Of a DNA stretch of 64,000 nt, positions 1-64,000 are shown piece by piece. Under the pieces are notes generated by a model, which was given only the letters and a program-made list of their open reading frames with translations, made no database searches and was not told the DNA's origin. The position numbers and the translations under genes are program-made. The stretch is from an uncultured Alphaproteobacteria bacterium (GTDB taxonomy: Bacteria > Pseudomonadota > Alphaproteobacteria > UBA11222), in NCBI GenBank assembly GCA_947258435.1, contig CAMYID010000016.1:124001-188000 (forward strand). The letters are read 5' to 3'. Every line of letters starts with the position of its first letter. The stretch's first letter is position 1.

Positions 1-1
1 C

Positions 2-979
2 GCGGATTTGCTGACGACCGCATTGGTGGTTGAGGAACTGGCCAAACAATGTCCCTCAACCGCCATGTGCTACAAAATGCACATTGAGGCGAGCGAGCTT
101 GTCGCCCGCATCCCGACACCCGATCAGGTCGAACGGTTCATCAGGCCGATTACCCGTGGCGAGGCGCTTTTCACCGTGGCCGGTGGTGAGACGAGCGGCA
201 AGAAGGGCGATAACTGGTCGCCAACCGGCGCTTTTTCCGCGGCCGGGAAGACCGGAACAGGTTACCGGCTTGACCATATCCGCAAGTCCTATGTCACCTC
301 CGCCGGGGAGGCCACGCACTATTTCTTCATGTGCCAGGCGGGCGAGGATGCGCCAAAGGGCGCGCTCACCGCGATGATCGTCGAAGGCGACAAGATCGAC
401 TGGGAAAAAGACGGTGAATGGAACGGACTTGGCATGCGCGGCAATTGCAGTTCGCCTGTCTATTTCTCTGGCGTGGTGCCGGCTGAAAACCTGCTCGGTC
501 AGGAGCATGAGGGCGGCAAATATATGGGCACGGTCATGATGCCTGTCGTCGCCGTCACCTATGCGGCCGCCTATCTGGGTATTGCCTCCGGCGCGTTCGA
601 AATCGGCTGCGTGGAAGGTTCGCGACAATATGCAAGCGGCGCGCGGCGGGTCGATAACCCGATCAATAAACGCCGCATGGGTGAGCTCAGCGCCCGCGTC
701 GAAGCGGCGCGTTCCCTGCTCCACCTCGCGGCGCGGGCAGGCGATGAGGGGCAGGTGAGTTTGCCCACCCCCTATCTGCAGGCCAAGGTCATGGCATCAG
801 AAGCCGCCATTGCGGTGACAGAGGATATGATGACCATGTTCGGCGGCACAGCCTTTGCCGGCCGGCTGCCCTTTGAGCGCTATTTCCGTGATGCCCGCGC
901 GGGCATGGTGATGGGGCTTGCCAATGACGAAGCCTATCCGATGATCGCGGGCATGATCCTGCCGCGACAAAAAACGTAA
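2..979 (+). CDS. Acyl-CoA dehydrogenase (5' truncated by window edge)
   Basis: The reading frame is open from the first bases of the window and ends with TAA at 979, so the true start lies upstream. About 325 residues are visible. The protein resembles the middle and C-terminal domains of FAD-dependent acyl-CoA dehydrogenases: a beta-domain with the sequence GTGYRLDHIRKSYVTSAG, a GLGMRGNCSSPVYFSGV segment where family members shield the flavin, and a C-terminal helical domain with EAAIAVTEDMMTMFGGTAF. The first in-frame TTG (position 8) is unlikely to be the start because the family is about 380-400 residues long. The substrate cannot be told from this fragment. No neighbour shares its strand closely; the next gene has its own regulatory site. 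Confidence 0.85.
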   Translation, partial: ADLLTTALVVEELAKQCPSTAMCYKMHIEASELVARIPTPDQVERFIRPITRGEALFTVAGGETSGKKGDNWSPTGAFSAAGKTGTGYRLDHIRKSYVTSAGEATHYFFMCQAGEDAPKGALTAMIVEGDKIDWEKDGEWNGLGMRGNCSSPVYFSGVVPAENLLGQEHEGGKYMGTVMMPVVAVTYAAAYLGIASGAFEIGCVEGSRQYASGARRVDNPINKRRMGELSARVEAARSLLHLAARAGDEGQVSLPTPYLQAKVMASEAAIAVTEDMMTMFGGTAFAGRLPFERYFRDARAGMVMGLANDEAYPMIAGMILPRQKT

Positions 980-1027
980 ATCAGGGCTGCTCAGCGGCAG
1001 AAGGCGGCAGGTCGAAAACGCCACTTA

Positions 1028-1048
1028 TGCAATTGACAATGATTTGCA
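1028..1048. promoter_or_regulatory. Fur-like iron box upstream of bfd
   Basis: A 21-base inverted repeat with arms TGCAA and TTGCA at its ends and an AT-rich core (ATTGACAATGATT) lies 35 bases before the bfd start codon. Fur-type boxes in alphaproteobacteria are AT-rich palindromes of about this size with TGCAA ends. The position and the target (an iron-mobilisation ferredoxin) fit iron-responsive repression. Which iron regulator (Fur/Mur, Irr or RirA) binds is inference. Confidence 0.55.
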
Positions 1049-1082
1049 TCTGTGGTTCGCTGGTTGTCAGGAGGAAGTGCAA

Positions 1083-1298
1083 ATGTATATTTGCCTGTGC
1101 AATCAACATCGCGATGGGGATCTTCGCAAACTTGCCCAGAAAGGCATTCGCTGTGCCCGGGCGGCCTATCAGGCGCTGGGCGGCGAACCGCAATGCGGAC
1201 GATGCTTGTCATTCGCGCAGCAGATTATCGACGCCATCCCGGCCGAGACGCCAAATTTGCTGCCTGGCGCCAGCAATTCGCTGGCTGCTTCCGATTAG
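1083..1298 (+). CDS. bfd: Bacterioferritin-associated ferredoxin (2Fe-2S)
   Basis: This 71-residue protein begins at ATG 1083 with an AGGAGG Shine-Dalgarno ending at 1075. It carries the BFD pattern: Cys4-x-Cys6 and, 31 residues later, Cys38-x2-Cys41, which bind a [2Fe-2S] cluster. In characterised systems Bfd docks on bacterioferritin and passes electrons to the mineral core, releasing stored iron as Fe2+. A longer frame beginning at 1044 exists but lacks a ribosome site and overlaps the iron box. The bacterioferritin gene lies just downstream on the opposite strand, so the two converge instead of forming the usual bfd-bfr operon. The iron box at 1028-1048 suggests induction under iron shortage. 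Confidence 0.92.
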   Translation: MYICLCNQHRDGDLRKLAQKGIRCARAAYQALGGEPQCGRCLSFAQQIIDAIPAETPNLLPGASNSLAASD

Positions 1299-1537
1299 TT
1301 CGCCTCATGTTTGCATGGAAACATCTGAACGCCCGGCAAATCGCCAACGCCCTGTCACATATCGGCATGCGGCGCGGGCGGCGAAACAAACCGCGCGACA
1401 TTTCCCGCGCAAGCACGGAACGCAAGGCACCACCAAACAAATATCGCGATAAAACAAACCGGCAGATCAACTCACTATCCGCCCCAAACTGACCAAATGG
1501 CCAGCGGGGCGGTGGTTCGCCCATTCAGCGGGGCAGC

Positions 1538-2017
1538 TCACGCATCCGTAGGGCGCGACTGCAGCTGGACGTAATTTTCTTCACCCATGTGGGAAATCAA
1601 CTGCAATTGTGTTTCCAGCCAATCCACATGCTCTTCTTCGCTCGTCAGGATCTCCCCCAGCAAATCACGCGACACATAGTCACGTTTTGATTCGCAATAG
1701 GCGATGCCGTCACGCAAGACCGGAAGTGCGGCCATCTCAAGCTTCATATCGCACTCAAGAGCTTCCCTGAAATTCTCACCGATCATCAGCTTGTCCAGAT
1801 CCTGCAGATTGGGCAGACCTTCGAGAAACAGAATCCGCTCGATCACCTTGTCGGCGTGCCGCATTTCATCGATCGACGCCTCATATTCCGCCTGTCCAAG
1901 CCGGCTCAGGCCCCAGTTGTTGAGCATCCGCGAATGCAGAAAATACTGGTTAATCGCCGTCAGTTCATTGCGAAGTACGGTGTTGAGTATCTCAACCACC
2001 TTTGGATCTGTTTGCAT
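1538..2017 (-). CDS. bfr: Bacterioferritin
   Basis: This is a 159-residue haem-containing ferritin that oxidises Fe2+ and stores it as a mineral core in a 24-subunit shell. All ferroxidase ligands are in place from Met1: Glu18, Glu51, His54, Glu94, Glu127 and His130. Met52, the haem ligand at the subunit interface, is also present, so this is a true haem bacterioferritin. The start at 2017 is chosen for its strong GGAGGGAG ribosome site; a longer frame to 2071 would add 18 residues the family lacks. It converges with bfd. I see no clear iron box in the 200 bases upstream. Confidence 0.95.
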
Positions 2018-2184
2018 TCTCCCTCCGGTCGGATGGCAATCTGGTACATGTCTTAAAGACAAACTGGACATGCATTATGACACAGCCTTTGCCGCCGGTT
2101 CCAACTTTACATACGCTGCGAAATATCGACGGACAGAAACTGTTCACCGGCGACACAAATTTTCATCCGGCGCAACACTGTATT

Positions 2185-2209
2185 CCGGGTGCCGGATACC
2201 GGCCCCCGG
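2185..2209 (-). terminator. Strong hairpin after the ssuD-like gene
   Basis: Arms CCGGGTGCCGG and CCGGCCCCCGG pair over 11 positions with one mismatch around an ATA loop, 15 bases past the stop codon of the SsuD-like gene. No U-run follows, so it may act as an imperfect intrinsic terminator or an RNA-stabilising hairpin separating this transcript from bfr. Confidence 0.45.
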
Positions 2210-2223
2210 CGCTGCCTTTGCTG

Positions 2224-3333
2224 TCATTCAGCCGCGTTGGCCATCTGCTTGCGGAAATAGGGCATCACCCAGCGCCCGAACTGCCGGGCTGCCTCATCAT
2301 GCGGATAGCCCGAGAGGCAGAAATCGGTGCAGCCGATATCGACAAACTGCTGCAAGGTATCGGCAACCTGCACAGGATTACCCACCACGGCAACCCCCGC
2401 CCCCGGGCGCACGGTGGTAATACCGCTCCAAAGATGCGGTGCGATCCGCAAATCGTCGCACTGCCCAAGCTGCTTCATGCGGCTGTTGCATTCGCTCTGT
2501 TCCCACAGATCGGCGATCATACGCTTATGTTTGTCGCCTGCCGAGGCAATCAGACGATCTGCCGCCGCCCAGGCATCTTCTTCGCGCTCGCGCACGATAA
2601 TCTGCAAACGCATCCCGAAGCCCAGCTTGTCAGCACGACCGTATTTTGCCGCCCGTTCCCGGATATCGGCCAGATCCAACGCAATCCGGTCCGGCGTGTC
2701 GCCCCAGAAGAGATGCACATCCGCATGTTTGGCCGACACCTCCCGCGCCGCGTCGGACATGCCGCCCAAAAAGAAGGGGGGATGCGGCGTCTGACAGGGT
2801 GCCGGGCGCACCATCGCATTCTCCACCCGGAAATGTTTTCCCTGATGGGTCACGGGAGCGGTTTCTGTCCACACCCGTTTCATCAGGGTGACGGTTTCGT
2901 CCATCACCTCATAGCGTTCGTCATGATCAAGGAAACAACCATCAGCCGCCATTTCCGCCGCGCCGCCACCGGCAATCAGATTGATATAGATGCGCCCCTG
3001 CGTCAGCTGATCGAAGGTGCTGATCATCTTTGCGGTCAGCGTCGGCGCCATGAATCCGGGTCGCGCGGCGACCAGCATTTTCAGCCGCTCGGTTCTGGCC
3101 GCCATCATGGCGCAGGAAATCCACGCTTCGTAGCAGGCCGTCTGTACCGGGACGAGTGCATATTCAAACCCCGCCTGCTCCGCCGCGCGGGCAACGCGCT
3201 CGAACATTTCCATGCTGGGCGGATCGTCAGCCGCGGGATCACCAATTGCCGTGGTGTCGCCCGCCGTCGGGACGAACCAGCCAAAGCGTACAGGGGATGA
3301 TGGCGATACAGGCGAAACAGGGGACACGCTCAT
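2224..3333 (-). CDS. FMNH2-dependent alkanesulfonate monooxygenase family protein
   Basis: This 369-residue protein belongs to the bacterial-luciferase-like flavin monooxygenases and is closest in feel to SsuD. The core begins VRFGWFVPTAGDTTAIG and continues with MFERVARAAEQAGFEYALVPV, then a long LIAGGGAAEMAADG stretch and the RPAPCQTPHPPFFLGGMSDAA segment typical of SsuD-type enzymes. SsuD uses FMNH2 and O2 to release sulfite and an aldehyde from alkanesulfonates. The N-terminal 15 residues (SVSPVSPVSPSSP) are repetitive and probably unstructured. It starts 27 bases after a TauD-like gene on the same strand, making a two-gene sulfonate operon. The flavin reductase (SsuE) and transporter are not adjacent. 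The substrate could also be another sulfonate, sulfone or similar compound. Confidence 0.85.
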   Translation of the reverse strand: MSVSPVSPVSPSSPVRFGWFVPTAGDTTAIGDPAADDPPSMEMFERVARAAEQAGFEYALVPVQTACYEAWISCAMMAARTERLKMLVAARPGFMAPTLTAKMISTFDQLTQGRIYINLIAGGGAAEMAADGCFLDHDERYEVMDETVTLMKRVWTETAPVTHQGKHFRVENAMVRPAPCQTPHPPFFLGGMSDAAREVSAKHADVHLFWGDTPDRIALDLADIRERAAKYGRADKLGFGMRLQIIVREREEDAWAAADRLIASAGDKHKRMIADLWEQSECNSRMKQLGQCDDLRIAPHLWSGITTVRPGAGVAVVGNPVQVADTLQQFVDIGCTDFCLSGYPHDEAARQFGRWVMPYFRKQMANAAE

Positions 3334-3360
3334 GACACGATGCTTTCTGATATGAAACCG

Positions 3361-4308
3361 TTAGAAAGGCAGCGACCCGCCGGCCTGGGCGCGGTGCATT
3401 TCCCGCACATAACTGCTGTCCCAGCTATCGCGCCGGTGATTAACGCATCGATTGTCCCAGAACAGCACATCATGCGGACTCCAGATATGCGTGTACCAGT
3501 ATTTCGGCTGCGCCACATGTTCAAACAGTTGCTTTGCAAGCGCCACCCCTTCCTCGCGCGACCAGTCGCCCACCACCTCTTCCGTGAAGGAGGAAACCCA
3601 CAAAGCCTTGCGGCCCGTCACCGGATGCGTGCGCGCAACAGGATGCAGCACCGGTGAGTCCCGATCCGCTTCCGGGTTGGCCATCGCTTCTTTCTGCTGC
3701 ACCCCGCGCATCGTCCTGTACGTGCTGTGGGGACGCCATTTCGCGCCATCCAGCCGCTGCTTCATCTCCCGCGGCAGATCGTCATAAGCCATATAGAGAT
3801 TGCCGAAATGGGTGTTCCCGCCCGCCGATGGCGGCGGAATAATCGCCCCATGCAGGATCGTCACATCGGGCGGGACGTCATAATCCTGCACATCGCTATG
3901 GATGCCAAGCGGCTGGGTTGCCGCGCCATTCCTGTCTTCCACCGGTATCAGCCCGGCTGCTTTCTGATCGCGGTTGGACAGCAGCTGCACAAACGGGTTT
4001 TCCGTCATCGGCAGCTGATCGCGCTTGCCTTCCTTCCGCCCACGTACAAAAGAAGGGCCGAACCAGCGCGCAATCTGCGCCTGCCGGTCAGGGGTCAGCC
4101 GCTCCTGCCCCGGCACGATCATCAGCCCGGAATGGTTGAAGATCGCAAGCAGGGAAAAGACCATATCGGGCCGTACATCGGCGGCCAGATCGACCCCGCG
4201 CACCACTGTGCCCACCGGCCCGCCCGTCGTCGCCACCTCCAGCCCCGGCGCCACAGGCAGCGCATCGGCGGCGATGCCGCTCATCAGGATATTCGCATGC
4301 ACATTCAT
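3361..4308 (-). CDS. TauD/TfdA-family 2-oxoglutarate-dependent dioxygenase
   Basis: This 315-residue Fe(II)/2-oxoglutarate dioxygenase has the facial triad visible as His137-x-Asp139 (GIHSDVQDYD) and the distal His291 (DNRCVNHRRD), with Arg302/Arg306 placed to hold 2-oxoglutarate. TauD-type enzymes hydroxylate taurine and related sulfonates so that sulfite is released; relatives attack other sulfur or aryloxy compounds. The start at 4308 is chosen because GGGAGGG sits just upstream; the longer in-frame TTG would lie inside that ribosome site. The gene leads the operon with the SsuD-like monooxygenase. Together they suggest scavenging of organosulfonate sulfur, feeding the sulfite reductase at 47-49 kb. 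Confidence 0.87.
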   Translation of the reverse strand: MNVHANILMSGIAADALPVAPGLEVATTGGPVGTVVRGVDLAADVRPDMVFSLLAIFNHSGLMIVPGQERLTPDRQAQIARWFGPSFVRGRKEGKRDQLPMTENPFVQLLSNRDQKAAGLIPVEDRNGAATQPLGIHSDVQDYDVPPDVTILHGAIIPPPSAGGNTHFGNLYMAYDDLPREMKQRLDGAKWRPHSTYRTMRGVQQKEAMANPEADRDSPVLHPVARTHPVTGRKALWVSSFTEEVVGDWSREEGVALAKQLFEHVAQPKYWYTHIWSPHDVLFWDNRCVNHRRDSWDSSYVREMHRAQAGGSLPF

Positions 4309-4383
4309 CACGCACCCTCCCAATGTCAGATTTAAGCCAGTTCTGGGTCAGTCCTGACTTGCCAAGCTTGTTTTTACCTGATT

Positions 4384-4398
4384 TTAGCAGAATGCTAA
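4384..4398. promoter_or_regulatory. Palindromic operator candidate upstream of tauD-like gene
   Basis: The sequence TTAGCAGAATGCTAA has perfect six-base arms around a three-base centre and sits about 76 bases before the start codon of the dioxygenase gene. It could bind a LysR- or GntR-type regulator of the sulfonate pair. No regulator gene is adjacent, so the binding protein is unknown. Confidence 0.35.
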
Positions 4399-4519
4399 TT
4401 TTCGTCGAGATAAAAAACACAACAGCCCGGCAAGCGCGTTGCAGTTGGACCGCGTTCTCTAGTCAGCTAAACAGCCGCGCCGGCGGGAATGCCGCTATCG
4501 GGTGCGTCTCCGGCGGCTT

Positions 4520-4741
4520 TCAATATTCGATAATCGCGACAAGCTGATCTTCTTCGACCTGGTCCTCTTCCGCGACGCAGAGCTCCACCAGCGTGCCTGC
4601 GGCGGTGGCCTCAATCGGGATTTCCATCTTCATGGATTCAAGGATCATGACGGTATCGCCTTCCTGCACGGCGGCACCCACCTGCAACTCGATCTTCCAG
4701 ACCTTGCCTGTCACCTCGCTTACCAATTCGGCGCGCGCCAT
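4520..4741 (-). CDS. Free-standing biotin carrier (biotinyl/lipoyl domain) protein
   Basis: At 73 residues the protein is a single biotinyl domain and nothing else. The biotinylation site is Lys38 in ESMKMEIP, the canonical MKM motif, and two-fold pseudo-symmetric beta hairpins are evident (GKVWKIELQVGAAVQEGD and GTLVELCVAEEDQVEEDQ). The start at 4741 follows GGGGAGAGAG; a longer frame to 4903 would add a non-homologous leader. Such small carriers serve acyl-CoA carboxylases (acetyl-, propionyl-, geranyl- or methylcrotonyl-type) when the carrier is not fused to biotin carboxylase. No carboxylase subunit is in the window, so its partner must be elsewhere. Confidence 0.85.
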   Translation of the reverse strand: MARAELVSEVTGKVWKIELQVGAAVQEGDTVMILESMKMEIPIEATAAGTLVELCVAEEDQVEEDQLVAIIEY

Positions 4742-4981
4742 ACTCTCTCCCCCTACTTTCAACAAGACTGATCCGTACCCTGCCTGGTCCGCGCAGCAGG
4801 CTGGCAGGCGGTCAACGCCTGGGCCTCTCCCAATATTTTTTCCCGACGAGTATAACAGCAGGAATATATTGACGACGAGACATGCAGACTGGAACCACGT
4901 CAATACCCCTTCGGGCCAAAACTGTTACCTGTATCTCTGGAGAAACTGTAACCCATCTGTCCGGAACGGCGCTGACAAAGA

Positions 4982-5057
4982 TGGTGGGCCCGGCAGGATT
5001 CGAACCTGCGACAACACCGTTATGAGCGGTGCGTTCTAACCACTGAACTACGGGCCC
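4982..5057 (-). tRNA. tRNA with CAU anticodon, probably tRNA-Ile2 (lysidine-modified)
   Basis: The complement of this 76-base segment folds as a cloverleaf: acceptor GGGCCCG/CGGGCCC, anticodon stem CACCG/CGGTG with loop CTCATAA, T-arm GCAGG TTCGAAT CCTGC, and an encoded CCA end. The anticodon is CAU. The acceptor sequence and the D-arm (TTCAGTGGTTAGAA) resemble the minor isoleucine tRNA read after TilS converts C34 to lysidine, rather than initiator tRNA, which would carry an unpaired first base and a GGG/CCC-flanked anticodon. An elongator methionine identity is not excluded. Confidence 0.9.
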
Positions 5058-5192
5058 GCACCCGCTATAGCAGTTATCGGCACGCGACTGAACAGAAGAA
5101 TGTCCCGTTGCGCAAGCCCGCCCGATTGCTTACAACCGACACCAGTTTCAAGGCCCCGCGCGCCCCGCCACCCCATCGTCCGGAGTTGATCA

Positions 5193-6881
5193 ATGGCTTC
5201 CTATCAATATGTCTTCGTCATGCAGGGACTGAGCAAGAGTTTTCCCGGCGGCCGGCAGGTGTTGAACGATATCCGCCTGTCATTCCTGCCCGGTGCGAAG
5301 ATCGGCATTATCGGCGTCAATGGCGCGGGTAAATCCACCCTGCTGCGCATCATGGCGGGGGTCGACACTGAATTTCAGGGAGAAGCCTGGGCCGCGGACG
5401 GGGTGAAGGTCGGCTATCTGCCGCAAGAGCCCGAACTGGACGACAGCAAGGATGTCTGGGGCAATGTGCTCGAAGGTGTGGCGGAAACCCGCGCGCTGCT
5501 GACCGAATTTGAGGAGGTGTCCGCAAAGTTCGGCGAGGTCGCAGACGATGACGCGATGAACGCCCTGCTGGAACGGCAGGCCGCATTGCAGGAAGAAATC
5601 GACGCGCGCAATGCGTGGGATCTTGAGTCCCGGGTCGAGATGGCGATGGAGGCGCTGCGCTGCCCGCCCGGCGAAACGCCGGTCAGCAATCTGTCGGGCG
5701 GGGAAAAGCGGCGTGTCGCGCTGTGCCAGCTGCTGCTGTCGCAACCCGATATGCTGCTGCTTGACGAGCCGACCAACCATCTCGATGCGGAAACGGTTGC
5801 CTGGCTCGAACGCTATCTGCAGGATTATCCGGGCACGGTCTGCCTGATCACCCATGACCGCTATTTCCTCGATAACGTGACGGGCTGGATCCTTGAGCTC
5901 GATCGCGGGCGGGGCATCCCTTATGAGGGCAATTACTCAAACTGGCTTGAGCAGAAACAGAAAAGACTGGAACAGGAAGAGCGGGATGAAGCGGCCCAAC
6001 GCGGCACACTGGACCGCGAGCTTGACTGGATCCGGCAATCCCCGCGCGCGCGGCAGGCGAAAAACAAGGCGCGGATCAGCGCCTATAACGATCTGCTGGC
6101 CAAGGCGGAAGCACGCAACGCCCTGCCCGGCAAGGCGCAGATCGTGATCCCCGCCGGCCCCCGGCTTGGCAATATCGCCATCGAGGCGGAACATCTGAGC
6201 AAGGGGTTTGGCGATCAGCTGCTGATCGACGATCTGTCCTTCCGCCTGCCCTCGGGCGGTATTGTCGGCGTCATCGGCCCGAACGGCGCCGGAAAAACCA
6301 CCCTGTTCCGTATGTTAACGGGACAGGAGAATCCCGATGAGGGAACGCTGAAGGTGGGGGAGACGGTGGCGCTTGGCTATGTGGATCAGTCACGCGATGC
6401 GCTCGACCCCAACAAGAATGTGTGGGAAGAAATATCGGGTGGTGCTGATATGGTGCCACTTGGCAAGATTGAAATGAACAGCCGCGCCTATGTCGGGGCC
6501 TTCAACTTCAAAGGCGCCGATCAGCAGAAAAAGGTCGGCCAGCTTTCCGGCGGCGAACGCAACCGGGTGCATCTGGCAAAGATGCTGAAATCGGGGGCCA
6601 ATCTGCTGCTGCTTGACGAGCCGACCAATGATCTGGATGTGGACACGTTGCGCGCGCTGGAAGATGCGCTGTCCGAATTCGCCGGCTGCGCGATGATCAT
6701 CAGCCATGATCGCTGGTTCCTTGACCGTATTGCCACACATATCCTCGCATTTGAAGGAGACAGCCATGTGGAATGGTTCGAAGGCAATTATGAGGATTAC
6801 GAGGCGGACCGGAAACGCCGGTTCGGCCATGAGGCAGAGCAGCCGCATCGGCTCAAATTCAAGAAGTTCAGCCGCGCCTGA
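5193..6881 (+). CDS. ettA: ABC-F translation factor EttA (energy-dependent translational throttle)
   Basis: The 562-residue protein has two ABC ATPase domains in one chain and no membrane segments. The first Walker A is GVNGAGKST (41-49) with signature NLSGGEKRR and Walker [12 protein letters not shown]. The second is GPNGAGKTT with signature QLSGGERNR and [11 protein letters not shown]. The linker contains [17 protein letters not shown], matching the P-site-tRNA interaction motif region of EttA. EttA binds the ribosomal E site and gates the first elongation steps according to the ADP/ATP ratio. Length matches the family (about 555). The start follows a GGAG at moderate spacing. A DUF4139 gene overlaps its 3' end. 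Confidence 0.95.
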
Positions 6882-8925
6882 GCGAACCCGCACTTTCGGC
6901 GCGCTGCTTCTTTTCGCGGGCCTCGCCCCGTTTGGCGCAGGCGGCGCATTGGCGCAGACCGAAGATGGCCTGACGCAGGACAGGCCGCTGCCGCTTCGCA
7001 GCATCACCCTTTCGACAAGCGGTATCGCGCTTTACACCCATCATGGCGAGGCCGGTGCCGATGGCAGGCTGCGCTTCCCCGTCGCCGCGGATCAGATTGA
7101 TGACTTCCTGAAAAGCGTACTTGTCATCGACCCTGAAGGCGGACCGCAATTTCTCACCCTGCCCGGCCGCACGCCGCTGACCGAACTGTTTGCCAATCTG
7201 CGTTTCGGCCCGGATGATTTTCACTCCGCTGCCTCCTTGCTCCGCGCCCTGACGGGAACGGCCATCACGGTTTCCGGGCCGCAAATGCTGGAGGGCACGC
7301 TGCTGACCGTGACAGCGCTTGCATCGGACGGTGCCATGCCGCAACAGCATCGGATCAGCCTGCTCACCGATAGCGGCATTCAGCAATTCATCCTCGAAGA
7401 AGCTGACAGGATTGCGCTGCCCCCGGCGATCGAAGCGGAAATCGCCACGGCCGCGGCCGGGATCGCGGCCAACCGGGCGCAGGAACAAAGGCAGGTAGAA
7501 TTCACCCTGTCGCAACCGGGCACACGCAAGATCACGCTGAGCTATCTTGCTCAGGCGCCCATCTGGAAAGCCGCCTACCGACTTGTCTTGCCCCCCGATG
7601 CGGCACAGGCCGAAAAAGCGCAACTACAGGGCTGGGCCATATTTGAGAATAACAGCGCCTTCGCCTGGCAAGGAGTGAAAATCACCCTCACCTCGGGCAA
7701 TCCGGTGACCTTCCGGCAGAACCTCTATGATTCCTATTATATCGACCGGCCCGAACTGCCCGTGCAGACCTATCGCCCGGTCGTGCCCCGGGCGGATCAG
7801 GGTGAACTGGCGGAAACTGTCACCCGCGGCGCATCAAAAGCCCGGCTGGGGCAGCAGATGTTCGACAGCCGCGCCTCACTGCCGATGGCAGCCATGACCC
7901 CCGAAACAGGGGCGCCTGGCACGCGCCTGCCAGAGACTGACAAGCGCGAGGATATCGGGCAAATCCGTTTCGCCTTCGCACAGGGTCTTGACGCCCGGCC
8001 CGGTCACAGCGTCAGTGCACCGATTATCGAACAGGCAATGCCTGTTACACCGGGCTGGCTTTATCAGGCCGAGACCGATCCCCACCATCCGCTATTTTCC
8101 CTGCGCCTTGAAAATAACAGCGGCCAAGCCTTGCCGCCCGGCATTCTGACGCTTTACAGCGATACAGCCTGCGAGCGGACGCCCTGCATGCCTGATTTTG
8201 CGGGCGATGCCGAATTCGCCGGATTGGCACCAGGAGCCGAGCGGTTTCTGACTTTTGCGCTCGACCGCGATACCCGGATCGACCAGCAGACGAGTCACGA
8301 CAGACGCCTCCAGAAAGCAGCGATCAGCGACGGTATCCTGCGACTTTCCCATCTTTTACAGCAGACAACGGAGTATAGCGTGCGTGCACCCGCCTCCGCG
8401 GCGCGGCGGCTTGTTATCGAACATCCCAAGCGCGGCGGATGGCAGCTTGCCGGCAAAGCCGATGGCGAAACACCGACCCATTACCGGCTTGCCCTGTCAG
8501 TTGCCGCCGGCAAGACAAGAAAGCTGAGCGTCACAGTCGAGCGGGTGACGCGGGAGCAGATCTCCCTGCTTGATGGCGCAAACGACGCCAATCTTCTCGC
8601 CTTGCGCGCAGACGGGGAACTGGACGGCAAGCTGCGCGAGGCGCTGGCAACCATTGCCGAACGCCGCCGCGCCCTGACCCGGACTGAAGCGGAAATTGCC
8701 GCGCTTGAACGCGACCATCAGAATGCTGTGGATGCGCAGGAGCGGGTCCGCGCGAATCTTGAAGCCGTTTTGCCAGACAGCGATCTGCACGAGGACTATA
8801 TCGACAAGCTGACCGCGCTTGAGGACAAAATCGATGCGCTGGACAAAACGCTTGCGACAAGGAATGCGGAAGCCGACAGCGCCCGACGGGAACTGGCTGA
8901 CTATATTACCGGATTGAAAATTTAA
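6829..8925 (+). CDS. Secreted DUF4139 domain protein
   Basis: From ATG 6829 the protein has about 698 residues. The N-terminus has a basic stretch followed by a hydrophobic run ending ALAQ ([21 protein letters not shown]), a signal peptide for export. The central part carries DUF4139 hallmarks: [21 protein letters not shown], then [27 protein letters not shown]. The last 110 residues are rich in heptad-like Leu/Ala with charged residues and probably form a coiled coil. Function is unknown; DUF4139 also occurs in MuiA-type proteins. The start is uncertain because the frame is open back to 6706; 6829 is the methionine placing the signal peptide near the N-terminus. It overlaps ettA by about 50 bases in another frame, implying coupled expression. 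Confidence 0.75.
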
Positions 8926-8959
8926 AACCGCCAGTCAGGGTCAGACGCTCGTCGAATGT

Positions 8960-8984
8960 CGGGGCGCAATCGGCTTACGCCCCG
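8960..8984. terminator. Hairpin between convergent DUF4139 and mlaC genes
   Basis: CGGGGCG and CGCCCCG pair perfectly around an 11-base loop in the short gap between two convergent genes. There is no U-run on either side, so bidirectional termination is only probable. Confidence 0.4.
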
Positions 8985-8991
8985 CAACACC

Positions 8992-9684
8992 TCAATTTGA
9001 GGCGGACACTTTATCCGCCGGCCGGATGGTCGCCGCAACCCCGCGCAACCTGTCCAGAAGGACCGTCATATCCCCGCCATTGCTCTGGATAACGGATGCA
9101 AATTCAGAGCGCTGGCTGATCGCCATGCTGATGCCTTCGATCATGATATCGATGATCTTCAGACCCTGCCCCGAATTCCGCACGCGCCAATCCACACGTA
9201 TCGGCTCAATCGCCTTGGGCGGCCTGACCAGCGTCGTCACAATATGCTCTTTGCCCGAATTGCTCACCACCCCCTTCACGGTGACGGTAGAATGGGCATA
9301 TTCGCTCAGACGGCTCGCATAAGATGCAATCACATAATCGCCAAACAGGCTTTCATATTCGCTGCGCTGCTGTTCGGTCGCCCGGCGCCAGTATTTACCC
9401 AGAACGAACCTGCCGACCCGCTTCAGATCGACCCCTTCACGAAGCAGACTGCGAAATTTCTGAAACCGCTCACGATCCTCCAGGGTTTCGTCACGCAGGA
9501 CGGCAAATGCCTTATTGGCAAGCTCATCGACAAATTGCTGCGGTGTCGGCGATGCGGCAGCCGGTGCCGGGGCCATCTGAACACATATGCCCAGGGCCAG
9601 CAGAAACAGGATCGGGCGCAGAAAGCGCAAGGGATTGAACGCCAGATCTGTCGCGGAAAACATGGTGGATGGATATCTTGTCAT
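8992..9684 (-). CDS. mlaC: MlaC-like periplasmic phospholipid-binding protein
   Basis: This is a 230-residue exported protein of the Tol-Toluene/MlaC family. A signal peptide is clear (PILFLLALGICVQMAPAPAAA), followed by the typical opening TPQQFVDELANKAFAVLRDETL, then FRSLLREGVDLKRVGRFVLGKYWRRATEQQRSEYESLFGDYV and a C-terminal VDWRVRNSGQGLKIIDIMIEGISM. MlaC ferries phospholipids between the MlaA complex at the outer membrane and the MlaFEDB complex in the inner membrane. The start is uncertain: 9684 and 9663 are both possible and neither has a good ribosome site. mlaA lies 62 bases upstream on the same strand, so the two are likely co-transcribed. The MlaFEDB genes are not in the window. Confidence 0.88.
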   Translation of the reverse strand: MTRYPSTMFSATDLAFNPLRFLRPILFLLALGICVQMAPAPAAASPTPQQFVDELANKAFAVLRDETLEDRERFQKFRSLLREGVDLKRVGRFVLGKYWRRATEQQRSEYESLFGDYVIASYASRLSEYAHSTVTVKGVVSNSGKEHIVTTLVRPPKAIEPIRVDWRVRNSGQGLKIIDIMIEGISMAISQRSEFASVIQSNGGDMTVLLDRLRGVAATIRPADKVSASN

Positions 9685-9745
9685 TTGATTTATAGCTGCT
9701 GATTTAAAGCTGATGAGCTGTCGCTGGCATATCCCGCTGCGGCCC

Positions 9746-10777
9746 CTAGAAACTGGCCTGTGTGACAAGGCCCTCGGCATCGGGGCTGGACTTCACCATA
9801 CCTTCCAGGGGAAATCCCTGTTCGGGCAAATCCGGTATCTTCATCTCAGGTTCTTTCTGTGCGGGCGGTGTCTTGCTGTCGCTGCCTTCACCGTCCTGAG
9901 GGGCCATCTGCATCTGCCCGTTATCCCCGTCCGACACAGGCTCCGCTGCCGGCATGTCATCGTCGGGGAAATCGAAATCGGGCAACTGATTGAAATCGGC
10001 CGCGCCATCGCGAATTTCATCATTGATGCTTTGACGATAAAGGCTGCGCACCGCCGCATAATAATCAACCGATGTCCGCTCCAGCTCGTCAATCTCGTCG
10101 ATGACCTGATGCCGGACATCAACAAGATCGGTCGCGAATATCGCACCATCGATCACTAGTTCGTCACGCAAGGCATAGTCGACCGGATTGGTCAGCCGGT
10201 CGACCACAAAACCAACCGCGTCACGCGGCGGCAACGGCCCGAGCAGCGGCCACATCAGGTAAGGCCCTTCCGGAATCCCCCAATAACCGAGCGTCTGCGC
10301 AAAATCCTCATCATGCCGCGCCAGTCCCAGCTCCTCCGCCGGGTCGAAAAATCCGAAAAATCCAATCGTTGTATTGATGGCAAATCGTGAAATAGTGATC
10401 CCGGCGCGGTTCAGCTTGAATTGCAGAATATCGTTCAGCAGAACCACCGGCGTTTCGAGATTGTCCAGAAAGTCTGTGACAGAGCGGCGCGCGCCAAGCG
10501 GTAATACTTCGCGATAAGCTATCGCCGTCGGACGCAAAAGTGCTTTATCAAGGCCGACATTGAACTCAAAGATCACGCGATTCACAGGCTCAAACGGGTC
10601 ATTGACGTCATCCGCCCGGACATCATCCGTAAATCGCACTTCTTCATCCGATTGCGCGATTGCATCGCCTGCGGCGGGTGCTTGCGCGGCCGCGACATTG
10701 ATGGCGACCAGGGCTAGAGAACCGCCTGCCAGGCCAGTCATCATTATCCGCCGACAAAGATCAAACATATGCCGCAT
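9746..10777 (-). CDS. mlaA: MlaA/VacJ-family outer-membrane lipid asymmetry protein
   Basis: The 343-residue product contains the MlaA core: DPFEPVNRVIFEFNVGLDKALLRP, LNDILQFKLNRAGITISRFAINTTIGFFGFFDPA, DFAQTLGYWGIPEGPYLMWPLLGP. MlaA removes phospholipids from the outer leaflet and hands them to MlaC. The N-terminus has a signal-like hydrophobic run ending VAAAQA but no cysteine in a lipobox, unlike the E. coli lipoprotein; the only LGGC-like string lies before the hydrophobic run and is an unlikely lipobox. The C-terminal 80 residues are acidic and Pro-rich, probably disordered. The start at 10777 places the signal peptide sensibly, but 10768 is equally possible. Confidence 0.88.
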   Translation of the reverse strand: MRHMFDLCRRIMMTGLAGGSLALVAINVAAAQAPAAGDAIAQSDEEVRFTDDVRADDVNDPFEPVNRVIFEFNVGLDKALLRPTAIAYREVLPLGARRSVTDFLDNLETPVVLLNDILQFKLNRAGITISRFAINTTIGFFGFFDPAEELGLARHDEDFAQTLGYWGIPEGPYLMWPLLGPLPPRDAVGFVVDRLTNPVDYALRDELVIDGAIFATDLVDVRHQVIDEIDELERTSVDYYAAVRSLYRQSINDEIRDGAADFNQLPDFDFPDDDMPAAEPVSDGDNGQMQMAPQDGEGSDSKTPPAQKEPEMKIPDLPEQGFPLEGMVKSSPDAEGLVTQASF

Positions 10778-11306
10778 TACCCGTACTGCTCCCCTCGACC
10801 TGCTGGCCATAGCGCAACCACCAAGCATTACCACCAACCCCGGTCCGGTACCATCTGCACGTTACAGGCCGCACGCGGCAAATACCCCGATACCGGGTTC
10901 TAAATACCCCAACCGTCTACCTATACCAAATTCACGCATAACGCATTAATACAGCGCTCATTAGGCGAGCATGGTAGCTGATATTGTCAAATGCAGGGCA
11001 ACCTCATCTCATCGCGACAGGCGAATAATGCTCTGCCAGCGCCACAACAGGTGCGAATGTGCGCGGCCCACGACAAGAGCGCAACTGACAATTGACGCGA
11101 TTGTGACCAAATTACGCGAATTGTTGCTATTTTGCTGCTCCGGAAAAATTCACGGCGCACTTTGATCCCCTGAAAAACCGCCCGAAAGGCCCGGAATACC
11201 GCCAGATCCAACGCAGCAAAAAAGATGTGTTGAAACATAAATATATCTTTATGTATAAAACACAAAATCAGACTGCCCCCGCATAGGCAGTGGAAAAGGT
11301 GATTTC
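10778..11306. other. Intergenic region between mlaA and the methionine-cycle operon
   Basis: This 530-base gap separates divergent transcripts. No convincing gene is seen in it; short open frames lack ribosome sites and recognisable sequence. It must carry the mlaA promoter on one side and the promoter of the SahR-like operon on the other. The only strong element is the palindrome at 11235-11254. Confidence 0.6.
11235..11254. promoter_or_regulatory. SahR-type palindromic operator candidate
   Basis: The 20-base sequence ACATAAATATATCTTTATGT is an inverted repeat matching at nine of ten positions per arm, located 53 bases before the GTG start of an ArsR/methyltransferase regulator. SahR proteins control methionine-cycle genes from AT-rich palindromes and sense S-adenosylhomocysteine. 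The palindrome is probably the autoregulatory site for this regulator and for metF-metH. Confidence 0.65.
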
Positions 11307-12290
11307 GTGGATATCTTGCTGACAGGATTGCGCGCAGCGGCCGAGCCGACTCGCTTACGGATATTGGCGCTGCTGTCCCATGGGGAGCTGACGGTGTCGG
11401 AGCTGACGCGCATCCTTGGCCAAAGCCAGCCCCGTGTCAGCCGGCATCTCAAACTATTGTGCGATGCCGGGCTTGCCACGCGCATTCCCGAGGGCACCTG
11501 GGCCTTTTACCGTCTGGCCGAGGACGGACCCAACCAGCATCTGGTGGAAGCTCTGGCCGGGCTGTTGCCGCACCAGGATGAGGGTATGTCGCCCGATCGC
11601 ACCCGGCTTGCCGAGGTCAAGCAGGAACGCGCCCGCCAGGCAGCCGATTATTTTCGCAAGAACGCCGATAAATGGGACAATATCCGTTCATTGCATGTCT
11701 CCGAACAGGCTGTCGAGGCCATGATGTGCGACATGCTCGGTCATCGTCATTTTGCGCATGTTCTGGACTTGGGGACAGGGACCGGCCAGGTTCTGCGGCT
11801 GATGGCCGACCGGGCGGACAAGGCGACGGGCATAGATTTCAGCCGCGAAATGCTGGCGCTCGCGCGTACCAATCTCGAGGCGGCCGATTGCCACAATGCG
11901 CAGGTCAGGCTGGCGGAAATTCAAAGCCTGCCCTTGCCCGATAATTGCGCCGATCTGGTCACCATTCATCAGGTACTGCACTATCTTGACGATCCTGCCA
12001 TTGCCCTGCGCGAGGCGGCACGGGTGCTTCAGCCCGACGGGCGCATTCTGCTTGTGGATTTTGCCCCCCATGACATTGAAAAGCTGCGCGAGGAACATGC
12101 CCACCGGCGGCTGGGCTTCTCGGAAGCCGAGGTTGGGCGCTGGTGCGGAAATGCAGGATTGACGGTGACCGAGGTGCGCCATCTGCCGCCTGCATCCGCC
12201 GAGGGGCTGACGGTTTCCCTATGGCTTGCCATGCGCGGCAGCAACAAGACACAGCGCGATTGCGATGAATTACAGGAGGCCTCTGCGTGA
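11307..12290 (+). CDS. SahR-like ArsR-family regulator fused to a SAM-dependent methyltransferase domain
   Basis: The 327-residue protein joins an N-terminal ArsR winged helix (EPTRLRILALLSHGELTVSELTRILGQSQPRVSRHLKLL, residues 13-51) to a Rossmann methyltransferase domain with the SAM loop VLDLGTGTGQVL near residue 152 and the later motif CADLVTIHQVLHYLDDP. Proteins of this build head methionine-cycle regulons in alphaproteobacteria and bind SAH/SAM as effectors; whether the domain also methylates anything is unknown. The start is GTG 11307, preceded by AAAGGTGA. Its stop overlaps the metF start (GTGA), so it is the first gene of an operon with metF and both metH parts, behind the palindrome at 11235. 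Confidence 0.85.
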   Translation: MDILLTGLRAAAEPTRLRILALLSHGELTVSELTRILGQSQPRVSRHLKLLCDAGLATRIPEGTWAFYRLAEDGPNQHLVEALAGLLPHQDEGMSPDRTRLAEVKQERARQAADYFRKNADKWDNIRSLHVSEQAVEAMMCDMLGHRHFAHVLDLGTGTGQVLRLMADRADKATGIDFSREMLALARTNLEAADCHNAQVRLAEIQSLPLPDNCADLVTIHQVLHYLDDPAIALREAARVLQPDGRILLVDFAPHDIEKLREEHAHRRLGFSEAEVGRWCGNAGLTVTEVRHLPPASAEGLTVSLWLAMRGSNKTQRDCDELQEASA

Positions 12291-13246
12291 GTTTGCAGCA
12301 GACAGAAAAAAGCGAGAGAGAAGAACCCGGATCCGCCTGGATTCTGAGCGCGAAGGACGCGCTCGATTCGGCACGCGCGGGGGATATGACGGTCTCGTTC
12401 GAGTTCTTCCCGCCCAAAACCCCCCAGATGGAGGAAACGCTCTGGCGTTCGATCACCCGGCTTGCCCCCTTTCAGCCCGAATTCGTCTCGGTGACCTACG
12501 GAGCGGGCGGATCGACCCGGCAGCGCACCCATGACACGGTCAAGCGTATCCTCGATGAGACCGCGCTTACACCGGCCGCGCATCTGACCTGCGTTGGCGC
12601 GGATCGTGGGGAGGTGGATGAGGTCATCAGGGAATACTGGCAGGCCGGAGTACGGCATATCGTTGCCCTGCGCGGCGACCCGCCGGAAGGGCAAAGCAGC
12701 TACACCCCCTATCCGGGCGGCTATGCCTATGCATCCGATCTTGTCGCGGGTATCCGCGCGGTCGGTGATTTTGAAATCAGCGTCGCCGCCTATCCCGAAG
12801 GGCATGTGGATGCCCCTGACGCACAGGCGGAAATCGATAATCTGAAACGCAAGATCGATGCGGGCGCGACCCGCGCGATCACGCAGTTCTTTTTCGACAC
12901 CGATTGCTTTCTGCGCTATCTCGACCGTATCCGCGATGCGGGCATTACAATCCCTGTCGTGCCCGGTATCATGCCGGTGACGAATTTCGCCGGTGCCAGC
13001 CGCATGGCAAAAATGAATGGCGCCTCGGTTCCAGAATGGTTCGCCAACCTGTTTGACGGGCTGGAACAGGAAACTGAAACTCGAAAGCTCATCGCCGCCA
13101 TCGCAGCCGCCGAGCAATGCGTCCGTTTACGTGCCCACGGGGTGCATGATTTTCATTTCTATACGCTGAACCGCGCCGATCTGACCTATGCGCTGTGCCA
13201 TATACTGGGGTTGCGCGCCAATGCAGAGAAGGAGCCTGTAAAATGA
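12287..13246 (+). CDS. metF: Methylenetetrahydrofolate reductase
   Basis: The product has 319 residues and catalyses FAD-dependent reduction of 5,10-methylene-THF to 5-methyl-THF, the methyl donor for methionine synthase. The family signature is visible: [18 protein letters not shown] near residue 35, then [42 protein letters not shown] and AYPEGH. The first 34 residues are an extra, probably flexible leader. The GTG start overlaps the upstream stop by four bases, with AGGAGG eight bases before it. Its own stop overlaps the next start (ATGA). This tight coupling indicates that the reductase and synthase are made together. Confidence 0.95.
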
Positions 13247-14340
13247 CCGCAGACAGAACCTCACGTATCAACGCCCTGCAACAGGCCTTGAAAGAGCGGA
13301 TTCTGGTCATCGACGGTGCGATGGGCACGATGATACAGAATCATGAGCTGACCGAAGCCGATTACCGCCAGGAACGGTTCGTCGACCATGATCACGATTT
13401 GAAGGGTAATGGCGACCTGCTATGCCTGACCCAGCCCGATATCATTGCCGGCATTCATCAGCAGTTCCTCGATGCGGGTGCCGATATTCTGATTACCAAC
13501 ACCTTCAGCGCAACGACCATCGCACAGGGCGATTACGGGCTCACGCATCTTGTCAGTGAACTCAATGAAAGTGCCGCGCGGCTGGCGCGCAAGGTGGCGG
13601 ACCGGCAGACCGAACAGACTCCGGACAAGCCGCGCTGGGTCGCCGGCGGGATCGGCCCGACCAACCGGACAGCCACCATCTCCCCCGACGTAAACGATCC
13701 CGCCTTCCGCAATATCTCCTTCGATGAACTGCGCGACGCCTATCTGGAAGCGGCGCGCGCGCTTGTCGCGGGGGGCGTCGATATTCTGCTGATCGAAACC
13801 GTGTTCGACACGCTGAACTGCAAAGCCGCTATTTTCGCGCTTGAATTACTGTTTGAGGAGCTTGGCGAGCGGCTGCCGGTATTGATTTCAGGCACGATTA
13901 CCGACCGCTCAGGCCGGACGCTGACCGGTCAGACACCGGAAGCATTCTGGAATTCCATACGTCATGCGCAATCGCTTGCCATGGGACTGAACTGTGCGCT
14001 GGGGGCAGAGGAGATGCGCCCCCACATCGCCGAACTGTCGCGGGTCGCCGACTGCTATATCAGCGCCTATCCCAATGCGGGCTTGCCGAACGGCTTTGGC
14101 GGCTATGACGAAACGCCTGAAACGACTGCCGGCCATATCGCCGAATGGGCGAATGCCGGGCTTCTCAATCTGGTGGGCGGATGCTGCGGCACCACCCCTG
14201 ATCACATTCGCGCCATCGCGCAGGCGGTGGCCGGCATCCCGCCACGCAAGCCTGCCGACCCGCAGCGCACAATGCGCCTGTCCGGGCTCGAACCCTTCAC
14301 CTTTCCTGTTGAAAACTCCGCCACAGAGGTACGTGCGTAA
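13243..14340 (+). CDS. metH: Methionine synthase, homocysteine-binding subunit (N-terminal part of split MetH)
   Basis: At 365 residues this corresponds to the homocysteine-binding barrel of cobalamin-dependent methionine synthase. It opens with [13 protein letters not shown] and has the zinc cysteines in GLNCALG and in the [10 protein letters not shown] motif near residue 325, which activate homocysteine thiolate. Full-length MetH is a single chain of about 1230 residues in E. coli; here the barrel ends with its own stop and the remaining domains follow in the next gene. The total of both parts (365 + 883) equals the usual length, so this is a clean split and not a frameshift. The start overlaps the metF stop. 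Confidence 0.93.
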
Positions 14341-16992
14341 ATGTTACCAACTTTTGTCAATATCGGTGAGCGGACCAACATCACAGGGTCCGCCAAATTC
14401 AAAAAACTGATCCTTGACGGCGATTTTGATGCCGCCCTGGCCGTCGCCCGGCAGCAGGTGGAAAACGGCGCCCAGATCATCGATGTCAACATGGATGAAG
14501 GGCTGCTCGATTCCGAGGCGGCCATGGTGCGTTTCCTTAGCCTGATCGCGTCGGAGCCCGAAATCAGCCGCGTCCCGGTGATGATCGATTCATCGAAATG
14601 GTCGGTGATCGAGGCGGGCCTCAAATGCGTTCAGGGCAAATCCATCGTCAACTCGATCAGCCTGAAGGAAGGTGAGGAAATCTTTCTGGAGCAGGCAATA
14701 ACAATCCGGCGCTATGGCGCGGCAACCGTCGTCATGGCCTTTGACGAGGCGGGACAGGCGGACACCGCCGACCGCAAATATGAAATTTGCGAACGTTCCT
14801 ACCGGCTGCTGACCGGGAAAGCGGGGTTTCCGCCCGAGGATATCATTTTCGACCCCAATATTTTCGCAGTCGCCACCGGGATTGAGGAACACAACAATTA
14901 CGCGGTCGACTTTTTCAACGCAACGCGGCGGATCAAGCAGAACCTGCCCCACTGCCGCGTCTCGGGGGGCGTATCCAACGTCTCCTTTTCCTTTCGCGGC
15001 AATAACCGGGTGCGCGAGGCCATGCATTCGGTGTTCCTTTATCACGGTATCAGAGCCGGACTTGATATGGGCATCGTCAATGCCGGACAGCTCACCGTCT
15101 ATGCGGACATCCCGCCCGAGCTTCTGGAACGGGTTGAGGATGTCATTCTGAACCGCCGCGACGATGCCACCGAAAGACTGCTTGAGATCGCCGATGAGTA
15201 TCGCGGCGACAATGTGAAGAAAGCGGCGGCTGACCTTGCCTGGCGCGAGCGGCCGGTCAATGATCGGCTCGAACATGCGTTGGTGAAGGGAATTACCGAA
15301 TTCATCATTGAAGATACGGAGGAAGCCCGCTGCGCCGCCAGCCGCCCGATCGAGGTGATCGAAGGCCCGCTCATGCAGGGGATGAACACCGTCGGCGATT
15401 TATTCGGCGCGGGTAAGATGTTTCTGCCCCAGGTCGTCAAGAGCGCGCGTGTCATGAAGCAGGCTGTTGCCCATCTGACACCTTTCATGGAGCGCGAGCG
15501 GGAGGAATCGGGCGCCGCGGAAGATGCCAATGGCAAAATCATCATGGCGACGGTGAAGGGCGATGTTCACGATATCGGCAAGAATATCGTCGGCGTCGTG
15601 CTGCAATGTAACAATTATCAGGTGATCGATCTGGGGGTTATGGTGCCCGCGGACAAAATCCTTGATGCCGCGGCCGAAGAAAAGGCCGACATTATCGGCC
15701 TGTCCGGGCTGATCACGCCGAGCCTTGACGAAATGTGCACCGTAGCCGCGGAAATGCAGCGGCGTAAGATGCAAATTCCGCTGTTGATCGGCGGCGCAAC
15801 GACAAGCAAGGTGCACACCGCCGTCAAGATCGCCCCCAATTACAGCAACAGTCAGGCCGTCTATGTGCCCGACGCATCGCGCGCGGTGTCGGTGGTCAGT
15901 GATCTGATCGATGAAAAGCGCGGCAGCGACATGATAACCGCCATCCGCAGCGAATATGCGCAACTGCGCGACCGTCACGCGCAGGCCGATCGCGATACCC
16001 GCCGCTCATCCCTTCCCCAGGCACGCGAGAACCGCGTCAAAATCGACTGGAACGGCTATAACGCACCAAAGCCGACATTCCTGGGACTGAAAACATTCGA
16101 CGACTATCCGCTGGAGCGGCTTGTTGAACGGATCGACTGGAGCCCGTTTTTCCATACCTGGGAATTGCAGGGCAGCTATCCCAAAATCCTGACAGACAAG
16201 ACAGTTGGCGAAGCCGCGCAGAATCTTTTCCATGATGCGCGGGCCATGCTGGACCGGATCGTCGCGGAAAAATGGTTTCGTCCCCGCGCGGTGATCGGTT
16301 TCTGGCCCGCCAGCGCACAAGTCGATGATATCATTCTTTATACAGATGAAAGCCGGCAGACGGAACTGCAGCGGCTGCATTTCCTGCGCCAGCAGATGCA
16401 GCGCAAAAACAGCCGCGCGAATTTCTGCCTGTCCGATTTCGTGGCACCGACAGGCAGCGGCGTGTCCGACTATCTGGGTGGTTTCGCGGTGACGGCGGGC
16501 GAAGGCATCGACGAAGCGGTGGCGAAATTCGACGCAGCCCAGGACGACTACAACGCCATCATGGTGAAGGCGCTGGCCGACCGGCTGGCCGAAGCGTTCG
16601 CTGAACATATGCATGAACGGGTAAGGCGCGAATTCTGGGGTTATGCCGCAGCGGAAGATCTGGATAATGAGGCGCTGATCGCCGAACAGTATCAGGGCAT
16701 CCGTCCCGCTCCCGGTTACCCCGCCTGCCCCGATCATACCGAAAAACGGCTGCTGTTCGAGTTGCTCGATGCGGAACGGAAGGCCGGCATCCGGCTGAGC
16801 GAGAATTTCGCCATGCTGCCGGCCTCATCGGTCAGCGGCTTTTATTTCAGCCATCCCGACAGCTGCTATTTCGGTGTCGGCCGGATCGATAAGGATCAGG
16901 TCACCGACTATGCCGCCCGCAAAGGCGAGGATATCGCCGAAATCGAACGCTGGCTCGCCCCCAATCTCAATTATGAGCGGGGGTCTGGCTGA
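14341..16992 (+). CDS. metH: Methionine synthase, folate/cobalamin/reactivation subunit (C-terminal part of split MetH)
   Basis: The 883-residue protein begins directly after the stop codon of the homocysteine-binding part. It has a pterin-binding barrel from residue 1 ([20 protein letters not shown], then [17 protein letters not shown]), a cobalamin cap and Rossmann domain with the DxHxxG motif at Asp408-Val-His410 ([14 protein letters not shown]), where His410 is the lower ligand of B12, and the C-terminal SAM-binding reactivation domain ([16 protein letters not shown], then [20 protein letters not shown]). It transfers methyl from methyl-THF through cobalamin to homocysteine held by the partner subunit. 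Keeping the reactivation domain implies in-chain repair of oxidised cobalamin. Similar split MetH genes occur in other alphaproteobacteria. Confidence 0.94.
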
Positions 16993-17003
16993 CGCGCGGA
17001 AAA

Positions 17004-17022
17004 GGCCGGACACAAGCCGGCC
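17004..17022 (-). terminator. Intrinsic terminator for the small minus-strand gene at 17041
   Basis: On the minus strand GGCCGG pairs with CCGGCC around a seven-base loop and is followed by TTTTCC. It lies 18 bases after the stop codon of the 26-codon gene. On the plus strand the same hairpin sits 12 bases past metH and may act there too. Confidence 0.6.
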
Positions 17023-17040
17023 GTACCACGGGCTGAAGCG

Positions 17041-17121
17041 CTAGAAGCTGGCAATGACAAAAGCACCAAGAAATCCGAATGCCAAAGCGACGAGCGCATG
17101 CCGAAAAGCTTCGGTAATCAT
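17041..17121 (-). CDS. Putative 26-residue membrane peptide
   Basis: A short frame encodes a peptide opening MITEAFRHALVALAFGF and ending FVIASF: a small polar head followed by one hydrophobic span. The start codon has a strong GGGAGGGAG ribosome site at good spacing, and the frame ends just before a hairpin with a T-run. Start, ribosome site, hydrophobic span and terminator together make a real gene likely, although peptides this short cannot be identified by family. It stands alone between metH and the PilZ gene, transcribed against both. The 244 bases upstream hold its promoter and that of the PilZ gene; I see no other gene there. Confidence 0.5.
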   Translation of the reverse strand: MITEAFRHALVALAFGFLGAFVIASF

Positions 17122-17365
17122 GTCTCCCTCCCAAATTGCAACCCTGGCAAAACTCTGTGCAGGCAGTGATAATGATGGAGCATTACCGGAGAATTTCAAG
17201 TGGATAAATTCCCGATGAAACTCCTCCTAATGACTATTCCAATTCCGGAGCCAACACCCCGAAATCTTCAGATTTCCGCCGTCCTGCCCGCGCCGGAAAC
17301 CCCGGGTTCATGCAATAACTTCTTAACGATTCCTCGCTATTGTCGGGGGAACCAAGGGGTGTCAG

Positions 17366-17791
17366 ATGCGCAACAGGGGATTAAAACAGCTTGATCTGTT
17401 TACCGGCGAGGCGGCAACCGCGTCGACCGGTCATATTCGCGTTTCAGCCGATGAAAAGCGCCGTTTTATCCGCAACCCGGTCCCGTTGCAGATTCAGGTG
17501 ATCGCGGATGGGGACGCATTTTCTGCCCATGTCATCGATATCTCCGCGGGTGGCGCCCGGCTTGTCTGCGCGCTCGTGCCCCGCATTAATGCGGTAATTG
17601 AGCTCGATATCGCCGAATTCGGTCGCATCCGGGGGCAAGTCGTTCGCCGCTTTCCCTATAGCTTCGCGGTCGCATTCGACATTGAGGCGGAGAGACAGTC
17701 GCAACTGACGGAATGTCTTACCGCGGCAGCGGCACATACGGCGGAGGACGCGGCACCGGCACCCGGGCCCCGGCGCCATGACGCGGCCTGA
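17366..17791 (+). CDS. PilZ domain protein (probable cyclic-di-GMP receptor)
   Basis: The 141-residue protein contains one PilZ domain. The c-di-GMP-binding elements are visible: Arg32 and Arg36 in RRFIRN (RxxxR) and the later VIDISAGGARLV (D-x-S-x-G-G). A short N-terminal tail (MRNRGLKQLDLFTGE) and an Ala/Pro-rich C-terminal tail flank it, with no catalytic partner domain. Such stand-alone PilZ proteins pass c-di-GMP levels to motility, polysaccharide or cell-cycle machinery. It is a single gene, with a GGGG-rich ribosome site upstream, converging on the oxoprolinase gene. Confidence 0.88.
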   Translation: MRNRGLKQLDLFTGEAATASTGHIRVSADEKRRFIRNPVPLQIQVIADGDAFSAHVIDISAGGARLVCALVPRINAVIELDIAEFGRIRGQVVRRFPYSFAVAFDIEAERQSQLTECLTAAAAHTAEDAAPAPGPRRHDAA

Positions 17792-17821
17792 CGACAGGCG
17801 CTTTCTGCAACAAACCGCGCG

Positions 17822-20800
17822 CTAACGCCCCGGAGGCTTGCCAAATCCACCACCGCCCGGGGTTTCGATAAGAATTGCATCCCCCACACCCAGCATCGCA
17901 TGGGCGCATCCTTCCAGCGGCTCAAGGCTGCCCGTGGCGCGCCGGATGCTGTTCCTGCCCGGCACGGCATCGCAACCGCCCTGCAACCCAAAGGGCGCGA
18001 TTGTCCGCCGCATGGACAGAATACTGACCGCCATCGGCGCAAGGAAACGGATTTCGCGCACCACCCCATCGCCGCCCCGGCTGCGCCCTGCGCCCCCCGA
18101 CCCGCGCCGGATCGCAAAACGTTCGATCAGGACCGGAAACCGGCTTTCAAGGATTTCGGGATCGGTCAGCCGGGAATTTGTCATATGGGTCTGCACCGCC
18201 GACGCGCCGTCAAAATCCGGTCCGGCTCCCGCCCCGCCCGCGATCGTCTCGTAATACTGATACCGCGCATCGCCGAAGGTGAGGTTATTCATCGTCCCCT
18301 GCGCCGCCGCCATCGCTCCGAAAGCCGCAAACAGCGCATCGGTGATGGCCTGGCTGGTTTCCACATTTCCCGCCACAACCGCGGCGGGATAATCCGGGTT
18401 GAGCAGACTGCCCGCCGGCACCCGGATATCAAGCGGCTTGAGACATCCCTGATTAAGCGGAATATCGGCATCCACCATACAGCGGAAGGCGTAGAGCACA
18501 GCGGCTTTGCACACCGCAAGCGGCGCATTGAAATTGCTGTCGTCAAGTTGCGCGCTTGTGCCGCTGAAATCGACAACCGCACTTCGCGCCGCGCGATCAG
18601 GCCGCACCGCCACGGCGATCCGCGCACCATTATCAAGATGGAGCGCAAAGCTGCTCTCGGGCAAGGACGCGATTACCTGCCGCACCGCCTCTTCCGCATT
18701 GTCCTGGACATGCCGCATATAGGCCTGCACGACATCAAATCCGAAATGCGCAACCATTCGCCGCAGCTCAGCGATGCCTTTTTCGCAGGCCGCGATCTGC
18801 GCCTTGAGATCGGCGATATTCTGATCCGGATTGCGCGCAGGATAACGCCCTGCCGCCAGCAGCGCCCGCAGCGCCTCCTCCTGAAACTCACCGCCGGCAA
18901 CCAGCCTGATATTGTCGATCAGAACCCCTTCCTCGGCGACATTTCTCGAATGCGGCGGCATGGATCCCGGTGTCAGCCCGCCAATATCGGCGTGGTGACC
19001 GCGGGCGGCGACATAAAACCAGATATCGCTGCCCGCCGGATCGAATACCGGCGCAATCACGGTAATGTCGGGCAGATGCGTACCCCCCGCATAGGGGGCG
19101 TTCAGCACAAATACATCGCCGGCCGCCATCGCCGCCCCATACTGCGCGATAACCGCACGCACACTCTCGCTCATCGAACCAAGATGCACCGGCATATGCG
19201 GCGCATTGGCCGTCAAGTTACCCTCCGCGTCAAACAGCGCACAGGAGAAATCGAGCCGTTCCTTGATGTTCACCGAATGGGCGGTATTTTCCAGCGTGAA
19301 GCCCATCTGCTCGGCGATACTCATGAACAGATTATTGAAAATTTCGAGCATGACGGGATCAGCCGCCGTGCCTGTCGCCTGTTTTCGGGGCGCTGCCGCA
19401 TGACGATGCAGAACAAGCGTCCCCTCCTGGTCGCATTGCGCCGTCCAGCCCGGTTCGAGCACAATGGTGCCATGCGCCTCCACGATGATGGCAGGGCCCT
19501 GCAGCGCGGCACCGGGCACAAAGCTGTCGCGGCGGGTGACCGGCGCTTCATGCCACGCACCGCCAGAGAAAAAGCGCGTCTGACGCAGCAACTCAGGGTC
19601 CGGGGACTGCCCCTCAACCGGCCCTTCCGCCTGCACCGCTTCCGCCTGCCGGCTGATCGTTTCATTTCCGATTGCCTCGACCGAGACGGAATCGATCACA
19701 ACCTGTTGCTCGGGCTGGGTAAAGCCGAACTGTTGCCGATGCGCGGTTTCAAAACTCGCGCGCATTGCCTCTGCAGCCCCGGCCTGCACCCCAAGACAGC
19801 TATCCGCACCGCGATAGCGCAGACTGACCTCATGCACGCAACGGATCTGCGCGGTCGGAATACCCTGGGCCGCCACTTCATCGCGCGCCGCCGCCGCAAG
19901 CGTCTCGATCGCCCGATCAAGGCTTGCCACCGCCTCTGAAGATAGCGGCAGGTTGAGCGACTGCTCACGATGGGCGCGAATATCGGCAAGCCCCATGCCG
20001 TAAGCGGATAACACCCCTGCGAGCGGATGCAGGACAACCCGCTTCATGCCCAGCGCATCCGCCACAAGGCAGGCATGTTGCCCGCCCGCACCCCCGAAAC
20101 AGGCCAGGGCGTAATCGCTGACATCATAGCCGCGCTGCACCGAAATCTTCTTGATCGCCTGCGCCATGTTTTCAACAGCGATGCGCAAGAATCCATCCGC
20201 CACCTCGACCGCTTCCGTGTCGCCGCCGATCGCCTCGGCCATATCGGCGAACTGCCGGTGCACCACCGCATCGTCGAGAGGCGCCTGACCATCCGGGCCA
20301 AACAGATGCGGAAACAGGTCCGGCAGCAGTTTGCCCGTCATCACATTGGCATCGGTCACGGTCAGCGGCCCGCCGCGCCGGTAACAGGCGGGCCCCGGAT
20401 CGGCACCGGCCGATTGCGGGCCGACCCGCATCCGCGCGCCATCATAGCGCAGAACAGAGCCGCCCCCCGCCGCGACGGTATGGATGCGCATCATCGGCGC
20501 ACGCATCCGCACCCCGGCAACCAGCGTCTCGAAGGCCCGCTCATAGCTGCCATTATAATGCGATACATCGGTCGAGGTGCCGCCCATGTCGAAACCGATC
20601 AGCCTGTCAAAACCCGCCCGCGCCGCCGTCTGCACCGCACCGACGACGCCGCCTGCCGGCCCTGACAGGATCGCATCGCGTCCCTGAAAAAGCCGCGCAT
20701 CGGTCAGCCCGCCATTTGATTGCATGAACATGAGCCGGCAGCCCGGCCCGTCCTCGCCGCTGCCCTGACCGCCCGGCCCAGGTGCCAGCGCGTCTGCAAG

Positions 20801-21499
20801 CTGCGCCACATAGCGGCGCAAGATCGGCGACAGATAGGCATCGACAACCGTCGTATCGCCACGCCCGACAAATTTGATCAGCCGGCTGACCTCGTGACTG
20901 ACCGAGAGCTGCGTAAAGCCGATCTCACGGGCAATTCCGGCCACTATTTGCTCATGGGCGGGATAGCGATAGCCATGCATGAAGACGATTGCCGCGGCGC
21001 GGATTCCCGTGTCATAGGCCGATTGCAGCGCCGCACGCACCACAGCGGGATCAGGCGTGCGGACAACCCTGCCATCGGCGCACACGCGTTCATCAATCTC
21101 GACAACCTGCTCATAGAGCATATCGGGCAGTATAATGGCCCGTGCAAACAATTCCGGCCGGTTCTGATAGCCGATCCGCAAACCATCGGCGAACCCCCGC
21201 GTCGTCACAAAAAGCGTCCGCTCCCCCTCGCGCTCAAGCAGCGCATTGGTTGCAACCGTCGTACCCATGCGGATATGGGCGATCTTATCTATGGGTACCG
21301 GCGCGCCATCGGGCACCTGCAGCAAGGCCCGAATGCCCGCAATCGCCGCATCGCGATAGCGCGCCCGATTCTCGGACAGCAGCTTGCGGGTATGAACATG
21401 CCCGTGCGGGTCCGACGCAACAATGTCGGTGAAGGTGCCGCCCCGGTCGATCCAGAAACGCCACTTGCCCGGAGCTGCATTGATCCTCGCTGTTGCCAT
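17822..21499 (-). CDS. Hydantoinase/5-oxoprolinase family protein (HyuA-HyuB fusion)
   Basis: At 1225 residues this is a fusion of the HyuA ATP-binding half ([18 protein letters not shown] near the N-terminus, [33 protein letters not shown]) with the HyuB half (about residue 700 on: [43 protein letters not shown]). This is the arrangement of ATP-dependent 5-oxoprolinase (OplaH), which opens 5-oxo-L-proline to glutamate; related enzymes act on hydantoins or acetophenone. The substrate is not decidable from sequence. The start follows AGAGATCAGG. It is monocistronic, and no racemase or carbamoylase lies next to it to suggest a hydantoin pathway. Confidence 0.88.
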
Positions 21500-21703
21500 C
21501 CTGATCTCTTCACGTCAAAGCGACGGAAACCTGCCCTGTGATGCGTATCATTTTCGCAGGCGTTTCACTATTCCCGGTTTCGCCTGAATGGGGTAATCAA
21601 CTGCGCTTACCATGCATGTGGCAAAGCACCGCTGCAAAGCCGTATTGGGGACTCGCGCCTTGTCACGTTATTTGCCATAGTCGTTCCGCAGGGGCAAAAA
21701 AGT

Positions 21704-22447
21704 ATGTCTATTTGGGGTAAAGTTTTTGGTGCAGCAGCGGGGCTTGCCGTTGGCGGGCCGCTTGGTGCCTTGCTGGGCGCGGTCGCAGGCCATTATGCCC
21801 TGGACCGCAACGACCAGCCGACCAGCCCCGACAATTTCGATCCCAGCGGCGATACAAACAAGGTTGCTTTCACGATCGGCGTCATTGCGCTTGGGGCGAA
21901 GATGGCCAAGGCCGATGGCCAGGTGACCCGCGACGAGGTCAATGCCTTCAAGGAAGTATTCGAGATTCCGCCGCAGGAAATGGCGAATGTGGCCCGCGTA
22001 TTCGACATGGCGCGGCAGGATGTGGCGGGCTATGAGCAATATGCGCGGCAGATCGCCAATATGTTCCGCCAGCAACCCCGCATATTTGAGGATCTGCTGG
22101 CGGGTCTGTTTCACATTGCGCTGGCAGACGGGAATTTTCACCCCAATGAGGAAAAATATCTGCATTCGGTGGCCGGTATCTTCGGATTTTCCGAGGATGA
22201 CTGGATGCGCATCCGCGCCAGCCATCTTGGCCCCGACCAGGCCGACCCGTATGTAATTCTGGGCGTCAGCGCCGATGACAGCGACGCGGCGATCAAAAAG
22301 GCCTACCGCCAGCTTGTCCGCGAAAACCATCCCGACAAGCTGATTGCCGAAGGCATGCCCGAAGAGTTCATCCAGCTTGCCAATGAAAAGATCGCAACAA
22401 TCAACGATGCCTATGATAAACTGTGCCGTATTCGTGGCATGAACTAA
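21704..22447 (+). CDS. DjlA-like membrane-anchored J-domain protein (TerB-like plus DnaJ)
   Basis: The 247-residue protein has an N-terminal glycine/alanine-rich membrane segment (GAAAGLAVGGPLGALLGAVAGHYAL), a TerB-like helical domain (residues 55-165, with repeated DGxxxxxE motifs AKADGQVTRDEV and ALADGNFHPNEE) and a C-terminal J-domain with the HPD tripeptide in RENHPDKLI. The J-domain stimulates DnaK's ATPase. The order anchor, TerB-like, J-domain matches DjlA of enterobacteria, though the whole is shorter. An AGGGG ribosome site precedes the start. It is followed by an EamA permease in the same direction after about 95 bases. Confidence 0.85.
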   Translation: MSIWGKVFGAAAGLAVGGPLGALLGAVAGHYALDRNDQPTSPDNFDPSGDTNKVAFTIGVIALGAKMAKADGQVTRDEVNAFKEVFEIPPQEMANVARVFDMARQDVAGYEQYARQIANMFRQQPRIFEDLLAGLFHIALADGNFHPNEEKYLHSVAGIFGFSEDDWMRIRASHLGPDQADPYVILGVSADDSDAAIKKAYRQLVRENHPDKLIAEGMPEEFIQLANEKIATINDAYDKLCRIRGMN

Positions 22448-22542
22448 CGGCATCCGTGGCGTTTTCCGCCCCCTCCGCATCGTAACGACTCCACCGCCCG
22501 GCATATCTGGAATGCCCGTCAAGCGCGGGGTCGGAGACTATT

Positions 22543-23412
22543 ATGAGCCCACCCCATATCGCCCTTATCCTGATCATTACCCTGATCTGGGGCTTTAACT
22601 TTGTGGCCGGCAAGGCGGGGGTGGACGAGATGCCGCCGATTTTGTTCACCGGGCTGCGTTTTCTTCTGCTGTTTGTTGTGCTGTCGCCGTTCCTGCGTAT
22701 TCACAGAGGCCAGATGTGGCCGATTTTTGTGATCTCCATGACCATGGGCGGGGTGCATTTCGCACTGTTCTATGGCGGGCTGGCGGCGGCAGACGATGTG
22801 TCGACGGTTGCAATCGCGGTACAGCTCGGCGTGCCCTTTTCCACAATCATGTCGATCCTGTTCCTGAATGAGAAAGTCTATTGGCGGCGCTGGAGCGGGA
22901 TCGCCCTGTCATTTCTGGGGGTGATGGTGATCGGCTTCGACCCCAGGGTTTTTACCTATATTGACGGGCTCATGCTGGTGGTTGCCGCGGCCTTTGTCGG
23001 CTCTATTGCGATGATTTTCATGCGCCAGCTCAAGGATGTACCGGTCTTCCAGCTGCAGGCCTGGATCGCACTGTTAAGCTGGCCACTGCTGTTTCTGTTC
23101 AGCGCGATCATGGAGCAGGATCAGCTTGAGGCCATCCGGTCGGCAAGCTGGCTTGGCTGGTCCGGTGTGCTTTACACCGCAATCGGCGCCAGCCTGATCG
23201 GCCATGCGGGGATGTATTATCTGCTGCAACGCTATGAGGTGACGCAGACAGCGCCCCTGACCCTGCTGGCACCGATCTGGGGCGTGATATTCAGCGTGCT
23301 GCTGCTTGGTGATACGCTTACTGAACGGATTCTGATCGGCGGTATCATGACGCTTGTCGGGGTCGGGATCGTGTCGATGCGGCAGAAAGAACTTGTTGAT
23401 ACCGGGCCCTGA
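22543..23412 (+). CDS. EamA/DMT-family permease
   Basis: The 289-residue protein has about ten hydrophobic spans in two EamA repeats. The first opens with ALILIITLIWGFNFVAGKAG and ends with EKVYWRRWSGIALSFLGVMVIGFDP; the second ends with GDTLTERILIGGIMTLVGVGIV. Members export or import amino acids, nucleotide sugars or other small metabolites. The substrate is unknown. A CGGAG ribosome site precedes ATG 22543. The amidase gene begins three bases after its stop, so the two are co-transcribed, but this does not point to a shared substrate. Confidence 0.88.
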   Translation: MSPPHIALILIITLIWGFNFVAGKAGVDEMPPILFTGLRFLLLFVVLSPFLRIHRGQMWPIFVISMTMGGVHFALFYGGLAAADDVSTVAIAVQLGVPFSTIMSILFLNEKVYWRRWSGIALSFLGVMVIGFDPRVFTYIDGLMLVVAAAFVGSIAMIFMRQLKDVPVFQLQAWIALLSWPLLFLFSAIMEQDQLEAIRSASWLGWSGVLYTAIGASLIGHAGMYYLLQRYEVTQTAPLTLLAPIWGVIFSVLLLGDTLTERILIGGIMTLVGVGIVSMRQKELVDTGP

Positions 23413-23415
23413 GCC

Positions 23416-24165
23416 ATGCGGATCGTCGAACGCCCCTCCCCCAACTATACTGCACGCAGGGATGAGGCAGCGGTGGATATCCTGCTGCTGCACTATACCG
23501 GAATGATTTCGCGCGAACATGCGCTGGTACGGCTTTGCGACAGACAGGCGGCGGTGAGCGCCCATTATCTGATCGACACAGACGGGCTTGTTTACCGCCT
23601 TGTTGCCGAGGAACAACGCGCCTGGCATGCAGGGGTGAGCTATTGGGGCGGCGTCCGCGATATCAACAGCCACGCAATCGGGATCGAACTTGTCAATCCC
23701 GGGCATGCGCTCGGCTATCGCCCGTTTCCACCGGCGCAGATGACAGCACTTGCCGGTCTTGCTGCCGACATTCTGGCGCGCCATCAGGCCATCACCCCTG
23801 ACAGGGTGCTTGGCCATTCCGATGTCGCGCCCGCGCGTAAGACCGATCCGGGGGAAAAATTCAACTGGCAATGGCTCGCGGAACGGGGAATTGGGTTGTG
23901 GCCACGCCGCGCGCCCGAGGCTGGGCCGTCTGATCCCCGGCCCGCGACGCCCGGACGGCAGGAAATCGCGCAACTGCAAAAGCTGCTTGTCGATTTTGGC
24001 TATGAGGTGCCGCAAAGCGGGATTTTGGGGGTGACGAGTCGCGCTGCCCTGAGCGCTTTTCAGCGGCATTTCCGCCCCTGGCGGATCGACGGGCTGCCCG
24101 ATCGCGAGACCCGTGCCCGGCTGGAGGACCTGCTTGCGCAACGGTCGGTGATCGGCAAAGCTTGA
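23416..24165 (+). CDS. N-acetylmuramoyl-L-alanine amidase with peptidoglycan-binding domain (AmiD/AmpD type)
   Basis: The 249-residue protein has an Amidase_2 domain followed by a PG_binding_1 domain. Zinc ligands of the amidase are visible: His26 in LLLHYTG, His134-region GHSDVAPARKTDPGEKFNW, and a central AWHAGVSYWGG with INSHAIGIEL. The C-terminal part (EIAQLQKLLVDFGYEVPQSGILGVTSRAALSAFQRHF) is a classic peptidoglycan-binding repeat. It hydrolyses the amide linking muramic acid to the stem peptide, in turnover and recycling. No signal peptide is visible, so it is either cytoplasmic like AmpD (recycling of anhydro-muropeptides) or exported by another route. It directly follows the EamA gene. 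Confidence 0.9.
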   Translation: MRIVERPSPNYTARRDEAAVDILLLHYTGMISREHALVRLCDRQAAVSAHYLIDTDGLVYRLVAEEQRAWHAGVSYWGGVRDINSHAIGIELVNPGHALGYRPFPPAQMTALAGLAADILARHQAITPDRVLGHSDVAPARKTDPGEKFNWQWLAERGIGLWPRRAPEAGPSDPRPATPGRQEIAQLQKLLVDFGYEVPQSGILGVTSRAALSAFQRHFRPWRIDGLPDRETRARLEDLLAQRSVIGKA

Positions 24166-24197
24166 CCCGCCCTGACAGGCACCCGATATTGCAAGCG

Positions 24198-24590
24198 TCA
24201 GATGGCCGGATGGCCGCTCCCCTGCCGCACGCGGTCGGGGGAGAGGAAAGTCCGGGCTCCACGGAAACACGGTGCCGGGTAACGCCCGGCGGGGGCGACC
24301 CCAGGGAAAGTGCCACAGAGAACAGACCGCCAGCCGGTCCTTTTGGGCCATGGGCTGGCAAGGGTGAAAAGGTGCGGTAAGAGCGCACCGCGCAACTGGT
24401 AACAGGGGCGGCAGGGTAAACCCCACCGGGAGCAAAGCCAAATAGGGACAACGCGCCGCTTCCGCGGCAGACGGGTTTCCGCGTCAGTTGTCCGGGTCGG
24501 CTGCTTGAGGCATGCGGCAACGCATGTCCCAGATGAATGGTCATCATCCGCTTCGCGCGGATACAGAACCCGGCTTACAGGCCATCTGAC
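24198..24590 (+). ncRNA. rnpB: RNase P RNA
   Basis: This is the catalytic RNA of RNase P, which trims tRNA 5' ends. The terminal P1 helix pairs TCAGATGGCC with GGCCATCTGA. Conserved blocks include GAGGAAAGTCCGGGCTCC, GGGAAAGTGCCACAGAGAACA, GGTAAACCCCACC, GGAGCAAAGCCAAATAGG and the final ACAGAACCCGGCTTACAGGCC. The layout is the ancestral (type A) bacterial form. It follows the amidase gene by about 30 bases and faces the histidine kinase gene. Ends are set by the P1 helix and may be off by a few bases. Confidence 0.97.
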
Positions 24591-24607
24591 AATCTGCATC
24601 GCCGCTC

Positions 24608-25771
24608 TCAGGCGGCAACGGAGATCAGCCGGCTTGCGGGCAGGATGAAATAGACCCGCGTTCCGACGCCGGGCTTGCTTTTGATATGAAAGCTTCCCGC
24701 ATGCATTTCGACAAGCGCCTTGCAAAGCGGCAATCCCAAGCCAACCCCTTCATTATTGCCACTCAGCTCATTTTCCGCCTGCCCGAAATTTTCCAGTATT
24801 GCGGGTATGTCGGCCTCATCGATTCCGACGCCGGTATCCTGTACGCAAACGAATAACTCACCTTGCCGGGCCAAACCGGTTGAAATGGCGATTGTTCCGC
24901 CCGCGGGGGTGAACTTGACCGCATTGGTCAGCAGATTGAGCAGAATTTGCCGGACTTTCTTTGCATCCACGCGCAGCAGCGGCAAATCGTCGGGCAGACA
25001 GCTTGTAACCGACAAGCCTGCCTTTTCGGCACGGCGCACGATCTGCTGAACAGCCGAGGCGATAAGCTCCCCGATATCGCAACTTTCTTCATCAAGCTGC
25101 ATGCGCCCCGCCTCGATGCAGGCCACATCAAGCAGATCATTCACAAGCCCCAGCAGATGTTCCCCGCTGCGATATATATCGGCGGCATAATCTTGATACC
25201 GGGCATCGCCCACAGGGCCGTATAACTGCTGCTGCAGAATTTCGGAAAAGCCCATGATGGCATTCAGCGGCGTGCGCAGCTCATGGCTCATATTGGCAAG
25301 AAACTGGGTCTTTGAACGGTTTGCCCGTTCCGCCTGCAACCGCGCCAGCTCAAGCTCGACCGCGCGTTCCCTGTTATAGGCCAGATTGAAGCGCAGCAGG
25401 CCAAGCGCCGTGCCGATGCCGTAATAATCGCTGCCCTGGCAAATGATCAGCCCCTTGAGCAACGCACTTGGCTGCTCGCTGGCGATGAGCCGGCTCAGAT
25501 CAATAATACTCATTTCAACATCAACGATCAGCGGCGCATGGTCCATCAATACACTGATCGATTTTTTTGCGTATAAAGCCCAGCCGAACTGGTGGGACAG
25601 CTGGACCAGGAATTCATGCCTGTTGACAAGTCCGACCGGACGCCCGCCATCCACAACCGCGGCAGCAAGCAGGTCAGGATCGGCCGAAAAGACCTGGTGC
25701 ACCTCCGCACAACTGACATCCAGCGGAAACGGTGCGATTGGCTCCGCCAAAGCATGCAATTTACTACCCAT
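24608..25771 (-). CDS. Sensor histidine kinase with N-terminal CBS-like region
   Basis: From ATG 25771 (ribosome site GAGGGGATGG) the protein has 387 residues. The N-terminal 130 residues look like a CBS pair (LAAAVVDGGRPVGLVNRHEFLVQLSHQFGWALYAKKSISVLMDHAPLIVDVEMSI), a module that senses adenyl nucleotides or similar ligands. Next come a coiled linker, a HisKA domain with the phosphorylated His in FLANMSHELRTPLNAI, and a HATPase domain (N-box NLLTNAVKFTPAGG, G1 DTGVGID, G2 GVGLGLPLCKALVEMHAG). No transmembrane span or receiver domain is present, so it is a soluble kinase. No response regulator adjoins it; it is an orphan beside rnpB. The AT-rich spacer upstream holds its promoter. Confidence 0.9.
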   Translation of the reverse strand: MGSKLHALAEPIAPFPLDVSCAEVHQVFSADPDLLAAAVVDGGRPVGLVNRHEFLVQLSHQFGWALYAKKSISVLMDHAPLIVDVEMSIIDLSRLIASEQPSALLKGLIICQGSDYYGIGTALGLLRFNLAYNRERAVELELARLQAERANRSKTQFLANMSHELRTPLNAIMGFSEILQQQLYGPVGDARYQDYAADIYRSGEHLLGLVNDLLDVACIEAGRMQLDEESCDIGELIASAVQQIVRRAEKAGLSVTSCLPDDLPLLRVDAKKVRQILLNLLTNAVKFTPAGGTIAISTGLARQGELFVCVQDTGVGIDEADIPAILENFGQAENELSGNNEGVGLGLPLCKALVEMHAGSFHIKSKPGVGTRVYFILPASRLISVAA

Positions 25772-25820
25772 CCATCCCCTCGACACGCAACTATGGAGAG
25801 ACATTAACAGACGGCAGTTT

Positions 25821-26045
25821 AGCAAAGAAAGATGACAGTTATATGTAATTTTTTCTTCTTCTGAAATAATTAACAGATTAATAACTTTATAATTATTAGT
25901 AGATCATTAATAATATTTAAAATATTGAAATTATTACAAATAATTATTTATAGTTTTATGAATCGGAAAATAAAACCATAAATTAGCGAAATACTCATAC
26001 CACAACCGCCTCCGCAGCGTATAAAACTCATGGTATAATATTCAG
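25821..26045. other. Strongly AT-rich intergenic spacer
   Basis: In a GC-rich window this spacer is exceptional: bases 25861-25980 contain only 17 G or C in 120. No gene is seen. It holds an inverted repeat with arms ATTATTA (25892-25898) and TAATAAT (25908-25914). It lies between divergent genes, the histidine kinase and a TetR regulator, so both promoters should be here. Confidence 0.6.
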
Positions 26046-26109
26046 AAATTGGCAGACTAGCTCATTTTCTGATAAGCAATTGCCAATGGTAAATTTGGTG
26101 GAGACACGT

Positions 26110-26826
26110 GTGAACAGGGCACCTGCACGCAACCTGCGCCGCGGCGATACAAAAGCCCGGCTGATGGATGCCGGCGAGCAGCTTTTCTCCCGTTACGGGC
26201 TGGACGCTGTCACGATCCGGCAGATCAATCAGGCCGCCGGGCAGCGGAACACGTCATCGCTGCTGTACCATTTCGGCTCCAAGGAAGGGTTGGTGGAAGC
26301 GATCTTCATCGACCGCTTTGCCGGGATCAATGCAAGGCGGCACGAAATGCTGGCGGCCCTGCCCGACCCCTTGACCGAAGCGCATATTCCGCTTCTTGCA
26401 CAGGCCGCTGTCCTGCCCTTTGTCGAGCATATGCAAGCCCATGAAAGCGGCACCGATTTCATTCGCTTTTTCGCGCTTGTTTATAGCGATCCGCAATTCC
26501 GCATATCGTCCGAGGTGTGGCGTGAGCATACCTCCTCGGCGCGGCGGCTGGCGCAGCTGGCAATGGCACTGATGCCCGATGTGCCGCAGGAAGCCGCAAT
26601 CCAGCGGGTCGGGCTGATGGCGACGAGCGTGTTTCACTGGCTTGCCAACTGGCACCGGCTCATTCTTGGCGATACACGCGAACGGATCGCGGAACATGAT
26701 GCGCTGACCGCACCGCCCGACAGTTTCGTTGCCAATATCATCGACCTGATCATCGCCGCCGTGAAGGCGCCCTATTCAGGCGCGGCCATCGCGACCGCGC
26801 AACAACCGGACATGCCCACCGCCTAG
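26110..26826 (+). CDS. TetR-family transcriptional regulator
   Basis: This 238-residue regulator has the N-terminal TetR helix-turn-helix (TKARLMDAGEQLFSRYGLDAVTIRQINQAAGQRNTSSLLYHFGSKEGLVEAIF) and a longer-than-average ligand domain with little recognisable sequence. The chosen start is GTG 26110 with GGTGGAG six bases before it; ATG 26086 upstream is in frame but has no ribosome site. It converges with the catabolic operon whose last gene (Rieske oxygenase) ends 37 bases away, and is divergent from the histidine kinase. It may control either, or its own gene from the AT-rich spacer. Confidence 0.85.
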   Translation: MNRAPARNLRRGDTKARLMDAGEQLFSRYGLDAVTIRQINQAAGQRNTSSLLYHFGSKEGLVEAIFIDRFAGINARRHEMLAALPDPLTEAHIPLLAQAAVLPFVEHMQAHESGTDFIRFFALVYSDPQFRISSEVWREHTSSARRLAQLAMALMPDVPQEAAIQRVGLMATSVFHWLANWHRLILGDTRERIAEHDALTAPPDSFVANIIDLIIAAVKAPYSGAAIATAQQPDMPTA

Positions 26827-26863
26827 CAAGCGCCCCTTCACAAGATGCAGGGCGCTACCGATT

Positions 26864-28015
26864 TCAGCGATTGATACCAAGCGCCTTGCGCAGCGATTTA
26901 TGATAGTGGATGAGCGAGGGCTCGTTCCGGCCATAGATAATCTCGCTCTGGGCGCCGGAATAAAAACCCGCATGCAGCTTCTCGCTGAGCGGAAAATCCT
27001 CCTGCTCCACTGTCGCCAGTGCGATATCGAAATTATTGTCCCAATGCCGCTTTTCGCTGTCACTTTCCGGTTCTGACGGCGCATAGAGCGAGAAAGTGAT
27101 ATTGGTGCGATCCGGGTTATCGCCATCGGGATAGGCGCACCAGGCTTCGGCGTGATCGCCCTGCCAGATGAAGGTGGTGTTGGGGAACATCAGATAGATA
27201 ATCGCGGTATAGGGCAGCAGATCCCGCTCTTCGGGCTTTTGATCGGCAAGTTTTTCATAGCCGCGTCGTGCGGCCACCATTCGCAGATTAAGGTCATAGG
27301 CATCAAAGGTCGATACCCGTTCATCGACAAGCGGGCTGACCGTCGCCTTGTGCAGCACCGGCAGATGATAGGTTTCAAGGAAGGTGTCCTGCACGATCTT
27401 CCAGTTGAAATTATAGCTCATCTCGGCAGTGCGGTAATGCACATAGCGATCAAAGCCAAAGGCCGCCATCTCCGGCGCAAGCCCGCCAAGCTGCGCGTCG
27501 ATATCCACCGGACCGCCCGGCGTCGGGCGTACGAAAATGAGCCCGTACTTTTCCGCGACCGGCAAGGGGGTCAGCCCCATTGTGGCCTTGTCGACAGTGC
27601 CGAAATTCTTCTCCTGAAGAATATTCACAAGCGCGCCCGCGGTATCATAGGTCCAGCCATGATAGGGGCAGGAAAAGCGCCGCTTGCCCTTGCCGCACCC
27701 TTCCAGAAGCTTTGCGCCGCGATGCCGGCAGACATTGAGAAATGCCTTCACCGCCCCGTCATCGCCGCGGATGACGAGAATCGGCACCCCGGTCAGATGA
27801 TTGGTCAGATAATCACCGGGCTTTGGAATTTGCTGTGAAATTCCCATGAACAAGGGAGTCTGCCGGAACAGCAACTCCTGTTCGCGCGCAAGCCGCGCCC
27901 GGTCGGTATAGGCACTGACCTCATTGCGGAACGGCGCTTCGGCAAGCGCCTGCGTGCCCTGCGCATTATAGGCAAGCAACCGTTCGGACAGTTCGATCTG
28001 CATCGCCTTTTCCAT
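26864..28015 (-). CDS. Rieske non-haem iron oxygenase, alpha subunit
   Basis: The 383-residue protein has a Rieske [2Fe-2S] motif, CRH followed after 17 residues by CPYHGW (around residues 96-120), and a C-terminal catalytic domain with the mononuclear iron site in QDTFLETYHLPVLHK, which supplies the bridging Asp and two His ligands. Such enzymes hydroxylate aromatic rings, steroids or quaternary amines, with electrons from a separate reductase. No reductase or beta subunit is nearby. It is the last gene of a five-gene minus-strand operon with BadH-, crotonase-, acyl-CoA dehydrogenase- and BadI-like enzymes, 41 bases after the previous gene. Its place suggests that it prepares or demethylates/hydroxylates an alicyclic or aromatic acid. 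AGGGAG precedes the start. Confidence 0.9.
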   Translation of the reverse strand: MEKAMQIELSERLLAYNAQGTQALAEAPFRNEVSAYTDRARLAREQELLFRQTPLFMGISQQIPKPGDYLTNHLTGVPILVIRGDDGAVKAFLNVCRHRGAKLLEGCGKGKRRFSCPYHGWTYDTAGALVNILQEKNFGTVDKATMGLTPLPVAEKYGLIFVRPTPGGPVDIDAQLGGLAPEMAAFGFDRYVHYRTAEMSYNFNWKIVQDTFLETYHLPVLHKATVSPLVDERVSTFDAYDLNLRMVAARRGYEKLADQKPEERDLLPYTAIIYLMFPNTTFIWQGDHAEAWCAYPDGDNPDRTNITFSLYAPSEPESDSEKRHWDNNFDIALATVEQEDFPLSEKLHAGFYSGAQSEIIYGRNEPSLIHYHKSLRKALGINR

Positions 28016-28056
28016 GGCAAACTCCCTTTTTCGCTACCTGTTGTTATGCGGACAGA

Positions 28057-28857
28057 TTACCCGACCATGGAATAACCGCCGCTGACACTCAGCACCTGCC
28101 CGGTGACATGCCCGGCCACCGCCCCCGACGATAGAAACAGAATGGCATTGGCAAGGTCCTGCGGCCGCCCGAGCTTCTTGAGCGGCAGGGTCGCGGCAAT
28201 CTTTTCGAACTGATCCTCTGTAAACATGGCATTCCGGTCGGCCCACATGCTGCCTTCGGCCACTTCCTCATCCGCATCGGGGATAGTGACTCCGGGACAC
28301 ACCACATTGCAGCGAATGCCATAGCGGCCATTTTCCTTGGCGATTGTCTTCATGAAGCTGTTGACGCCCGCCTTCATCGCACCATAAACCGCCTCGCGCG
28401 GTTCGCCCTGCCGGCTGGCATCAGAACTGACCGACACGATCGAACCGCCACTCTTCACCATATGCTCCAGCACCGTATAGGTGCAGTTCAGCATACCGAT
28501 GAAATTGATCTTGATAATCTTTTCCCAGAAATCCGGTGTCGTCTGCATAAAGAACATCAGATCGTCCCAGCCGACATTGTTGACAAGCACATCGACACCG
28601 CCGAATTTTCCGGCCGCCGCATCGACCATATTCCTGACCTGCGCCATATCGGTAATATCGGTTTTCACCACCTGGACATCGGCTGCGCCAAGGCTGCGCG
28701 CCTCCTCGGCCACCTTTTCCCCCTGCTCCGCATCGAGTTCGGCCACCGTGATACTGGCCCCCTCACGCGCAAAGCCCAGCGTGATCGCGCGACCGATATT
28801 GGATGCGCCACCTGTGACAATCACCGATTTTCCGCCAAGTTCCAGATCCATCTTCAT
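28057..28857 (-). CDS. badH: SDR dehydrogenase, probable 2-hydroxycyclohexanecarboxyl-CoA dehydrogenase (BadH-like)
   Basis: This 266-residue short-chain dehydrogenase has the NAD-binding TGGASNIG motif near residue 16, the NNVGWDDLMFF segment, and the catalytic Ser/Tyr/Lys in VSSDASRQGEPREAVYGAMKAG. It shares with BadH of Rhodopseudomonas the NNxGWD stretch, the SDAxRxGxxxEAVY stretch and the VVCPGxT stretch. BadH oxidises 2-hydroxycyclohexane-1-carboxyl-CoA to the 2-keto compound, the substrate of BadI. A BadI-like gene heads the same operon, strengthening the call. It starts after AGGGAGTA and lies between the crotonase and Rieske genes. Confidence 0.75.
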   Translation of the reverse strand: MKMDLELGGKSVIVTGGASNIGRAITLGFAREGASITVAELDAEQGEKVAEEARSLGAADVQVVKTDITDMAQVRNMVDAAAGKFGGVDVLVNNVGWDDLMFFMQTTPDFWEKIIKINFIGMLNCTYTVLEHMVKSGGSIVSVSSDASRQGEPREAVYGAMKAGVNSFMKTIAKENGRYGIRCNVVCPGVTIPDADEEVAEGSMWADRNAMFTEDQFEKIAATLPLKKLGRPQDLANAILFLSSGAVAGHVTGQVLSVSGGYSMVG

Positions 28858-28914
28858 TACTCCCTGCTGTGTTTTTATGCCGGCTCAACGCCGTCTTGTG
28901 TCGAAATGTCCTGT

Positions 28915-29691
28915 CTATTTGAAAACCGGTTCGCGTTTTTCCTGAAAGGCGCTGAGCCCCTCGCTCACATTGGCGCTCATCAAGGCCTCCGGCGCCGCGC
29001 CGACCTCAAGCGCGATCCCCGCATCCAGATCGCCCGCAAGCCCTTCTTCGGTGAGCTGCTTCATGACCGCAATGCCTTCAGGATTACGCGCCGCCAGGGT
29101 CTTGCAATATGCCATTGCCGCCGCATGCAGTTCAGCGTCGGGGACGACATAGTTCACAAGCCCCCAGTCACATGCTTCAGCCGCTGAAATCCAGCGTGCA
29201 CTATACATGAGATCGAGCGCGCGCCGCTGCCCCACAAGCCGGGGCAAACGCTGGGTGCCGCCCCAGCCGGGGATCAGACCGAACTGCGCATGCTGATCGC
29301 CGAACCGCGCGCCTTCCCCCGCAAAGGCCACATCGGCGGCCATCATCGTTTCAAGCCCGCCCGCAAGGCACAGCCCCTGCACCGCGACGATCACCGGCAG
29401 GGGACTGTTTTCCATTGCGCGCAGCACGTCATGGCCATAGCCGATAAAATGCTGCAAGTCGGACAGCGAGTCCCGCTTGCCCTTCACCTCGTCAAGATCG
29501 GCCCCGGTACAGAAATGCTTGCCCGCCGCGCGGATGAGCACGACCTTGATGGCTGAATCGGCGGTAAACTGCTGCATACCGGCCGCGAAACATTCCATCA
29601 CGCCCAGGCTCAGGCAGTTGAAAACCTCAGGCCGGTTCAGCTCCATTACCCCAACAGGACCGTCGGTCGATAGTGCGACAAGTTCGCTCAT
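28915..29691 (-). CDS. Crotonase-family enzyme (enoyl-CoA hydratase/isomerase-like)
   Basis: The 258-residue protein has crotonase oxyanion-hole segments (KHFCTGADLDEVKG and QGLCLAGGLETMMAADVAFA). By position in the operon it would hydrate cyclohexene-carboxyl-CoA, as BadK does. However, the usual hydratase glutamate in FGQPE is replaced here (FGDQHAQFGLIPGWGG has His/Ala at that place), and the second glutamate appears to be Asp (RRALDLMYSAR). A classical syn-hydratase mechanism is therefore doubtful; isomerase, hydrolase or a different ring reaction is possible. The start is ATG 29691. A 16-base tandem repeat separates it from the acyl-CoA dehydrogenase gene upstream. Confidence 0.82.
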   Translation of the reverse strand: MSELVALSTDGPVGVMELNRPEVFNCLSLGVMECFAAGMQQFTADSAIKVVLIRAAGKHFCTGADLDEVKGKRDSLSDLQHFIGYGHDVLRAMENSPLPVIVAVQGLCLAGGLETMMAADVAFAGEGARFGDQHAQFGLIPGWGGTQRLPRLVGQRRALDLMYSARWISAAEACDWGLVNYVVPDAELHAAAMAYCKTLAARNPEGIAVMKQLTEEGLAGDLDAGIALEVGAAPEALMSANVSEGLSAFQEKREPVFK

Positions 29692-29707
29692 GCTCTTTTT
29701 CCCCGCT

Positions 29708-29764
29708 GCCGTTAATCCGTGTCGCCGTTAATCCGTGTCGCCGTTAATCCGTTTCGCCGTTAAT
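29708..29764 (-). repeat. 16-base tandem repeat, about 3.5 copies
   Basis: The unit GCCGTTAATCCGTGTC occurs at 29708-29723 and 29724-29739 exactly, at 29740-29755 with one change, and as a partial copy at 29756-29764 that includes the stop codon of the acyl-CoA dehydrogenase gene. It fills the gap between two co-transcribed genes. It probably arose by slippage from the end of the dehydrogenase gene and may vary in number between strains. Confidence 0.9.
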
Positions 29765-30914
29765 AAGGTACGGCAATGCGGCCGATTTTTTCGCGCGCAA
29801 TGATCATTTTCTGGATCTGCTGCGTCCCGTCGCCGATCTGAAGTCCCAACACATCGCGCAGCCGCTGCTGATGCGGCAATTCACGGCTATAGCCGTAATG
29901 ACCATGCACAAGCAGCGCATTGTGAATCGCATCAAAGGCGACACGGGGCGCCCACCATTTGCACATCGCGGCTTCGGATGTGTGCGGCTCACCCTGATCG
30001 CGCAGCCACAATGTCTTGTAGCATAGCAGCTTTGCCGCATAGAGCAGGGTCTCCGCTTCCGCAAGCGGCTCGGTCACCCCCTGAAAGCGGGCGATGGGGC
30101 CGCCAAATGCCTCACGCTCCTTGACATATTCCCACGCTTCCCCGATCGAGGCTTCAGCACAGGCAAGGCATTGCAGCCCGATCAGGGCGCGGCTGTAGTC
30201 AAAGCCCTGCATGACGACGCGGAAGCCCTGGTTTTCCGGGCCGATCATCGCCTCGGCGGACACCCGGACATCGTCGAAAAAGACCGAGCCGCGCCCCACG
30301 GCACCCGAGCCCAGATCATCGAAACGGGTTGTGCTGACCCCTGCCGCATCAAGCGGAACAAGGAAGGCGGACACGCCGCGCGCACCGTCTTCCGCCTCAT
30401 TGGTGCGCGTGAAGACGACAATCTCATCCGCCTGATCGGCCAGCGAAATGGAGGTCTTTTCTCCGTTCAGGATAAAATCGCCGCCATCCTTGCGCGCGCG
30501 CAGGATGAGATGCGCCGCATCCGAGCCCCCGCGCGGTTCGGTCAGGCCAAGCGCCACGATACTGCGCCCCGCACAGATATCGGCGATCACCCTGTGGGCG
30601 ATATCCTCTGCCGCATGCTGCGCGATGAGCGTCCCCATCAGTGAGCCGATCAACTGCACATAGGAGACATTGAAATCGGCGCGTGCGACCTCCTCGATCG
30701 CGATGCCCGCGGTTACGCTATCAAGCCCCATGCCGCCGAATTTCTCCGGCAGCTCGGGAGCGATCATGCCAAGCTCCCCCATCTCGCGGCACAGATCGCG
30801 TTCAATGATCCCTTCTTGCTCACGCGCCTGATAGCGCGGTGCCAGCTTTTCAGCCCCGAATCTGCGGATCGTTTCCTGAAAAGCCCGCTGCTCGTCCGAA
30901 AAAGAGAAATCCAT
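29760..30914 (-). CDS. Acyl-CoA dehydrogenase, probable alicyclic acyl-CoA dehydrogenase (AliB-like)
   Basis: This is a full-length 384-residue acyl-CoA dehydrogenase: N-terminal helices (FSFSDEQRAFQETIRRFGAEKLAPRYQAREQEG), FAD-binding ALGLTEPRGGSDAAHL, the middle beta-domain, and C-terminal LHALLVHGHYGYSRELPHQQ-type helices. In most family members the catalytic base is Glu in YEGT; here the matching segment reads QIGDGTQQIQK, with Asp. Asp bases are known in some alicyclic acyl-CoA dehydrogenases. Between BadI- and BadH-like genes, the expected substrate is a cyclohexanecarboxyl-CoA-type thioester. A GGGAGCAG ribosome site precedes the start; 42 bases separate it from the BadI-like gene. Confidence 0.85.
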   Translation of the reverse strand: MDFSFSDEQRAFQETIRRFGAEKLAPRYQAREQEGIIERDLCREMGELGMIAPELPEKFGGMGLDSVTAGIAIEEVARADFNVSYVQLIGSLMGTLIAQHAAEDIAHRVIADICAGRSIVALGLTEPRGGSDAAHLILRARKDGGDFILNGEKTSISLADQADEIVVFTRTNEAEDGARGVSAFLVPLDAAGVSTTRFDDLGSGAVGRGSVFFDDVRVSAEAMIGPENQGFRVVMQGFDYSRALIGLQCLACAEASIGEAWEYVKEREAFGGPIARFQGVTEPLAEAETLLYAAKLLCYKTLWLRDQGEPHTSEAAMCKWWAPRVAFDAIHNALLVHGHYGYSRELPHQQRLRDVLGLQIGDGTQQIQKMIIAREKIGRIAVPY

Positions 30915-30956
30915 CTACATCTGCTCCCGACAGGGTGTGAGTGGCACAGTTGCGCG

Positions 30957-31739
30957 TTATTTGGCGAATTTGCGGAAATCGGGTTTCCGTTTCTCCATCA
31001 GCGCGCTGACACCTTCCTTCGATTCCTCGGAGTCATAATACATTTTCAGCGAGACAAAGCCCTGATTGCCAATGCCGCGAATTTGTTCACTATCCGCATT
31101 GAAGCTGCGCTTTGCGATCATCAGCGCGGTGGGGCTTTTCTCCATAATCTCGGCGCACCATTTCTCGATTTCCGCATCGAGCTGATCATCGGGTACGCAG
31201 ACATTGGCAAGCCCCATCTCGACCGCCTCGCGCCCTGAATAGCGGCGGCACATATACCAGATTTCGCGCGCCTTCTTTTCCCCCACCACACGCGCAAGAT
31301 AAGCGGTGCCATAGCCCGGATCGACCGACCCCATCTTCGGGCCGACCTGGCCGAAGATCGCACTTTCGGAACAGATCGTCATGTCGCACAGGGTTGCAAA
31401 TACATTGCCGCCGCCAATCGAATAGCCCTGCACCCGCGCGATCACCGGCTTGGGCACGTCGCGGATCAGCGCGTGCAATTCCTCGACAGGCAGCCCGATC
31501 AGTCCGCGTCCGTCATAATTTCCGTCATGAGCGGCCTGGTCGCCGCCGGTGCAGAACGCCTTCTCGCCCGCGCCGCCAAAAACGATGACGCCGATACTGG
31601 GATCATAGCCGGCTTTGTTGAAGGCCGCGATCAGTTCCTCACAGGTCGTGCCGCGAAACGCATTATGCACTTCGGGCCGGTTGATCGTGATCCAGGCAAC
31701 GCCGTCACGTTCCTCATACAAGATATCTTCGTAAGCCAT
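30957..31739 (-). CDS. badI: 2-Ketocyclohexanecarboxyl-CoA hydrolase (BadI-like)
   Basis: The 260-residue crotonase-fold enzyme matches BadI throughout: NRPEVHNAFRGTTCEELI, AFCTGGDQAAHDGNYDGRG, GQVGPKMGSVDPGYGTAYL, ARVVGEKKAREIWYMCRRYSG. These are also features shared with MenB, but the GDQ..HDGNYDGRG and IWYMCRRYSG strings are the BadI variant. BadI opens the ring of 2-ketocyclohexane-1-carboxyl-CoA by adding water, giving pimelyl-CoA, which then enters beta-oxidation. It is the first gene of the operon (ribosome site GGGAGAG) and faces a divergent TetR gene across an operator candidate. I consider this the anchor for assigning the operon to alicyclic acid breakdown. Confidence 0.88.
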   Translation of the reverse strand: MAYEDILYEERDGVAWITINRPEVHNAFRGTTCEELIAAFNKAGYDPSIGVIVFGGAGEKAFCTGGDQAAHDGNYDGRGLIGLPVEELHALIRDVPKPVIARVQGYSIGGGNVFATLCDMTICSESAIFGQVGPKMGSVDPGYGTAYLARVVGEKKAREIWYMCRRYSGREAVEMGLANVCVPDDQLDAEIEKWCAEIMEKSPTALMIAKRSFNADSEQIRGIGNQGFVSLKMYYDSEESKEGVSALMEKRKPDFRKFAK

Positions 31740-31823
31740 CGGGTCTCTCCCTGCGCAGGTTTAATCGTTTTGTTTTAATCGCGCATTTTACATGCCCTGA
31801 AACAGCGCGCCGTGCAATTTTTT

Positions 31824-31839
31824 TCTAATGGTAGTTAGA
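31824..31839. promoter_or_regulatory. TetR-type operator candidate between badI operon and tetR
   Basis: TCTAATGGTAGTTAGA has perfect five-base arms (TCTAA/TTAGA) around a six-base centre. It sits in the 137-base divergent promoter region, about 85 bases before the badI-like start and 38 bases before the TetR start. TetR regulators usually bind a palindrome in such a divergent spacer. Confidence 0.5.
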
Positions 31840-31876
31840 CGTTTGGCTTGATTGCAAGCACCGATCTGTGAAAACT

Positions 31877-32476
31877 ATGACCATGTCGAAATCGGATCGC
31901 ACAAGACAACGCATTCTGGATACCGCCGCGCAGGAATTCCGCAAGCGCGGTTATGCCGGCACAAAGGTCAATGATATCGCATTTGCCGCCGATATGCGCG
32001 CGGCCAGCATTTACTATTATTTCGAATCGAAAGAGCAGCTTTTCGAGCAGGTGCTGGAGATCGGGCTGAGGCTTGCATTCGATGCGGTCCGCAAGGCGGT
32101 CGAGGCACTGCCGGACACCGCAAGCCATCGCGAACGCATCAATGCGGCGATCGAGGCGCATCTGTCCATGCTGCTTGAATATGGCGACTATTCATCCGCC
32201 AATATCCGCAATTTCGGCCAGACCCCCGACGATATTCAGGAACGGCAACTGGAGTTGCGCCACACCTATGGCGAATATTGGCGCGACCTGCTCGTCAAGG
32301 CGCAGGAAGATGGTCAGGTGCGTACCGATGTCGATCTGTCCCTGTTCCGCATGTTCCTGTTCGGCGCCATGAACTGGAGCCTTGAATGGGTCAAGCCGGG
32401 CAAGATGACCGCCGCCGAAATTGCACGCCAGCTTGCGGAAAGCCTGTTTGACGGGATCGGCGCTCAGCCCCGCTGA
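31877..32476 (+). CDS. TetR-family regulator, probable repressor of the badI operon
   Basis: The 199-residue protein has the TetR DNA-binding domain at its N-terminus (TRQRILDTAAQEFRKRGYAGTKVNDIAFAADMRAASIYYYFESKEQLFEQVL), followed by an effector domain typical of the AcrR/FadR-like group. It is divergent from the five-gene catabolic operon, so by the usual arrangement it represses that operon until an acyl-CoA or free acid binds. In Rhodopseudomonas the equivalent pathway is controlled by MarR-type BadR instead, so the regulation here differs. ATG 31877 is chosen over GTG 31868 and ATG 31883; none has a strong ribosome site. Its last 13 bases overlap the convergent transporter gene. Confidence 0.85.
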   Translation: MTMSKSDRTRQRILDTAAQEFRKRGYAGTKVNDIAFAADMRAASIYYYFESKEQLFEQVLEIGLRLAFDAVRKAVEALPDTASHRERINAAIEAHLSMLLEYGDYSSANIRNFGQTPDDIQERQLELRHTYGEYWRDLLVKAQEDGQVRTDVDLSLFRMFLFGAMNWSLEWVKPGKMTAAEIARQLAESLFDGIGAQPR

Positions 32477-33333
32477 AAGCCGGCCCGCGCCGCCGCAATC
32501 GCAAGCCCCGCGGCCGCGAACATCAGCACCCCGTAAACACCGATGGTCAGAATCATGTCAGGCTGCTGAAGCAGCGTCCCGGCCACGACATAACCGGTCG
32601 CCGCATTCTGCACCCCGATTTCCACAAGGACGGTCACCCGCTGCGCATGGTTGAGCCGTCCGGTCCGCGCCAGCACGAACCCGCAAGGCAGAATGATCGC
32701 GATCAGCCCGGCAACGGCGATCAGCGCAAACCAGACATCCCCCAGCCCGACCCCCTCAGCGACAAAGGCCCCCGCCACGAACATCAGCAAGACAAGCACA
32801 ATGGCCAGCACCCGAAACACCCGCGCCGCCCGCGCCGCAAATCCGGGCCGGACAAACCGGATCAGCATGCCCGCGGCCATCGGCGCTAGGATCATCGCTC
32901 CAAGTTGACGCAGCGTGTCCGCGACGCTGATCGTCAGCTCCGCATCCAGTTGCGCAAAACGCGCCAGGCCAAGCCCCACAACAAGCGGGATCGTGACAAT
33001 CGTGATCACGCTGCTGAGCGCAGTCAGGCTGACCGACAGGGCAATATCGCCGCGTGCGACAAAGACGATGGCATTCGAAACCGCGCCGCCCGGACAGGCA
33101 GAAAGAATGACAAGCCCCCCGGCCACAAGCGCGGGGAACGGATAGAGGCTGAGCAGCAGGAAAGCGCCGAGCGGCAGCAATATTATCTGTCCCGCAAGCC
33201 CGACTGCCGCTGCTTTGGGAAACCGCACAACCTGCCAGAAATCACGCCATTGCAGCGCAAGCCCCAGCCCGAACATCACTGTTCCCAGCACCAGCGGAAA
33301 CAGGATCTGCGTGCCGATTTCCTGCCCGCTCAT
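32464..33333 (-). CDS. Bile acid:sodium symporter (BASS) family transporter
   Basis: The 289-residue membrane protein has nine to ten hydrophobic spans. The sequence GGLVILSACPGGAVSNAIVFVARGDIALSVSLTALSS is the sodium-binding crossover motif of the BASS/ASBT fold, with another polar break at VEIGVQNAATGYVVAGTLL. Family members import bile acids, pantoate, pyruvate or other organic anions with Na+. Next to genes for ring acyl-CoA breakdown, an alicyclic or sterol-derived acid is an attractive substrate, but this is inference. The gene ends inside the TetR gene (convergent) and lies 66 bases after an MFS gene on the same strand. Confidence 0.85.
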   Translation of the reverse strand: MSGQEIGTQILFPLVLGTVMFGLGLALQWRDFWQVVRFPKAAAVGLAGQIILLPLGAFLLLSLYPFPALVAGGLVILSACPGGAVSNAIVFVARGDIALSVSLTALSSVITIVTIPLVVGLGLARFAQLDAELTISVADTLRQLGAMILAPMAAGMLIRFVRPGFAARAARVFRVLAIVLVLLMFVAGAFVAEGVGLGDVWFALIAVAGLIAIILPCGFVLARTGRLNHAQRVTVLVEIGVQNAATGYVVAGTLLQQPDMILTIGVYGVLMFAAAGLAIAAARAGFQRG

Positions 33334-33399
33334 CGCCGGGCATCCGGTTGTCGCTGCGCAGACATTTGCTCAGTCCCCTCTCTCACTCACCGGGGCCTC

Positions 33400-34722
33400 T
33401 CAATCACCCGGCGTTGCATCGGCGGCAATGCCGGTGCCAGCACCTGCCCGGGCCATCGCGTCCACCGTCGCGGTTTCGGATGCGTGCCGCGGCGGGCGGA
33501 TAAACAGCAAAAGCAGCACCGGAATGACCGCAACGACCGCATAACCGAGAAATACCCCCTGATAGCTCTGCGTCAGATCGTAAAAAAAGCCCGCAATAAC
33601 CGAACCGGTTGCCGCAAAGGGGGTGAGGATCAGATGCACAATGCCGATAATTTTCGCAAAACTGAGCGCACCGAAATAATTGGCGACAAGCGCGGGCAAC
33701 GCCACGATCGTGGCGCCGTTACCGACCCCGAACAAGGTGGCATAGGCATAAACCATCGCCGGTGTCTGAGCATAGTTCAGCAGGACGATGCCTGTCAGCT
33801 CGACAGCAAGCCCGCCTGCCAGAAGGTAACGCGGGTCGTAACGGTCGCCGGTGGCTCCGGCAAGCAACCGCCCCCCGGTGCTGAACAGTCCCACAATGCC
33901 CACGGCCGATCCCGCGATGACCGGATCCATCCCCTGATCGCGCAGGTGAATAACCGATTGGCTGGCATTGATGGCAAGACCAAAACCGGCAAGCCCGGCA
34001 GCCGCAATTATGCACCACAGCGCGAATGTGCGATACGCTTCGCCCGTTCGCCATTCCGCGCCGGTGCGGTAGACCCCTTGTCGCCCTGTCGGCGCGCGCG
34101 GCTGATCGGGCTCTTTTTCTGCGTCAGGATCGATACCATCGGCAAAACTGCCGACATCGGCAGGGTGATTGCGCACGAACAAGAGCGCGACAGCGCTGCC
34201 CCCAAGCGCGCAGGCGAAAGTCACAAGCCAGGCGATCCGCCAATCGCCACTCATTTCAATCAGATACGCCACCGCCGGGGTCGCCGCAAAGGCACCAAGT
34301 CCCCCCATCGAGAGAAACAACCCCATCGAAATGGCCCGCCGGCGCACGAACCAGTCAGTCAAAATCTGCGTGCCGGGCACCATCGATTGCAGCGCGATGC
34401 CAAGCCCGATCACCCCGATCCCGGCGTAAAACAGCAACAGACTGTCGGTGAAATAAACCGCCAGCGAACCAGATGCGCTGGCAACGCCGCCGATTGCAAT
34501 CGTATTGCGCGCACCGAATCTGGTAACGAACATCGCCGATACGGCCGCGCCACCGCCAAAGGCAACCGCCAGAATGGCATGCCCGACGCTTGCCGCGCCG
34601 CGGGTCCAGCCAAGATCCAGAATCATTGCCGGAAGCACGACTGCAAATGACCAGAATACAACGCCCACGGACAGAAAATAGACTACGCACAGTGCGGCCA
34701 GTACCCGCCAACCATAGAACAT
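33400..34722 (-). CDS. MFS transporter (monocarboxylate/oxalate-formate antiporter-like)
   Basis: This 440-residue protein has 12 predicted spans. It opens with FYGWRVLAALCVVYFLSVGVVFWSFAVVLPAMILDLGW, the usual start of oxalate:formate antiporter and monocarboxylate porter relatives, and contains GSLAVYFTDSLLLFYAGIGVIGLGIA and the central cytoplasmic loop around DAEKEPDQPRAPTGRQG. It probably moves organic acids across the inner membrane. It is co-directional with the BASS gene and upstream of it, so the two may form a transport operon belonging to the catabolic block. A GAGAGGCAAG ribosome site precedes ATG 34722. Confidence 0.87.
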   Translation of the reverse strand: MFYGWRVLAALCVVYFLSVGVVFWSFAVVLPAMILDLGWTRGAASVGHAILAVAFGGGAAVSAMFVTRFGARNTIAIGGVASASGSLAVYFTDSLLLFYAGIGVIGLGIALQSMVPGTQILTDWFVRRRAISMGLFLSMGGLGAFAATPAVAYLIEMSGDWRIAWLVTFACALGGSAVALLFVRNHPADVGSFADGIDPDAEKEPDQPRAPTGRQGVYRTGAEWRTGEAYRTFALWCIIAAAGLAGFGLAINASQSVIHLRDQGMDPVIAGSAVGIVGLFSTGGRLLAGATGDRYDPRYLLAGGLAVELTGIVLLNYAQTPAMVYAYATLFGVGNGATIVALPALVANYFGALSFAKIIGIVHLILTPFAATGSVIAGFFYDLTQSYQGVFLGYAVVAVIPVLLLLFIRPPRHASETATVDAMARAGAGTGIAADATPGD

Positions 34723-34769
34723 GCGCTTGCCTCTCTTTTTTTATGCCCGGTCGGATTTTGTATGCCCGT

Positions 34770-34850
34770 TCGGGGCCGGCGCTGTGACCTGCCACCTACC
34801 GAACAGAAGCATTGCCGCAGCGTCAAGCTATTGTACAAAAAACCTGGTGA
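34770..34850 (-). repeat. Degenerate direct repeat, copy A (possible gene remnant)
   Basis: About 80 bases align with 36182-36262 at roughly four bases in five, including TCGGGGCCGGC, CCGAACAG, TCAAGCT and CAAAAAAC. Read on the minus strand, both copies give related peptide (FF-x-Q-x-L-x-A, then LFGR and TVPAP-like), but copy A has an in-frame stop, suggesting a decayed coding fragment. Confidence 0.6.
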
Positions 34851-35029
34851 GGGTCATCAATCACCCGCCGCTTTCGCGCCGGATGGCTCTGTGAGGTCAG
34901 CGAAAAGATCGTCGGCATTCTATCGGCTATTCAACGCGATAGCGTCCGATATGGTCCAGTTGGGGAAACCGGAGACAAGAAAAGGAAAGCGGCGCAAACG
35001 CGCCCAAACGCAATCACGCAAAGAACAAG

Positions 35030-35052
35030 GTAGCCGAGCAGAGCCCGGCTAC
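35030..35052 (-). terminator. Intrinsic terminator of the CbiM-like gene
   Basis: GTAGCCG and CGGCTAC pair perfectly around a nine-base loop. On the minus strand the hairpin is followed by CTTGTTCTTT. It lies 24 bases past the stop codon of the CbiM-like gene. Confidence 0.6.
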
Positions 35053-35076
35053 TTCTGAATCAGGTGTAAGGCTGCC

Positions 35077-35760
35077 TTAGGCGGGCGCGTGATAAAGCCG
35101 CTTCTGGAACAGCTTTGTGCCGGATAGCTGGTGCAGTGCCTTTGCACCGGCAAGCACACCCAGATCGACAAGCGGCTCAAGGATGATGACTGTCATGTAG
35201 GCCGCGCCGAATGAAGCCACATTGGCAAGGTTCTCAGCCCCGAACCCGTTTCCGTAGAACGCCCAGAATGCAACCCACAGAACAATGCCCCCCTGATAAG
35301 ACGTGGATAGAGCCAGCGCCTGAGAATATTTCACATCCTTATACGCGGTATGCGCCGGAATAATACGCTTTGCGAGCTGGCTCATCACAAACAGCGGCAC
35401 GATCAGCGTCGTGACGTTCATACCGTATTGCGGAAGATCGAAGGGGGCAAATAACAGCCCCTGCAGAAGCAGGCCGAGGGCAAGTCCAAAGCTTGCCGGG
35501 CCAGCGCCCAAAATCAAGTAAAGGGTCGAGCCGAGGATAAAGTGGACCTCCGAGACGCCGACGGCATGGCGCGGAAACAACTCAAAAAAGCTGAATACCA
35601 GCGCCGACGAAATTACGGTGCGCGTTATCAGCGATGCCAAGCCGCCGTCATTGCGAATCGTGTCATAGGCGAGTTTGGCGGCAATTCCGATTGCCGCCGC
35701 ACCGGTTGCGTAGCTCAGGAAAATCTTGGCGCCGTCAACGACGCCGGGTTCGATATGCAT
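35077..35760 (-). CDS. CbiM-family metal permease (energy-coupling factor type), B12-riboswitch controlled
   Basis: This 227-residue protein begins MHIEPGVVDGAKIFLSYATG. In CbiM/NikM proteins the N-terminal amine and His2 bind the metal, so the start is fixed at ATG 35760 (ribosome site AAAGGAAC); a longer frame to 35829 would bury this site and overlap the riboswitch. It has about six membrane spans, with SSALVFSFFELFPRHAVGVSEVHFILGSTLYLILGAGPASFGLALGLLLQG matching the CbiM core. CbiM imports Co2+ for cobalamin synthesis, usually with CbiN, CbiQ and CbiO. None of those is adjacent, so it is either a solo transporter or works with partners elsewhere. The cobalamin riboswitch upstream confirms a B12-related role. 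Confidence 0.85.
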   Translation of the reverse strand: MHIEPGVVDGAKIFLSYATGAAAIGIAAKLAYDTIRNDGGLASLITRTVISSALVFSFFELFPRHAVGVSEVHFILGSTLYLILGAGPASFGLALGLLLQGLLFAPFDLPQYGMNVTTLIVPLFVMSQLAKRIIPAHTAYKDVKYSQALALSTSYQGGIVLWVAFWAFYGNGFGAENLANVASFGAAYMTVIILEPLVDLGVLAGAKALHQLSGTKLFQKRLYHAPA

Positions 35761-35831
35761 AATCGTTCCTTTTCTGCACCCATCGTGCATTACGACACCA
35801 CCCGGAACGGGCGGCATCAGTTCAAACAAGT

Positions 35832-36020
35832 TCGGGCAGGTCTCCTGACTTGCGCTTCAACGCCAAGTTCCGCCTTCCCAGACTTTCGTCCAGTGACATC
35901 ATGGAACCGGCTCAACGTTCACAGTTGCGAGGGCAGTCACGGATCAGGACCCGTTTGGGTCGTCCCTACCGTGTTCCCTTTTAATCCCACAGGTCTTTTG
36001 CCAGTGTGGAACCCGAACAC
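35832..36020 (-). promoter_or_regulatory. Cobalamin (B12) riboswitch
   Basis: Read on the minus strand the segment carries the conserved cobalamin riboswitch core: GGGAAcacGGT, then CCGTGACTGCCCTCGCAACTG, GAGC, TCTGGGAAGGC, and the B12 box AAGTCAGGAGACCTGCC (35835-35851). It ends about 70 bases before the start codon of the CbiM-like gene. B12 riboswitches shut off expression when adenosyl- or methylcobalamin is plentiful, so the transporter is made when B12 is short. Ends are approximate. Confidence 0.95.
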
Positions 36021-36181
36021 CCCAAGCTAACTTAGCAATGCCTGCCGCACAACAGTTGAAATGCTTCTCCCACAAGGATGGAAGCAAGGCGCAATCATCG
36101 AGCCCGTCTCCGGTTGAGACCTTCCGGGCGAAGATGGACCAAACGCCGATGAAGCTGTCATTCCGCGGCCGGCTGCCGCGG

Positions 36182-36262
36182 TCGGGGCCGGCACTGTGAG
36201 CGCCGACCTGCCGAACAGGGGCGTTGTCACTGCCTCAAGCTGTTGTGCAAAAAACTGTTGAA
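36182..36262 (-). repeat. Degenerate direct repeat, copy B
   Basis: This is the partner of the repeat at 34770-34850, in the same orientation. The two copies bracket the CbiM-like gene and its riboswitch. On the minus strand this copy reads as an open frame containing FFAQQLEAVTTPLFGRSALT, which copy A preserves in altered form with a stop. Confidence 0.6.
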
Positions 36263-36421
36263 AAACCTCTGACATCATTGTGAACGCGTTCCTGTCATGA
36301 AAATGTCATAAATCGGCTTGCCTTTGGCGTGCGGTCGTCGCACTGATTACCCTCAGGGCCTGAATCGCAGGCACAATGCTGGCACACTGCAGACAGGCAT
36401 AATGGATGAGGGAGGATTCAG

Positions 36422-37609
36422 GTGGCGGGACCACTTGCGGGCTATCGCATATTGGATCTGAGCGCGGTCATCTCAGGCCCCTATTGCAGCATGATCCTGG
36501 CCGATCAGGGGGCCGATGTGATCAAGGTGGAGCCTCCAGGCAGCGGCGATTTTACCCGCGGCGCGGGCAATAAAAGCGGTGGTCTGTCGGCGGCCTTCCT
36601 CAATAACAACCGTAACAAGCGCTCCATCGCGATTGACCTGAAGAACCCCGAAGGCGTCGCGCTTGTCAAAAAGCTCGCCGCAAAATCCGACGTTGTCATG
36701 CAGAATTTCCGCCCCGGCGTGGTTGAGCGCATGGGCATTGGCGAAACCGCGATCCGGGCGGTTGCCCCCGATATCATTTATGTCTCGATCAGCGGTTTTG
36801 GCGAACAGGGCCCCTTTTCCCATAAACCGGTTTATGACCCGATCATTCAGGCGCTGTCCGGGCTTGCCTCCGTTCAGGGTGGCTCCGATGAAGAACGCCC
36901 CAGGCTGATCCGTACCATATTGCCCGACAAGCTGACCGCAATTACCGCGGCGCAGGCGGTGACCGCTGCCCTGCTCGCGCGGGCCAAAACCGGCGAAGGG
37001 CAGCATGTGCGCCTGTCGATGCTGGAAGCGGTGATCGCATTTCTCTGGTCATCTGACATGGGGGCGCAGACCTATGTCGGCAAAACGGTCAGCCAGCAGC
37101 GCGCGGCAAGCTTTATCGATCTGATCTATGAAACCGGCGACGGCTATATGAGCGTCGCGGTCATGACCAACACGCAATGGGCCGGCCTGACCCGTGCGCT
37201 GGAGCGCCCCGAATGGCTGGAGGATCCGCGATTTGCAACGACCGAACTGCGCGATCTCAATATCAATGACCGGCTCTCCCTGACCCAGTCTGTCCTGATC
37301 GAGCGCACGACAGATGACTGGATGGAAAGACTTGAAGCCGAAGGTGTGCCCTGCGCGCCGGTCCTGACCCGTAACGATATGATCGCCCATCCGCAAATTC
37401 TTGCGACCGATATCATCACACATTCGGACCATCCTGCCGCCGGTCCCCTGCGCCAGGCGCGCAATCCGGCGCGATTCAGCAAAACCAGCCCGGAATTGCG
37501 GCGCGGCGCCCCGCAACTGGGGGAACATCGATCCGAAATACTGCGCGAGGCAGGTATCTCCGAAGATCACGAACAACAACTTGAACAAAAAGGCGTCTTT
37601 GGCAGCTAG
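36422..37609 (+). CDS. CaiB/BaiF-family (class III) CoA transferase
   Basis: The 395-residue enzyme begins GPLAGYRILDLSAVISGPYCSMILADQGADVIKVEPPGSGD, the typical class III opening, and has RNKRSIAIDLKNPEG, the GFGEQGPFSHKPVYDPIIQALSG segment bearing the catalytic Asp, and GEGQHVRLSMLEAVIAFLW. These enzymes move CoA between acids (formyl-CoA, carnitine, bile acids, succinyl-CoA donors). The catabolic operon at 27-32 kb lacks a CoA ligase, so this transferase could supply the CoA ester, but it is 4.7 kb away. GTG start with GGGAGGA before it. Followed after 53 bases by a phosphate transporter. Confidence 0.9.
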   Translation: MAGPLAGYRILDLSAVISGPYCSMILADQGADVIKVEPPGSGDFTRGAGNKSGGLSAAFLNNNRNKRSIAIDLKNPEGVALVKKLAAKSDVVMQNFRPGVVERMGIGETAIRAVAPDIIYVSISGFGEQGPFSHKPVYDPIIQALSGLASVQGGSDEERPRLIRTILPDKLTAITAAQAVTAALLARAKTGEGQHVRLSMLEAVIAFLWSSDMGAQTYVGKTVSQQRAASFIDLIYETGDGYMSVAVMTNTQWAGLTRALERPEWLEDPRFATTELRDLNINDRLSLTQSVLIERTTDDWMERLEAEGVPCAPVLTRNDMIAHPQILATDIITHSDHPAAGPLRQARNPARFSKTSPELRRGAPQLGEHRSEILREAGISEDHEQQLEQKGVFGS

Positions 37610-37662
37610 CAGGGCACGCCTTTTTCGTCATCCTCCATACCGCACCCTCGAACAGGAACGTC

Positions 37663-39135
37663 ATGGCAAAAACAGGACTGGACAAGGATCTCAAGCGGAT
37701 CGGTCGCGCCCAATCGGCAACACGCGAGACGGCGATGCGGTTCGGCCCCATTGGGCTTGCCGGGTTGTTTCTGGCGGCGGTTTGGCTGGTTACCAGCTTG
37801 CAGGCAGAGGGCATCCACGGCAATTTCCTGATCATTGCCGCAGTGATTGGCGGCTATATGGCCTTGAATATCGGGGCGAACGATGTTGCGAACAATGTCG
37901 GGCCGGCAGTGGGGTCGAAGGCGCTGACCCTGACCGGGGCATTGATTATCGCGGCGATTTTCGAAGCAGCGGGAGCGATACTGGCCGGGGGCGACGTGGT
38001 TTCGACGATTTCCAAGGGAATCATCGACCCCATGGCGATGCCCAGCACAGACCATTTTATCCGTGCCATGATTGCCGCCCTGCTTGCCGCGGGGATCTGG
38101 CTGCATCTGGCCACCTATATCGGTGCGCCCGTTTCGACGACCCATTCCATCGTCGGGGGCGTACTGGGCGCGGGCATCGCATCAGTCGACATCAATGTGG
38201 TGAACTGGATGACGATGAGCAAGATCGCGGCAAGCTGGATCATCTCACCGGTTCTGGGCGGGCTCATCGCCGCGCTGTTCCTCGCCTTTGTCAAATCCCG
38301 CATCATCTATCAGGAAGACAAGATCGCGGCGGCCAAGAAATGGGTGCCGGTACTTGTCGCGGTCATGGTTACCGCTTTTACCGTTTATATGATGGTAAAG
38401 GGGTTGAAGCGCCTCTGGCACCCCGAGGCGGAGCTGATTGTCATTTCTGCCGTTCTCGCCTTCGCGATTTCCTATGTCATTCTGCGGCCCGTGATCGCGC
38501 GCGCCGCATTCGGGCTTGAGAACAGGCGCGCCTCGGTTGCGGAGCTGTTTACCTATCCGCTGATATTCGCCGCCTGTATGCTTTCCTTCGCCCATGGCGC
38601 AAACGACGTGGCCAACGCAGTCGGCCCGCTTGCCGCCATTGTCACGGCGGTCACGACAGGCGGCATCGCCACAAAAGCAGAAGTGCCGTTCTGGGTGATG
38701 GGGGTCGGCGCGATCGGTATCTCCATGGGGCTTGCGCTGTTCGGGCCCAGGCTGATCCGCACCGTCGGCGCTGAAATCACCAAACTTGACCGTGCCCGCG
38801 CCTTTTGCGTGGCATTGTCCGCCGCGATCACAGTCATCGCCGCATCGACCCTGGGGCTGCCTGTAAGTTCCACCCATATCGCGGTCGGGGCCGTTTTCGG
38901 CGTTGGGTTCCTGCGTGAATTCCGCAGCAACCGCGCCAATAACAAGGCCCAACCGGAAACCGCATCCGCACCATTGTCAAAAAAGAAGCAACGCAAGGCC
39001 AAAAAACGAAAGCTTGTGCGACGGCAACATCTTATCACGATCGTGTCGGCCTGGCTGATCACGGTTCCGGCAGCGGCCGGACTTGCTATGGCAATTTGCA
39101 TGGGACTGGATTATTTCATGCAGCAATCCGGTTGA
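37663..39135 (+). CDS. Low-affinity inorganic phosphate transporter (PiT family)
   Basis: The 490-residue membrane protein carries both PiT signature repeats: ALNIGANDVANNVGPAVGSKAL near residue 68 and FAHGANDVANAVGPLAAI near residue 308, each with the GANDVANxxGP motif. Matching GAPVSTTHSIVGGVLGAG and GLPVSSTHIAVGAVFGVG repeats follow. A basic cytoplasmic loop (KKKQRKAKKRKLVRRQ) precedes the last span. It imports phosphate, probably as a metal-phosphate complex with protons. No Pho box was noticed upstream. AGGAAC precedes ATG 37663. The MATE gene follows after 49 bases. Confidence 0.93.
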   Translation: MAKTGLDKDLKRIGRAQSATRETAMRFGPIGLAGLFLAAVWLVTSLQAEGIHGNFLIIAAVIGGYMALNIGANDVANNVGPAVGSKALTLTGALIIAAIFEAAGAILAGGDVVSTISKGIIDPMAMPSTDHFIRAMIAALLAAGIWLHLATYIGAPVSTTHSIVGGVLGAGIASVDINVVNWMTMSKIAASWIISPVLGGLIAALFLAFVKSRIIYQEDKIAAAKKWVPVLVAVMVTAFTVYMMVKGLKRLWHPEAELIVISAVLAFAISYVILRPVIARAAFGLENRRASVAELFTYPLIFAACMLSFAHGANDVANAVGPLAAIVTAVTTGGIATKAEVPFWVMGVGAIGISMGLALFGPRLIRTVGAEITKLDRARAFCVALSAAITVIAASTLGLPVSSTHIAVGAVFGVGFLREFRSNRANNKAQPETASAPLSKKKQRKAKKRKLVRRQHLITIVSAWLITVPAAAGLAMAICMGLDYFMQQSG

Positions 39136-39184
39136 GTGGCGACAGACGCCCCTTGCCACCCTCATCATCACAGGGACAGACAAC

Positions 39185-40555
39185 GTGGGCGAACTCAGGG
39201 CCGCAACGCCACTGCATGAGCAGATGCTGGAACTTGTCCGGCTTGCCGCGCCGGTCGTCATCGCGCGCGCCAGCATCATGTCCATGGTGGTTGTCGATAC
39301 AATCATGGTCGGCCGCTATGGCGCCGCCGCACTTGCGGAACTCGCGCTTGCCAGCGCATTTTTCGTTGTCCTGCATATCAGCGCCGCCGGATTACTGATC
39401 GGTACACTGATCTTTACCGCCAATGCCCATGGCGCACGCCTCTATGCGCAATGCGGGCAGGTCTGGCGTCGGTCGATCCCCTATGGCGTCTTGATCGGAA
39501 TTGCGGGATTCGGGCTCTGCCTGCTGGCTGAACCGCTGTTCCGGCTGACCCGCCAGGCACCGGAACTTGCCGCAGGCAGCGCGTCGCTTGCGCTTATGCT
39601 GGGGGCGGGTATGCCGGTCCTCCTGTGCTACATTGTGAGCACGAATTTTCTTGAGGGTATAAAGCGCCCGGTCCCGGCAATGATAATCATGCTGTTTGCC
39701 AATATCGTCAATGTCGCGGCGAACTGGCTGTTTATTTTCGGCAATCTGGGGATGCCCGAACTGGGGGCGATGGGGGCTGTTGCCGCCACCAATCTGGTGC
39801 GGCTCGTCGCCCTGTGTCTGATCCTGGGCTATATCTGGCATATGCGCGACTGGCGGCTTTTCGGTGTCAGGACAGCTGATCCGAAAGGCTGGTCGGCAAG
39901 CTGGCGCGACTGGGCGGATCAACGCAGGCTGGGCTTTGCGCACGGATTGAGCGCGGCCATCGAAGCAAGTGCATTCAGCGCGATGACACTGCTTGCGGGA
40001 CTGCTGGGCACGATGGCGATTGCGGCTTACACGATTTCACTCAATCTGATCGGCATGAATTTCATGATCGCGCTGGGCTTTGCGTCCGCCACTACTGTCT
40101 GTATCGGCAATGCACGCGGCGCGGAAGATTATCGCACAGCCCGGCAGATCGGCTGGACCGGCCTTGGCCTGTGCGCGGCGATCCAGGCAGTTATCGTGCT
40201 GGCCATGGCGGTTAAGCCGGAACTGTTCGCCGGCTTGTATACGACCGAGGAAGAGCTGCTCACCCTGGCAATACCGCTGATCGCGCTAACCGCCTGGGTT
40301 ATCATTCTCGATGGTGGGCAGGGGATTATGGCAACCGCCCTGCGCGGCTGGAACGATAGCTGGGTGCCGACCCTCACCCATCTATGCGCTTATGCGGTCG
40401 TGATGATTCCCTGCGGCTGGTGGCTTACCCAACGCGCCGGGCACGGCCCGCTGGGGCTGATCGAAGCCATCCTGATTGCCAGTGTAATATCGCTGGGCCT
40501 GCTCAGTCTGCGTTATATCTGGCTGACCGGCCGCCATGTAAGGGCCGCCGCCTGA
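39185..40555 (+). CDS. MATE-family multidrug/metabolite efflux transporter
   Basis: The 456-residue protein has 12 spans in two MATE repeats: LAAPVVIARASIMSMVVVDTIMVGRYGAAALAELALAS at the start of the first and FSAMTLLAGLLGTMAIAAYTISLNLIGMNFMIALGFASATTVCIGNARG in the second. It exports cationic drugs, dyes or metabolites with Na+ or H+. The chosen start is GTG 39185 with AGGGA upstream; a longer frame from 39083 overlaps the phosphate transporter gene and adds a non-family leader. It converges with gcrA. Confidence 0.88.
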   Translation: MGELRAATPLHEQMLELVRLAAPVVIARASIMSMVVVDTIMVGRYGAAALAELALASAFFVVLHISAAGLLIGTLIFTANAHGARLYAQCGQVWRRSIPYGVLIGIAGFGLCLLAEPLFRLTRQAPELAAGSASLALMLGAGMPVLLCYIVSTNFLEGIKRPVPAMIIMLFANIVNVAANWLFIFGNLGMPELGAMGAVAATNLVRLVALCLILGYIWHMRDWRLFGVRTADPKGWSASWRDWADQRRLGFAHGLSAAIEASAFSAMTLLAGLLGTMAIAAYTISLNLIGMNFMIALGFASATTVCIGNARGAEDYRTARQIGWTGLGLCAAIQAVIVLAMAVKPELFAGLYTTEEELLTLAIPLIALTAWVIILDGGQGIMATALRGWNDSWVPTLTHLCAYAVVMIPCGWWLTQRAGHGPLGLIEAILIASVISLGLLSLRYIWLTGRHVRAAA

Positions 40556-40638
40556 CCGGCTGGGCCGGATAAGCGGGACGCGGGAAACACCGCAAGAGAA
40601 GGCCCCTGCCGGCACCGGCAAGAACCGCCTGTCGGCAG

Positions 40639-41169
40639 CTAGGCCGCGCCGGCGCGGCGGTCACGTTTCGACGGCACCACCTGATAGGCAAGCTCCGCAT
40701 GGGCCTGACAGTAAGGCCCGCCCTCTGCCGATGGGCGACCACAAAGCCGGAAGCCCGGCTCACCGGGATGCCCGATCGGCCATTTGCACATCTTGTCGGT
40801 GACCTTCAGCAGCGTGACCCCGGGCCCTGCCTCGATCTCGGACAGTTTGACCTGCGGTACCGCGCGCTGTTCGCCTTGAGGGGCCGCAGACGGCTGCGCG
40901 GCGGGGGCCACCGGCTTCGGTTTGCTGGCAGGCGCGGACGCATTACCGCGCGCGGCAAGCGGCTTGGGCTTTGCCGGGCGCGTCGCGGCCGGTTTTTTCG
41001 TACGTGCGGCGCGAACCGGCGAAGGCCGCCCCGACAGCCCCAGACGATGCGCCTTTCCAATTACCGCATTCCGCGTGACATCGCCAAGCTCCTGCGCGAT
41101 CTGGCTTGCGGTCAGCCCCTCTGTCCACAATTTTGTCAGCTTTTCAATGCGTTCTTCGGTCCAGGCCAT
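40639..41169 (-). CDS. gcrA: GcrA cell cycle regulator
   Basis: The 176-residue protein opens with MAWTEERIEKLTKLWTEGL and continues SASQIA-type helix-turn-helix sequence with NAVIGKAHRLGLSGRPSP, the DNA-binding domain that reads GANTC sites methylated by CcrM. The C-terminal domain (CKWPIGHPGEPGFRLCGRPSAEGGPYCQAHAELAY) binds sigma-70 and tethers GcrA to RNA polymerase. A lysine/proline/alanine-rich linker joins them. The start at 41169 (ribosome site AGAGGAA) is fixed by homology; the frame runs longer upstream. In Caulobacter, gcrA is activated by DnaA and repressed by CtrA. A perfect DnaA box lies upstream here. Confidence 0.95.
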   Translation of the reverse strand: MAWTEERIEKLTKLWTEGLTASQIAQELGDVTRNAVIGKAHRLGLSGRPSPVRAARTKKPAATRPAKPKPLAARGNASAPASKPKPVAPAAQPSAAPQGEQRAVPQVKLSEIEAGPGVTLLKVTDKMCKWPIGHPGEPGFRLCGRPSAEGGPYCQAHAELAYQVVPSKRDRRAGAA

Positions 41170-41635
41170 GTATTCCTCTTTTTCTGCACCCTCTGAACAG
41201 TGCAAACACCAAGAATGAGACATAAATAGGGCTTAACCCAATTCACCCCAGAAACTACCAGATATCGTAGCATGCCCGTATAAAACTACAACATCTTACC
41301 GGCGCCAATTGACCATTCTGCCGCAAATTATTGTGGATAACTGCCCGCCCCGCAGGCCCTGGCACAGCCGACAGGGGATAAAAAAGACCCGCAACCGCAT
41401 CCTGTGCCGACGACAAGGCCGGTGGCAGACGATTTGGAGCATGACGGATTAGGGTATATCCGGGGTGGATCACGCATTTGCATGATGTAATCCCCTGCAC
41501 AGCCGGTTATATAAGTAATTCGGGGCGCTGTACAATCCGTTATGCCGGTTTTTTCCGCCCCGTCCGTGTGGCAGGCGCACAGCTTGCGACACACAGGTCA
41601 TGTTACGTCCGGCAGCCCGCCGTTTGGGAATTTCT
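41170..41635. other. Divergent intergenic region between gcrA and an ABC-2 permease gene
   Basis: No gene is seen in these 466 bases. They hold the gcrA promoter with a DnaA box (41332-41340), a TTAACC CtrA half-site-like string near 41233, and an imperfect inverted repeat around 41463-41496 (GGGGTGGATCACGCAT versus ATGATGTAATCCCC) in front of the ABC-2 permease gene. Confidence 0.5.
41332..41340 (-). promoter_or_regulatory. Perfect DnaA box upstream of gcrA
   Basis: The minus strand reads TTATCCACA, the consensus DnaA box, 163 bases before the gcrA start codon and in the gcrA sense. In Caulobacter DnaA directly activates gcrA, linking replication initiation to the cell-cycle programme. The match is exact, and the target gene is the expected one. 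Confidence 0.65.
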
Positions 41636-42457
41636 ATGTCTGCGCATCACAGCACTGCCACCGGCCATAAATTTGGTGTAACCCGCCTGCAGGGCGTCAA
41701 CTGGCTTGGCATGTGGACACTGTATGTCAAGGAAGTGCAGCGTTTCCTCAACCTCTATCTGCAGACGATCGGCGCGCCTATCGTGACGACGCTGCTCTAT
41801 CTTGCCATCTTCAGCATCGCGATCGGGCGTGACCGGCCCGACATCCACGGCATCAGCTTTATCGATTTTCTGGCGCCCGGCCTTATCATGATGGCAATCA
41901 TCCAGAATGCCTTTGCCAACACCTCATCCTCCATGCTGAGCGCGAAGATTCAGGGCAATATCGTCGATCTGCTGATGCCGCCACTCGCCAGTGCCGAAGT
42001 GACGACCGCCTTCATTCTGGGGGGTGTCACCCGCGGTGTGGCCGTGGGCGCGACAACCGCGCTTGCCATGCTGCCCTTTGTCGATTTCGCCTTCGCGCAT
42101 ATCTGGGCCATCATCTATTTCGCCGTGATGGGGTCGCTGATCCTGTCGATCATCGGCACAATTGCGGGGATCTGGGCGGAAAAATTCGATCATATGGCGT
42201 CGGTGACGAATTTCATCATCATGCCGCTGTCATTTCTGTCGGGCAGCTTCTACTCGATCTCGCGCCTGCCCGAGCTGTTTCAGCAGATCAGCCATTTCAA
42301 CCCCTTCTTCTATCTGATCGACGGGATCCGTTATGGCTTCACCGGCATATCGGATGGTTCGGTCACAACGGGCATGGCGGTTACAGCCGGACTTGCCGCA
42401 CTCCTCTGGTGGATCTGCCACAGGCTGCTCGATCATGGCTGGCGGCTGAAAGCGTGA
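41636..42457 (+). CDS. ABC-2 type transporter permease (paralogue 1)
   Basis: The roughly 273-residue permease has six spans and ABC-2 signatures: LYVKEVQRFLNLYLQTIGAPIVTTLLYLAIFSIAIG, FLAPGLIMMAIIQNAFANTSSSML, KIQGNIVDLLMPPLASAEV, and NPFFYLIDGIRYGFTG near the end. Relatives serve as the membrane half of exporters for polysaccharide, drugs or lipids. No ATPase gene adjoins it. A close paralogue lies at 45657-46505. ATG 41636 is chosen as the start because it gives a short N-terminal tail like the paralogue; ATG 41600 is possible. Confidence 0.88.
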   Translation: MSAHHSTATGHKFGVTRLQGVNWLGMWTLYVKEVQRFLNLYLQTIGAPIVTTLLYLAIFSIAIGRDRPDIHGISFIDFLAPGLIMMAIIQNAFANTSSSMLSAKIQGNIVDLLMPPLASAEVTTAFILGGVTRGVAVGATTALAMLPFVDFAFAHIWAIIYFAVMGSLILSIIGTIAGIWAEKFDHMASVTNFIIMPLSFLSGSFYSISRLPELFQQISHFNPFFYLIDGIRYGFTGISDGSVTTGMAVTAGLAALLWWICHRLLDHGWRLKA

Positions 42458-42680
42458 GGGGCAAAGCGGGATTGCGGCTCCGCTGGCCAGTCCTGCAGGC
42501 AGACGTTCAGGTTCCGCGCGATTTACAACGCTTCCTCCGGCCATATGGGCAAAGGCTGAACCCGCTGGATTTAAGGGGCGCGGACTATTCGCCCGCGCTC
42601 TCCCTGCCCCAAAAGCCGCCTCGCCTTTCGCCCCGGAAGCAGGTTAACCGCTTCCCCACGATCCACAGCATCACGGCACC

Positions 42681-42711
42681 GGGGGCGGGAGTGCCAGCGC
42701 CCCCCCCCTTT
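42681..42711 (+). terminator. Terminator-like hairpin downstream of ABC-2 permease 1
   Basis: GGGGGCG and CGCCCCC pair around a ten-base loop, followed by CCCCTTTT. It lies about 220 bases after the permease stop codon, farther than usual, so it may mark the end of a longer transcript. Confidence 0.4.
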
Positions 42712-42848
42712 TCCGCCCATGCCGTCGGCGTCAATCAGAACCTGTGCAAATAGCAAAGCTCAGTCGACACGATGTTCCGGCTCCTGTCCTTGGTCAGACC
42801 CAAGGGTCTTTTCCCTTGCCAAATTCCCGGGTCTTGTTAAACCAGTAT

Positions 42849-42865
42849 ATGTAACGTTATAACAT
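42849..42865. promoter_or_regulatory. Zur-like palindrome upstream of the iron alcohol dehydrogenase operon
   Basis: ATGTAACGTTATAACAT, read on the other strand, contains ATGTTATAACGTTACAT. One half (ATGTTATA) matches the half-site of the alphaproteobacterial zinc-uptake regulator Zur; the other half matches partly. It lies 140 bases before the dehydrogenase start. The assignment to Zur is inference. Confidence 0.35.
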
Positions 42866-43004
42866 TATATCCATTGATTATAAGAGGCGATGACCCCTAT
42901 TCGCCGGGGTGGCCGGGCTGAGCCCACCCATCTCAGGAAAATTACGGCACAGCGAAGGCGCCGGCCCGCATGTCTTTACCAGTCAGCAAAGGAACAGATC
43001 CGCC

Positions 43005-44132
43005 ATGACAACACTGACTTATCTCACGACCACCCATTTTGATTTCGGCGCGATTCAGCAAATTCCTGCCGAGCTTGCAAATGCGGGAATCACCCGGCCG
43101 TTCATAGCCACGGATAAGGGCGTCAAGGCGGCAGGGCTGGTCGACAGGATCACAGATGTGCTCGGCTCACAGATGCCCTGCTCGCTTTTCGATGACACGC
43201 CCGGCAACCCGACGGAAGCAGCCGTCATGAAGGCGTTCGCGCAATACACCAGCGAAGGGTGCGACGGTGTGCTTGCGATCGGTGGCGGATCCTCGATGGA
43301 TCTGGGCAAGGCCGTCGGGCTGCTTGCGGGCAGCGGCGGGCCGCTTGCCCAGTACGACCCCATGGCAGGGGGCAGAAAGCGTGTGAACGCTGTCGCGCCG
43401 CTGGTCGCCGTGCCCACCACCGCGGGGACGGGAAGCGAGGTTTCGGTGGGCTTCGTGATCATCATGGATGACGGGCGGAAGCTTGCCTTTGCAAGCCCCC
43501 ACTTCATCCCCAAAGCGGCCATCTGCGATCCGGAGCTGACCCTGGGCCTGCCCAAGATGATGACGGCGGCCACCGGCATGGATGCGATCACCCATTGCAT
43601 CGAGGCTTTCCTTGCCCCCACGATCAATCCGCCCGCCGAGGGCGTGGCGCTCGACGGGCTGTGGCGGGGCTGGCGGCACCTGCCTGCCGCGGTGCGCGAT
43701 GGTCAGGATCGCACCGCGCGCTGGGAAATGATGATGTGCTCCACGGAAGGCGCGCTTTCGTTCATCAAGGGGCTGGGCGTGGTTCACTCCTTGAGCCATG
43801 CGGCCGGACGTATCGAGCGGCTGAACCTGCATCACGGGACACTGAACGCGATCTTCCTGCCGGCAGTGCTGCGGTTCAACGCCCCTGAATGCGGTGACAA
43901 GCCTGATCGCCTCAGACAGGCGATGGGGCTGGCACCCGGCGCTGATATTGCTGAGGCGGTATCTGCCATGAACAGAGAAATCGGCCTGCCGCCCGGCCTG
44001 ACGGCCATGGGCATTGAGGAAACGGATATTGCCGGCCTGATTGAGCACGCAAAGAACGATATGTCCGGCCTGACCAATCCACGCAAGGCGACGGAGGACG
44101 ACTTCGAAGCCCTGATCAGGGCGTCCCTCTGA
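43005..44132 (+). CDS. Iron-containing alcohol dehydrogenase (group III)
   Basis: This 375-residue dehydrogenase has the NAD-binding GGGSSMDLGKAVGLLAGSGG motif, VAVPTTAGTGSEVS, and the metal ligands in GMDAITHCIEAFLAP, VVHSLSHAAGR and LHHGTLNAIFLP. It interconverts an alcohol and an aldehyde or ketone with NAD(P). The substrate is not evident. The start is ATG 43005 with AAAGGAA upstream. A DUF1826 gene begins directly after its stop. With the Zur-like box, one reading is that this Fe enzyme replaces a zinc alcohol dehydrogenase when zinc is scarce, but that is speculative. Confidence 0.9.
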   Translation: MTTLTYLTTTHFDFGAIQQIPAELANAGITRPFIATDKGVKAAGLVDRITDVLGSQMPCSLFDDTPGNPTEAAVMKAFAQYTSEGCDGVLAIGGGSSMDLGKAVGLLAGSGGPLAQYDPMAGGRKRVNAVAPLVAVPTTAGTGSEVSVGFVIIMDDGRKLAFASPHFIPKAAICDPELTLGLPKMMTAATGMDAITHCIEAFLAPTINPPAEGVALDGLWRGWRHLPAAVRDGQDRTARWEMMMCSTEGALSFIKGLGVVHSLSHAAGRIERLNLHHGTLNAIFLPAVLRFNAPECGDKPDRLRQAMGLAPGADIAEAVSAMNREIGLPPGLTAMGIEETDIAGLIEHAKNDMSGLTNPRKATEDDFEALIRASL

Positions 44133-44133
44133 G

Positions 44134-44904
44134 ATGCCGGGCGATCTTATCCCGGCTTGTGATGCACAGACGCGCAAGCCGCATCCGCATGAGGGGGCCG
44201 GGCACCGCACATCGATGCCCGGTAGCATCACAGTGTGCGATTCGCCGGACGGTCTTGCCGACATCAGCCAACCCGATATCGAGCTTGCACTCTGGCCGCG
44301 CAGCCTTCCCTTATGCCTGAGAAACTGGCTTGAAAGCCTCGACGCCTCACAACTTCCCGAGCTGCGGGTTCTTGTGCGTCCCGATGAGTTGCGGCAAGCG
44401 GTGAACCCGCAGCTGGATGAGCACGCCATGCCAGCGGGAGACATGCGCGATCTGCTTGTCGGCGATATCCATGATCTCGTCACCGCCTTTGCGCGCATCA
44501 CAGGCAGCGATCTTGTCGATGTCCGGCTGGAGCGCGTCAGCGACGATGCCTGCTGGAAATTTCACCGCGACTATGTGGCGGCGCGGCTATTGACCACATA
44601 TCGCGGCCCCGGCACCGAATGGGTGCAGCCGGAACAGGCCGAGCAGGCGTTGAAGGACCAGAGAGAATATAACGGTCCGATAGCGCATTTCCGGAACAAT
44701 GATGTGGCGATTTTCAAGGGAAGCTGCGCGGGAGACGGCAGCGGCATCGTCCACCGCTCCCCGCCGATCGCGGGCACGGGCCAGACGCGATTGCTTCTTT
44801 GCCTCAATGAGCGGTCGGCCGCATCGCCGGCGCCATGGCCGCAAGAGCGCGAACCCAATCATGTGAGACACGGGATGCCGTCACCCGTCCCGTTCGCGCG
44901 ATAG
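44134..44904 (+). CDS. DUF1826 family protein
   Basis: The 256-residue protein has the DUF1826 core: CWKFHRDYVAARLLTTYRGPGTEWVQPEQ and, later, NDVAIFKGSCAGDGSGIVHRSPPI with TRLLLCLN. The conserved FHRD, TYRGPGT and VHRSPP strings contain His, Asp and Cys residues that could bind metal, and the pattern recalls small oxygenase folds, but no activity is established. It starts one base after the alcohol dehydrogenase stop, so the pair is one operon. My recollection is that DUF1826 genes occur near zinc-responsive genes in some proteobacteria; I cannot verify this here. The start may instead be ATG 44215. Confidence 0.75.
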   Translation: MPGDLIPACDAQTRKPHPHEGAGHRTSMPGSITVCDSPDGLADISQPDIELALWPRSLPLCLRNWLESLDASQLPELRVLVRPDELRQAVNPQLDEHAMPAGDMRDLLVGDIHDLVTAFARITGSDLVDVRLERVSDDACWKFHRDYVAARLLTTYRGPGTEWVQPEQAEQALKDQREYNGPIAHFRNNDVAIFKGSCAGDGSGIVHRSPPIAGTGQTRLLLCLNERSAASPAPWPQEREPNHVRHGMPSPVPFAR

Positions 44905-44957
44905 TGCAGAATGAACAAGGCAGGTGCCCGGGAAAACAGGGGCATCTCACATCGCGG

Positions 44958-45482
44958 TCAGCCAGAAAGTGTTTCCAGTGCTTTTCTGATCCTGACGCGG
45001 ACAGAGCCGGCGCTTTCTTTACCAGAGGCTGTACTCAGAAGCCTTGAAGCCTCGTCATGATACTCATGATGTTGTGATGCCAGCACGGCCAGGCCTGAAT
45101 ACGCCCATGCCTTCACAAGCGTCTTGCCCGAGCCTAGCCCCTCACGCAGGAAGAGATATATGCGGTCTTTGTGTTTGGCGGGAATTTCCAATTCGTGCAG
45201 TGCCTGAAGCACATGCAGCCTGGTTTCCCAGTGGGAAAGTCTGTCAAGGCTCCGAAACAATCTGGCCGATACTTTTCCATCCGGCTTATGCCCGTTCCGG
45301 ATATGGTGTTTGAAAAGCCATGACGCGCCTTTCTGCAATTCGTCTTCATACATCAAGCCCGCCAGGCTGATCTCGAAATCAGACGCCCTATGAAACGCAG
45401 CATAAATGCGTTCGATATCGGAAGCGGATTTGCCATCCCATTCGCCAATCGCTTCCGCCAACGAGGTCTCCGTGTTCACCAT
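44958..45482 (-). CDS. Hypothetical protein, helical (HEAT-like)
   Basis: The 174-residue protein has no family I recognise. It is predicted to be all-helical with repeating pairs such as WETRLHVLQALHELEIPAKHKDRIYLFLREGL and KTLVKAWAYSGLAVLASQHHEYHDEASRLL, which resemble HEAT/ARM units. There is no signal peptide or membrane span, so it is cytoplasmic and perhaps a binding scaffold. Start ATG 45482 has a weak ribosome site. It converges with the DUF1826 gene and is divergent from the second ABC-2 permease gene. Codon use looks like that of its neighbours. Confidence 0.7.
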   Translation of the reverse strand: MVNTETSLAEAIGEWDGKSASDIERIYAAFHRASDFEISLAGLMYEDELQKGASWLFKHHIRNGHKPDGKVSARLFRSLDRLSHWETRLHVLQALHELEIPAKHKDRIYLFLREGLGSGKTLVKAWAYSGLAVLASQHHEYHDEASRLLSTASGKESAGSVRVRIRKALETLSG

Positions 45483-45656
45483 AACGCTGCATGTTGTCTT
45501 GTGTTCAGGTTGCCCGAAAAAATCGTGCGCCGCATGATAGCACGGTCATGCCGGGCATGGGGGGTGCGAATGGGGAGCATTGCGCCTGCCGGCATGCCAT
45601 GCCCGGCAAGACGTGCTAAGCTTGGCCTCTACGTAACAGGACACCCCCACCATCCC

Positions 45657-46505
45657 ATGACAAAAACGCTTCAACAAGGCCGGTCGCCGGCACAGGATAT
45701 ACAGACCGGCTTTTCCGGATTCGGGGTGCGTCATTTCGGGCGCATCAACGGGTTGGGATTGTGGACGCTCTACCGCCGGGAACTGTCCCGCTTTCTGCGC
45801 AGCTATCCGCAAACCCTGCTTGGCCCGGTCATCGTCACATTGCTGTTTCTTACCATATTCAGCATCGCGTTGGGCGCGGGTCGGCCAACCCCGGGGGGTA
45901 TTCCGTTTGTCACCTTCCTGGCGCCGGGGCTGATCATGATGACGGTGATCCAGAACGCTTTTGCGCATGGGGCCTCATCGATCATGTTCTCCAAGGTGCA
46001 GGGGAATATCGTCGATCTGCTGATGCCGCCCCTGTCGGCAGGGGAAATCACCTTCGGGCTGACCATGGGCAGCGCAACCCGGGGCATCGCCTGCGCGATA
46101 CTTGCCGCGCTGTGCCTGTGGCCGTTTACCGGACTATCGATCGTCACACCCTGGGCTGTGCTTTATTTCACACTGGCAGGCGCTGTCATGCTGTCGCTTG
46201 TCGGAATCATGACGGGCATATGGGCCGATAAAATCGACCATATGGCAACGATTACCAATTTTGTGATCCTGCCGCTTTCCTACCTGTCGGGCACCTTTTA
46301 TTCGATCGCACAATTGCCGGACTGGATCAGGAATTTCGCCGCCTTCAACCCGTTTTTCTATCTGATCGACGGGCTGCGCTACGGCTTTACCGGCCATGCG
46401 GATGCAGAGCCGCTGACAGGCATGCTGGTCACCGCGGCGCTGATCGGCATACTGTGGCTTGCCTGCTGGCGCATGTTCGCCAGCGGCTACAAACTGAAAA
46501 GCTGA
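45657..46505 (+). CDS. ABC-2 type transporter permease (paralogue 2)
   Basis: The 282-residue permease closely resembles the one at 41636: both share GLxxWTLYxxE, IVTTLLYL/IVTLLFLTIFSIA, FLAPGLIMMxxIQNAFA, KVQGNIVDLLMPPL and NPFFYLIDGxRYGFTG. Six spans are present. No ATPase gene is near either copy. The N-terminal tail before the first span is longer (about 30 residues) than in paralogue 1. The start is uncertain: ATG 45657 has no clear ribosome site, and the frame is open further upstream. It converges with the DUF2849 gene. Confidence 0.87.
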   Translation: MTKTLQQGRSPAQDIQTGFSGFGVRHFGRINGLGLWTLYRRELSRFLRSYPQTLLGPVIVTLLFLTIFSIALGAGRPTPGGIPFVTFLAPGLIMMTVIQNAFAHGASSIMFSKVQGNIVDLLMPPLSAGEITFGLTMGSATRGIACAILAALCLWPFTGLSIVTPWAVLYFTLAGAVMLSLVGIMTGIWADKIDHMATITNFVILPLSYLSGTFYSIAQLPDWIRNFAAFNPFFYLIDGLRYGFTGHADAEPLTGMLVTAALIGILWLACWRMFASGYKLKS

Positions 46506-46539
46506 CCGGACGACCTGAATTCAGGCGAGGGATACCGGT

Positions 46540-46836
46540 TTACGGTGCCCCATATGCAATGGTCGGTCCCGCCGCGCGCACGGCCTCGCGCCGGGATTGC
46601 GGGTGCTTGGCTTCATCCACGGGAATGGGATAGACATCCACCACCTCATTCGCCGCAACCGTCTGTTCGGCACGGACAAGCGCGGCATTCAGCGCATCTC
46701 CGATCAGAATACTGGCATCAGCGATTTTCTCGACCCACTGCACCGCGTCCTTATCGGTCGCAAAATAAACGACCACGCCATCATCAAGCCTGTTTGCCGT
46801 AATAACCTGCGGCCCGGCTGAATCTTTTTTCGCCAT
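46540..46836 (-). CDS. DUF2849 protein of the sulfite-reduction operon
   Basis: The 98-residue protein matches DUF2849 (VITANRLDDGVVVYFATDKDAVQWVEKIADASILIGDALNAALVRAEQ). The family is found almost only beside sulfite reductase and DUF934 genes in alphaproteobacteria and may carry electrons or assist the reductase, but its role is unproven. It is the last gene of the operon cysI-DUF934-DUF2849, two bases after DUF934, with AGGAAGGA before the start. In many relatives it stands first, so the gene order here differs. Confidence 0.85.
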   Translation of the reverse strand: MAKKDSAGPQVITANRLDDGVVVYFATDKDAVQWVEKIADASILIGDALNAALVRAEQTVAANEVVDVYPIPVDEAKHPQSRREAVRAAGPTIAYGAP

Positions 46837-46838
46837 CG

Positions 46839-47354
46839 CTAGCGTCCTTCCTGAGCGACATTGCGGCGCGCCTTGTGGCGCAGTTCAAGTGCGGTGGGCG
46901 CATCATCGGCGGCGCGCTGATAACGCATGCTGAATGTCGACAATGCTTCTGCAAACCTGTCCGCATCAGGGTCTTTCTGCACCTCAAAGGTATCGAAACC
47001 GCAGCGATGCATAAAGGCCAGCTGATCAAACAGCACATTGCCGACCGCACGCAACTCACCCTTATAGCCAAAACGTTCCCGCAGCAGCCTTGCATAGGAA
47101 AAGGCACGCCCATCCCGATAAACCGGAAATTCCAGCGCAATTACGCCGAAATGGCCAAGATCGTCGCGGATTTGCGCCGGCGCCTCGTCGCTTTTGAGCC
47201 GGATGCCCACCTGCCCGCGTTTCAGCAGCGCATCGCGTTCTTCCCGCCAGCGGGCAAGCGACACGATGATCCCGCCCGCCGCGGGCGCAGGGTCGGCATC
47301 GTCGAGATGGGTCCAGTCATCGCTGACCGGCTTGCCGTCCTTAAGCAGCTTCAT
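46839..47354 (-). CDS. DUF934 protein (sulfite-reductase companion)
   Basis: The 171-residue protein is a DUF934 member, seen in VSLARWREERDALLKRGQVGIRLKSDEAP, IALEFPVYRDGRAFSYARLLRERFGYKGELRAVGNVLFDQLAFMHRCGFDTFEV. DUF934 proteins are restricted to assimilatory sulfite-reduction operons; proposals include an electron-transfer or assembly partner of the reductase. Its start lies 14 bases inside the end of the reductase gene, with AAGGAGGCG as ribosome site, so translation is coupled. Confidence 0.88.
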   Translation of the reverse strand: MKLLKDGKPVSDDWTHLDDADPAPAAGGIIVSLARWREERDALLKRGQVGIRLKSDEAPAQIRDDLGHFGVIALEFPVYRDGRAFSYARLLRERFGYKGELRAVGNVLFDQLAFMHRCGFDTFEVQKDPDADRFAEALSTFSMRYQRAADDAPTALELRHKARRNVAQEGR

Positions 47355-48999
47355 ACAACGCCTCCTTGAACGGCGTCACGCCCGTGCGGCGTACCATCTG
47401 CAGGAAGGTCTCGCCGGGTCCTTCACGCAACTCAAGATAGGTATTCACGACATTTTCCACCGCATCGGTAACCTCGTCATAGCCGAAGGCGGGACCAAGT
47501 ATCTGACCGACCGCGGCATCTTCCTCGGCGCTGCCGCCCAGTGTGATCTGGTAGAACTCCGTGCCCTTCTTGTCGACGCCCAGAATACCGATATGGCCCA
47601 CATGATGGTGCCCGCAAGCATTGATGCAGCCTGAAATCTTGATCTTGAGCGGGCCGATATCATGCTGACGCTTGAGATCGGCGAACCGGTCGCTGATCAT
47701 CTGCGCCACCGGGATCGACCGGGCATTGGCCAACGCACAATAATCCAGCCCCGGACAGGCAATGATGTCGCTGACAAGCCCGACATTGGGGGTTGCCAGA
47801 TCAAGTGCCTGCAACGCCTCCCACAAGGCGTAAAGGTCCTTCTGCCGGACATGGGGCAGCGTCAGATTCTGTTCATGCGTCGCGCGGATTTCACCGAAGC
47901 TGAACTGATCGGCAAGACCTGCGACCGCTTCCATCTGGCTGTCGGTCACATCGCCCGGGATGCCGCCGATAGGCTTGAGAGACAGATTGACGATCGCATA
48001 GCCCGACACCTTATGCGGTGCCAGATTGGCATGCGCCCAGTCCGCGAATGCGGGATCGGCATCCAGCTTTTGCATGAATTCGGCCGGATCCGCCTCAAGC
48101 GCTTCATAAGCGGGCGGCGCGAAGAAAGCGCGGATGCGTTGCACCTCTTCTTCGGGCAACTCAAGATAGCCTTCGCGGATTTCCGCCCATTCCTCGTTGA
48201 CCAGTCGGGTGAATTCCTCAACCCCGGTCTCATTGACCAGGATCTTGATCCGCGCCTTGTACATATTATCCCGGCGGCCCAGCATATTGTAAACGCGCAG
48301 CACCGCCTCGGTATAGGACAGCAGATCCCGTTTGGCGACAAACGGATTGATGCACTTGCCGATGACGGGCGTCCGGCCCAGCCCGCCACCGACCCAGAAT
48401 TCAAAGCCGGTTTCACCCGCCTCATTCTGGACCACGACAAGCCCGATATCATGCACCTTGATTGCCGCGCGGTCATTCGCGCACCCGGTGATCGCGATCT
48501 TGAATTTGCGCGGCAGGAATGAAAACTCGGGATGCAGGCTCGACCATTGCCGCAACACCTCCGCATAAATGCGCGGATCATCCACCTCACCCGCTGCGAC
48601 ACCGGCATACTGATCAGCGGTCACATTGCGGATACAGTTGCCGCTCGTCTGAAGCGCATGCATCTCGACCGTGGCCAGCTCGGCCAGAATATCGGGGGTA
48701 TCCTTCAGCGCCGGCCAGTTATATTGCAGGTTCTGGCGGGTCGTGAAATGACCATAGCCCCTATCATACTTACGGGAAATTTCGGCAAGCTTGCGCAGCT
48801 GGGTAGAGGACAGCGTGCCATAGGGGATCGCCACCCGCAGCATATAAGCATGCAATTGCAGATAAAGGCCGTTCATCAGCCGCAACGGCTTGAACTCATC
48901 CTCGGTCAGTTCACCGGAGAGCCGCCGCGCCACCTGATCGCGGAACTGTTCGACCCGTTCATTGACAAAGGTCTGATCGAAATCATCGTAACGGTACAT
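47341..48999 (-). CDS. cysI: Assimilatory sulfite reductase, haemoprotein component
   Basis: The 552-residue sirohaem/4Fe-4S enzyme reduces sulfite to sulfide with six electrons. Its duplicated ferredoxin-nitrite/sulfite reductase halves are evident (RKYDRGYGHFTTRQNLQYNW; FSFGEIRATHEQNLTLPHV). The cluster/sirohaem cysteines appear in ACPGLDYCALANARS and KISGCINACGHHHVGHIGI. The substrate is set by the DUF934 and DUF2849 partners, which go with sulfite, not nitrite. No NADPH flavoprotein (CysJ) adjoins it, so ferredoxin is a likely donor. It would receive sulfite from PAPS reduction and from sulfonate cleavage by the TauD/SsuD pair. The promoter lies in the AT-rich 49.05-49.15 kb stretch. Confidence 0.9.
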   Translation of the reverse strand: MYRYDDFDQTFVNERVEQFRDQVARRLSGELTEDEFKPLRLMNGLYLQLHAYMLRVAIPYGTLSSTQLRKLAEISRKYDRGYGHFTTRQNLQYNWPALKDTPDILAELATVEMHALQTSGNCIRNVTADQYAGVAAGEVDDPRIYAEVLRQWSSLHPEFSFLPRKFKIAITGCANDRAAIKVHDIGLVVVQNEAGETGFEFWVGGGLGRTPVIGKCINPFVAKRDLLSYTEAVLRVYNMLGRRDNMYKARIKILVNETGVEEFTRLVNEEWAEIREGYLELPEEEVQRIRAFFAPPAYEALEADPAEFMQKLDADPAFADWAHANLAPHKVSGYAIVNLSLKPIGGIPGDVTDSQMEAVAGLADQFSFGEIRATHEQNLTLPHVRQKDLYALWEALQALDLATPNVGLVSDIIACPGLDYCALANARSIPVAQMISDRFADLKRQHDIGPLKIKISGCINACGHHHVGHIGILGVDKKGTEFYQITLGGSAEEDAAVGQILGPAFGYDEVTDAVENVVNTYLELREGPGETFLQMVRRTGVTPFKEALYEAA

Positions 49000-49188
49000 A
49001 ATCGGGGTTTTCCCTGGGTCCGTGCTTTTCCCGTGACGATATAGCAGACCGGCGCGGGAAATTCCTGTTTATGCGGCGGAATATGTTTGCACCGGCTAAA
49101 TATGTCAATATGAGTGTGAAATATATTTAATTACATTTTTTTTATGTTGTTAACGAGAAAATCGCAATTCGGCCCGATCATATGGCTT

Positions 49189-50028
49189 TCAGCGCCAGGC
49201 CTGTGGCCGTGCACTGTCGTGCCAGCGGCGCAGCAACAGTGTTTCAAGCAAGCTGAGCAGGAAGAAAATCGCAATCCCGAGCAGCGACAGCAGGATCAGC
49301 GCGGCGAACATATGCGGGATTTGCAGCCGGTTACCCGCTTCCATAATCCGCCAGGCAAGACCGGTCGACGCCCCGCTTCCGGCGACAAATTCAGCCACGA
49401 CCGTGCCGATCAGGGCAAGCCCGCCTGAAATTTTCATCCCCGACAGCAGGAAGGGCAAGGCGGTCGGCATTTGCACAAGCCACGCCGTCTGAAGCCGCGA
49501 CGCTCCATAAAGCCGCATCAGGGCAAGCAGATTGGGATCGGCCGAACGCAGCCCCAGGGTCATATTCGACAGAATGGGAAAAAATGCCGCGACCCAGGCC
49601 ATGATCAGTAAGGCGCGATCTGTGTGATCGAACCCGACCCAAATGAGGATCAGCGGGGCAATGGCGATGATCGGCGTTACCTGCAGGATGACCGCAAAGG
49701 GGAACAGCGTCATCTCGACGATCCGGCTTTGCGAAAATAACAGGGACAGCCCTACACCGCTGACGACCGCCAGGCCAAAGGCAAGGGCCGTGATCTGCAC
49801 CGTCTGCCACAGGCTTGCGGCAAGTGAGGGAAAGCCGGCGATCAATGCGGTTCCGATCGCACTCGGCGCGGGCAGGACAAAGGGCGGAATCTGCGCGGTC
49901 CGCACGATAAACTCCCATCCGCCAAGCGCCACCGCACCGGCAAATAACGGCATTACAATCGCCATGATGCGCGTGCCGCCCGCGCCGGCCTGCTTTGCCT
50001 GCCGCTGCATCCTCGTCCGCTGCCGCAT
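49189..50028 (-). CDS. ABC importer permease (SsuC/TauC/ThiX-type)
   Basis: The 279-residue membrane protein has six spans and the EAA-type loop in LGLRSADPNLLALMRLYGASRLQTAWLVQMPTALPFLLSGMKISGGLALIGTVVAEFVAG. It belongs with permeases for taurine, alkanesulfonates, nitrate or pyrimidine precursors. The ATPase and binding-protein genes (51142-52922) are on the same strand, but two plus-strand genes lie between. The start at 50028 follows GGGAGGGG; the longer frame upstream carries an 18-base duplication of this ribosome-site region. The end lies close to the cysI promoter. Confidence 0.87.
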   Translation of the reverse strand: MRQRTRMQRQAKQAGAGGTRIMAIVMPLFAGAVALGGWEFIVRTAQIPPFVLPAPSAIGTALIAGFPSLAASLWQTVQITALAFGLAVVSGVGLSLLFSQSRIVEMTLFPFAVILQVTPIIAIAPLILIWVGFDHTDRALLIMAWVAAFFPILSNMTLGLRSADPNLLALMRLYGASRLQTAWLVQMPTALPFLLSGMKISGGLALIGTVVAEFVAGSGASTGLAWRIMEAGNRLQIPHMFAALILLSLLGIAIFFLLSLLETLLLRRWHDSARPQAWR

Positions 50029-50032
50029 CGCC

Positions 50033-50068
50033 CCTCCCTGCCCTGTTACTCCTCCCTGCCCGGTGACC
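50033..50068. repeat. 18-base tandem duplication in the permease leader
   Basis: CCTCCCTGCCCTGTTACT (50033-50050) is followed directly by CCTCCCTGCCCGGTGACC (50051-50068), 15 of 18 identical. On the minus strand each copy holds a GGGAGG ribosome-site-like sequence, so the permease start is preceded by two tandem potential sites. Confidence 0.7.
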
Positions 50069-50197
50069 CAGGCCTTACCGTCGCCGCCGCATGACGGACG
50101 CGGTGGAATTGAGCCCCCATCGCCATACTGATATAAGATCAGCCCACGCATATAAACGACCGATCACATCACCAACCGATCACAGGCAAGCCACGCG

Positions 50198-50794
50198 ATG
50201 GAAACCGCAAACCAGCGACACACCCAGCGACAGGGGATATGGCACGCCGCCTGCTGGGGCGTGGCGCTGACAGCGCTGCTTGGCGGATTTACCCTGCTTG
50301 GTCATTATAACGAAAGCCTGGCGCGGCATCTGCTTGAAATTCTGAAGCTGCTGATTGATCCCGCGACGCTGCTGATCCTTGCGGCGATCTATTTCCGCAA
50401 ACCGCTCGCCGCCTTTGTCGGGACGATTTTCAGCGACCATTTGCCACGGCTGATGAACCGGCTCGACGGTATTTCCATCGGCGGGGTGAATTTCAGCTTT
50501 TCCCAGGCGCGTGAGCTTATTCAGGGCACGACAGAAGAAGAATTCCGGCAACTGGTCAGCGCATTGCGCGAACAGGGTCAGCTGCCTGCGGGAGGTGAAG
50601 TGGATGAGATAGCCGACGACACTGCCGCGACACGCGATCTGCCCGCAGCGCGCCGCGCAACCGCCGGCGTCCCGGACGATGCGGAAGAAGAAGCCGAGGA
50701 CGAGGCAGCGCTGCCCGAAGACGAGCTGAAGCCGGAAGAAGTTTCCGCAATCCTTGCACAGATCCGCGCGGCCTCATCGCCGCCCGGCAATTGA
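50198..50794 (+). CDS. Hypothetical membrane-anchored protein with acidic tail
   Basis: No family is recognised in this 198-residue protein. It has two N-terminal membrane spans (IWHAACWGVALTALLGGFTLLGH and LIDPATLLILAAIYFRKPLAAFV), then a cytoplasmic part with INRL-type helix (RLMNRLDGISIGGVNFSFSQARELIQGTTEEEFRQLV) and a strongly acidic C-terminus (PDDAEEEAEDEAALPEDELKPEE). The next gene, 16 bases on, encodes a small winged-helix-like protein, so the two are probably one operon. They are inserted between parts of an ABC transporter operon, on the other strand. Confidence 0.75.
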   Translation: METANQRHTQRQGIWHAACWGVALTALLGGFTLLGHYNESLARHLLEILKLLIDPATLLILAAIYFRKPLAAFVGTIFSDHLPRLMNRLDGISIGGVNFSFSQARELIQGTTEEEFRQLVSALREQGQLPAGGEVDEIADDTAATRDLPAARRATAGVPDDAEEEAEDEAALPEDELKPEEVSAILAQIRAASSPPGN

Positions 50795-50810
50795 CGGACC
50801 CGCCTGACCC

Positions 50811-51077
50811 ATGCCTGACGCCAATGACAAGATCGCGCCCAATCTGAAATGGATGGCCGAATTCAGCACATTCGACGAGGCGGAGCAGAAGCTGCTCATC
50901 GCCCTGTCGCACCAGAAATACAAGTGGCGGACGAAAGACCGGCTGGCGGCGGCGACCGGACTGACGGCCGAGGATCTCAACAAGACGCTTGAGGAACTGA
51001 TGCGCCGGAATGTGGTGCGCACCTCGATCAGCCGCAACAAGAACATCATTTTCGGGCTGCGCGAACGGGTTGGCTGA
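50811..51077 (+). CDS. Small winged-helix-like protein
   Basis: The 88-residue protein has a recognisable winged-helix shape: LLIALSHQKYKWRTKDRLAAATGLTAEDLNKTLEELMRRNVVRTSISRNKNIIFGL (helix, turn, recognition helix, two-strand wing). It lacks an effector domain. It may be a DNA-binding partner or a protein-interaction module for the upstream membrane protein. I cannot place it in a named family. It ends 64 bases before the convergent ABC ATPase gene. Confidence 0.7.
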   Translation: MPDANDKIAPNLKWMAEFSTFDEAEQKLLIALSHQKYKWRTKDRLAAATGLTAEDLNKTLEELMRRNVVRTSISRNKNIIFGLRERVG

Positions 51078-51141
51078 AGCGGGTCGCCTTGCGGGTACGG
51101 TACGGCACCGCATGGCACGGCCCGCAGGGCGCAATACGCGC

Positions 51142-51915
51142 CTATGCCGCGCGCAAGGCGGCCGAAACCTCGGCGCATATTGCCCCGAACGCCGCCTGAT
51201 GACGAAATTCAGGCGCCCGCGGCGCGGGCACATCCACCGGTATCAGCGTGCTTATCCGCCCCGGGCGCGCTGACATGATCGCTATCCGCCGGGAAAGATA
51301 GACCGCTTCGGCCACGCTGTGGGTGACGAAAATCACCGTCAGACCCCGGGCCGCCGCAAGCTGTTGCAGATCATCGTTCAACTCATGACGCGTCATCTCA
51401 TCGAGTGCGGCAAAAGGTTCATCAAGCAGCAGGACAGGGGGCGCGGTGACAAGCGCGCGCGCAATCGCCACCCGCATCTTCATCCCCCCCGACAGGCTGT
51501 GCGGATAATGCCCCGCAAAACCTTCAAGCCCGACCGCGGCCAGCGCGGCGCATGCCCGCTCATGCCGCACGCGCCGGCGGATCCCCGCAAGCCGCAGCGG
51601 CAGCGCGACATTATGTTCAGCGCTGGCCCAGGGCAGCAGGGTCGGGTCCTGAAATACAAAGCCGATATCGCCGCTTTCGGGCTGTGTGTGCCATGTGATC
51701 GCACCCGCGCCCGGCCTGTCGAGCCCCGCAATCAGCCGCAGCAAGGTGGATTTACCGCAGCCCGACGGGCCAAGCAGGCTTATGAATTCGCCCCGCGCCA
51801 CCGCAAGGTCGATCCCTGCCAGCGCGGCCGTGCCATCGGCAAACCGCTTGTGGATGCCGCTCAGCCGCAAAAGACCCTGCCCCGCAGCCTCACCCGCCGC
51901 CGCCCGGCGCGTCAT
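51142..51915 (-). CDS. ABC importer ATPase (SsuB/TauB/ThiZ-type)
   Basis: The 257-residue ATPase has Walker A GPSGCGKST, the Q-loop in FVFQDPTLLPWASAEHNVALPL, the signature LSGGMKMRVAIARAL and Walker B VLLLDEPFAALD. The FQDPxLLPW string is typical of nitrate/sulfonate/taurine-type importers. Its ATG overlaps the stop of the binding-protein gene by four bases (ATGA), so the two are translated together. The matching permease gene is 1.1 kb further on, beyond the two plus-strand genes. Confidence 0.9.
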   Translation of the reverse strand: MTRRAAAGEAAGQGLLRLSGIHKRFADGTAALAGIDLAVARGEFISLLGPSGCGKSTLLRLIAGLDRPGAGAITWHTQPESGDIGFVFQDPTLLPWASAEHNVALPLRLAGIRRRVRHERACAALAAVGLEGFAGHYPHSLSGGMKMRVAIARALVTAPPVLLLDEPFAALDEMTRHELNDDLQQLAAARGLTVIFVTHSVAEAVYLSRRIAIMSARPGRISTLIPVDVPAPRAPEFRHQAAFGAICAEVSAALRAA

Positions 51916-52922
51916 TGCGCACCGCCCCGCGCCCCATCGGGCAGAAAGTCCCGCGTATAGGCCGCACGATAATCAAGGCCAGGCGGATAGACCCCATGCG
52001 CCACCATCACATCGAAAAAGGCTTTCCAGCGCGCATCCCGCATCCGCCCGATCGCATCTTGCCCCGCCCCTTCGGGCACAACGATATGATGGGTTTTCAG
52101 CTTGGCGATCGCCTGCGCGATAAGGGCATCGCTCATCTCGGGATTTTCGCGTTTGATGAGCGCATTGCCCGGCGCGGGATCGCCGAACAGATAATCGCGC
52201 CAGCCTTTTGCCGTTGCCGCCACAAAGCCACGCACAAGCCCGGGCTTTTCCGCGATCAGATCGTCGCGCGCCATAATCAGCGTCGCATAGCTCGGATAGC
52301 CTTCATCCGCATACAGAAAAACCTGCGGCGGATACCCCATCGCCTGCTCATACATAAAGGGTTCGGAGGTCAGATAGCCCTGCTGGATCGCCGCAGGATC
52401 GACAAGAAAGGGGGCCAGGTTGAAGGTGTATTTGCGGATCTGCCGATCCTTGAACCCGTATTTCGCCTTGAGCCACACCCACACCGCCCCGATCGAGGCA
52501 TCGGCCAGCATGATCGGCCTGCCGCGCATATCGGCAAGGCTTTCGATATCGGTGCGCGGATGGGTCATCAGGATTTCGGGGCTTTTCTGAAACACCGCCA
52601 TCACCGCCTTTGCGCCGATCCCCGCGCGCACCATGTTGAGCGGCATGAAGCTTGACGAGCCCATGCCGAACTCAACCGCCCCCGCCCCCAGCAATTGCGG
52701 AATATTGACCCCGGGCCCGCCCTGCCGGATCACCACATCGAGCCCCTGCTGCGCATAAAAGCCCTTGGCAAGCGCCTGATAGAAGCCGCCATGTTCGGCC
52801 TGCGCCTTCCAGTCGGTGGCAAACACCACCCGCTCCTGCGCCCGCGCGCCGAAGGACAGACACAGCCAGAAGAGCAACAGCACGACCGACCGCGACAGGG
52901 CTATCACCGGCACGCGGATCAT
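51912..52922 (-). CDS. ABC transporter substrate-binding protein (NMT1/THI5-like)
   Basis: From ATG 52922 the protein has 336 residues with a signal peptide ending GARAQ, then FATDWKAQAEHGGFYQALAKGFYAQQGLDVVIRQGGPGVNIPQLLGAGAVEFGM and FNLAPFLVDPAAIQQGYLTSEPF. These strings fit the NMT1/THI5-like group, whose members bind thiamine pyrimidine precursors, other pyrimidines, sulfonates or aromatic acids. The DWxAQxEHGGFYQA opening favours a pyrimidine-like ligand (ThiY-type) over taurine. The substrate remains open. It is the first gene of a unit with the ATPase; a TTG start at 52967 is possible but less likely. Confidence 0.87.
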   Translation of the reverse strand: MIRVPVIALSRSVVLLLFWLCLSFGARAQERVVFATDWKAQAEHGGFYQALAKGFYAQQGLDVVIRQGGPGVNIPQLLGAGAVEFGMGSSSFMPLNMVRAGIGAKAVMAVFQKSPEILMTHPRTDIESLADMRGRPIMLADASIGAVWVWLKAKYGFKDRQIRKYTFNLAPFLVDPAAIQQGYLTSEPFMYEQAMGYPPQVFLYADEGYPSYATLIMARDDLIAEKPGLVRGFVAATAKGWRDYLFGDPAPGNALIKRENPEMSDALIAQAIAKLKTHHIVVPEGAGQDAIGRMRDARWKAFFDVMVAHGVYPPGLDYRAAYTRDFLPDGARGGAQ

Positions 52923-53041
52923 CGCTCGCCCCGCCAATACACAGGAAAATATCCGAATTTTCGCCAATATGTCATCGGGCTACTGTAAGCGCCGCTTTGG
53001 CCGTGTAAACTGTCGCAAAACATGAAAAGGGAGGGATCCGC

Positions 53042-53908
53042 ATGAAACTGGCCACATTCACCCATCAGGGAAAGACGCGGATCGGCGTTGTCAGCGATAC
53101 CGGAATCATCGATCTGTCGGTCGCCGCGCCTGAGCTTCCCGCGGAAATGAGCGCCTTTCTGGCGGCGGGCGCGGCGGCGATGAAGGCCGCGCGCGCGGCT
53201 GCGGGGCCGCCGATCCCGCTTGCCGACGTGCATCTGGAAGCCCCCGTGATGACACCTTCAAAATTCCTCGCCATCGGCCTGAACTATGCCGACCATATCG
53301 CCGAATCAAAGACCGAAAAGCCTGAAATGCAACTATGGTTCAACAAGCAGGTGAGCTGCGTCAACGCGCCGGACGACCCGATCCACAAGCCGCGCGTGTC
53401 CGATGCCCTCGATTATGAAGGAGAGCTTGGCATGATCATCGGCCGGCGCTGCCGGCATGTGCCGAAAGACCGCGCGCATGAGGTTATCGCGGGCTTCTGC
53501 ATCGTCAATGATGTGAGCGTGCGCGACTGGCAGTTCCACTCCCAGACCATGACGATGGGCAAAAGCTTCGACACGCACGGCCCGGTCGGCCCCTGGCTTG
53601 TCACCCCTGACGAAATCGGCGACCCGCACGCGCTGAATATCCGCACCCTGGTGAATGAGGAGGTGCGGCAGAATTCCAACACCCGTCACCTGGTCTTTAA
53701 CTGCTATGACCAGATCGCCTATCTGTCGCAGGCTTTCACCCTGCTGCCCGGCGACATCATCTCGACCGGCACACCGGGCGGGGTCGGGGTTGCGATGCAA
53801 CCGCCCAATTTCCTCAAGGTGGGGGACAAGGTGCGTATCGAAATCGACGGGATCGGCGCCATTGAACAAGCGGTGATCCGCGAACCGGCCGATACCGAAA
53901 TCATGTGA
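53042..53908 (+). CDS. Fumarylacetoacetate hydrolase (FAH) family protein
   Basis: The 288-residue enzyme has the FAH fold core: KFLAIGLNYADHIAESK, DALDYEGELGMIIGRRCRHVP (metal-binding Glu residues in the DYEGELG region), FCIVNDVSVRDWQFHS, KSFDTHGPVGPWLVTPDEIGDP and GDIISTGTPGGVGVAM. Members cleave C-C bonds or hydrate oxo-acids: acylpyruvases, 2-hydroxyhepta-dienedioate isomerase and oxaloacetate decarboxylase. It starts after AGGGAGGGA. The aldehyde dehydrogenase and acetolactate-synthase-like genes follow on the same strand, so an oxo-acid/aldehyde salvage pathway is plausible. Confidence 0.88.
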   Translation: MKLATFTHQGKTRIGVVSDTGIIDLSVAAPELPAEMSAFLAAGAAAMKAARAAAGPPIPLADVHLEAPVMTPSKFLAIGLNYADHIAESKTEKPEMQLWFNKQVSCVNAPDDPIHKPRVSDALDYEGELGMIIGRRCRHVPKDRAHEVIAGFCIVNDVSVRDWQFHSQTMTMGKSFDTHGPVGPWLVTPDEIGDPHALNIRTLVNEEVRQNSNTRHLVFNCYDQIAYLSQAFTLLPGDIISTGTPGGVGVAMQPPNFLKVGDKVRIEIDGIGAIEQAVIREPADTEIM

Positions 53909-54009
53909 TTGCAACCGCTTTACCCCCTTGTAGCGGAAATCAGCCCTAGCCGGGGGCGGCCTTTTGGTTAACTATGGGGATCGCGGAATAACGGAAGTTG
54001 GAGAGGATT

Positions 54010-55410
54010 ATGAGTACGGGGGAACTGACGGTCACAGCACCCTATGACGGCAGCAGGATTGCGGCAGTGCCAAGATCGGACGCAGCGGCGATTGAGCAGG
54101 CGCTGACCACAGCCCACGGGCTCTACCGCGATCGCGACCGCTGGATTCCGAAAGTCGAACGAATCGCCATCCTGCGCCGCGCCATGACGATCATGAAGGA
54201 ACGGGCAGAGGACCTGGCGCTGCAGGCCGCCCGCGAAGGTGGCAAGCCGCTGGTTGATTCACAGGTTGAAATCGACCGCGCCATCGACGGGATCGAGGTC
54301 TGCATCGAAACCATGCGGACCGAGACAGGCTCGCTCATTCCGATGAACATCAATCCGGCGTCCGCCGGGCATGTCGCCTTCACGCAGCATGAACCCATCG
54401 GCGTGGTTGTCGCGGTCAGCGCTTTCAATCATCCGTTCAACCTGATCGTGCATCAGGTCGCGCCCGCGGTTGCAACCGGCTGCCCGGTGATTGTCAAACC
54501 GGCCAGCGCGACGCCGCTATCCTGTTTTGCATTTATCGAAATTCTGCATGAGGCGGGCTTGCCCAAGGAGTGGGCGCAGGCCATCGTGCCCGAAAACAAT
54601 GACCTGTCGACCAAAATGGTCACCGATCCGCGGGTTGGCTTTTTCTCCTTCATCGGCAGCGGCAAGGTGGGCTGGTCATTGCGCAGCCAACTTGCGCCGG
54701 GCACCCGCTGTGCGCTCGAACATGGCGGGGCAGCACCTGTCATTATCGCAAAAGATGCCGATCTTGAGGCCAATCTGCCCCGGCTTGCCAAGGGCGGGTT
54801 CTATCATGCGGGGCAGGTCTGCGTCTCCGTGCAGCGTATCTTTGCCCATGCAGATATTGCGCAGCAGGTGGCAGAAGGGCTTGCCGCGCTCGGCGACAAA
54901 ATGAAAGTCGGGGATCCCACCTCACCGGATACGGAAGTCGGCCCGATCATCAGCCACGGGGAATGCAACCGGATCGATGACTGGGTTCAGGCGGCGGTTG
55001 CCGGCGGGGCAAAGCTTGTCAGCGGCGGTAAAAAACTGTCTGATTCCTGCTATACGCCGACTGTCCTGCTCGACCCGCCGGAAGACGCCAATGTCTCGAA
55101 GCTTGAAATCTTCGGCCCGGTCATCTGCGTTTATTCCTATACGGATATGGATGCCGCGATCGATCAGGCGAACAGCCTGCCTGTATCGTTCCAGGCTGCG
55201 GTTTTCACCCGCGATATCGACACCGCGATGCGGGTTTATAAACGAATTGACGGCACCGCGATCATGGTCAATGACCATACCGCGTTCCGTGTTGACTGGA
55301 TGCCGTTTGCCGGTGCGCGGGAATCGGGCCACGGGGTCGGCGGCATTCCGTACACCATGCATGAAATGCAGATCGAAAAAATGATGGTTCTGCGTTCAGA
55401 TGAAATTTAA
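54010..55410 (+). CDS. Aldehyde dehydrogenase
   Basis: The 466-residue NAD(P)-dependent enzyme has the nucleophile Cys271 (GGFYHAGQVCVSVQRI), general base Glu237 (CALEHGGAAP) and Asn140 (VSAFNHPFN). The sequence resembles lactaldehyde/phosphonoacetaldehyde-type dehydrogenases. ATG 54010 follows GGAGAGGA and is preferred over a longer frame from 53998. The following acetolactate-synthase-like gene starts 48 bases later. The pair ALDH plus AlsS-like enzyme recurs in proteobacteria; the substrate is not known from sequence. Confidence 0.92.
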   Translation: MSTGELTVTAPYDGSRIAAVPRSDAAAIEQALTTAHGLYRDRDRWIPKVERIAILRRAMTIMKERAEDLALQAAREGGKPLVDSQVEIDRAIDGIEVCIETMRTETGSLIPMNINPASAGHVAFTQHEPIGVVVAVSAFNHPFNLIVHQVAPAVATGCPVIVKPASATPLSCFAFIEILHEAGLPKEWAQAIVPENNDLSTKMVTDPRVGFFSFIGSGKVGWSLRSQLAPGTRCALEHGGAAPVIIAKDADLEANLPRLAKGGFYHAGQVCVSVQRIFAHADIAQQVAEGLAALGDKMKVGDPTSPDTEVGPIISHGECNRIDDWVQAAVAGGAKLVSGGKKLSDSCYTPTVLLDPPEDANVSKLEIFGPVICVYSYTDMDAAIDQANSLPVSFQAAVFTRDIDTAMRVYKRIDGTAIMVNDHTAFRVDWMPFAGARESGHGVGGIPYTMHEMQIEKMMVLRSDEI

Positions 55411-55458
55411 CTACCGCAAGTTCTAGATACGGCTTGGTCGGGGAAGAGGGGAAAAGCG

Positions 55459-57123
55459 ATGAAAGCATCTGATCTGTTTGTAAAATGTCTTGAAGCGGAG
55501 GGGGTTGACAGGATTTTCGGAATCCCGGGCGAGGAAAATGCGGATCTGATGATTTCGCTGATCGACAGCCCAATCAAATTCATCCTGTGCCGCCACGAAC
55601 AGGGCGCCGCCTTCATGGCGGACGCCTATGGCCGGCTGACGGGGAAGGCCGGTGTCTGTCTTGCAACCCTTGGTCCGGGCGCCACCAACCTTGTCACAGG
55701 GCTTGCCGACGCCAATATGGACCGCGCGCCTGTCGTGGCGCTCATCGGTCAGGCCTCGACAACAAGGTTGCACAAGGAAAGCCATCAGAACATGGATTCC
55801 ATCGCCATGTTGCGGCCGCTCAGCAAATGGGCGCAAACCATCCATTCGCCGAAGAATATTCCCGAAGTCGTGCGCAAGGCCTTCAAGATCGCGGAAACCG
55901 AAAAACCCGGCGTGACAGTCATCGAACTGCCCGAAGATCTGGCGGAGGAAGAAACCAGCGGCGCGCCCCTGCCCTTCACCAAGCTGCGCCGGCCCGCCGC
56001 CGATCACAAGGCGATCAGACAGGCGGTCGAACTGATCATGAACGCCAAAAAGCCGATTATCCTGGCTGGCAATGGCGCGGTCCGCAAACGCGCGGCGACA
56101 CAACTTGTCCGGCTTGCCGAAAAAACCGGCATCGGGGTCGTCAATACCTTCATGGGTAAAGGGGCGGTGCCGATGGACAATCCGCACTGCCTGTTCACCA
56201 TGGGGCTTGGCGTCGGCGATTATAACAATCATGCCTTTGCTGATGCGGATGTCATTGTCACCGCCGGCTATGACCTTGTCGAATACAGCCCGGCTGGCTG
56301 GTACAAGCCCGAATCGAATGCGAAAATCATCCATATCGATTTCTCACCCGCCGAAATCGACGATCACTTCCCGGTCGAAGTCGATATCGTGTCCGATCTG
56401 GCCGATGCCTTGTGGCAGATCAATGAAGAAATCGATGCCCGCGCAGGCGACAAGCTGCCGCTATTTGATATTGCCGCCACGCGCGGCAAGCTGCGCAGCA
56501 CCATGGCCGATGATTTCGCCATGGAAAAAGATGACACCGCTTTCCCCGCCAAACCGCAGAAGATCCTGTGGGATGTCCGGCAAGTAATGGGGCCGAACGA
56601 CATTCTGCTGTCCGATGTCGGCGCCCACAAAATGTGGATTTCACGCTATTATCAGGCGGTGGAACCCAATACATGCCTGATTTCCAACGGCTTCTGTTCG
56701 ATGGGTTTTGCGCTGCCCGGCGCGATTGGCGCGAAAATCGCCTGCCCTGACCAGAGAGTGCTGTGCATCAATGGCGATGCCGGTTTTCTGATGAATGTGC
56801 AGGAGCTTGAGACGGCCGTGCGTTACAAGCTCAATGTCGTGGCGATGGTATGGGTCGACGGCGAATATGGCCTGATCAAATGGAAGCAGCAGGACGCATT
56901 CGACGGCAAGCATTCCAAGCTCGATTTCAACAATCCCGATTTTGAGAAACTGGCCGATGCCTTTGGCATGTGGGGCAGGACCCTGACCTCGGCCGACCAG
57001 ATCAAACCCGCGCTTGAGGAAGCCTTCCAGCAGGAAGGTCCCGCGATCATCGCCATTCCCGTGGATTATGCGGAAAACCGCAAACTGACCGCCCGGCTCG
57101 GACAGGTTGCAATTCCGATCTGA
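55459..57123 (+). CDS. Thiamine-diphosphate enzyme, acetolactate-synthase large-subunit-like
   Basis: This is a 554-residue TPP enzyme. The N-terminal domain has the FGIPGEENADLM segment and the catalytic Glu in LCRHEQGAAFMADAYGRLTG; the C-terminal TPP-binding motif is INGDAGFLMNVQELETAVRYKLNVVAMVWVDGEYG. It condenses pyruvate with an acceptor or decarboxylates a 2-oxo acid. It lacks the regulatory-subunit gene of anabolic IlvBN next to it and looks more like catabolic or unusual AlsS-type proteins. It may act on the product of the neighbouring aldehyde dehydrogenase or FAH enzymes. A clear terminator follows 39 bases after the stop. Confidence 0.88.
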   Translation: MKASDLFVKCLEAEGVDRIFGIPGEENADLMISLIDSPIKFILCRHEQGAAFMADAYGRLTGKAGVCLATLGPGATNLVTGLADANMDRAPVVALIGQASTTRLHKESHQNMDSIAMLRPLSKWAQTIHSPKNIPEVVRKAFKIAETEKPGVTVIELPEDLAEEETSGAPLPFTKLRRPAADHKAIRQAVELIMNAKKPIILAGNGAVRKRAATQLVRLAEKTGIGVVNTFMGKGAVPMDNPHCLFTMGLGVGDYNNHAFADADVIVTAGYDLVEYSPAGWYKPESNAKIIHIDFSPAEIDDHFPVEVDIVSDLADALWQINEEIDARAGDKLPLFDIAATRGKLRSTMADDFAMEKDDTAFPAKPQKILWDVRQVMGPNDILLSDVGAHKMWISRYYQAVEPNTCLISNGFCSMGFALPGAIGAKIACPDQRVLCINGDAGFLMNVQELETAVRYKLNVVAMVWVDGEYGLIKWKQQDAFDGKHSKLDFNNPDFEKLADAFGMWGRTLTSADQIKPALEEAFQQEGPAIIAIPVDYAENRKLTARLGQVAIPI

Positions 57124-57161
57124 GCGGAACTCGTAGAATTCCGCAAAACAGAAAAGACAGG

Positions 57162-57190
57162 AAAGGCGGCTTGCCACGGGCCGCCTTTTC
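57162..57190 (+). terminator. Rho-independent terminator after the acetolactate-synthase-like gene
   Basis: AAAGGCGGC pairs with GCCGCCTTT around a nine-base loop and is followed by TCTCTT. Perfect nine-base stem, 39 bases past the stop codon. Confidence 0.85.
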
Positions 57191-57266
57191 TCTTGGTTAC
57201 ACATTGGAATGTGGGTGCGACAGCCGTCGAGACAGACAGGGGAAACCAGATGATCGGGCAGCGATA

Positions 57267-57284
57267 TTGTAACAAATCTGTCAT
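57267..57284 (+). promoter_or_regulatory. Pho-box-like direct repeat upstream of the CHAD gene
   Basis: TTGTAACAAATCTGTCAT is two seven-base units (TTGTAAC, CTGTCAT) separated by four bases, the layout of the PhoB binding site (CTGTCAT-N4-CTGTCAT). The second unit is perfect, the first matches at four of seven. It ends 59 bases before the CHAD start codon. Phosphate-starvation control of polyphosphate-linked genes would make sense; binding is unproven. Confidence 0.4.
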
Positions 57285-57343
57285 ATTATCTGCTTACGGA
57301 ACAGCCGCTTCCCTTTTCACCCTGCCGCTGTTATCAAAGCGAA

Positions 57344-58936
57344 ATGATTGAGGGATATTTCGAAATTCAGAACTGCGCGGCCGCGGAAATAATCGAACAG
57401 ATTTCCACAGCCCTCAGCCCCCGCTATGATGTCGAGCCGCAGACATCCGGCGATGCCGTGGCGGTTACATTCTACGACAGTTTCGACTGGCGCCTGTTTC
57501 GGGCCGGCTATGTCTTGCAGAAAAACGCACCGCCAAGCGGCACCCAGCCCGCCCTGTTGCGGCTGACCCGCCTCACAGGCAGCAAGGCCAGCACCGACCG
57601 GCAGGCAGAACTTCCACCGGGCCACACCCCCGGTTTTGCAGCAGAATTACCCGAAGGACCGCTGGCCGACAGCATTGCGCCGCTGCTTGAGATGCGCACG
57701 CTTCTGCCCTCAAATGAAGGGCACGGTCGACGCGTGGAAATCGCGATCCGCAATGAGGATCAGAAAATCGTCGCCCGGCTGACACTCACGCAGATCGAAC
57801 TGACGTGTGAAGAGGGGCAGACAAGCCTTGCGCAGCTTCACTGCAGACCGATACGCGGTTATCCCAAACCGTTCCGCATGCTGGAAAAAACAATTCGCCG
57901 GCTTGCGGCAGGCGCGGCTTCCGACCGCGGTCTGCTGGCGCGCGGGCTATTTGCCGCAGCAGGACGCGAGATCGGCAGCTATCAGTCCAAACTCGATCTT
58001 GCGCTCGACCCGAAAATGACGGCGCGGCAGGCCTTGCGGCATATTCTGCTCAGGCTGCTTTCGCAGATGCAGGTCAATGCGCCGGGCACATGCGCAGCAA
58101 CCGACAGCGAGTTTTTGCATGATTTCCGGATCGCCGTGCGCCGTTCCCGGTCGGCCATCGGCCAGTTCAAGGCGATCTTTCCGCCTACGGAGCGACAGCA
58201 TTTTTCGCGGGAGTTGCGCTGGCTCGGGCAGATCACAGGCCCGACCCGCGATGCGGATGTCTATCTGCTGGCCTTTGAGGATTATCGCGCCATGCTGCCC
58301 CGGGAACGGCGCGATGACCTTCTGCCGCTGAAGCGTTTCTTGCGGGAGCGGCAGCGGCGCGAGCAGCGCAAGCTGGCCCGCGCATTAAGCAGCAAACGCT
58401 ATGAGAAATTCGTGGCGGACTGGCATGGTTTCCTCACCGATGAGGACACGATCTGGCAGGAAGCCTCCCTGATGCCGATCAGGCAACTTGCGGGCAAACG
58501 CATCTGGCGGCTTTATCGCGATATATTGCGTGACGGCGCGCTTATCACCGCCGCAAGCCCGGATGAAGCGCTGCACGATATTCGTAAAGAGGGTAAGAAG
58601 CTGCGCTATCTGCTGCAGTTTTTTGACCGTCTTTATCCGCAATCGACAACCCGACCGCTCGCCAAAACACTCCGTAACCTGCAGAATATTCTGGGCGATT
58701 TTCAGGATTATCATGTGCAGTCGGTCGCGCTGCGCGGCTTTGCCGATGAGATGGCGGAAAAGAGGAAAGCGCCGTCTGAAACCATCATGGCAATGGGTTT
58801 GCTGATTGAAGTGCTGGCCGGATTGCAGGCGGATGCCCGGGTGCAATTTGATGCGGCTTTTGCCGCCTTTTCCGGCCCGGCAACCGAAAATCGGTTCCGC
58901 AGATTGCGCGGCAAGAAAAAGCGCGGTGCCCCCTGA
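57344..58936 (+). CDS. CHAD domain protein with degenerate N-terminal CYTH-like domain
   Basis: The 530-residue protein has an N-terminal CYTH-like part (VAVTFYDSFDWRLFRAGYVLQ, ending near VEIAIRNEDQKIVARLTLTQIEL) without the full ExExK triphosphate motif, followed from about residue 220 by a CHAD domain of histidine/arginine-rich helices (EFLHDFRIAVRRSRSAIGQFKAIF; GPTRDADVYLLAFEDY; ALHDIRKEGKKLRYLLQFFDRLYPQ). CHAD proteins bind polyphosphate and have been found on polyphosphate granules. The ATG of the ParA gene overlaps its stop, so the two proteins are made together. No strong ribosome site precedes the start. The Pho-box-like site lies just upstream. Confidence 0.88.
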   Translation: MIEGYFEIQNCAAAEIIEQISTALSPRYDVEPQTSGDAVAVTFYDSFDWRLFRAGYVLQKNAPPSGTQPALLRLTRLTGSKASTDRQAELPPGHTPGFAAELPEGPLADSIAPLLEMRTLLPSNEGHGRRVEIAIRNEDQKIVARLTLTQIELTCEEGQTSLAQLHCRPIRGYPKPFRMLEKTIRRLAAGAASDRGLLARGLFAAAGREIGSYQSKLDLALDPKMTARQALRHILLRLLSQMQVNAPGTCAATDSEFLHDFRIAVRRSRSAIGQFKAIFPPTERQHFSRELRWLGQITGPTRDADVYLLAFEDYRAMLPRERRDDLLPLKRFLRERQRREQRKLARALSSKRYEKFVADWHGFLTDEDTIWQEASLMPIRQLAGKRIWRLYRDILRDGALITAASPDEALHDIRKEGKKLRYLLQFFDRLYPQSTTRPLAKTLRNLQNILGDFQDYHVQSVALRGFADEMAEKRKAPSETIMAMGLLIEVLAGLQADARVQFDAAFAAFSGPATENRFRRLRGKKKRGAP

Positions 58937-59700
58937 TGCAGATTATCGCCAGCTACAGTATCAAGGGCGGCGTCGGCAAAACGGCCGCGATTGTCAATCT
59001 CGCCCATGTGGCGGCACAGGCGGGTGCGCGTGTGCTGCTGTGGGATATCGACCCGCAGGGGGCGGCAAGCTTTTATTTCCGGATCAAGCCGCGGGTAAAA
59101 GGCGGATCGCGGCAATTGCTGCGCAAGCGCGATCCCGATCCGGCTATCAAGGGCTCGGATTTCGAGCGGCTTGATATTCTGCCTGCGGATTTTTCCTATC
59201 GCTATTTCGATCTTCAGCTTGAGGAGGCGGGCAAACCGCGCCGCAGGATCGGGCAGATCCTCGACCCGCTGGCCGATCAGTATGATATTGTCCTGCTTGA
59301 CTGCCCACCCAGCATCTCGCTGCTTTCGGAAAGTGTTTTTCGCGCCGCCGATGCCTTGCTTGTACCGGTCATCCCGACACCGCTTTCGGCGCGCACGCTG
59401 GAGCAGCTGGTCACCTTTTCCGGCTCGGCCAAATTCGGCAAGGCGGAGATTTTGCCCTTCTTTTCGCTGGCTGACCGGCGCAAGAAACTGCACCGTGAAG
59501 CGATGAATGAATTGCCCGCGCAATGGCCGGGCCTGTTCCTTGAAACGGTGATTGCCAATTCCAGCATCGTGGAACAGATGGGTATCAGGCGTTCGCCCGT
59601 GTCCGCCTATGCGCCCTCAAGCCCGCCCGCGAAAGCCTATGCGGCGCTGCTGGAGGAAATCATCCTGCGCCTGGCGGCCAAGGCAAAAACTTCAGACTGA
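58936..59700 (+). CDS. ParA/MinD-type ATPase (orphan)
   Basis: The 254-residue ATPase has the deviant Walker A with signature lysine (Lys10 in KGGVGKT, residues 10-16), Walker A' WDIDPQGAAS and Walker B LLDCPPSISLLSE. It lacks an N-terminal DNA-binding domain, and no parB gene or parS-like sites adjoin it, so it is not a plasmid or chromosome partition system. Such orphan ParAs position cargoes (carboxysomes, chemotaxis clusters, PHA granules) on the nucleoid. Translation is coupled to the CHAD gene (TGATG overlap), which points to CHAD, and perhaps polyphosphate granules, as its cargo or adaptor. It overlaps the convergent CYTH gene by nine bases. Confidence 0.9.
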   Translation: MQIIASYSIKGGVGKTAAIVNLAHVAAQAGARVLLWDIDPQGAASFYFRIKPRVKGGSRQLLRKRDPDPAIKGSDFERLDILPADFSYRYFDLQLEEAGKPRRRIGQILDPLADQYDIVLLDCPPSISLLSESVFRAADALLVPVIPTPLSARTLEQLVTFSGSAKFGKAEILPFFSLADRRKKLHREAMNELPAQWPGLFLETVIANSSIVEQMGIRRSPVSAYAPSSPPAKAYAALLEEIILRLAAKAKTSD

Positions 59701-60213
59701 ACGCCAACGCGAATAGGGATTCTGTGCCAGCGCGACATTGGAAAAGCGCTTGTCGCCGGTGATTTCCTCGCCCAGCCAGGGGGGATGTTCGAAAAGCTGG
59801 TCGACCGATGACAGTTCGATTTCGGCGACGACAAGGCCCGCATTCTCCCCCTCAAACACGTCGACTTCCCACAGATTACCGGCAAATTCCACCTCATGGC
59901 GGGTTTTTTCAATCAGGCTGCCCTGCGCGAAATGCTGCAGCAGTAGCCGCGCATCCTCACGCGGCACCTGATATTCATATTCGATGCGGATACGCGCATC
60001 CGCCTGCCGCCCCTTGAGTGTGAGGAATGCCGCCTGATCGGTTTCGCGCAGCCGCACCTCTAACCCGTCGCGCTGCGCGATATAGCCCTGGGTGATCGGA
60101 TAGGCTTTCGCCCCCGCGCGCCAGCCCTCGCCCCGAACGCGGAACTTGCGTTCGATTTCCTGACGCGGGCCGGCACCGCTTTCCCGAACGGCTTTATCGT
60201 GGGGCTGGGACAT
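59692..60213 (-). CDS. CYTH-domain protein (probable inorganic triphosphatase)
   Basis: The 173-residue protein has the CYTH signature Glu19-x-Glu21-x-Lys23 (EIERKFRV), then basic and acidic ligands in GYIAQRDGLEVRLRETDQAAFLTLKG and IRIEYEYQVP. These line a tunnel that holds triphosphate with two metal ions. Close bacterial relatives hydrolyse inorganic triphosphate, a product of polyphosphate breakdown. The active site appears complete, unlike the degenerate one in the CHAD protein. It converges with and slightly overlaps the ParA gene. Confidence 0.9.
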   Translation of the reverse strand: MSQPHDKAVRESGAGPRQEIERKFRVRGEGWRAGAKAYPITQGYIAQRDGLEVRLRETDQAAFLTLKGRQADARIRIEYEYQVPREDARLLLQHFAQGSLIEKTRHEVEFAGNLWEVDVFEGENAGLVVAEIELSSVDQLFEHPPWLGEEITGDKRFSNVALAQNPYSRWRSV

Positions 60214-60261
60214 CTGACAGTTTTCCCTGTTTGATCATGCGCCGCTTATCGCACGGCCAGG

Positions 60262-60681
60262 TTACGATTTACGGGCACGGCGAATTGACTTTTCAATTCC
60301 CCTGGAAAGCTGATAGCGCGCCAGCGCGTCGGCATCCACCCAGCGGCTGGCGACATGTTCCGCGCTCAGCCGGGGTTCGGCCTGCGGATCGTTCAACCGG
60401 CAGCGGTGACTGATCACGAAAACATCGGGCCCGTTGCTGCGATAGCGAACCCAGCGATGCAGCAGACGCCCCTGCCTCACCGCAAGCCCTGTCTCTTCGG
60501 CAATTTCACGCAGCAGGCATTGTTTGGGCGTCTCCCCCGGATCGAGCCGCCCACCGGGCAAGTCCCATCTGCCGCTATGTTTCTGCAACAGCAATATCTG
60601 ATCGCGCCGGACAATCACCCCCTTGAGGGAGACATAGAGCAAACCGTCGTCAAACATGCAAAAGGCGATTCGAATTGTCAC
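60262..60681 (-). CDS. Nudix hydrolase
   Basis: The 139-residue protein carries a perfect Nudix box from Gly44 to Leu66: G44, E50, R58-E59, E62-E63 and G65 in GRLDPGETPKQCLLREIAEETGL. Nudix enzymes cleave nucleoside diphosphates linked to another group (NDP-sugars, dinucleoside or diphosphoinositol polyphosphates, RNA caps). The substrate is unclear. The start may be GTG 60681 or ATG 60657, neither with a strong ribosome site. It lies 48 bases upstream of the CYTH gene in the same direction, extending the phosphate-chain theme. Confidence 0.9.
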   Translation of the reverse strand: MTIRIAFCMFDDGLLYVSLKGVIVRRDQILLLQKHSGRWDLPGGRLDPGETPKQCLLREIAEETGLAVRQGRLLHRWVRYRSNGPDVFVISHRCRLNDPQAEPRLSAEHVASRWVDADALARYQLSRGIEKSIRRARKS

Positions 60682-60736
60682 GCATCGCGGCTATTGTGCC
60701 GTGCCCGACCTGCCATGACCAGCACCCCGGCGCATG

Positions 60737-61090
60737 TTACTTCGCATGCGCCACACAGAAAGGCGTTGTCGGGTCGAGTTCGAGCCGGCCGTCGCTGATC
60801 CGCTTACCGCAATTGACGCAAAACCCGAATTCACCGGCATCCAGTCGTTTGAGCGCCGCGTCAATCTTGGCGATTTCCTGCTGCCGCCGGCGCTGGGTCG
60901 CGCTTGCCATCTCATGCGCCTGAATGGCATCCGCGCGCGACACACGCCCCACCGTTGTCTGATCGAGTTCCGGTGCAGAATGGGGTTCATGATGCAATGC
61001 GATCAGCTGGCTGAGCTCGTCGCGCATGGCAACAAGCCGCGCTTTCCATTGCGTGTCAGTCAAAGCTGGTGCCGAGGATTTTTTCGCCAT
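60737..61090 (-). CDS. DksA/TraR-family zinc-finger protein
   Basis: The 117-residue protein has the family's N-terminal coiled-coil helices and a C-terminal zinc site, but with ligands Cys91, Cys94, Cys112 and His115 (FGFCVNCG, then PFCVAHAK), where the last is usually Cys. DksA relatives enter the RNA polymerase secondary channel and change promoter choice, with ppGpp in DksA itself. This one is short and lacks the clear Asp pair of E. coli DksA, so its effect is unknown. GGGAG precedes ATG 61090. It is divergent from the MFS pair. Confidence 0.87.
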   Translation of the reverse strand: MAKKSSAPALTDTQWKARLVAMRDELSQLIALHHEPHSAPELDQTTVGRVSRADAIQAHEMASATQRRRQQEIAKIDAALKRLDAGEFGFCVNCGKRISDGRLELDPTTPFCVAHAK

Positions 61091-61245
61091 GGCGCACTCC
61101 CGAACAAATTTGCTTTTTTCAGATGAAGGTTTTCTGACCGTGCCAGCATATCGGGCATCCCGCCGGCGTGCCAGCGCGACTTTGTCGCGCCGCCACGGTC
61201 TTCACGCTAACAGTTCTGCTCACATCGGGGTATAAGCTCAAAATC

Positions 61246-62526
61246 ATGGACGAATTGTCGGAAAATGCGCGGGCGGTGGCGGCAGACATCGCTGCCCCGG
61301 CCTCCCCTGCGGCCGGTGAGCGGGCGAACTTCGCCTGGTACTTATGCGGTGTCGGCTCCTGGTTTTCCATGTTCGGCATGCAGGTGGTGCTGTTTCCCTG
61401 GCTTGTGCTGATCGCGCTGCAGGAAAGTCCCGCGCGGGCCGGAACGGCGCAGATGGCACTGCTGCTGCCCGGATTGCTGTTCATCCTGCTTGGCGGCGCG
61501 GTTGCCGACCGGATGGACCGGCGGACCATCACCCGGCTTTGTCATCTGCTGGGCGGGGTCCCGGCGCTGCTGCTGGCTGTCGCGGTGTTGTTCGATCTGC
61601 TGAGTTTTCCGCTGATGCTTGCCTACGGCTTTGCGGTTGGCACGGTGCAGGCCTTTCTGTTTCCCGCCCGCGACGGCATGCTGCCCTATATCGCGCGCGG
61701 CAATATCCAGCGCGCGGTGACAAGCGCCACCATGGTGCAGTTTGCCGTGCAGCTTGGCGGCTTCGCACTGGCAGGCATGGCGGCGCTCATCGGTGCAGCG
61801 CCGTTGCTTGTCATACAGGCACTGCTTTTATGGTTCGGCGCGCTGGCCTTTCACCGGCTCGATCTGTCCCACCTGCCCGCGCAGGTGCGCACCGGCCCCG
61901 CCCCGCGCAGCCTTGCCATGATCGCAGAAACCGCGCGCATCGTATGGCAGCACCGCGCCCTGCGCGATGTCATCATCCTGATCGCGGGGATGGGCTTTTT
62001 CCTGATGGGGGTGATTTTCGTGGGCGTCCCGCTTGTTATACGCGATGTGTATGGGGGCGGTTCGGGCGATCTGGCGCTGATCAATATGTTCAATATGGGC
62101 GGTATGTCGCTGACCGCCTTCATTCTGCTGCGCAAGGGCGGTGTCTTGCGGCAGGGGCGCGCGATCACCTGCGCGCTGGGCGTGGGCGGGCTGATGCTTG
62201 CGGCAATCGGGCTTGGCCTGCCTTATCCCGCACCGTTGCTCCTGATGGCGGGCTGGGGGATCTGCGGCTCGATCACCATGAGCATGGGCCGCACCATCGT
62301 GCAGGAGGCAAGCCCCGAAGCCCATCGCAGCCGCGCCATGGCATTCTATATGCTGGGCTTTATGGGAACCGCCCCTTTCGGATCCTTCATGATCGGCCAG
62401 CTTGCGGAAATTTTCGGCCCCCTGAGCGCGATTGCCTTTGCATCGCTGGGGATGACGCTGATCGCGCTGTGGATCGCCCTGCGCTCGCCCATCTGGCGGC
62501 TTGAGGGCGGGGGGCAGCCCCTGTGA
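61246..62526 (+). CDS. MFS transporter, EntS-like (first of a coupled pair)
   Basis: The 426-residue protein has 12 spans and the motif AVADRMDRRTITRL after the second span, with VGTVQAFLFPARDGMLPYI, features of the MFS_3/EntS group that exports siderophores, macrolides or lipids. Its stop overlaps the start of a second MFS gene by four bases (GTGA), so the two are translationally coupled. The start is uncertain: ATG 61246 gives a short N-terminal tail with no ribosome site; the frame is open from 61168. Confidence 0.85.
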   Translation: MDELSENARAVAADIAAPASPAAGERANFAWYLCGVGSWFSMFGMQVVLFPWLVLIALQESPARAGTAQMALLLPGLLFILLGGAVADRMDRRTITRLCHLLGGVPALLLAVAVLFDLLSFPLMLAYGFAVGTVQAFLFPARDGMLPYIARGNIQRAVTSATMVQFAVQLGGFALAGMAALIGAAPLLVIQALLLWFGALAFHRLDLSHLPAQVRTGPAPRSLAMIAETARIVWQHRALRDVIILIAGMGFFLMGVIFVGVPLVIRDVYGGGSGDLALINMFNMGGMSLTAFILLRKGGVLRQGRAITCALGVGGLMLAAIGLGLPYPAPLLLMAGWGICGSITMSMGRTIVQEASPEAHRSRAMAFYMLGFMGTAPFGSFMIGQLAEIFGPLSAIAFASLGMTLIALWIALRSPIWRLEGGGQPL

Positions 62527-63764
62527 GCGATCATCGCGCGGTGGACCGGACGGCCCCGGAATTGCCGCTCTTCCGACAGGTCCAGTTCCGGCTTTACGCG
62601 GCGGGTCAGACAGGCTGGTACGCCGCGTGGGGCGTGCGGCATGTGCTGTTCCCCTGGCTGATCGTCGTCGTCCTGAACGAAAGCGCAGACCGGGTCGGCA
62701 TGGCGCAGATGGCCGTGCTGCTGCCCAGCCTGTTCTTCATACTTGTGGGGGGCCTTGTGGCCGACCGGCTTGATCTGCGGCAATTGCTGATCCGCATTCA
62801 GTGGGTTGCGCTTGTGCCGCCTTTGGGGCTTGCCCTGCTTGTAGCGGCGGGACAGTTGTCCTATCCGGTGATGATCGGATACGGGTTGCTGCTGGGGCTG
62901 TGCACAGCCTTCGTCACACCGGCGCGCGATGCGCTGCTGAGCCGGGTGGCAGGCGATCAGGTACAGCGCGGCGTCACGATCGCGACAGGGCTGCAATTTG
63001 GCTGCCAGATCATCGGCATTACGATTGCCGGTGCGGCGGTAGCCATCGGCGCGCCGGCGCTGCTGCTCATTCAGGCCGGTTTTGTTGGCGTCGCGCTGGT
63101 TGCGACCTGGCGGTTGATGCCCGTCCCCTCGATGCGGGATCCGGCCGACAACGGTTCCGCCCTGCGCGATATCGGCGATGGCCTGAAGATGGCCGGGCGG
63201 ACCCCGCCGGTTCTGCCCGTTCTTCTGATGATGATCGCCATGGGGCTTTGCTTTATGGGCTGGTTCATGGTGATTTTACCAATCACGATCCGCGATCTTT
63301 ACGGCGGCAGCTCGCCCGAGCTTGCAACCGCCCACACCTGCTTCATGGCCGGGACGGTTGTCGCCACCCTGCTGATCCTGCGGCGCGGCCCGATCCGCTT
63401 TCCCGGCCGCGCCCTTATCGGATCGCTCATCACCACCGCTTTGCTGCTGCTTGCCAGCAGTCTTACCATGCCCCTGCCGGCTTATTTCGCCTGTGTGTTT
63501 CTGTTCGGTATCCTGTCGGGCGTTACCATGGCGATGGGCCGGACGATGGTGCAGGAAGCCGCCCCGGTCAGCCACCGTGCAAGGCTGCTTTCCATTTATC
63601 AGCTCGGCTATCTGGGTGCCGCGCCGATCGGATCGCTGCTGGTCGGTTTTCTGACCGCAGCGCTGGGTCCGCAGGACGCCACCCCCTTTCCTGCATTGCT
63701 TCTTCTCGGTTCGGTCCTGCTGCTGACGCCGGTGTCGCGGCTATGGGCGCGAGAAAGCGGATAG
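62523..63764 (+). CDS. MFS transporter, EntS-like (second of a coupled pair)
   Basis: The 413-residue protein is a paralogue of the preceding gene, sharing MAQMAVLLPSLFFILVGGLVADRLDLRQLLI, LGLCTAFVTPARDALL, and the C-terminal GRTMVQEAAPVSHRARLLSIYQLGYLGAAPIGSLLVG segment. It begins at GTG 62523 overlapping the upstream stop. Both have 12 spans, so each is a whole transporter rather than a half. Tandem pairs with overlapping starts may work as heterodimers; substrate unknown. Confidence 0.87.
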   Translation: MSDHRAVDRTAPELPLFRQVQFRLYAAGQTGWYAAWGVRHVLFPWLIVVVLNESADRVGMAQMAVLLPSLFFILVGGLVADRLDLRQLLIRIQWVALVPPLGLALLVAAGQLSYPVMIGYGLLLGLCTAFVTPARDALLSRVAGDQVQRGVTIATGLQFGCQIIGITIAGAAVAIGAPALLLIQAGFVGVALVATWRLMPVPSMRDPADNGSALRDIGDGLKMAGRTPPVLPVLLMMIAMGLCFMGWFMVILPITIRDLYGGSSPELATAHTCFMAGTVVATLLILRRGPIRFPGRALIGSLITTALLLLASSLTMPLPAYFACVFLFGILSGVTMAMGRTMVQEAAPVSHRARLLSIYQLGYLGAAPIGSLLVGFLTAALGPQDATPFPALLLLGSVLLLTPVSRLWARESG

Positions 63765-63856
63765 GGCCGCTATGATCAGTCTGGTAGATTGCCCCCGATA
63801 ACGCCTTGATTCGGACACAGGATGACGACAAACAAGAAACCGCTGCGCGCCCGACC

Positions 63857-64000
63857 ATGACATCCACGCCACCACAACAGACCGGCACTGAAACCTCCGT
63901 GCGGTCGGCAGGGGGGGAGGCGTCCCCGTTTGCCGCGGCGGATGCTGACGCCAGCCCGGCAATACGCCGCTGGTATCTGCTGGGCTTTGGCCTCTATTTC
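63857..64000 (+). CDS. Partial membrane protein (3' end beyond the window)
   Basis: A frame opens at ATG 63857 and stays open to the edge (48 codons). The first 36 residues are polar (Thr/Pro/Ala-rich); a hydrophobic span then begins in RRWYLLGFGLYF. It lies about 90 bases after the MFS pair in the same direction and could be a third transporter. It is too short to assign. Confidence 0.45.
   Translation, partial: MTSTPPQQTGTETSVRSAGGEASPFAAADADASPAIRRWYLLGFGLYF

Follow-up and report, generated by a model that had tools for sequence, protein, structure and literature searches.

A conserved 26-codon frame between metH and a PilZ-domain gene of an uncultured alphaproteobacterium, its predicted single-span membrane peptide and a probable relative in Parvibaculum

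Between metH and a PilZ-domain gene of an uncultured alphaproteobacterium lies a 26-codon frame that changes, in the sister species, in the manner of a translated gene under purifying selection, and its predicted product is a membrane peptide with a probable relative in Parvibaculum. Our best reading is a small family of single-span membrane peptides, of patchy occurrence and possibly stress-induced in the genus of origin. Proteins of less than 30 residues are often omitted from annotation, and the three sequences at hand, those of the genome of origin (G000), of the sister species (G001) and of the Parvibaculum locus (L083), make a first profile for a small-protein family; no broader principle is altered. 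The order is represented by six genomes in two genera, and the sister species is the single other genome of the own genus. The window, that is, the whole stretch of 64,000 nucleotides analysed, holds the following features around the frame.

13195-14340 and 14341-16992, plus strand: metH as two adjacent frames, which together match methionine synthase models
17000-17022, minus strand: GC hairpin and TTTT, a weak candidate terminator (from folding)
17041-17121, minus strand: open reading frame of 26 codons with its stop, encoding MITEAFRHALVALAFGFLGAFVIASF, with one membrane span predicted near residues 9-25 (from translation, hydropathy, the sister-species copy, dN/dS and the L083 relative)
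17124-17132, minus strand: Shine-Dalgarno sequence GGGAGGGAG, with GGAGG 5 bases before the ATG; identical in the sister species, same 5-base spacing in L083
17172-17200, minus strand: promoter-like CTTGAA (17200-17195) N17 CATCAT (17177-17172), of heat-shock (RpoH) type by the layout of groES/hsp20 promoters; same hexamers in the sister species
17188-17242, minus strand: conserved block, 54 of 55 bases identical in the sister species, covering the -35 and DNA upstream of it
17366-17791: PilZ-domain gene (pilZ), from which the peptide frame diverges
17822-21499, minus strand: hydantoinase/oxoprolinase gene, beyond pilZ and on the strand of the peptide

A sequence-only reading of this DNA had claimed a 26-codon minus-strand frame between metH and the PilZ gene, with one hydrophobic span and a well-spaced ribosome site, and all of this is borne out. 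The frame begins with ATG and faces the 3' end of metH, its best 17-residue Kyte-Doolittle mean is 2.42, and the sequence preceding the ATG is GGGAGGGAGAC, with GGAGG at the spacing given above. At 26 residues and with this one span, the peptide falls among the small membrane proteins, understood here as those below about 50 residues with a single hydrophobic span. When the window was scanned for ATG frames of 17-50 codons that match the Shine-Dalgarno sequence at 4 bases or more and reach a 17-residue hydropathy of 1.9, two frames came up, and the one described here has the better ribosome site and hydropathy of both; the second, at 38267 on the minus strand, lies opposite a 490-aa open frame. 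No family was found for the peptide in Pfam (E ≤0.01), NCBIfam (E ≤1) or PHROGs (E ≤1), and a paralog search of the own genome gave nothing convincing, the best match (E 0.9) lying within a 269-aa frame. Rfam has no match above the gathering score in 16500-18000, where the single sub-threshold match (E 0.89) was rejected.

The sister species encodes MLTGTIRHALVALAFGFLGAFVIASF in the same place, 85% identical to the own peptide without gaps and preceded by the identical Shine-Dalgarno sequence. The two frames differ at 13 bases, distributed 3/1/9 over codon positions 1, 2 and 3, and within codons 7-26 all seven changes are silent. When the same 13 substitutions were placed at random, four or fewer residue changes resulted in 34 of 5000 trials. 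The dN/dS between the two frames is 0.126, as against 0.067 for the end of metH (177 codons) and 0.231 for pilZ (compared without gaps), and the share of conserved codons carrying a silent change is 7/23 in the peptide vs 52/161 at the metH end and 36/112 in pilZ. There are several indels around the frame and none in it. The substitution pattern and the dN/dS match those of a translated gene under purifying selection, and the frame is probably one; this dN/dS and the Shine-Dalgarno sequences of the sister species and L083 place it among genes with a predicted start and ribosome site of their own under such selection.

A probable second copy, far more diverged, comes from Parvibaculum, which is also an alphaproteobacterium. 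Among 80 metH records, the locus L083, of a MAG titled Parvibaculum sp., encodes MIATKVGYLATGLAFFFVGAVAMGLF at 4782-4702 on the minus strand, exactly 26 codons from ATG to stop, with GGAGG 5 bases before the ATG. It is identical to the own peptide at 9 of 26 residues without gaps, and the gap-free BLOSUM62 score is equalled by 60 of 100,000 shuffles. The residues M1, L13-A14-F15, F17, G19-A20 and F26 are invariant in the three peptides, which gives the core LAF-x-F-x-GA. Immediately upstream of the L083 gene, and on its strand, is a hydantoinase B/oxoprolinase gene that is 72% identical to the one in the window over 504 residues. The L083 gene faces metH, from which it is separated by a carboxymuconolactone-decarboxylase-like gene and an HxlR-type regulator, whereas in the own genus pilZ stands on the other side of the peptide gene. 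Within the 1.5-kb gap of L083 it is the sole ATG frame of 18-45 aa with both a hydrophobic span and a Shine-Dalgarno sequence; a 30-aa GTG variant of the same frame is without the latter. The DNA is diverged from the own copy, with length and ribosome site kept. The candidate was taken from 224 loci, with tblastn giving it an E of 3.8, and it was not among the 8 best short frames under a profile of the own and sister-species peptides. Since neither the spacing of the ribosome site nor the neighbourhood had been used in choosing it, we regard the L083 frame as a probable ortholog, with good confidence. An earlier reading in which the peptide is restricted to its genus is probably overturned by this relative. 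The sequence-only reading had made its case depend on conservation of the peptide, and the peptide is conserved, in the gap-free sister-species copy with its low dN/dS and probably in L083.

How far the family extends beyond these three sequences was followed through the neighbourhood and through searches. In eight neighbourhoods (own, G001, L083, L104, G008, G009, G030 and G044) metH has an oxoprolinase gene no more than about 3.6 kb away, and a frame with the LAF-x-F-x-GA core and a Shine-Dalgarno sequence occurs in three of them, namely the first three; no such frame was seen in the oxoprolinase-metH gaps of the other five, nor in the longer gaps of G014 and G034. In the sister genus, metH is followed by the PilZ gene in all four genomes, and the gap between them, when read, holds no such peptide; a three-sequence profile run against the four metH contigs, which are without an oxoprolinase match, returned nothing (best E 1.1), so that a diverged copy might still sit at another place in these genomes. 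By tblastn over the 224 loci, close copies are found only in the own and sister-species loci, together with the L083 alignment (26 residues), among the matches listed. Eleven frames with weak matches (L015, L019, L027, L202, L206, L209, L215 and L217-L220) were read; none is a 26-residue frame, and in L209 and L217 the spans lie inside frames of 354 and 312 aa; the weak matches beyond these and L083 were judged by listed frame length only. Searches of 385 genomes of the class and, with a two-sequence profile, 398 of the phylum (overlapping samples, each including the own genome) gave no convincing match beyond the own genome, in the phylum among the matches listed, at a sensitivity from which a relative as diverged as L083 would escape. 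At a sensitivity limited in the same way, plasmid records gave no relative (8 matches at E 7, within annotated larger proteins), a degenerate pattern has 0 matches in viral contigs, and PDB sequences gave one match at E 10 and no relative. In locus L206 (G174), near 1575 on the minus strand, a 31-residue frame without a Shine-Dalgarno sequence, MLRPQLWAALIKILAFGFLGSLVLANKSIPQ, has LAFGFLG in common with the peptide; it is a weak lead, either chance or a distant relative.

Upstream of the frame, the conserved block extends 42 bases beyond the -35, and a dyad GAATTT-N9-AAATTC at 17191-17211 lies across the -35 in both the own and the sister genome; the DNA between the block and the pilZ-proximal region has diverged between the two. 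Among the 224 loci the 55-bp block occurs only in those of the two genomes, and it was not found in the sister genus (best match outside the genus E 0.49). Set against the RpoH pattern, the promoter-like site agrees at 6/6 positions of the -35, has a spacing of 17 and agrees at 4/6 positions with CTACAT at the -10; it also reads as a sigma-70-like site, with a 9/12 match. As a yardstick we used the regions upstream of groES and hsp20 in the six genomes, 24 of 26 matches (9 + 17), with L181 and L193 omitted as lying near contig ends. CTTGAA followed at N16-17 by at least 4/6 of CTACAT is present in 10 of these 24 regions, the other 14 being without the full site, and perfect RpoH-like sites precede groES of G001, G003 and G004 and hsp20 of G000, G001 and G002. 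RpoH itself (TIGR02392) exceeds the curated cut-off in all six genomes. The Sinorhizobium meliloti RpoH1 motif CTTGAA-N15-16-CCTATAT of Barnett et al. 2012, as cited in a later source (PMC4843759), is in agreement, and in R. sphaeroides bases of the TTG in the -35 matter for both RpoH proteins (PMC3441632). When the own genome was searched with an E. coli-like heat-shock pattern, 24 matches resulted (backward control 4), of which 23 are inside longer frames, and the expectation for an RpoH-like site is 0.0026 per 110 bases, a value that counts the site itself among 3 and whose threshold was set post hoc. RpoH control of the peptide gene is tentatively taken as likely in the own genus. Because the block runs 42 bases past the -35 with the dyad across it, a further DNA-binding protein acting there is plausible.

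The upstream DNA of L083 lends this promoter no confirmation. Its nearest RpoH-like site, CTCGAA-N16-CTATCT, is at chance level (343 of 2000 Markov sequences have one), and the alignment of its upstream DNA to the own block is equalled by 43 of 2000 Markov sequences, that of the whole upstream region by 298 of 2000; a longer gapped candidate alignment of the sister-species and L083 upstream regions has a score of 16. The word TTTATCCAC, presumably DnaA-box-like, is present upstream both in the own genome (17200-17210 region) and in L083 (upstream of 4782), and this common occurrence is only a lead.

At the other end of the gene, a hairpin with a T-run just past the stop had been proposed as the peptide's own terminator. 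The hairpin exists, GGCCGG-CTTGTGT-CCGGCC at 17004-17022, 11 bases past the metH stop codon, but only four T follow it (17000-17003), the terminator scan does not report it, and its folding energy does not stand out from that of shuffled sequences (z -1.59 and -0.38 for two cuts). The sister-species counterpart has a different sequence, a 6-pair hairpin and then TCTTTTGTT (z +0.40 and +0.03). In L083 the hairpin some 50 bases after the stop codon is strong (z -3.59), and the terminator scan does not report it either. A terminator of the gene's own is possible but doubtful.

The scenario we propose is a gene standing by itself, with an RpoH-type promoter, whose 26-residue product crosses the inner membrane once and modulates a membrane partner under stress; we hold the chances of this scenario to be evenly balanced. 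The RpoH-type promoter, about 50 bases upstream, would probably drive a short mRNA in the own genus, to be translated from the ATG at 17121 with its strong ribosome site. The peptide would then enter the membrane, and since its single positive residue precedes the span (R7 in the own peptide, K5 in that of Parvibaculum), the probable orientation is N-in. Its invariant LAF-x-F-x-GA core may pack against a membrane partner or against itself, and such packing could modulate the partner under stress, in the way of other small membrane proteins with a link to stress. As a candidate contact, the invariant G19-A20 pair seems better than the small-residue chain A12-G16-A20-A24; the latter was rejected as a contact face, since it is at chance level (2745 of 20,000 shuffles) and broken in L083 by G16 -> F. 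In its broader form the proposal is an alphaproteobacterial family of 26-residue membrane peptides, found beside oxoprolinase and facing metH in at least two distant lineages, having the LAF-x-F-x-GA core, heat-shock controlled in the own genus and packing on a membrane partner during protein-folding stress. That such a family exists and is previously undescribed is, taken jointly, a tentative reading to which we give somewhat less than an even chance.

Several other explanations must be weighed. The sequences are few and the close copy is confined to one genus, as might be seen if the frame were there by chance; this is, however, exceedingly improbable given a dN/dS at the level of real neighbour genes, an identical ribosome site, a frame free of indels amid several around it, and the L083 relative. 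If the frame is real, its start might lie further upstream, for it is open upstream of the ATG in the own genome, the sister species and L083 alike, and in the first two the extension reaches a TTG, within CTTGAA, with a 12-base indel between them that keeps the frame. The protein would then be 52 residues long in the own genome and 56 in the sister species, but substitutions in the extension fall 7/3/7 across codon positions, a pattern that is not coding-like and for which the 52-aa extension was rejected; the extension also overlaps the promoter, and the Shine-Dalgarno sequence precedes the ATG in all three sequences. The longer protein is very improbable, and the ATG at 17121 appears to be the better start.

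It may also be asked whether the product is an RNA, or a peptide with another role. The short promoter-to-hairpin unit, its intergenic place and the strongly conserved promoter block would suit a small regulatory RNA of about 165 bases, from just after the -10 to the hairpin, with the frame as an incidental or secondary feature (a dual-function RNA). Yet the changes in the frame obey the genetic code, L083 keeps length and ribosome site despite diverged DNA, neither the 5' nor the 3' part has an unusual fold, the sister species has another sequence at the 3' hairpin, and Rfam reports nothing over its gathering score around the gene, all of which makes such an RNA improbable. Still less probable is a type I toxin peptide silenced by an antisense RNA; size and single hydrophobic span are as expected of one, but the own genome has no convincing paralog, a promoter-like match on the plus strand (17144-17173) is altered in the sister species from GATAAT to GTTAAT, with spacing changed by the 12-base indel, and no relative was found on plasmid records or in PHROGs. 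A more serious possibility, although on balance an unlikely one, is that the same peptide gene is transcribed by the housekeeping sigma factor with a regulator on the conserved block, and that the peptide is a constitutive accessory subunit of a membrane complex. The sigma-70-like score of the promoter site, the block and 6-bp dyad in both genomes, which suggest a further DNA-binding factor, and the lack in L083 of an RpoH site better than chance would fit this. Against it, the -35 reads CTTGAA, like that of the groES/hsp20 heat-shock promoters, and not CTTGACA as in the promoter, presumably a housekeeping one, of the other own groES copy, and the neighbours checked at 13195-21499 are metH, the PilZ gene and the oxoprolinase gene, with no membrane complex among them.

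The proposed stress-linked peptide probably belongs to a known kind, the stress-induced small membrane proteins, which is a kind and not a homology family; what would be added is the probable relative outside the genus and, within it, a probable promoter of heat-shock type. E. coli YohP (27 aa) resembles it in size, in having a single span and in being without a catalytic domain; the sources describe YohP as a stress-linked inner-membrane protein that dimerises via one mid-span glycine and changes membrane properties (PMC12719787; PMC7549839). In those descriptions YohP differs in being mainly N-out/C-in with lysines flanking the span, whereas the one arginine of the own peptide is N-terminal, and in its association with starvation, stationary phase and SDS+EDTA, where an RpoH-type promoter is proposed here. 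The searches made gave no sequence relationship between the two. YncL of E. coli (31 aa) is uncharacterised and reported as up-regulated in heat shock (PMC12719787); it is similar by description, in very small size and a possible heat-shock link. By analogy, the peptide may share the working style of YohP and YncL. The SEPs of Sinorhizobium meliloti are another likeness by description, as unannotated small alphaproteobacterial ORFs; some are below 30 aa, seven are predicted in the cytoplasmic membrane, and 4 of the 14 below 30 aa are conserved beyond the species (PMC10117765).

Some side observations on the neighbouring genes are worth recording. The metH gene is split into a homocysteine methyltransferase part (13195-14340) and the remainder (14341-16992), and this split varies: among the better matches, some genomes have one frame of 1243-1320 aa, others a single frame of about 880-1000 aa. 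In eight neighbourhoods (including L083, L104, L230, L231, L232 and L235) a fused oxoprolinase gene is found close to metH and facing it, with differing small genes between. On the plus strand, opposite the hydantoinase/oxoprolinase gene, a 679-aa open frame at 17900-19939, probably a shadow frame, matches no model of Pfam or NCBIfam. Finally, the own genome has two groES copies, L182 (G000:C3:47706-47981) and L177 (G000:C4:44076-44351), of which one has a CTTGAA-type heat-shock promoter just upstream and the other a CTTGACA-type, and both carry TTAGCACTC-N8 or N9-GAGTGCTAA, which we take to be CIRCE.
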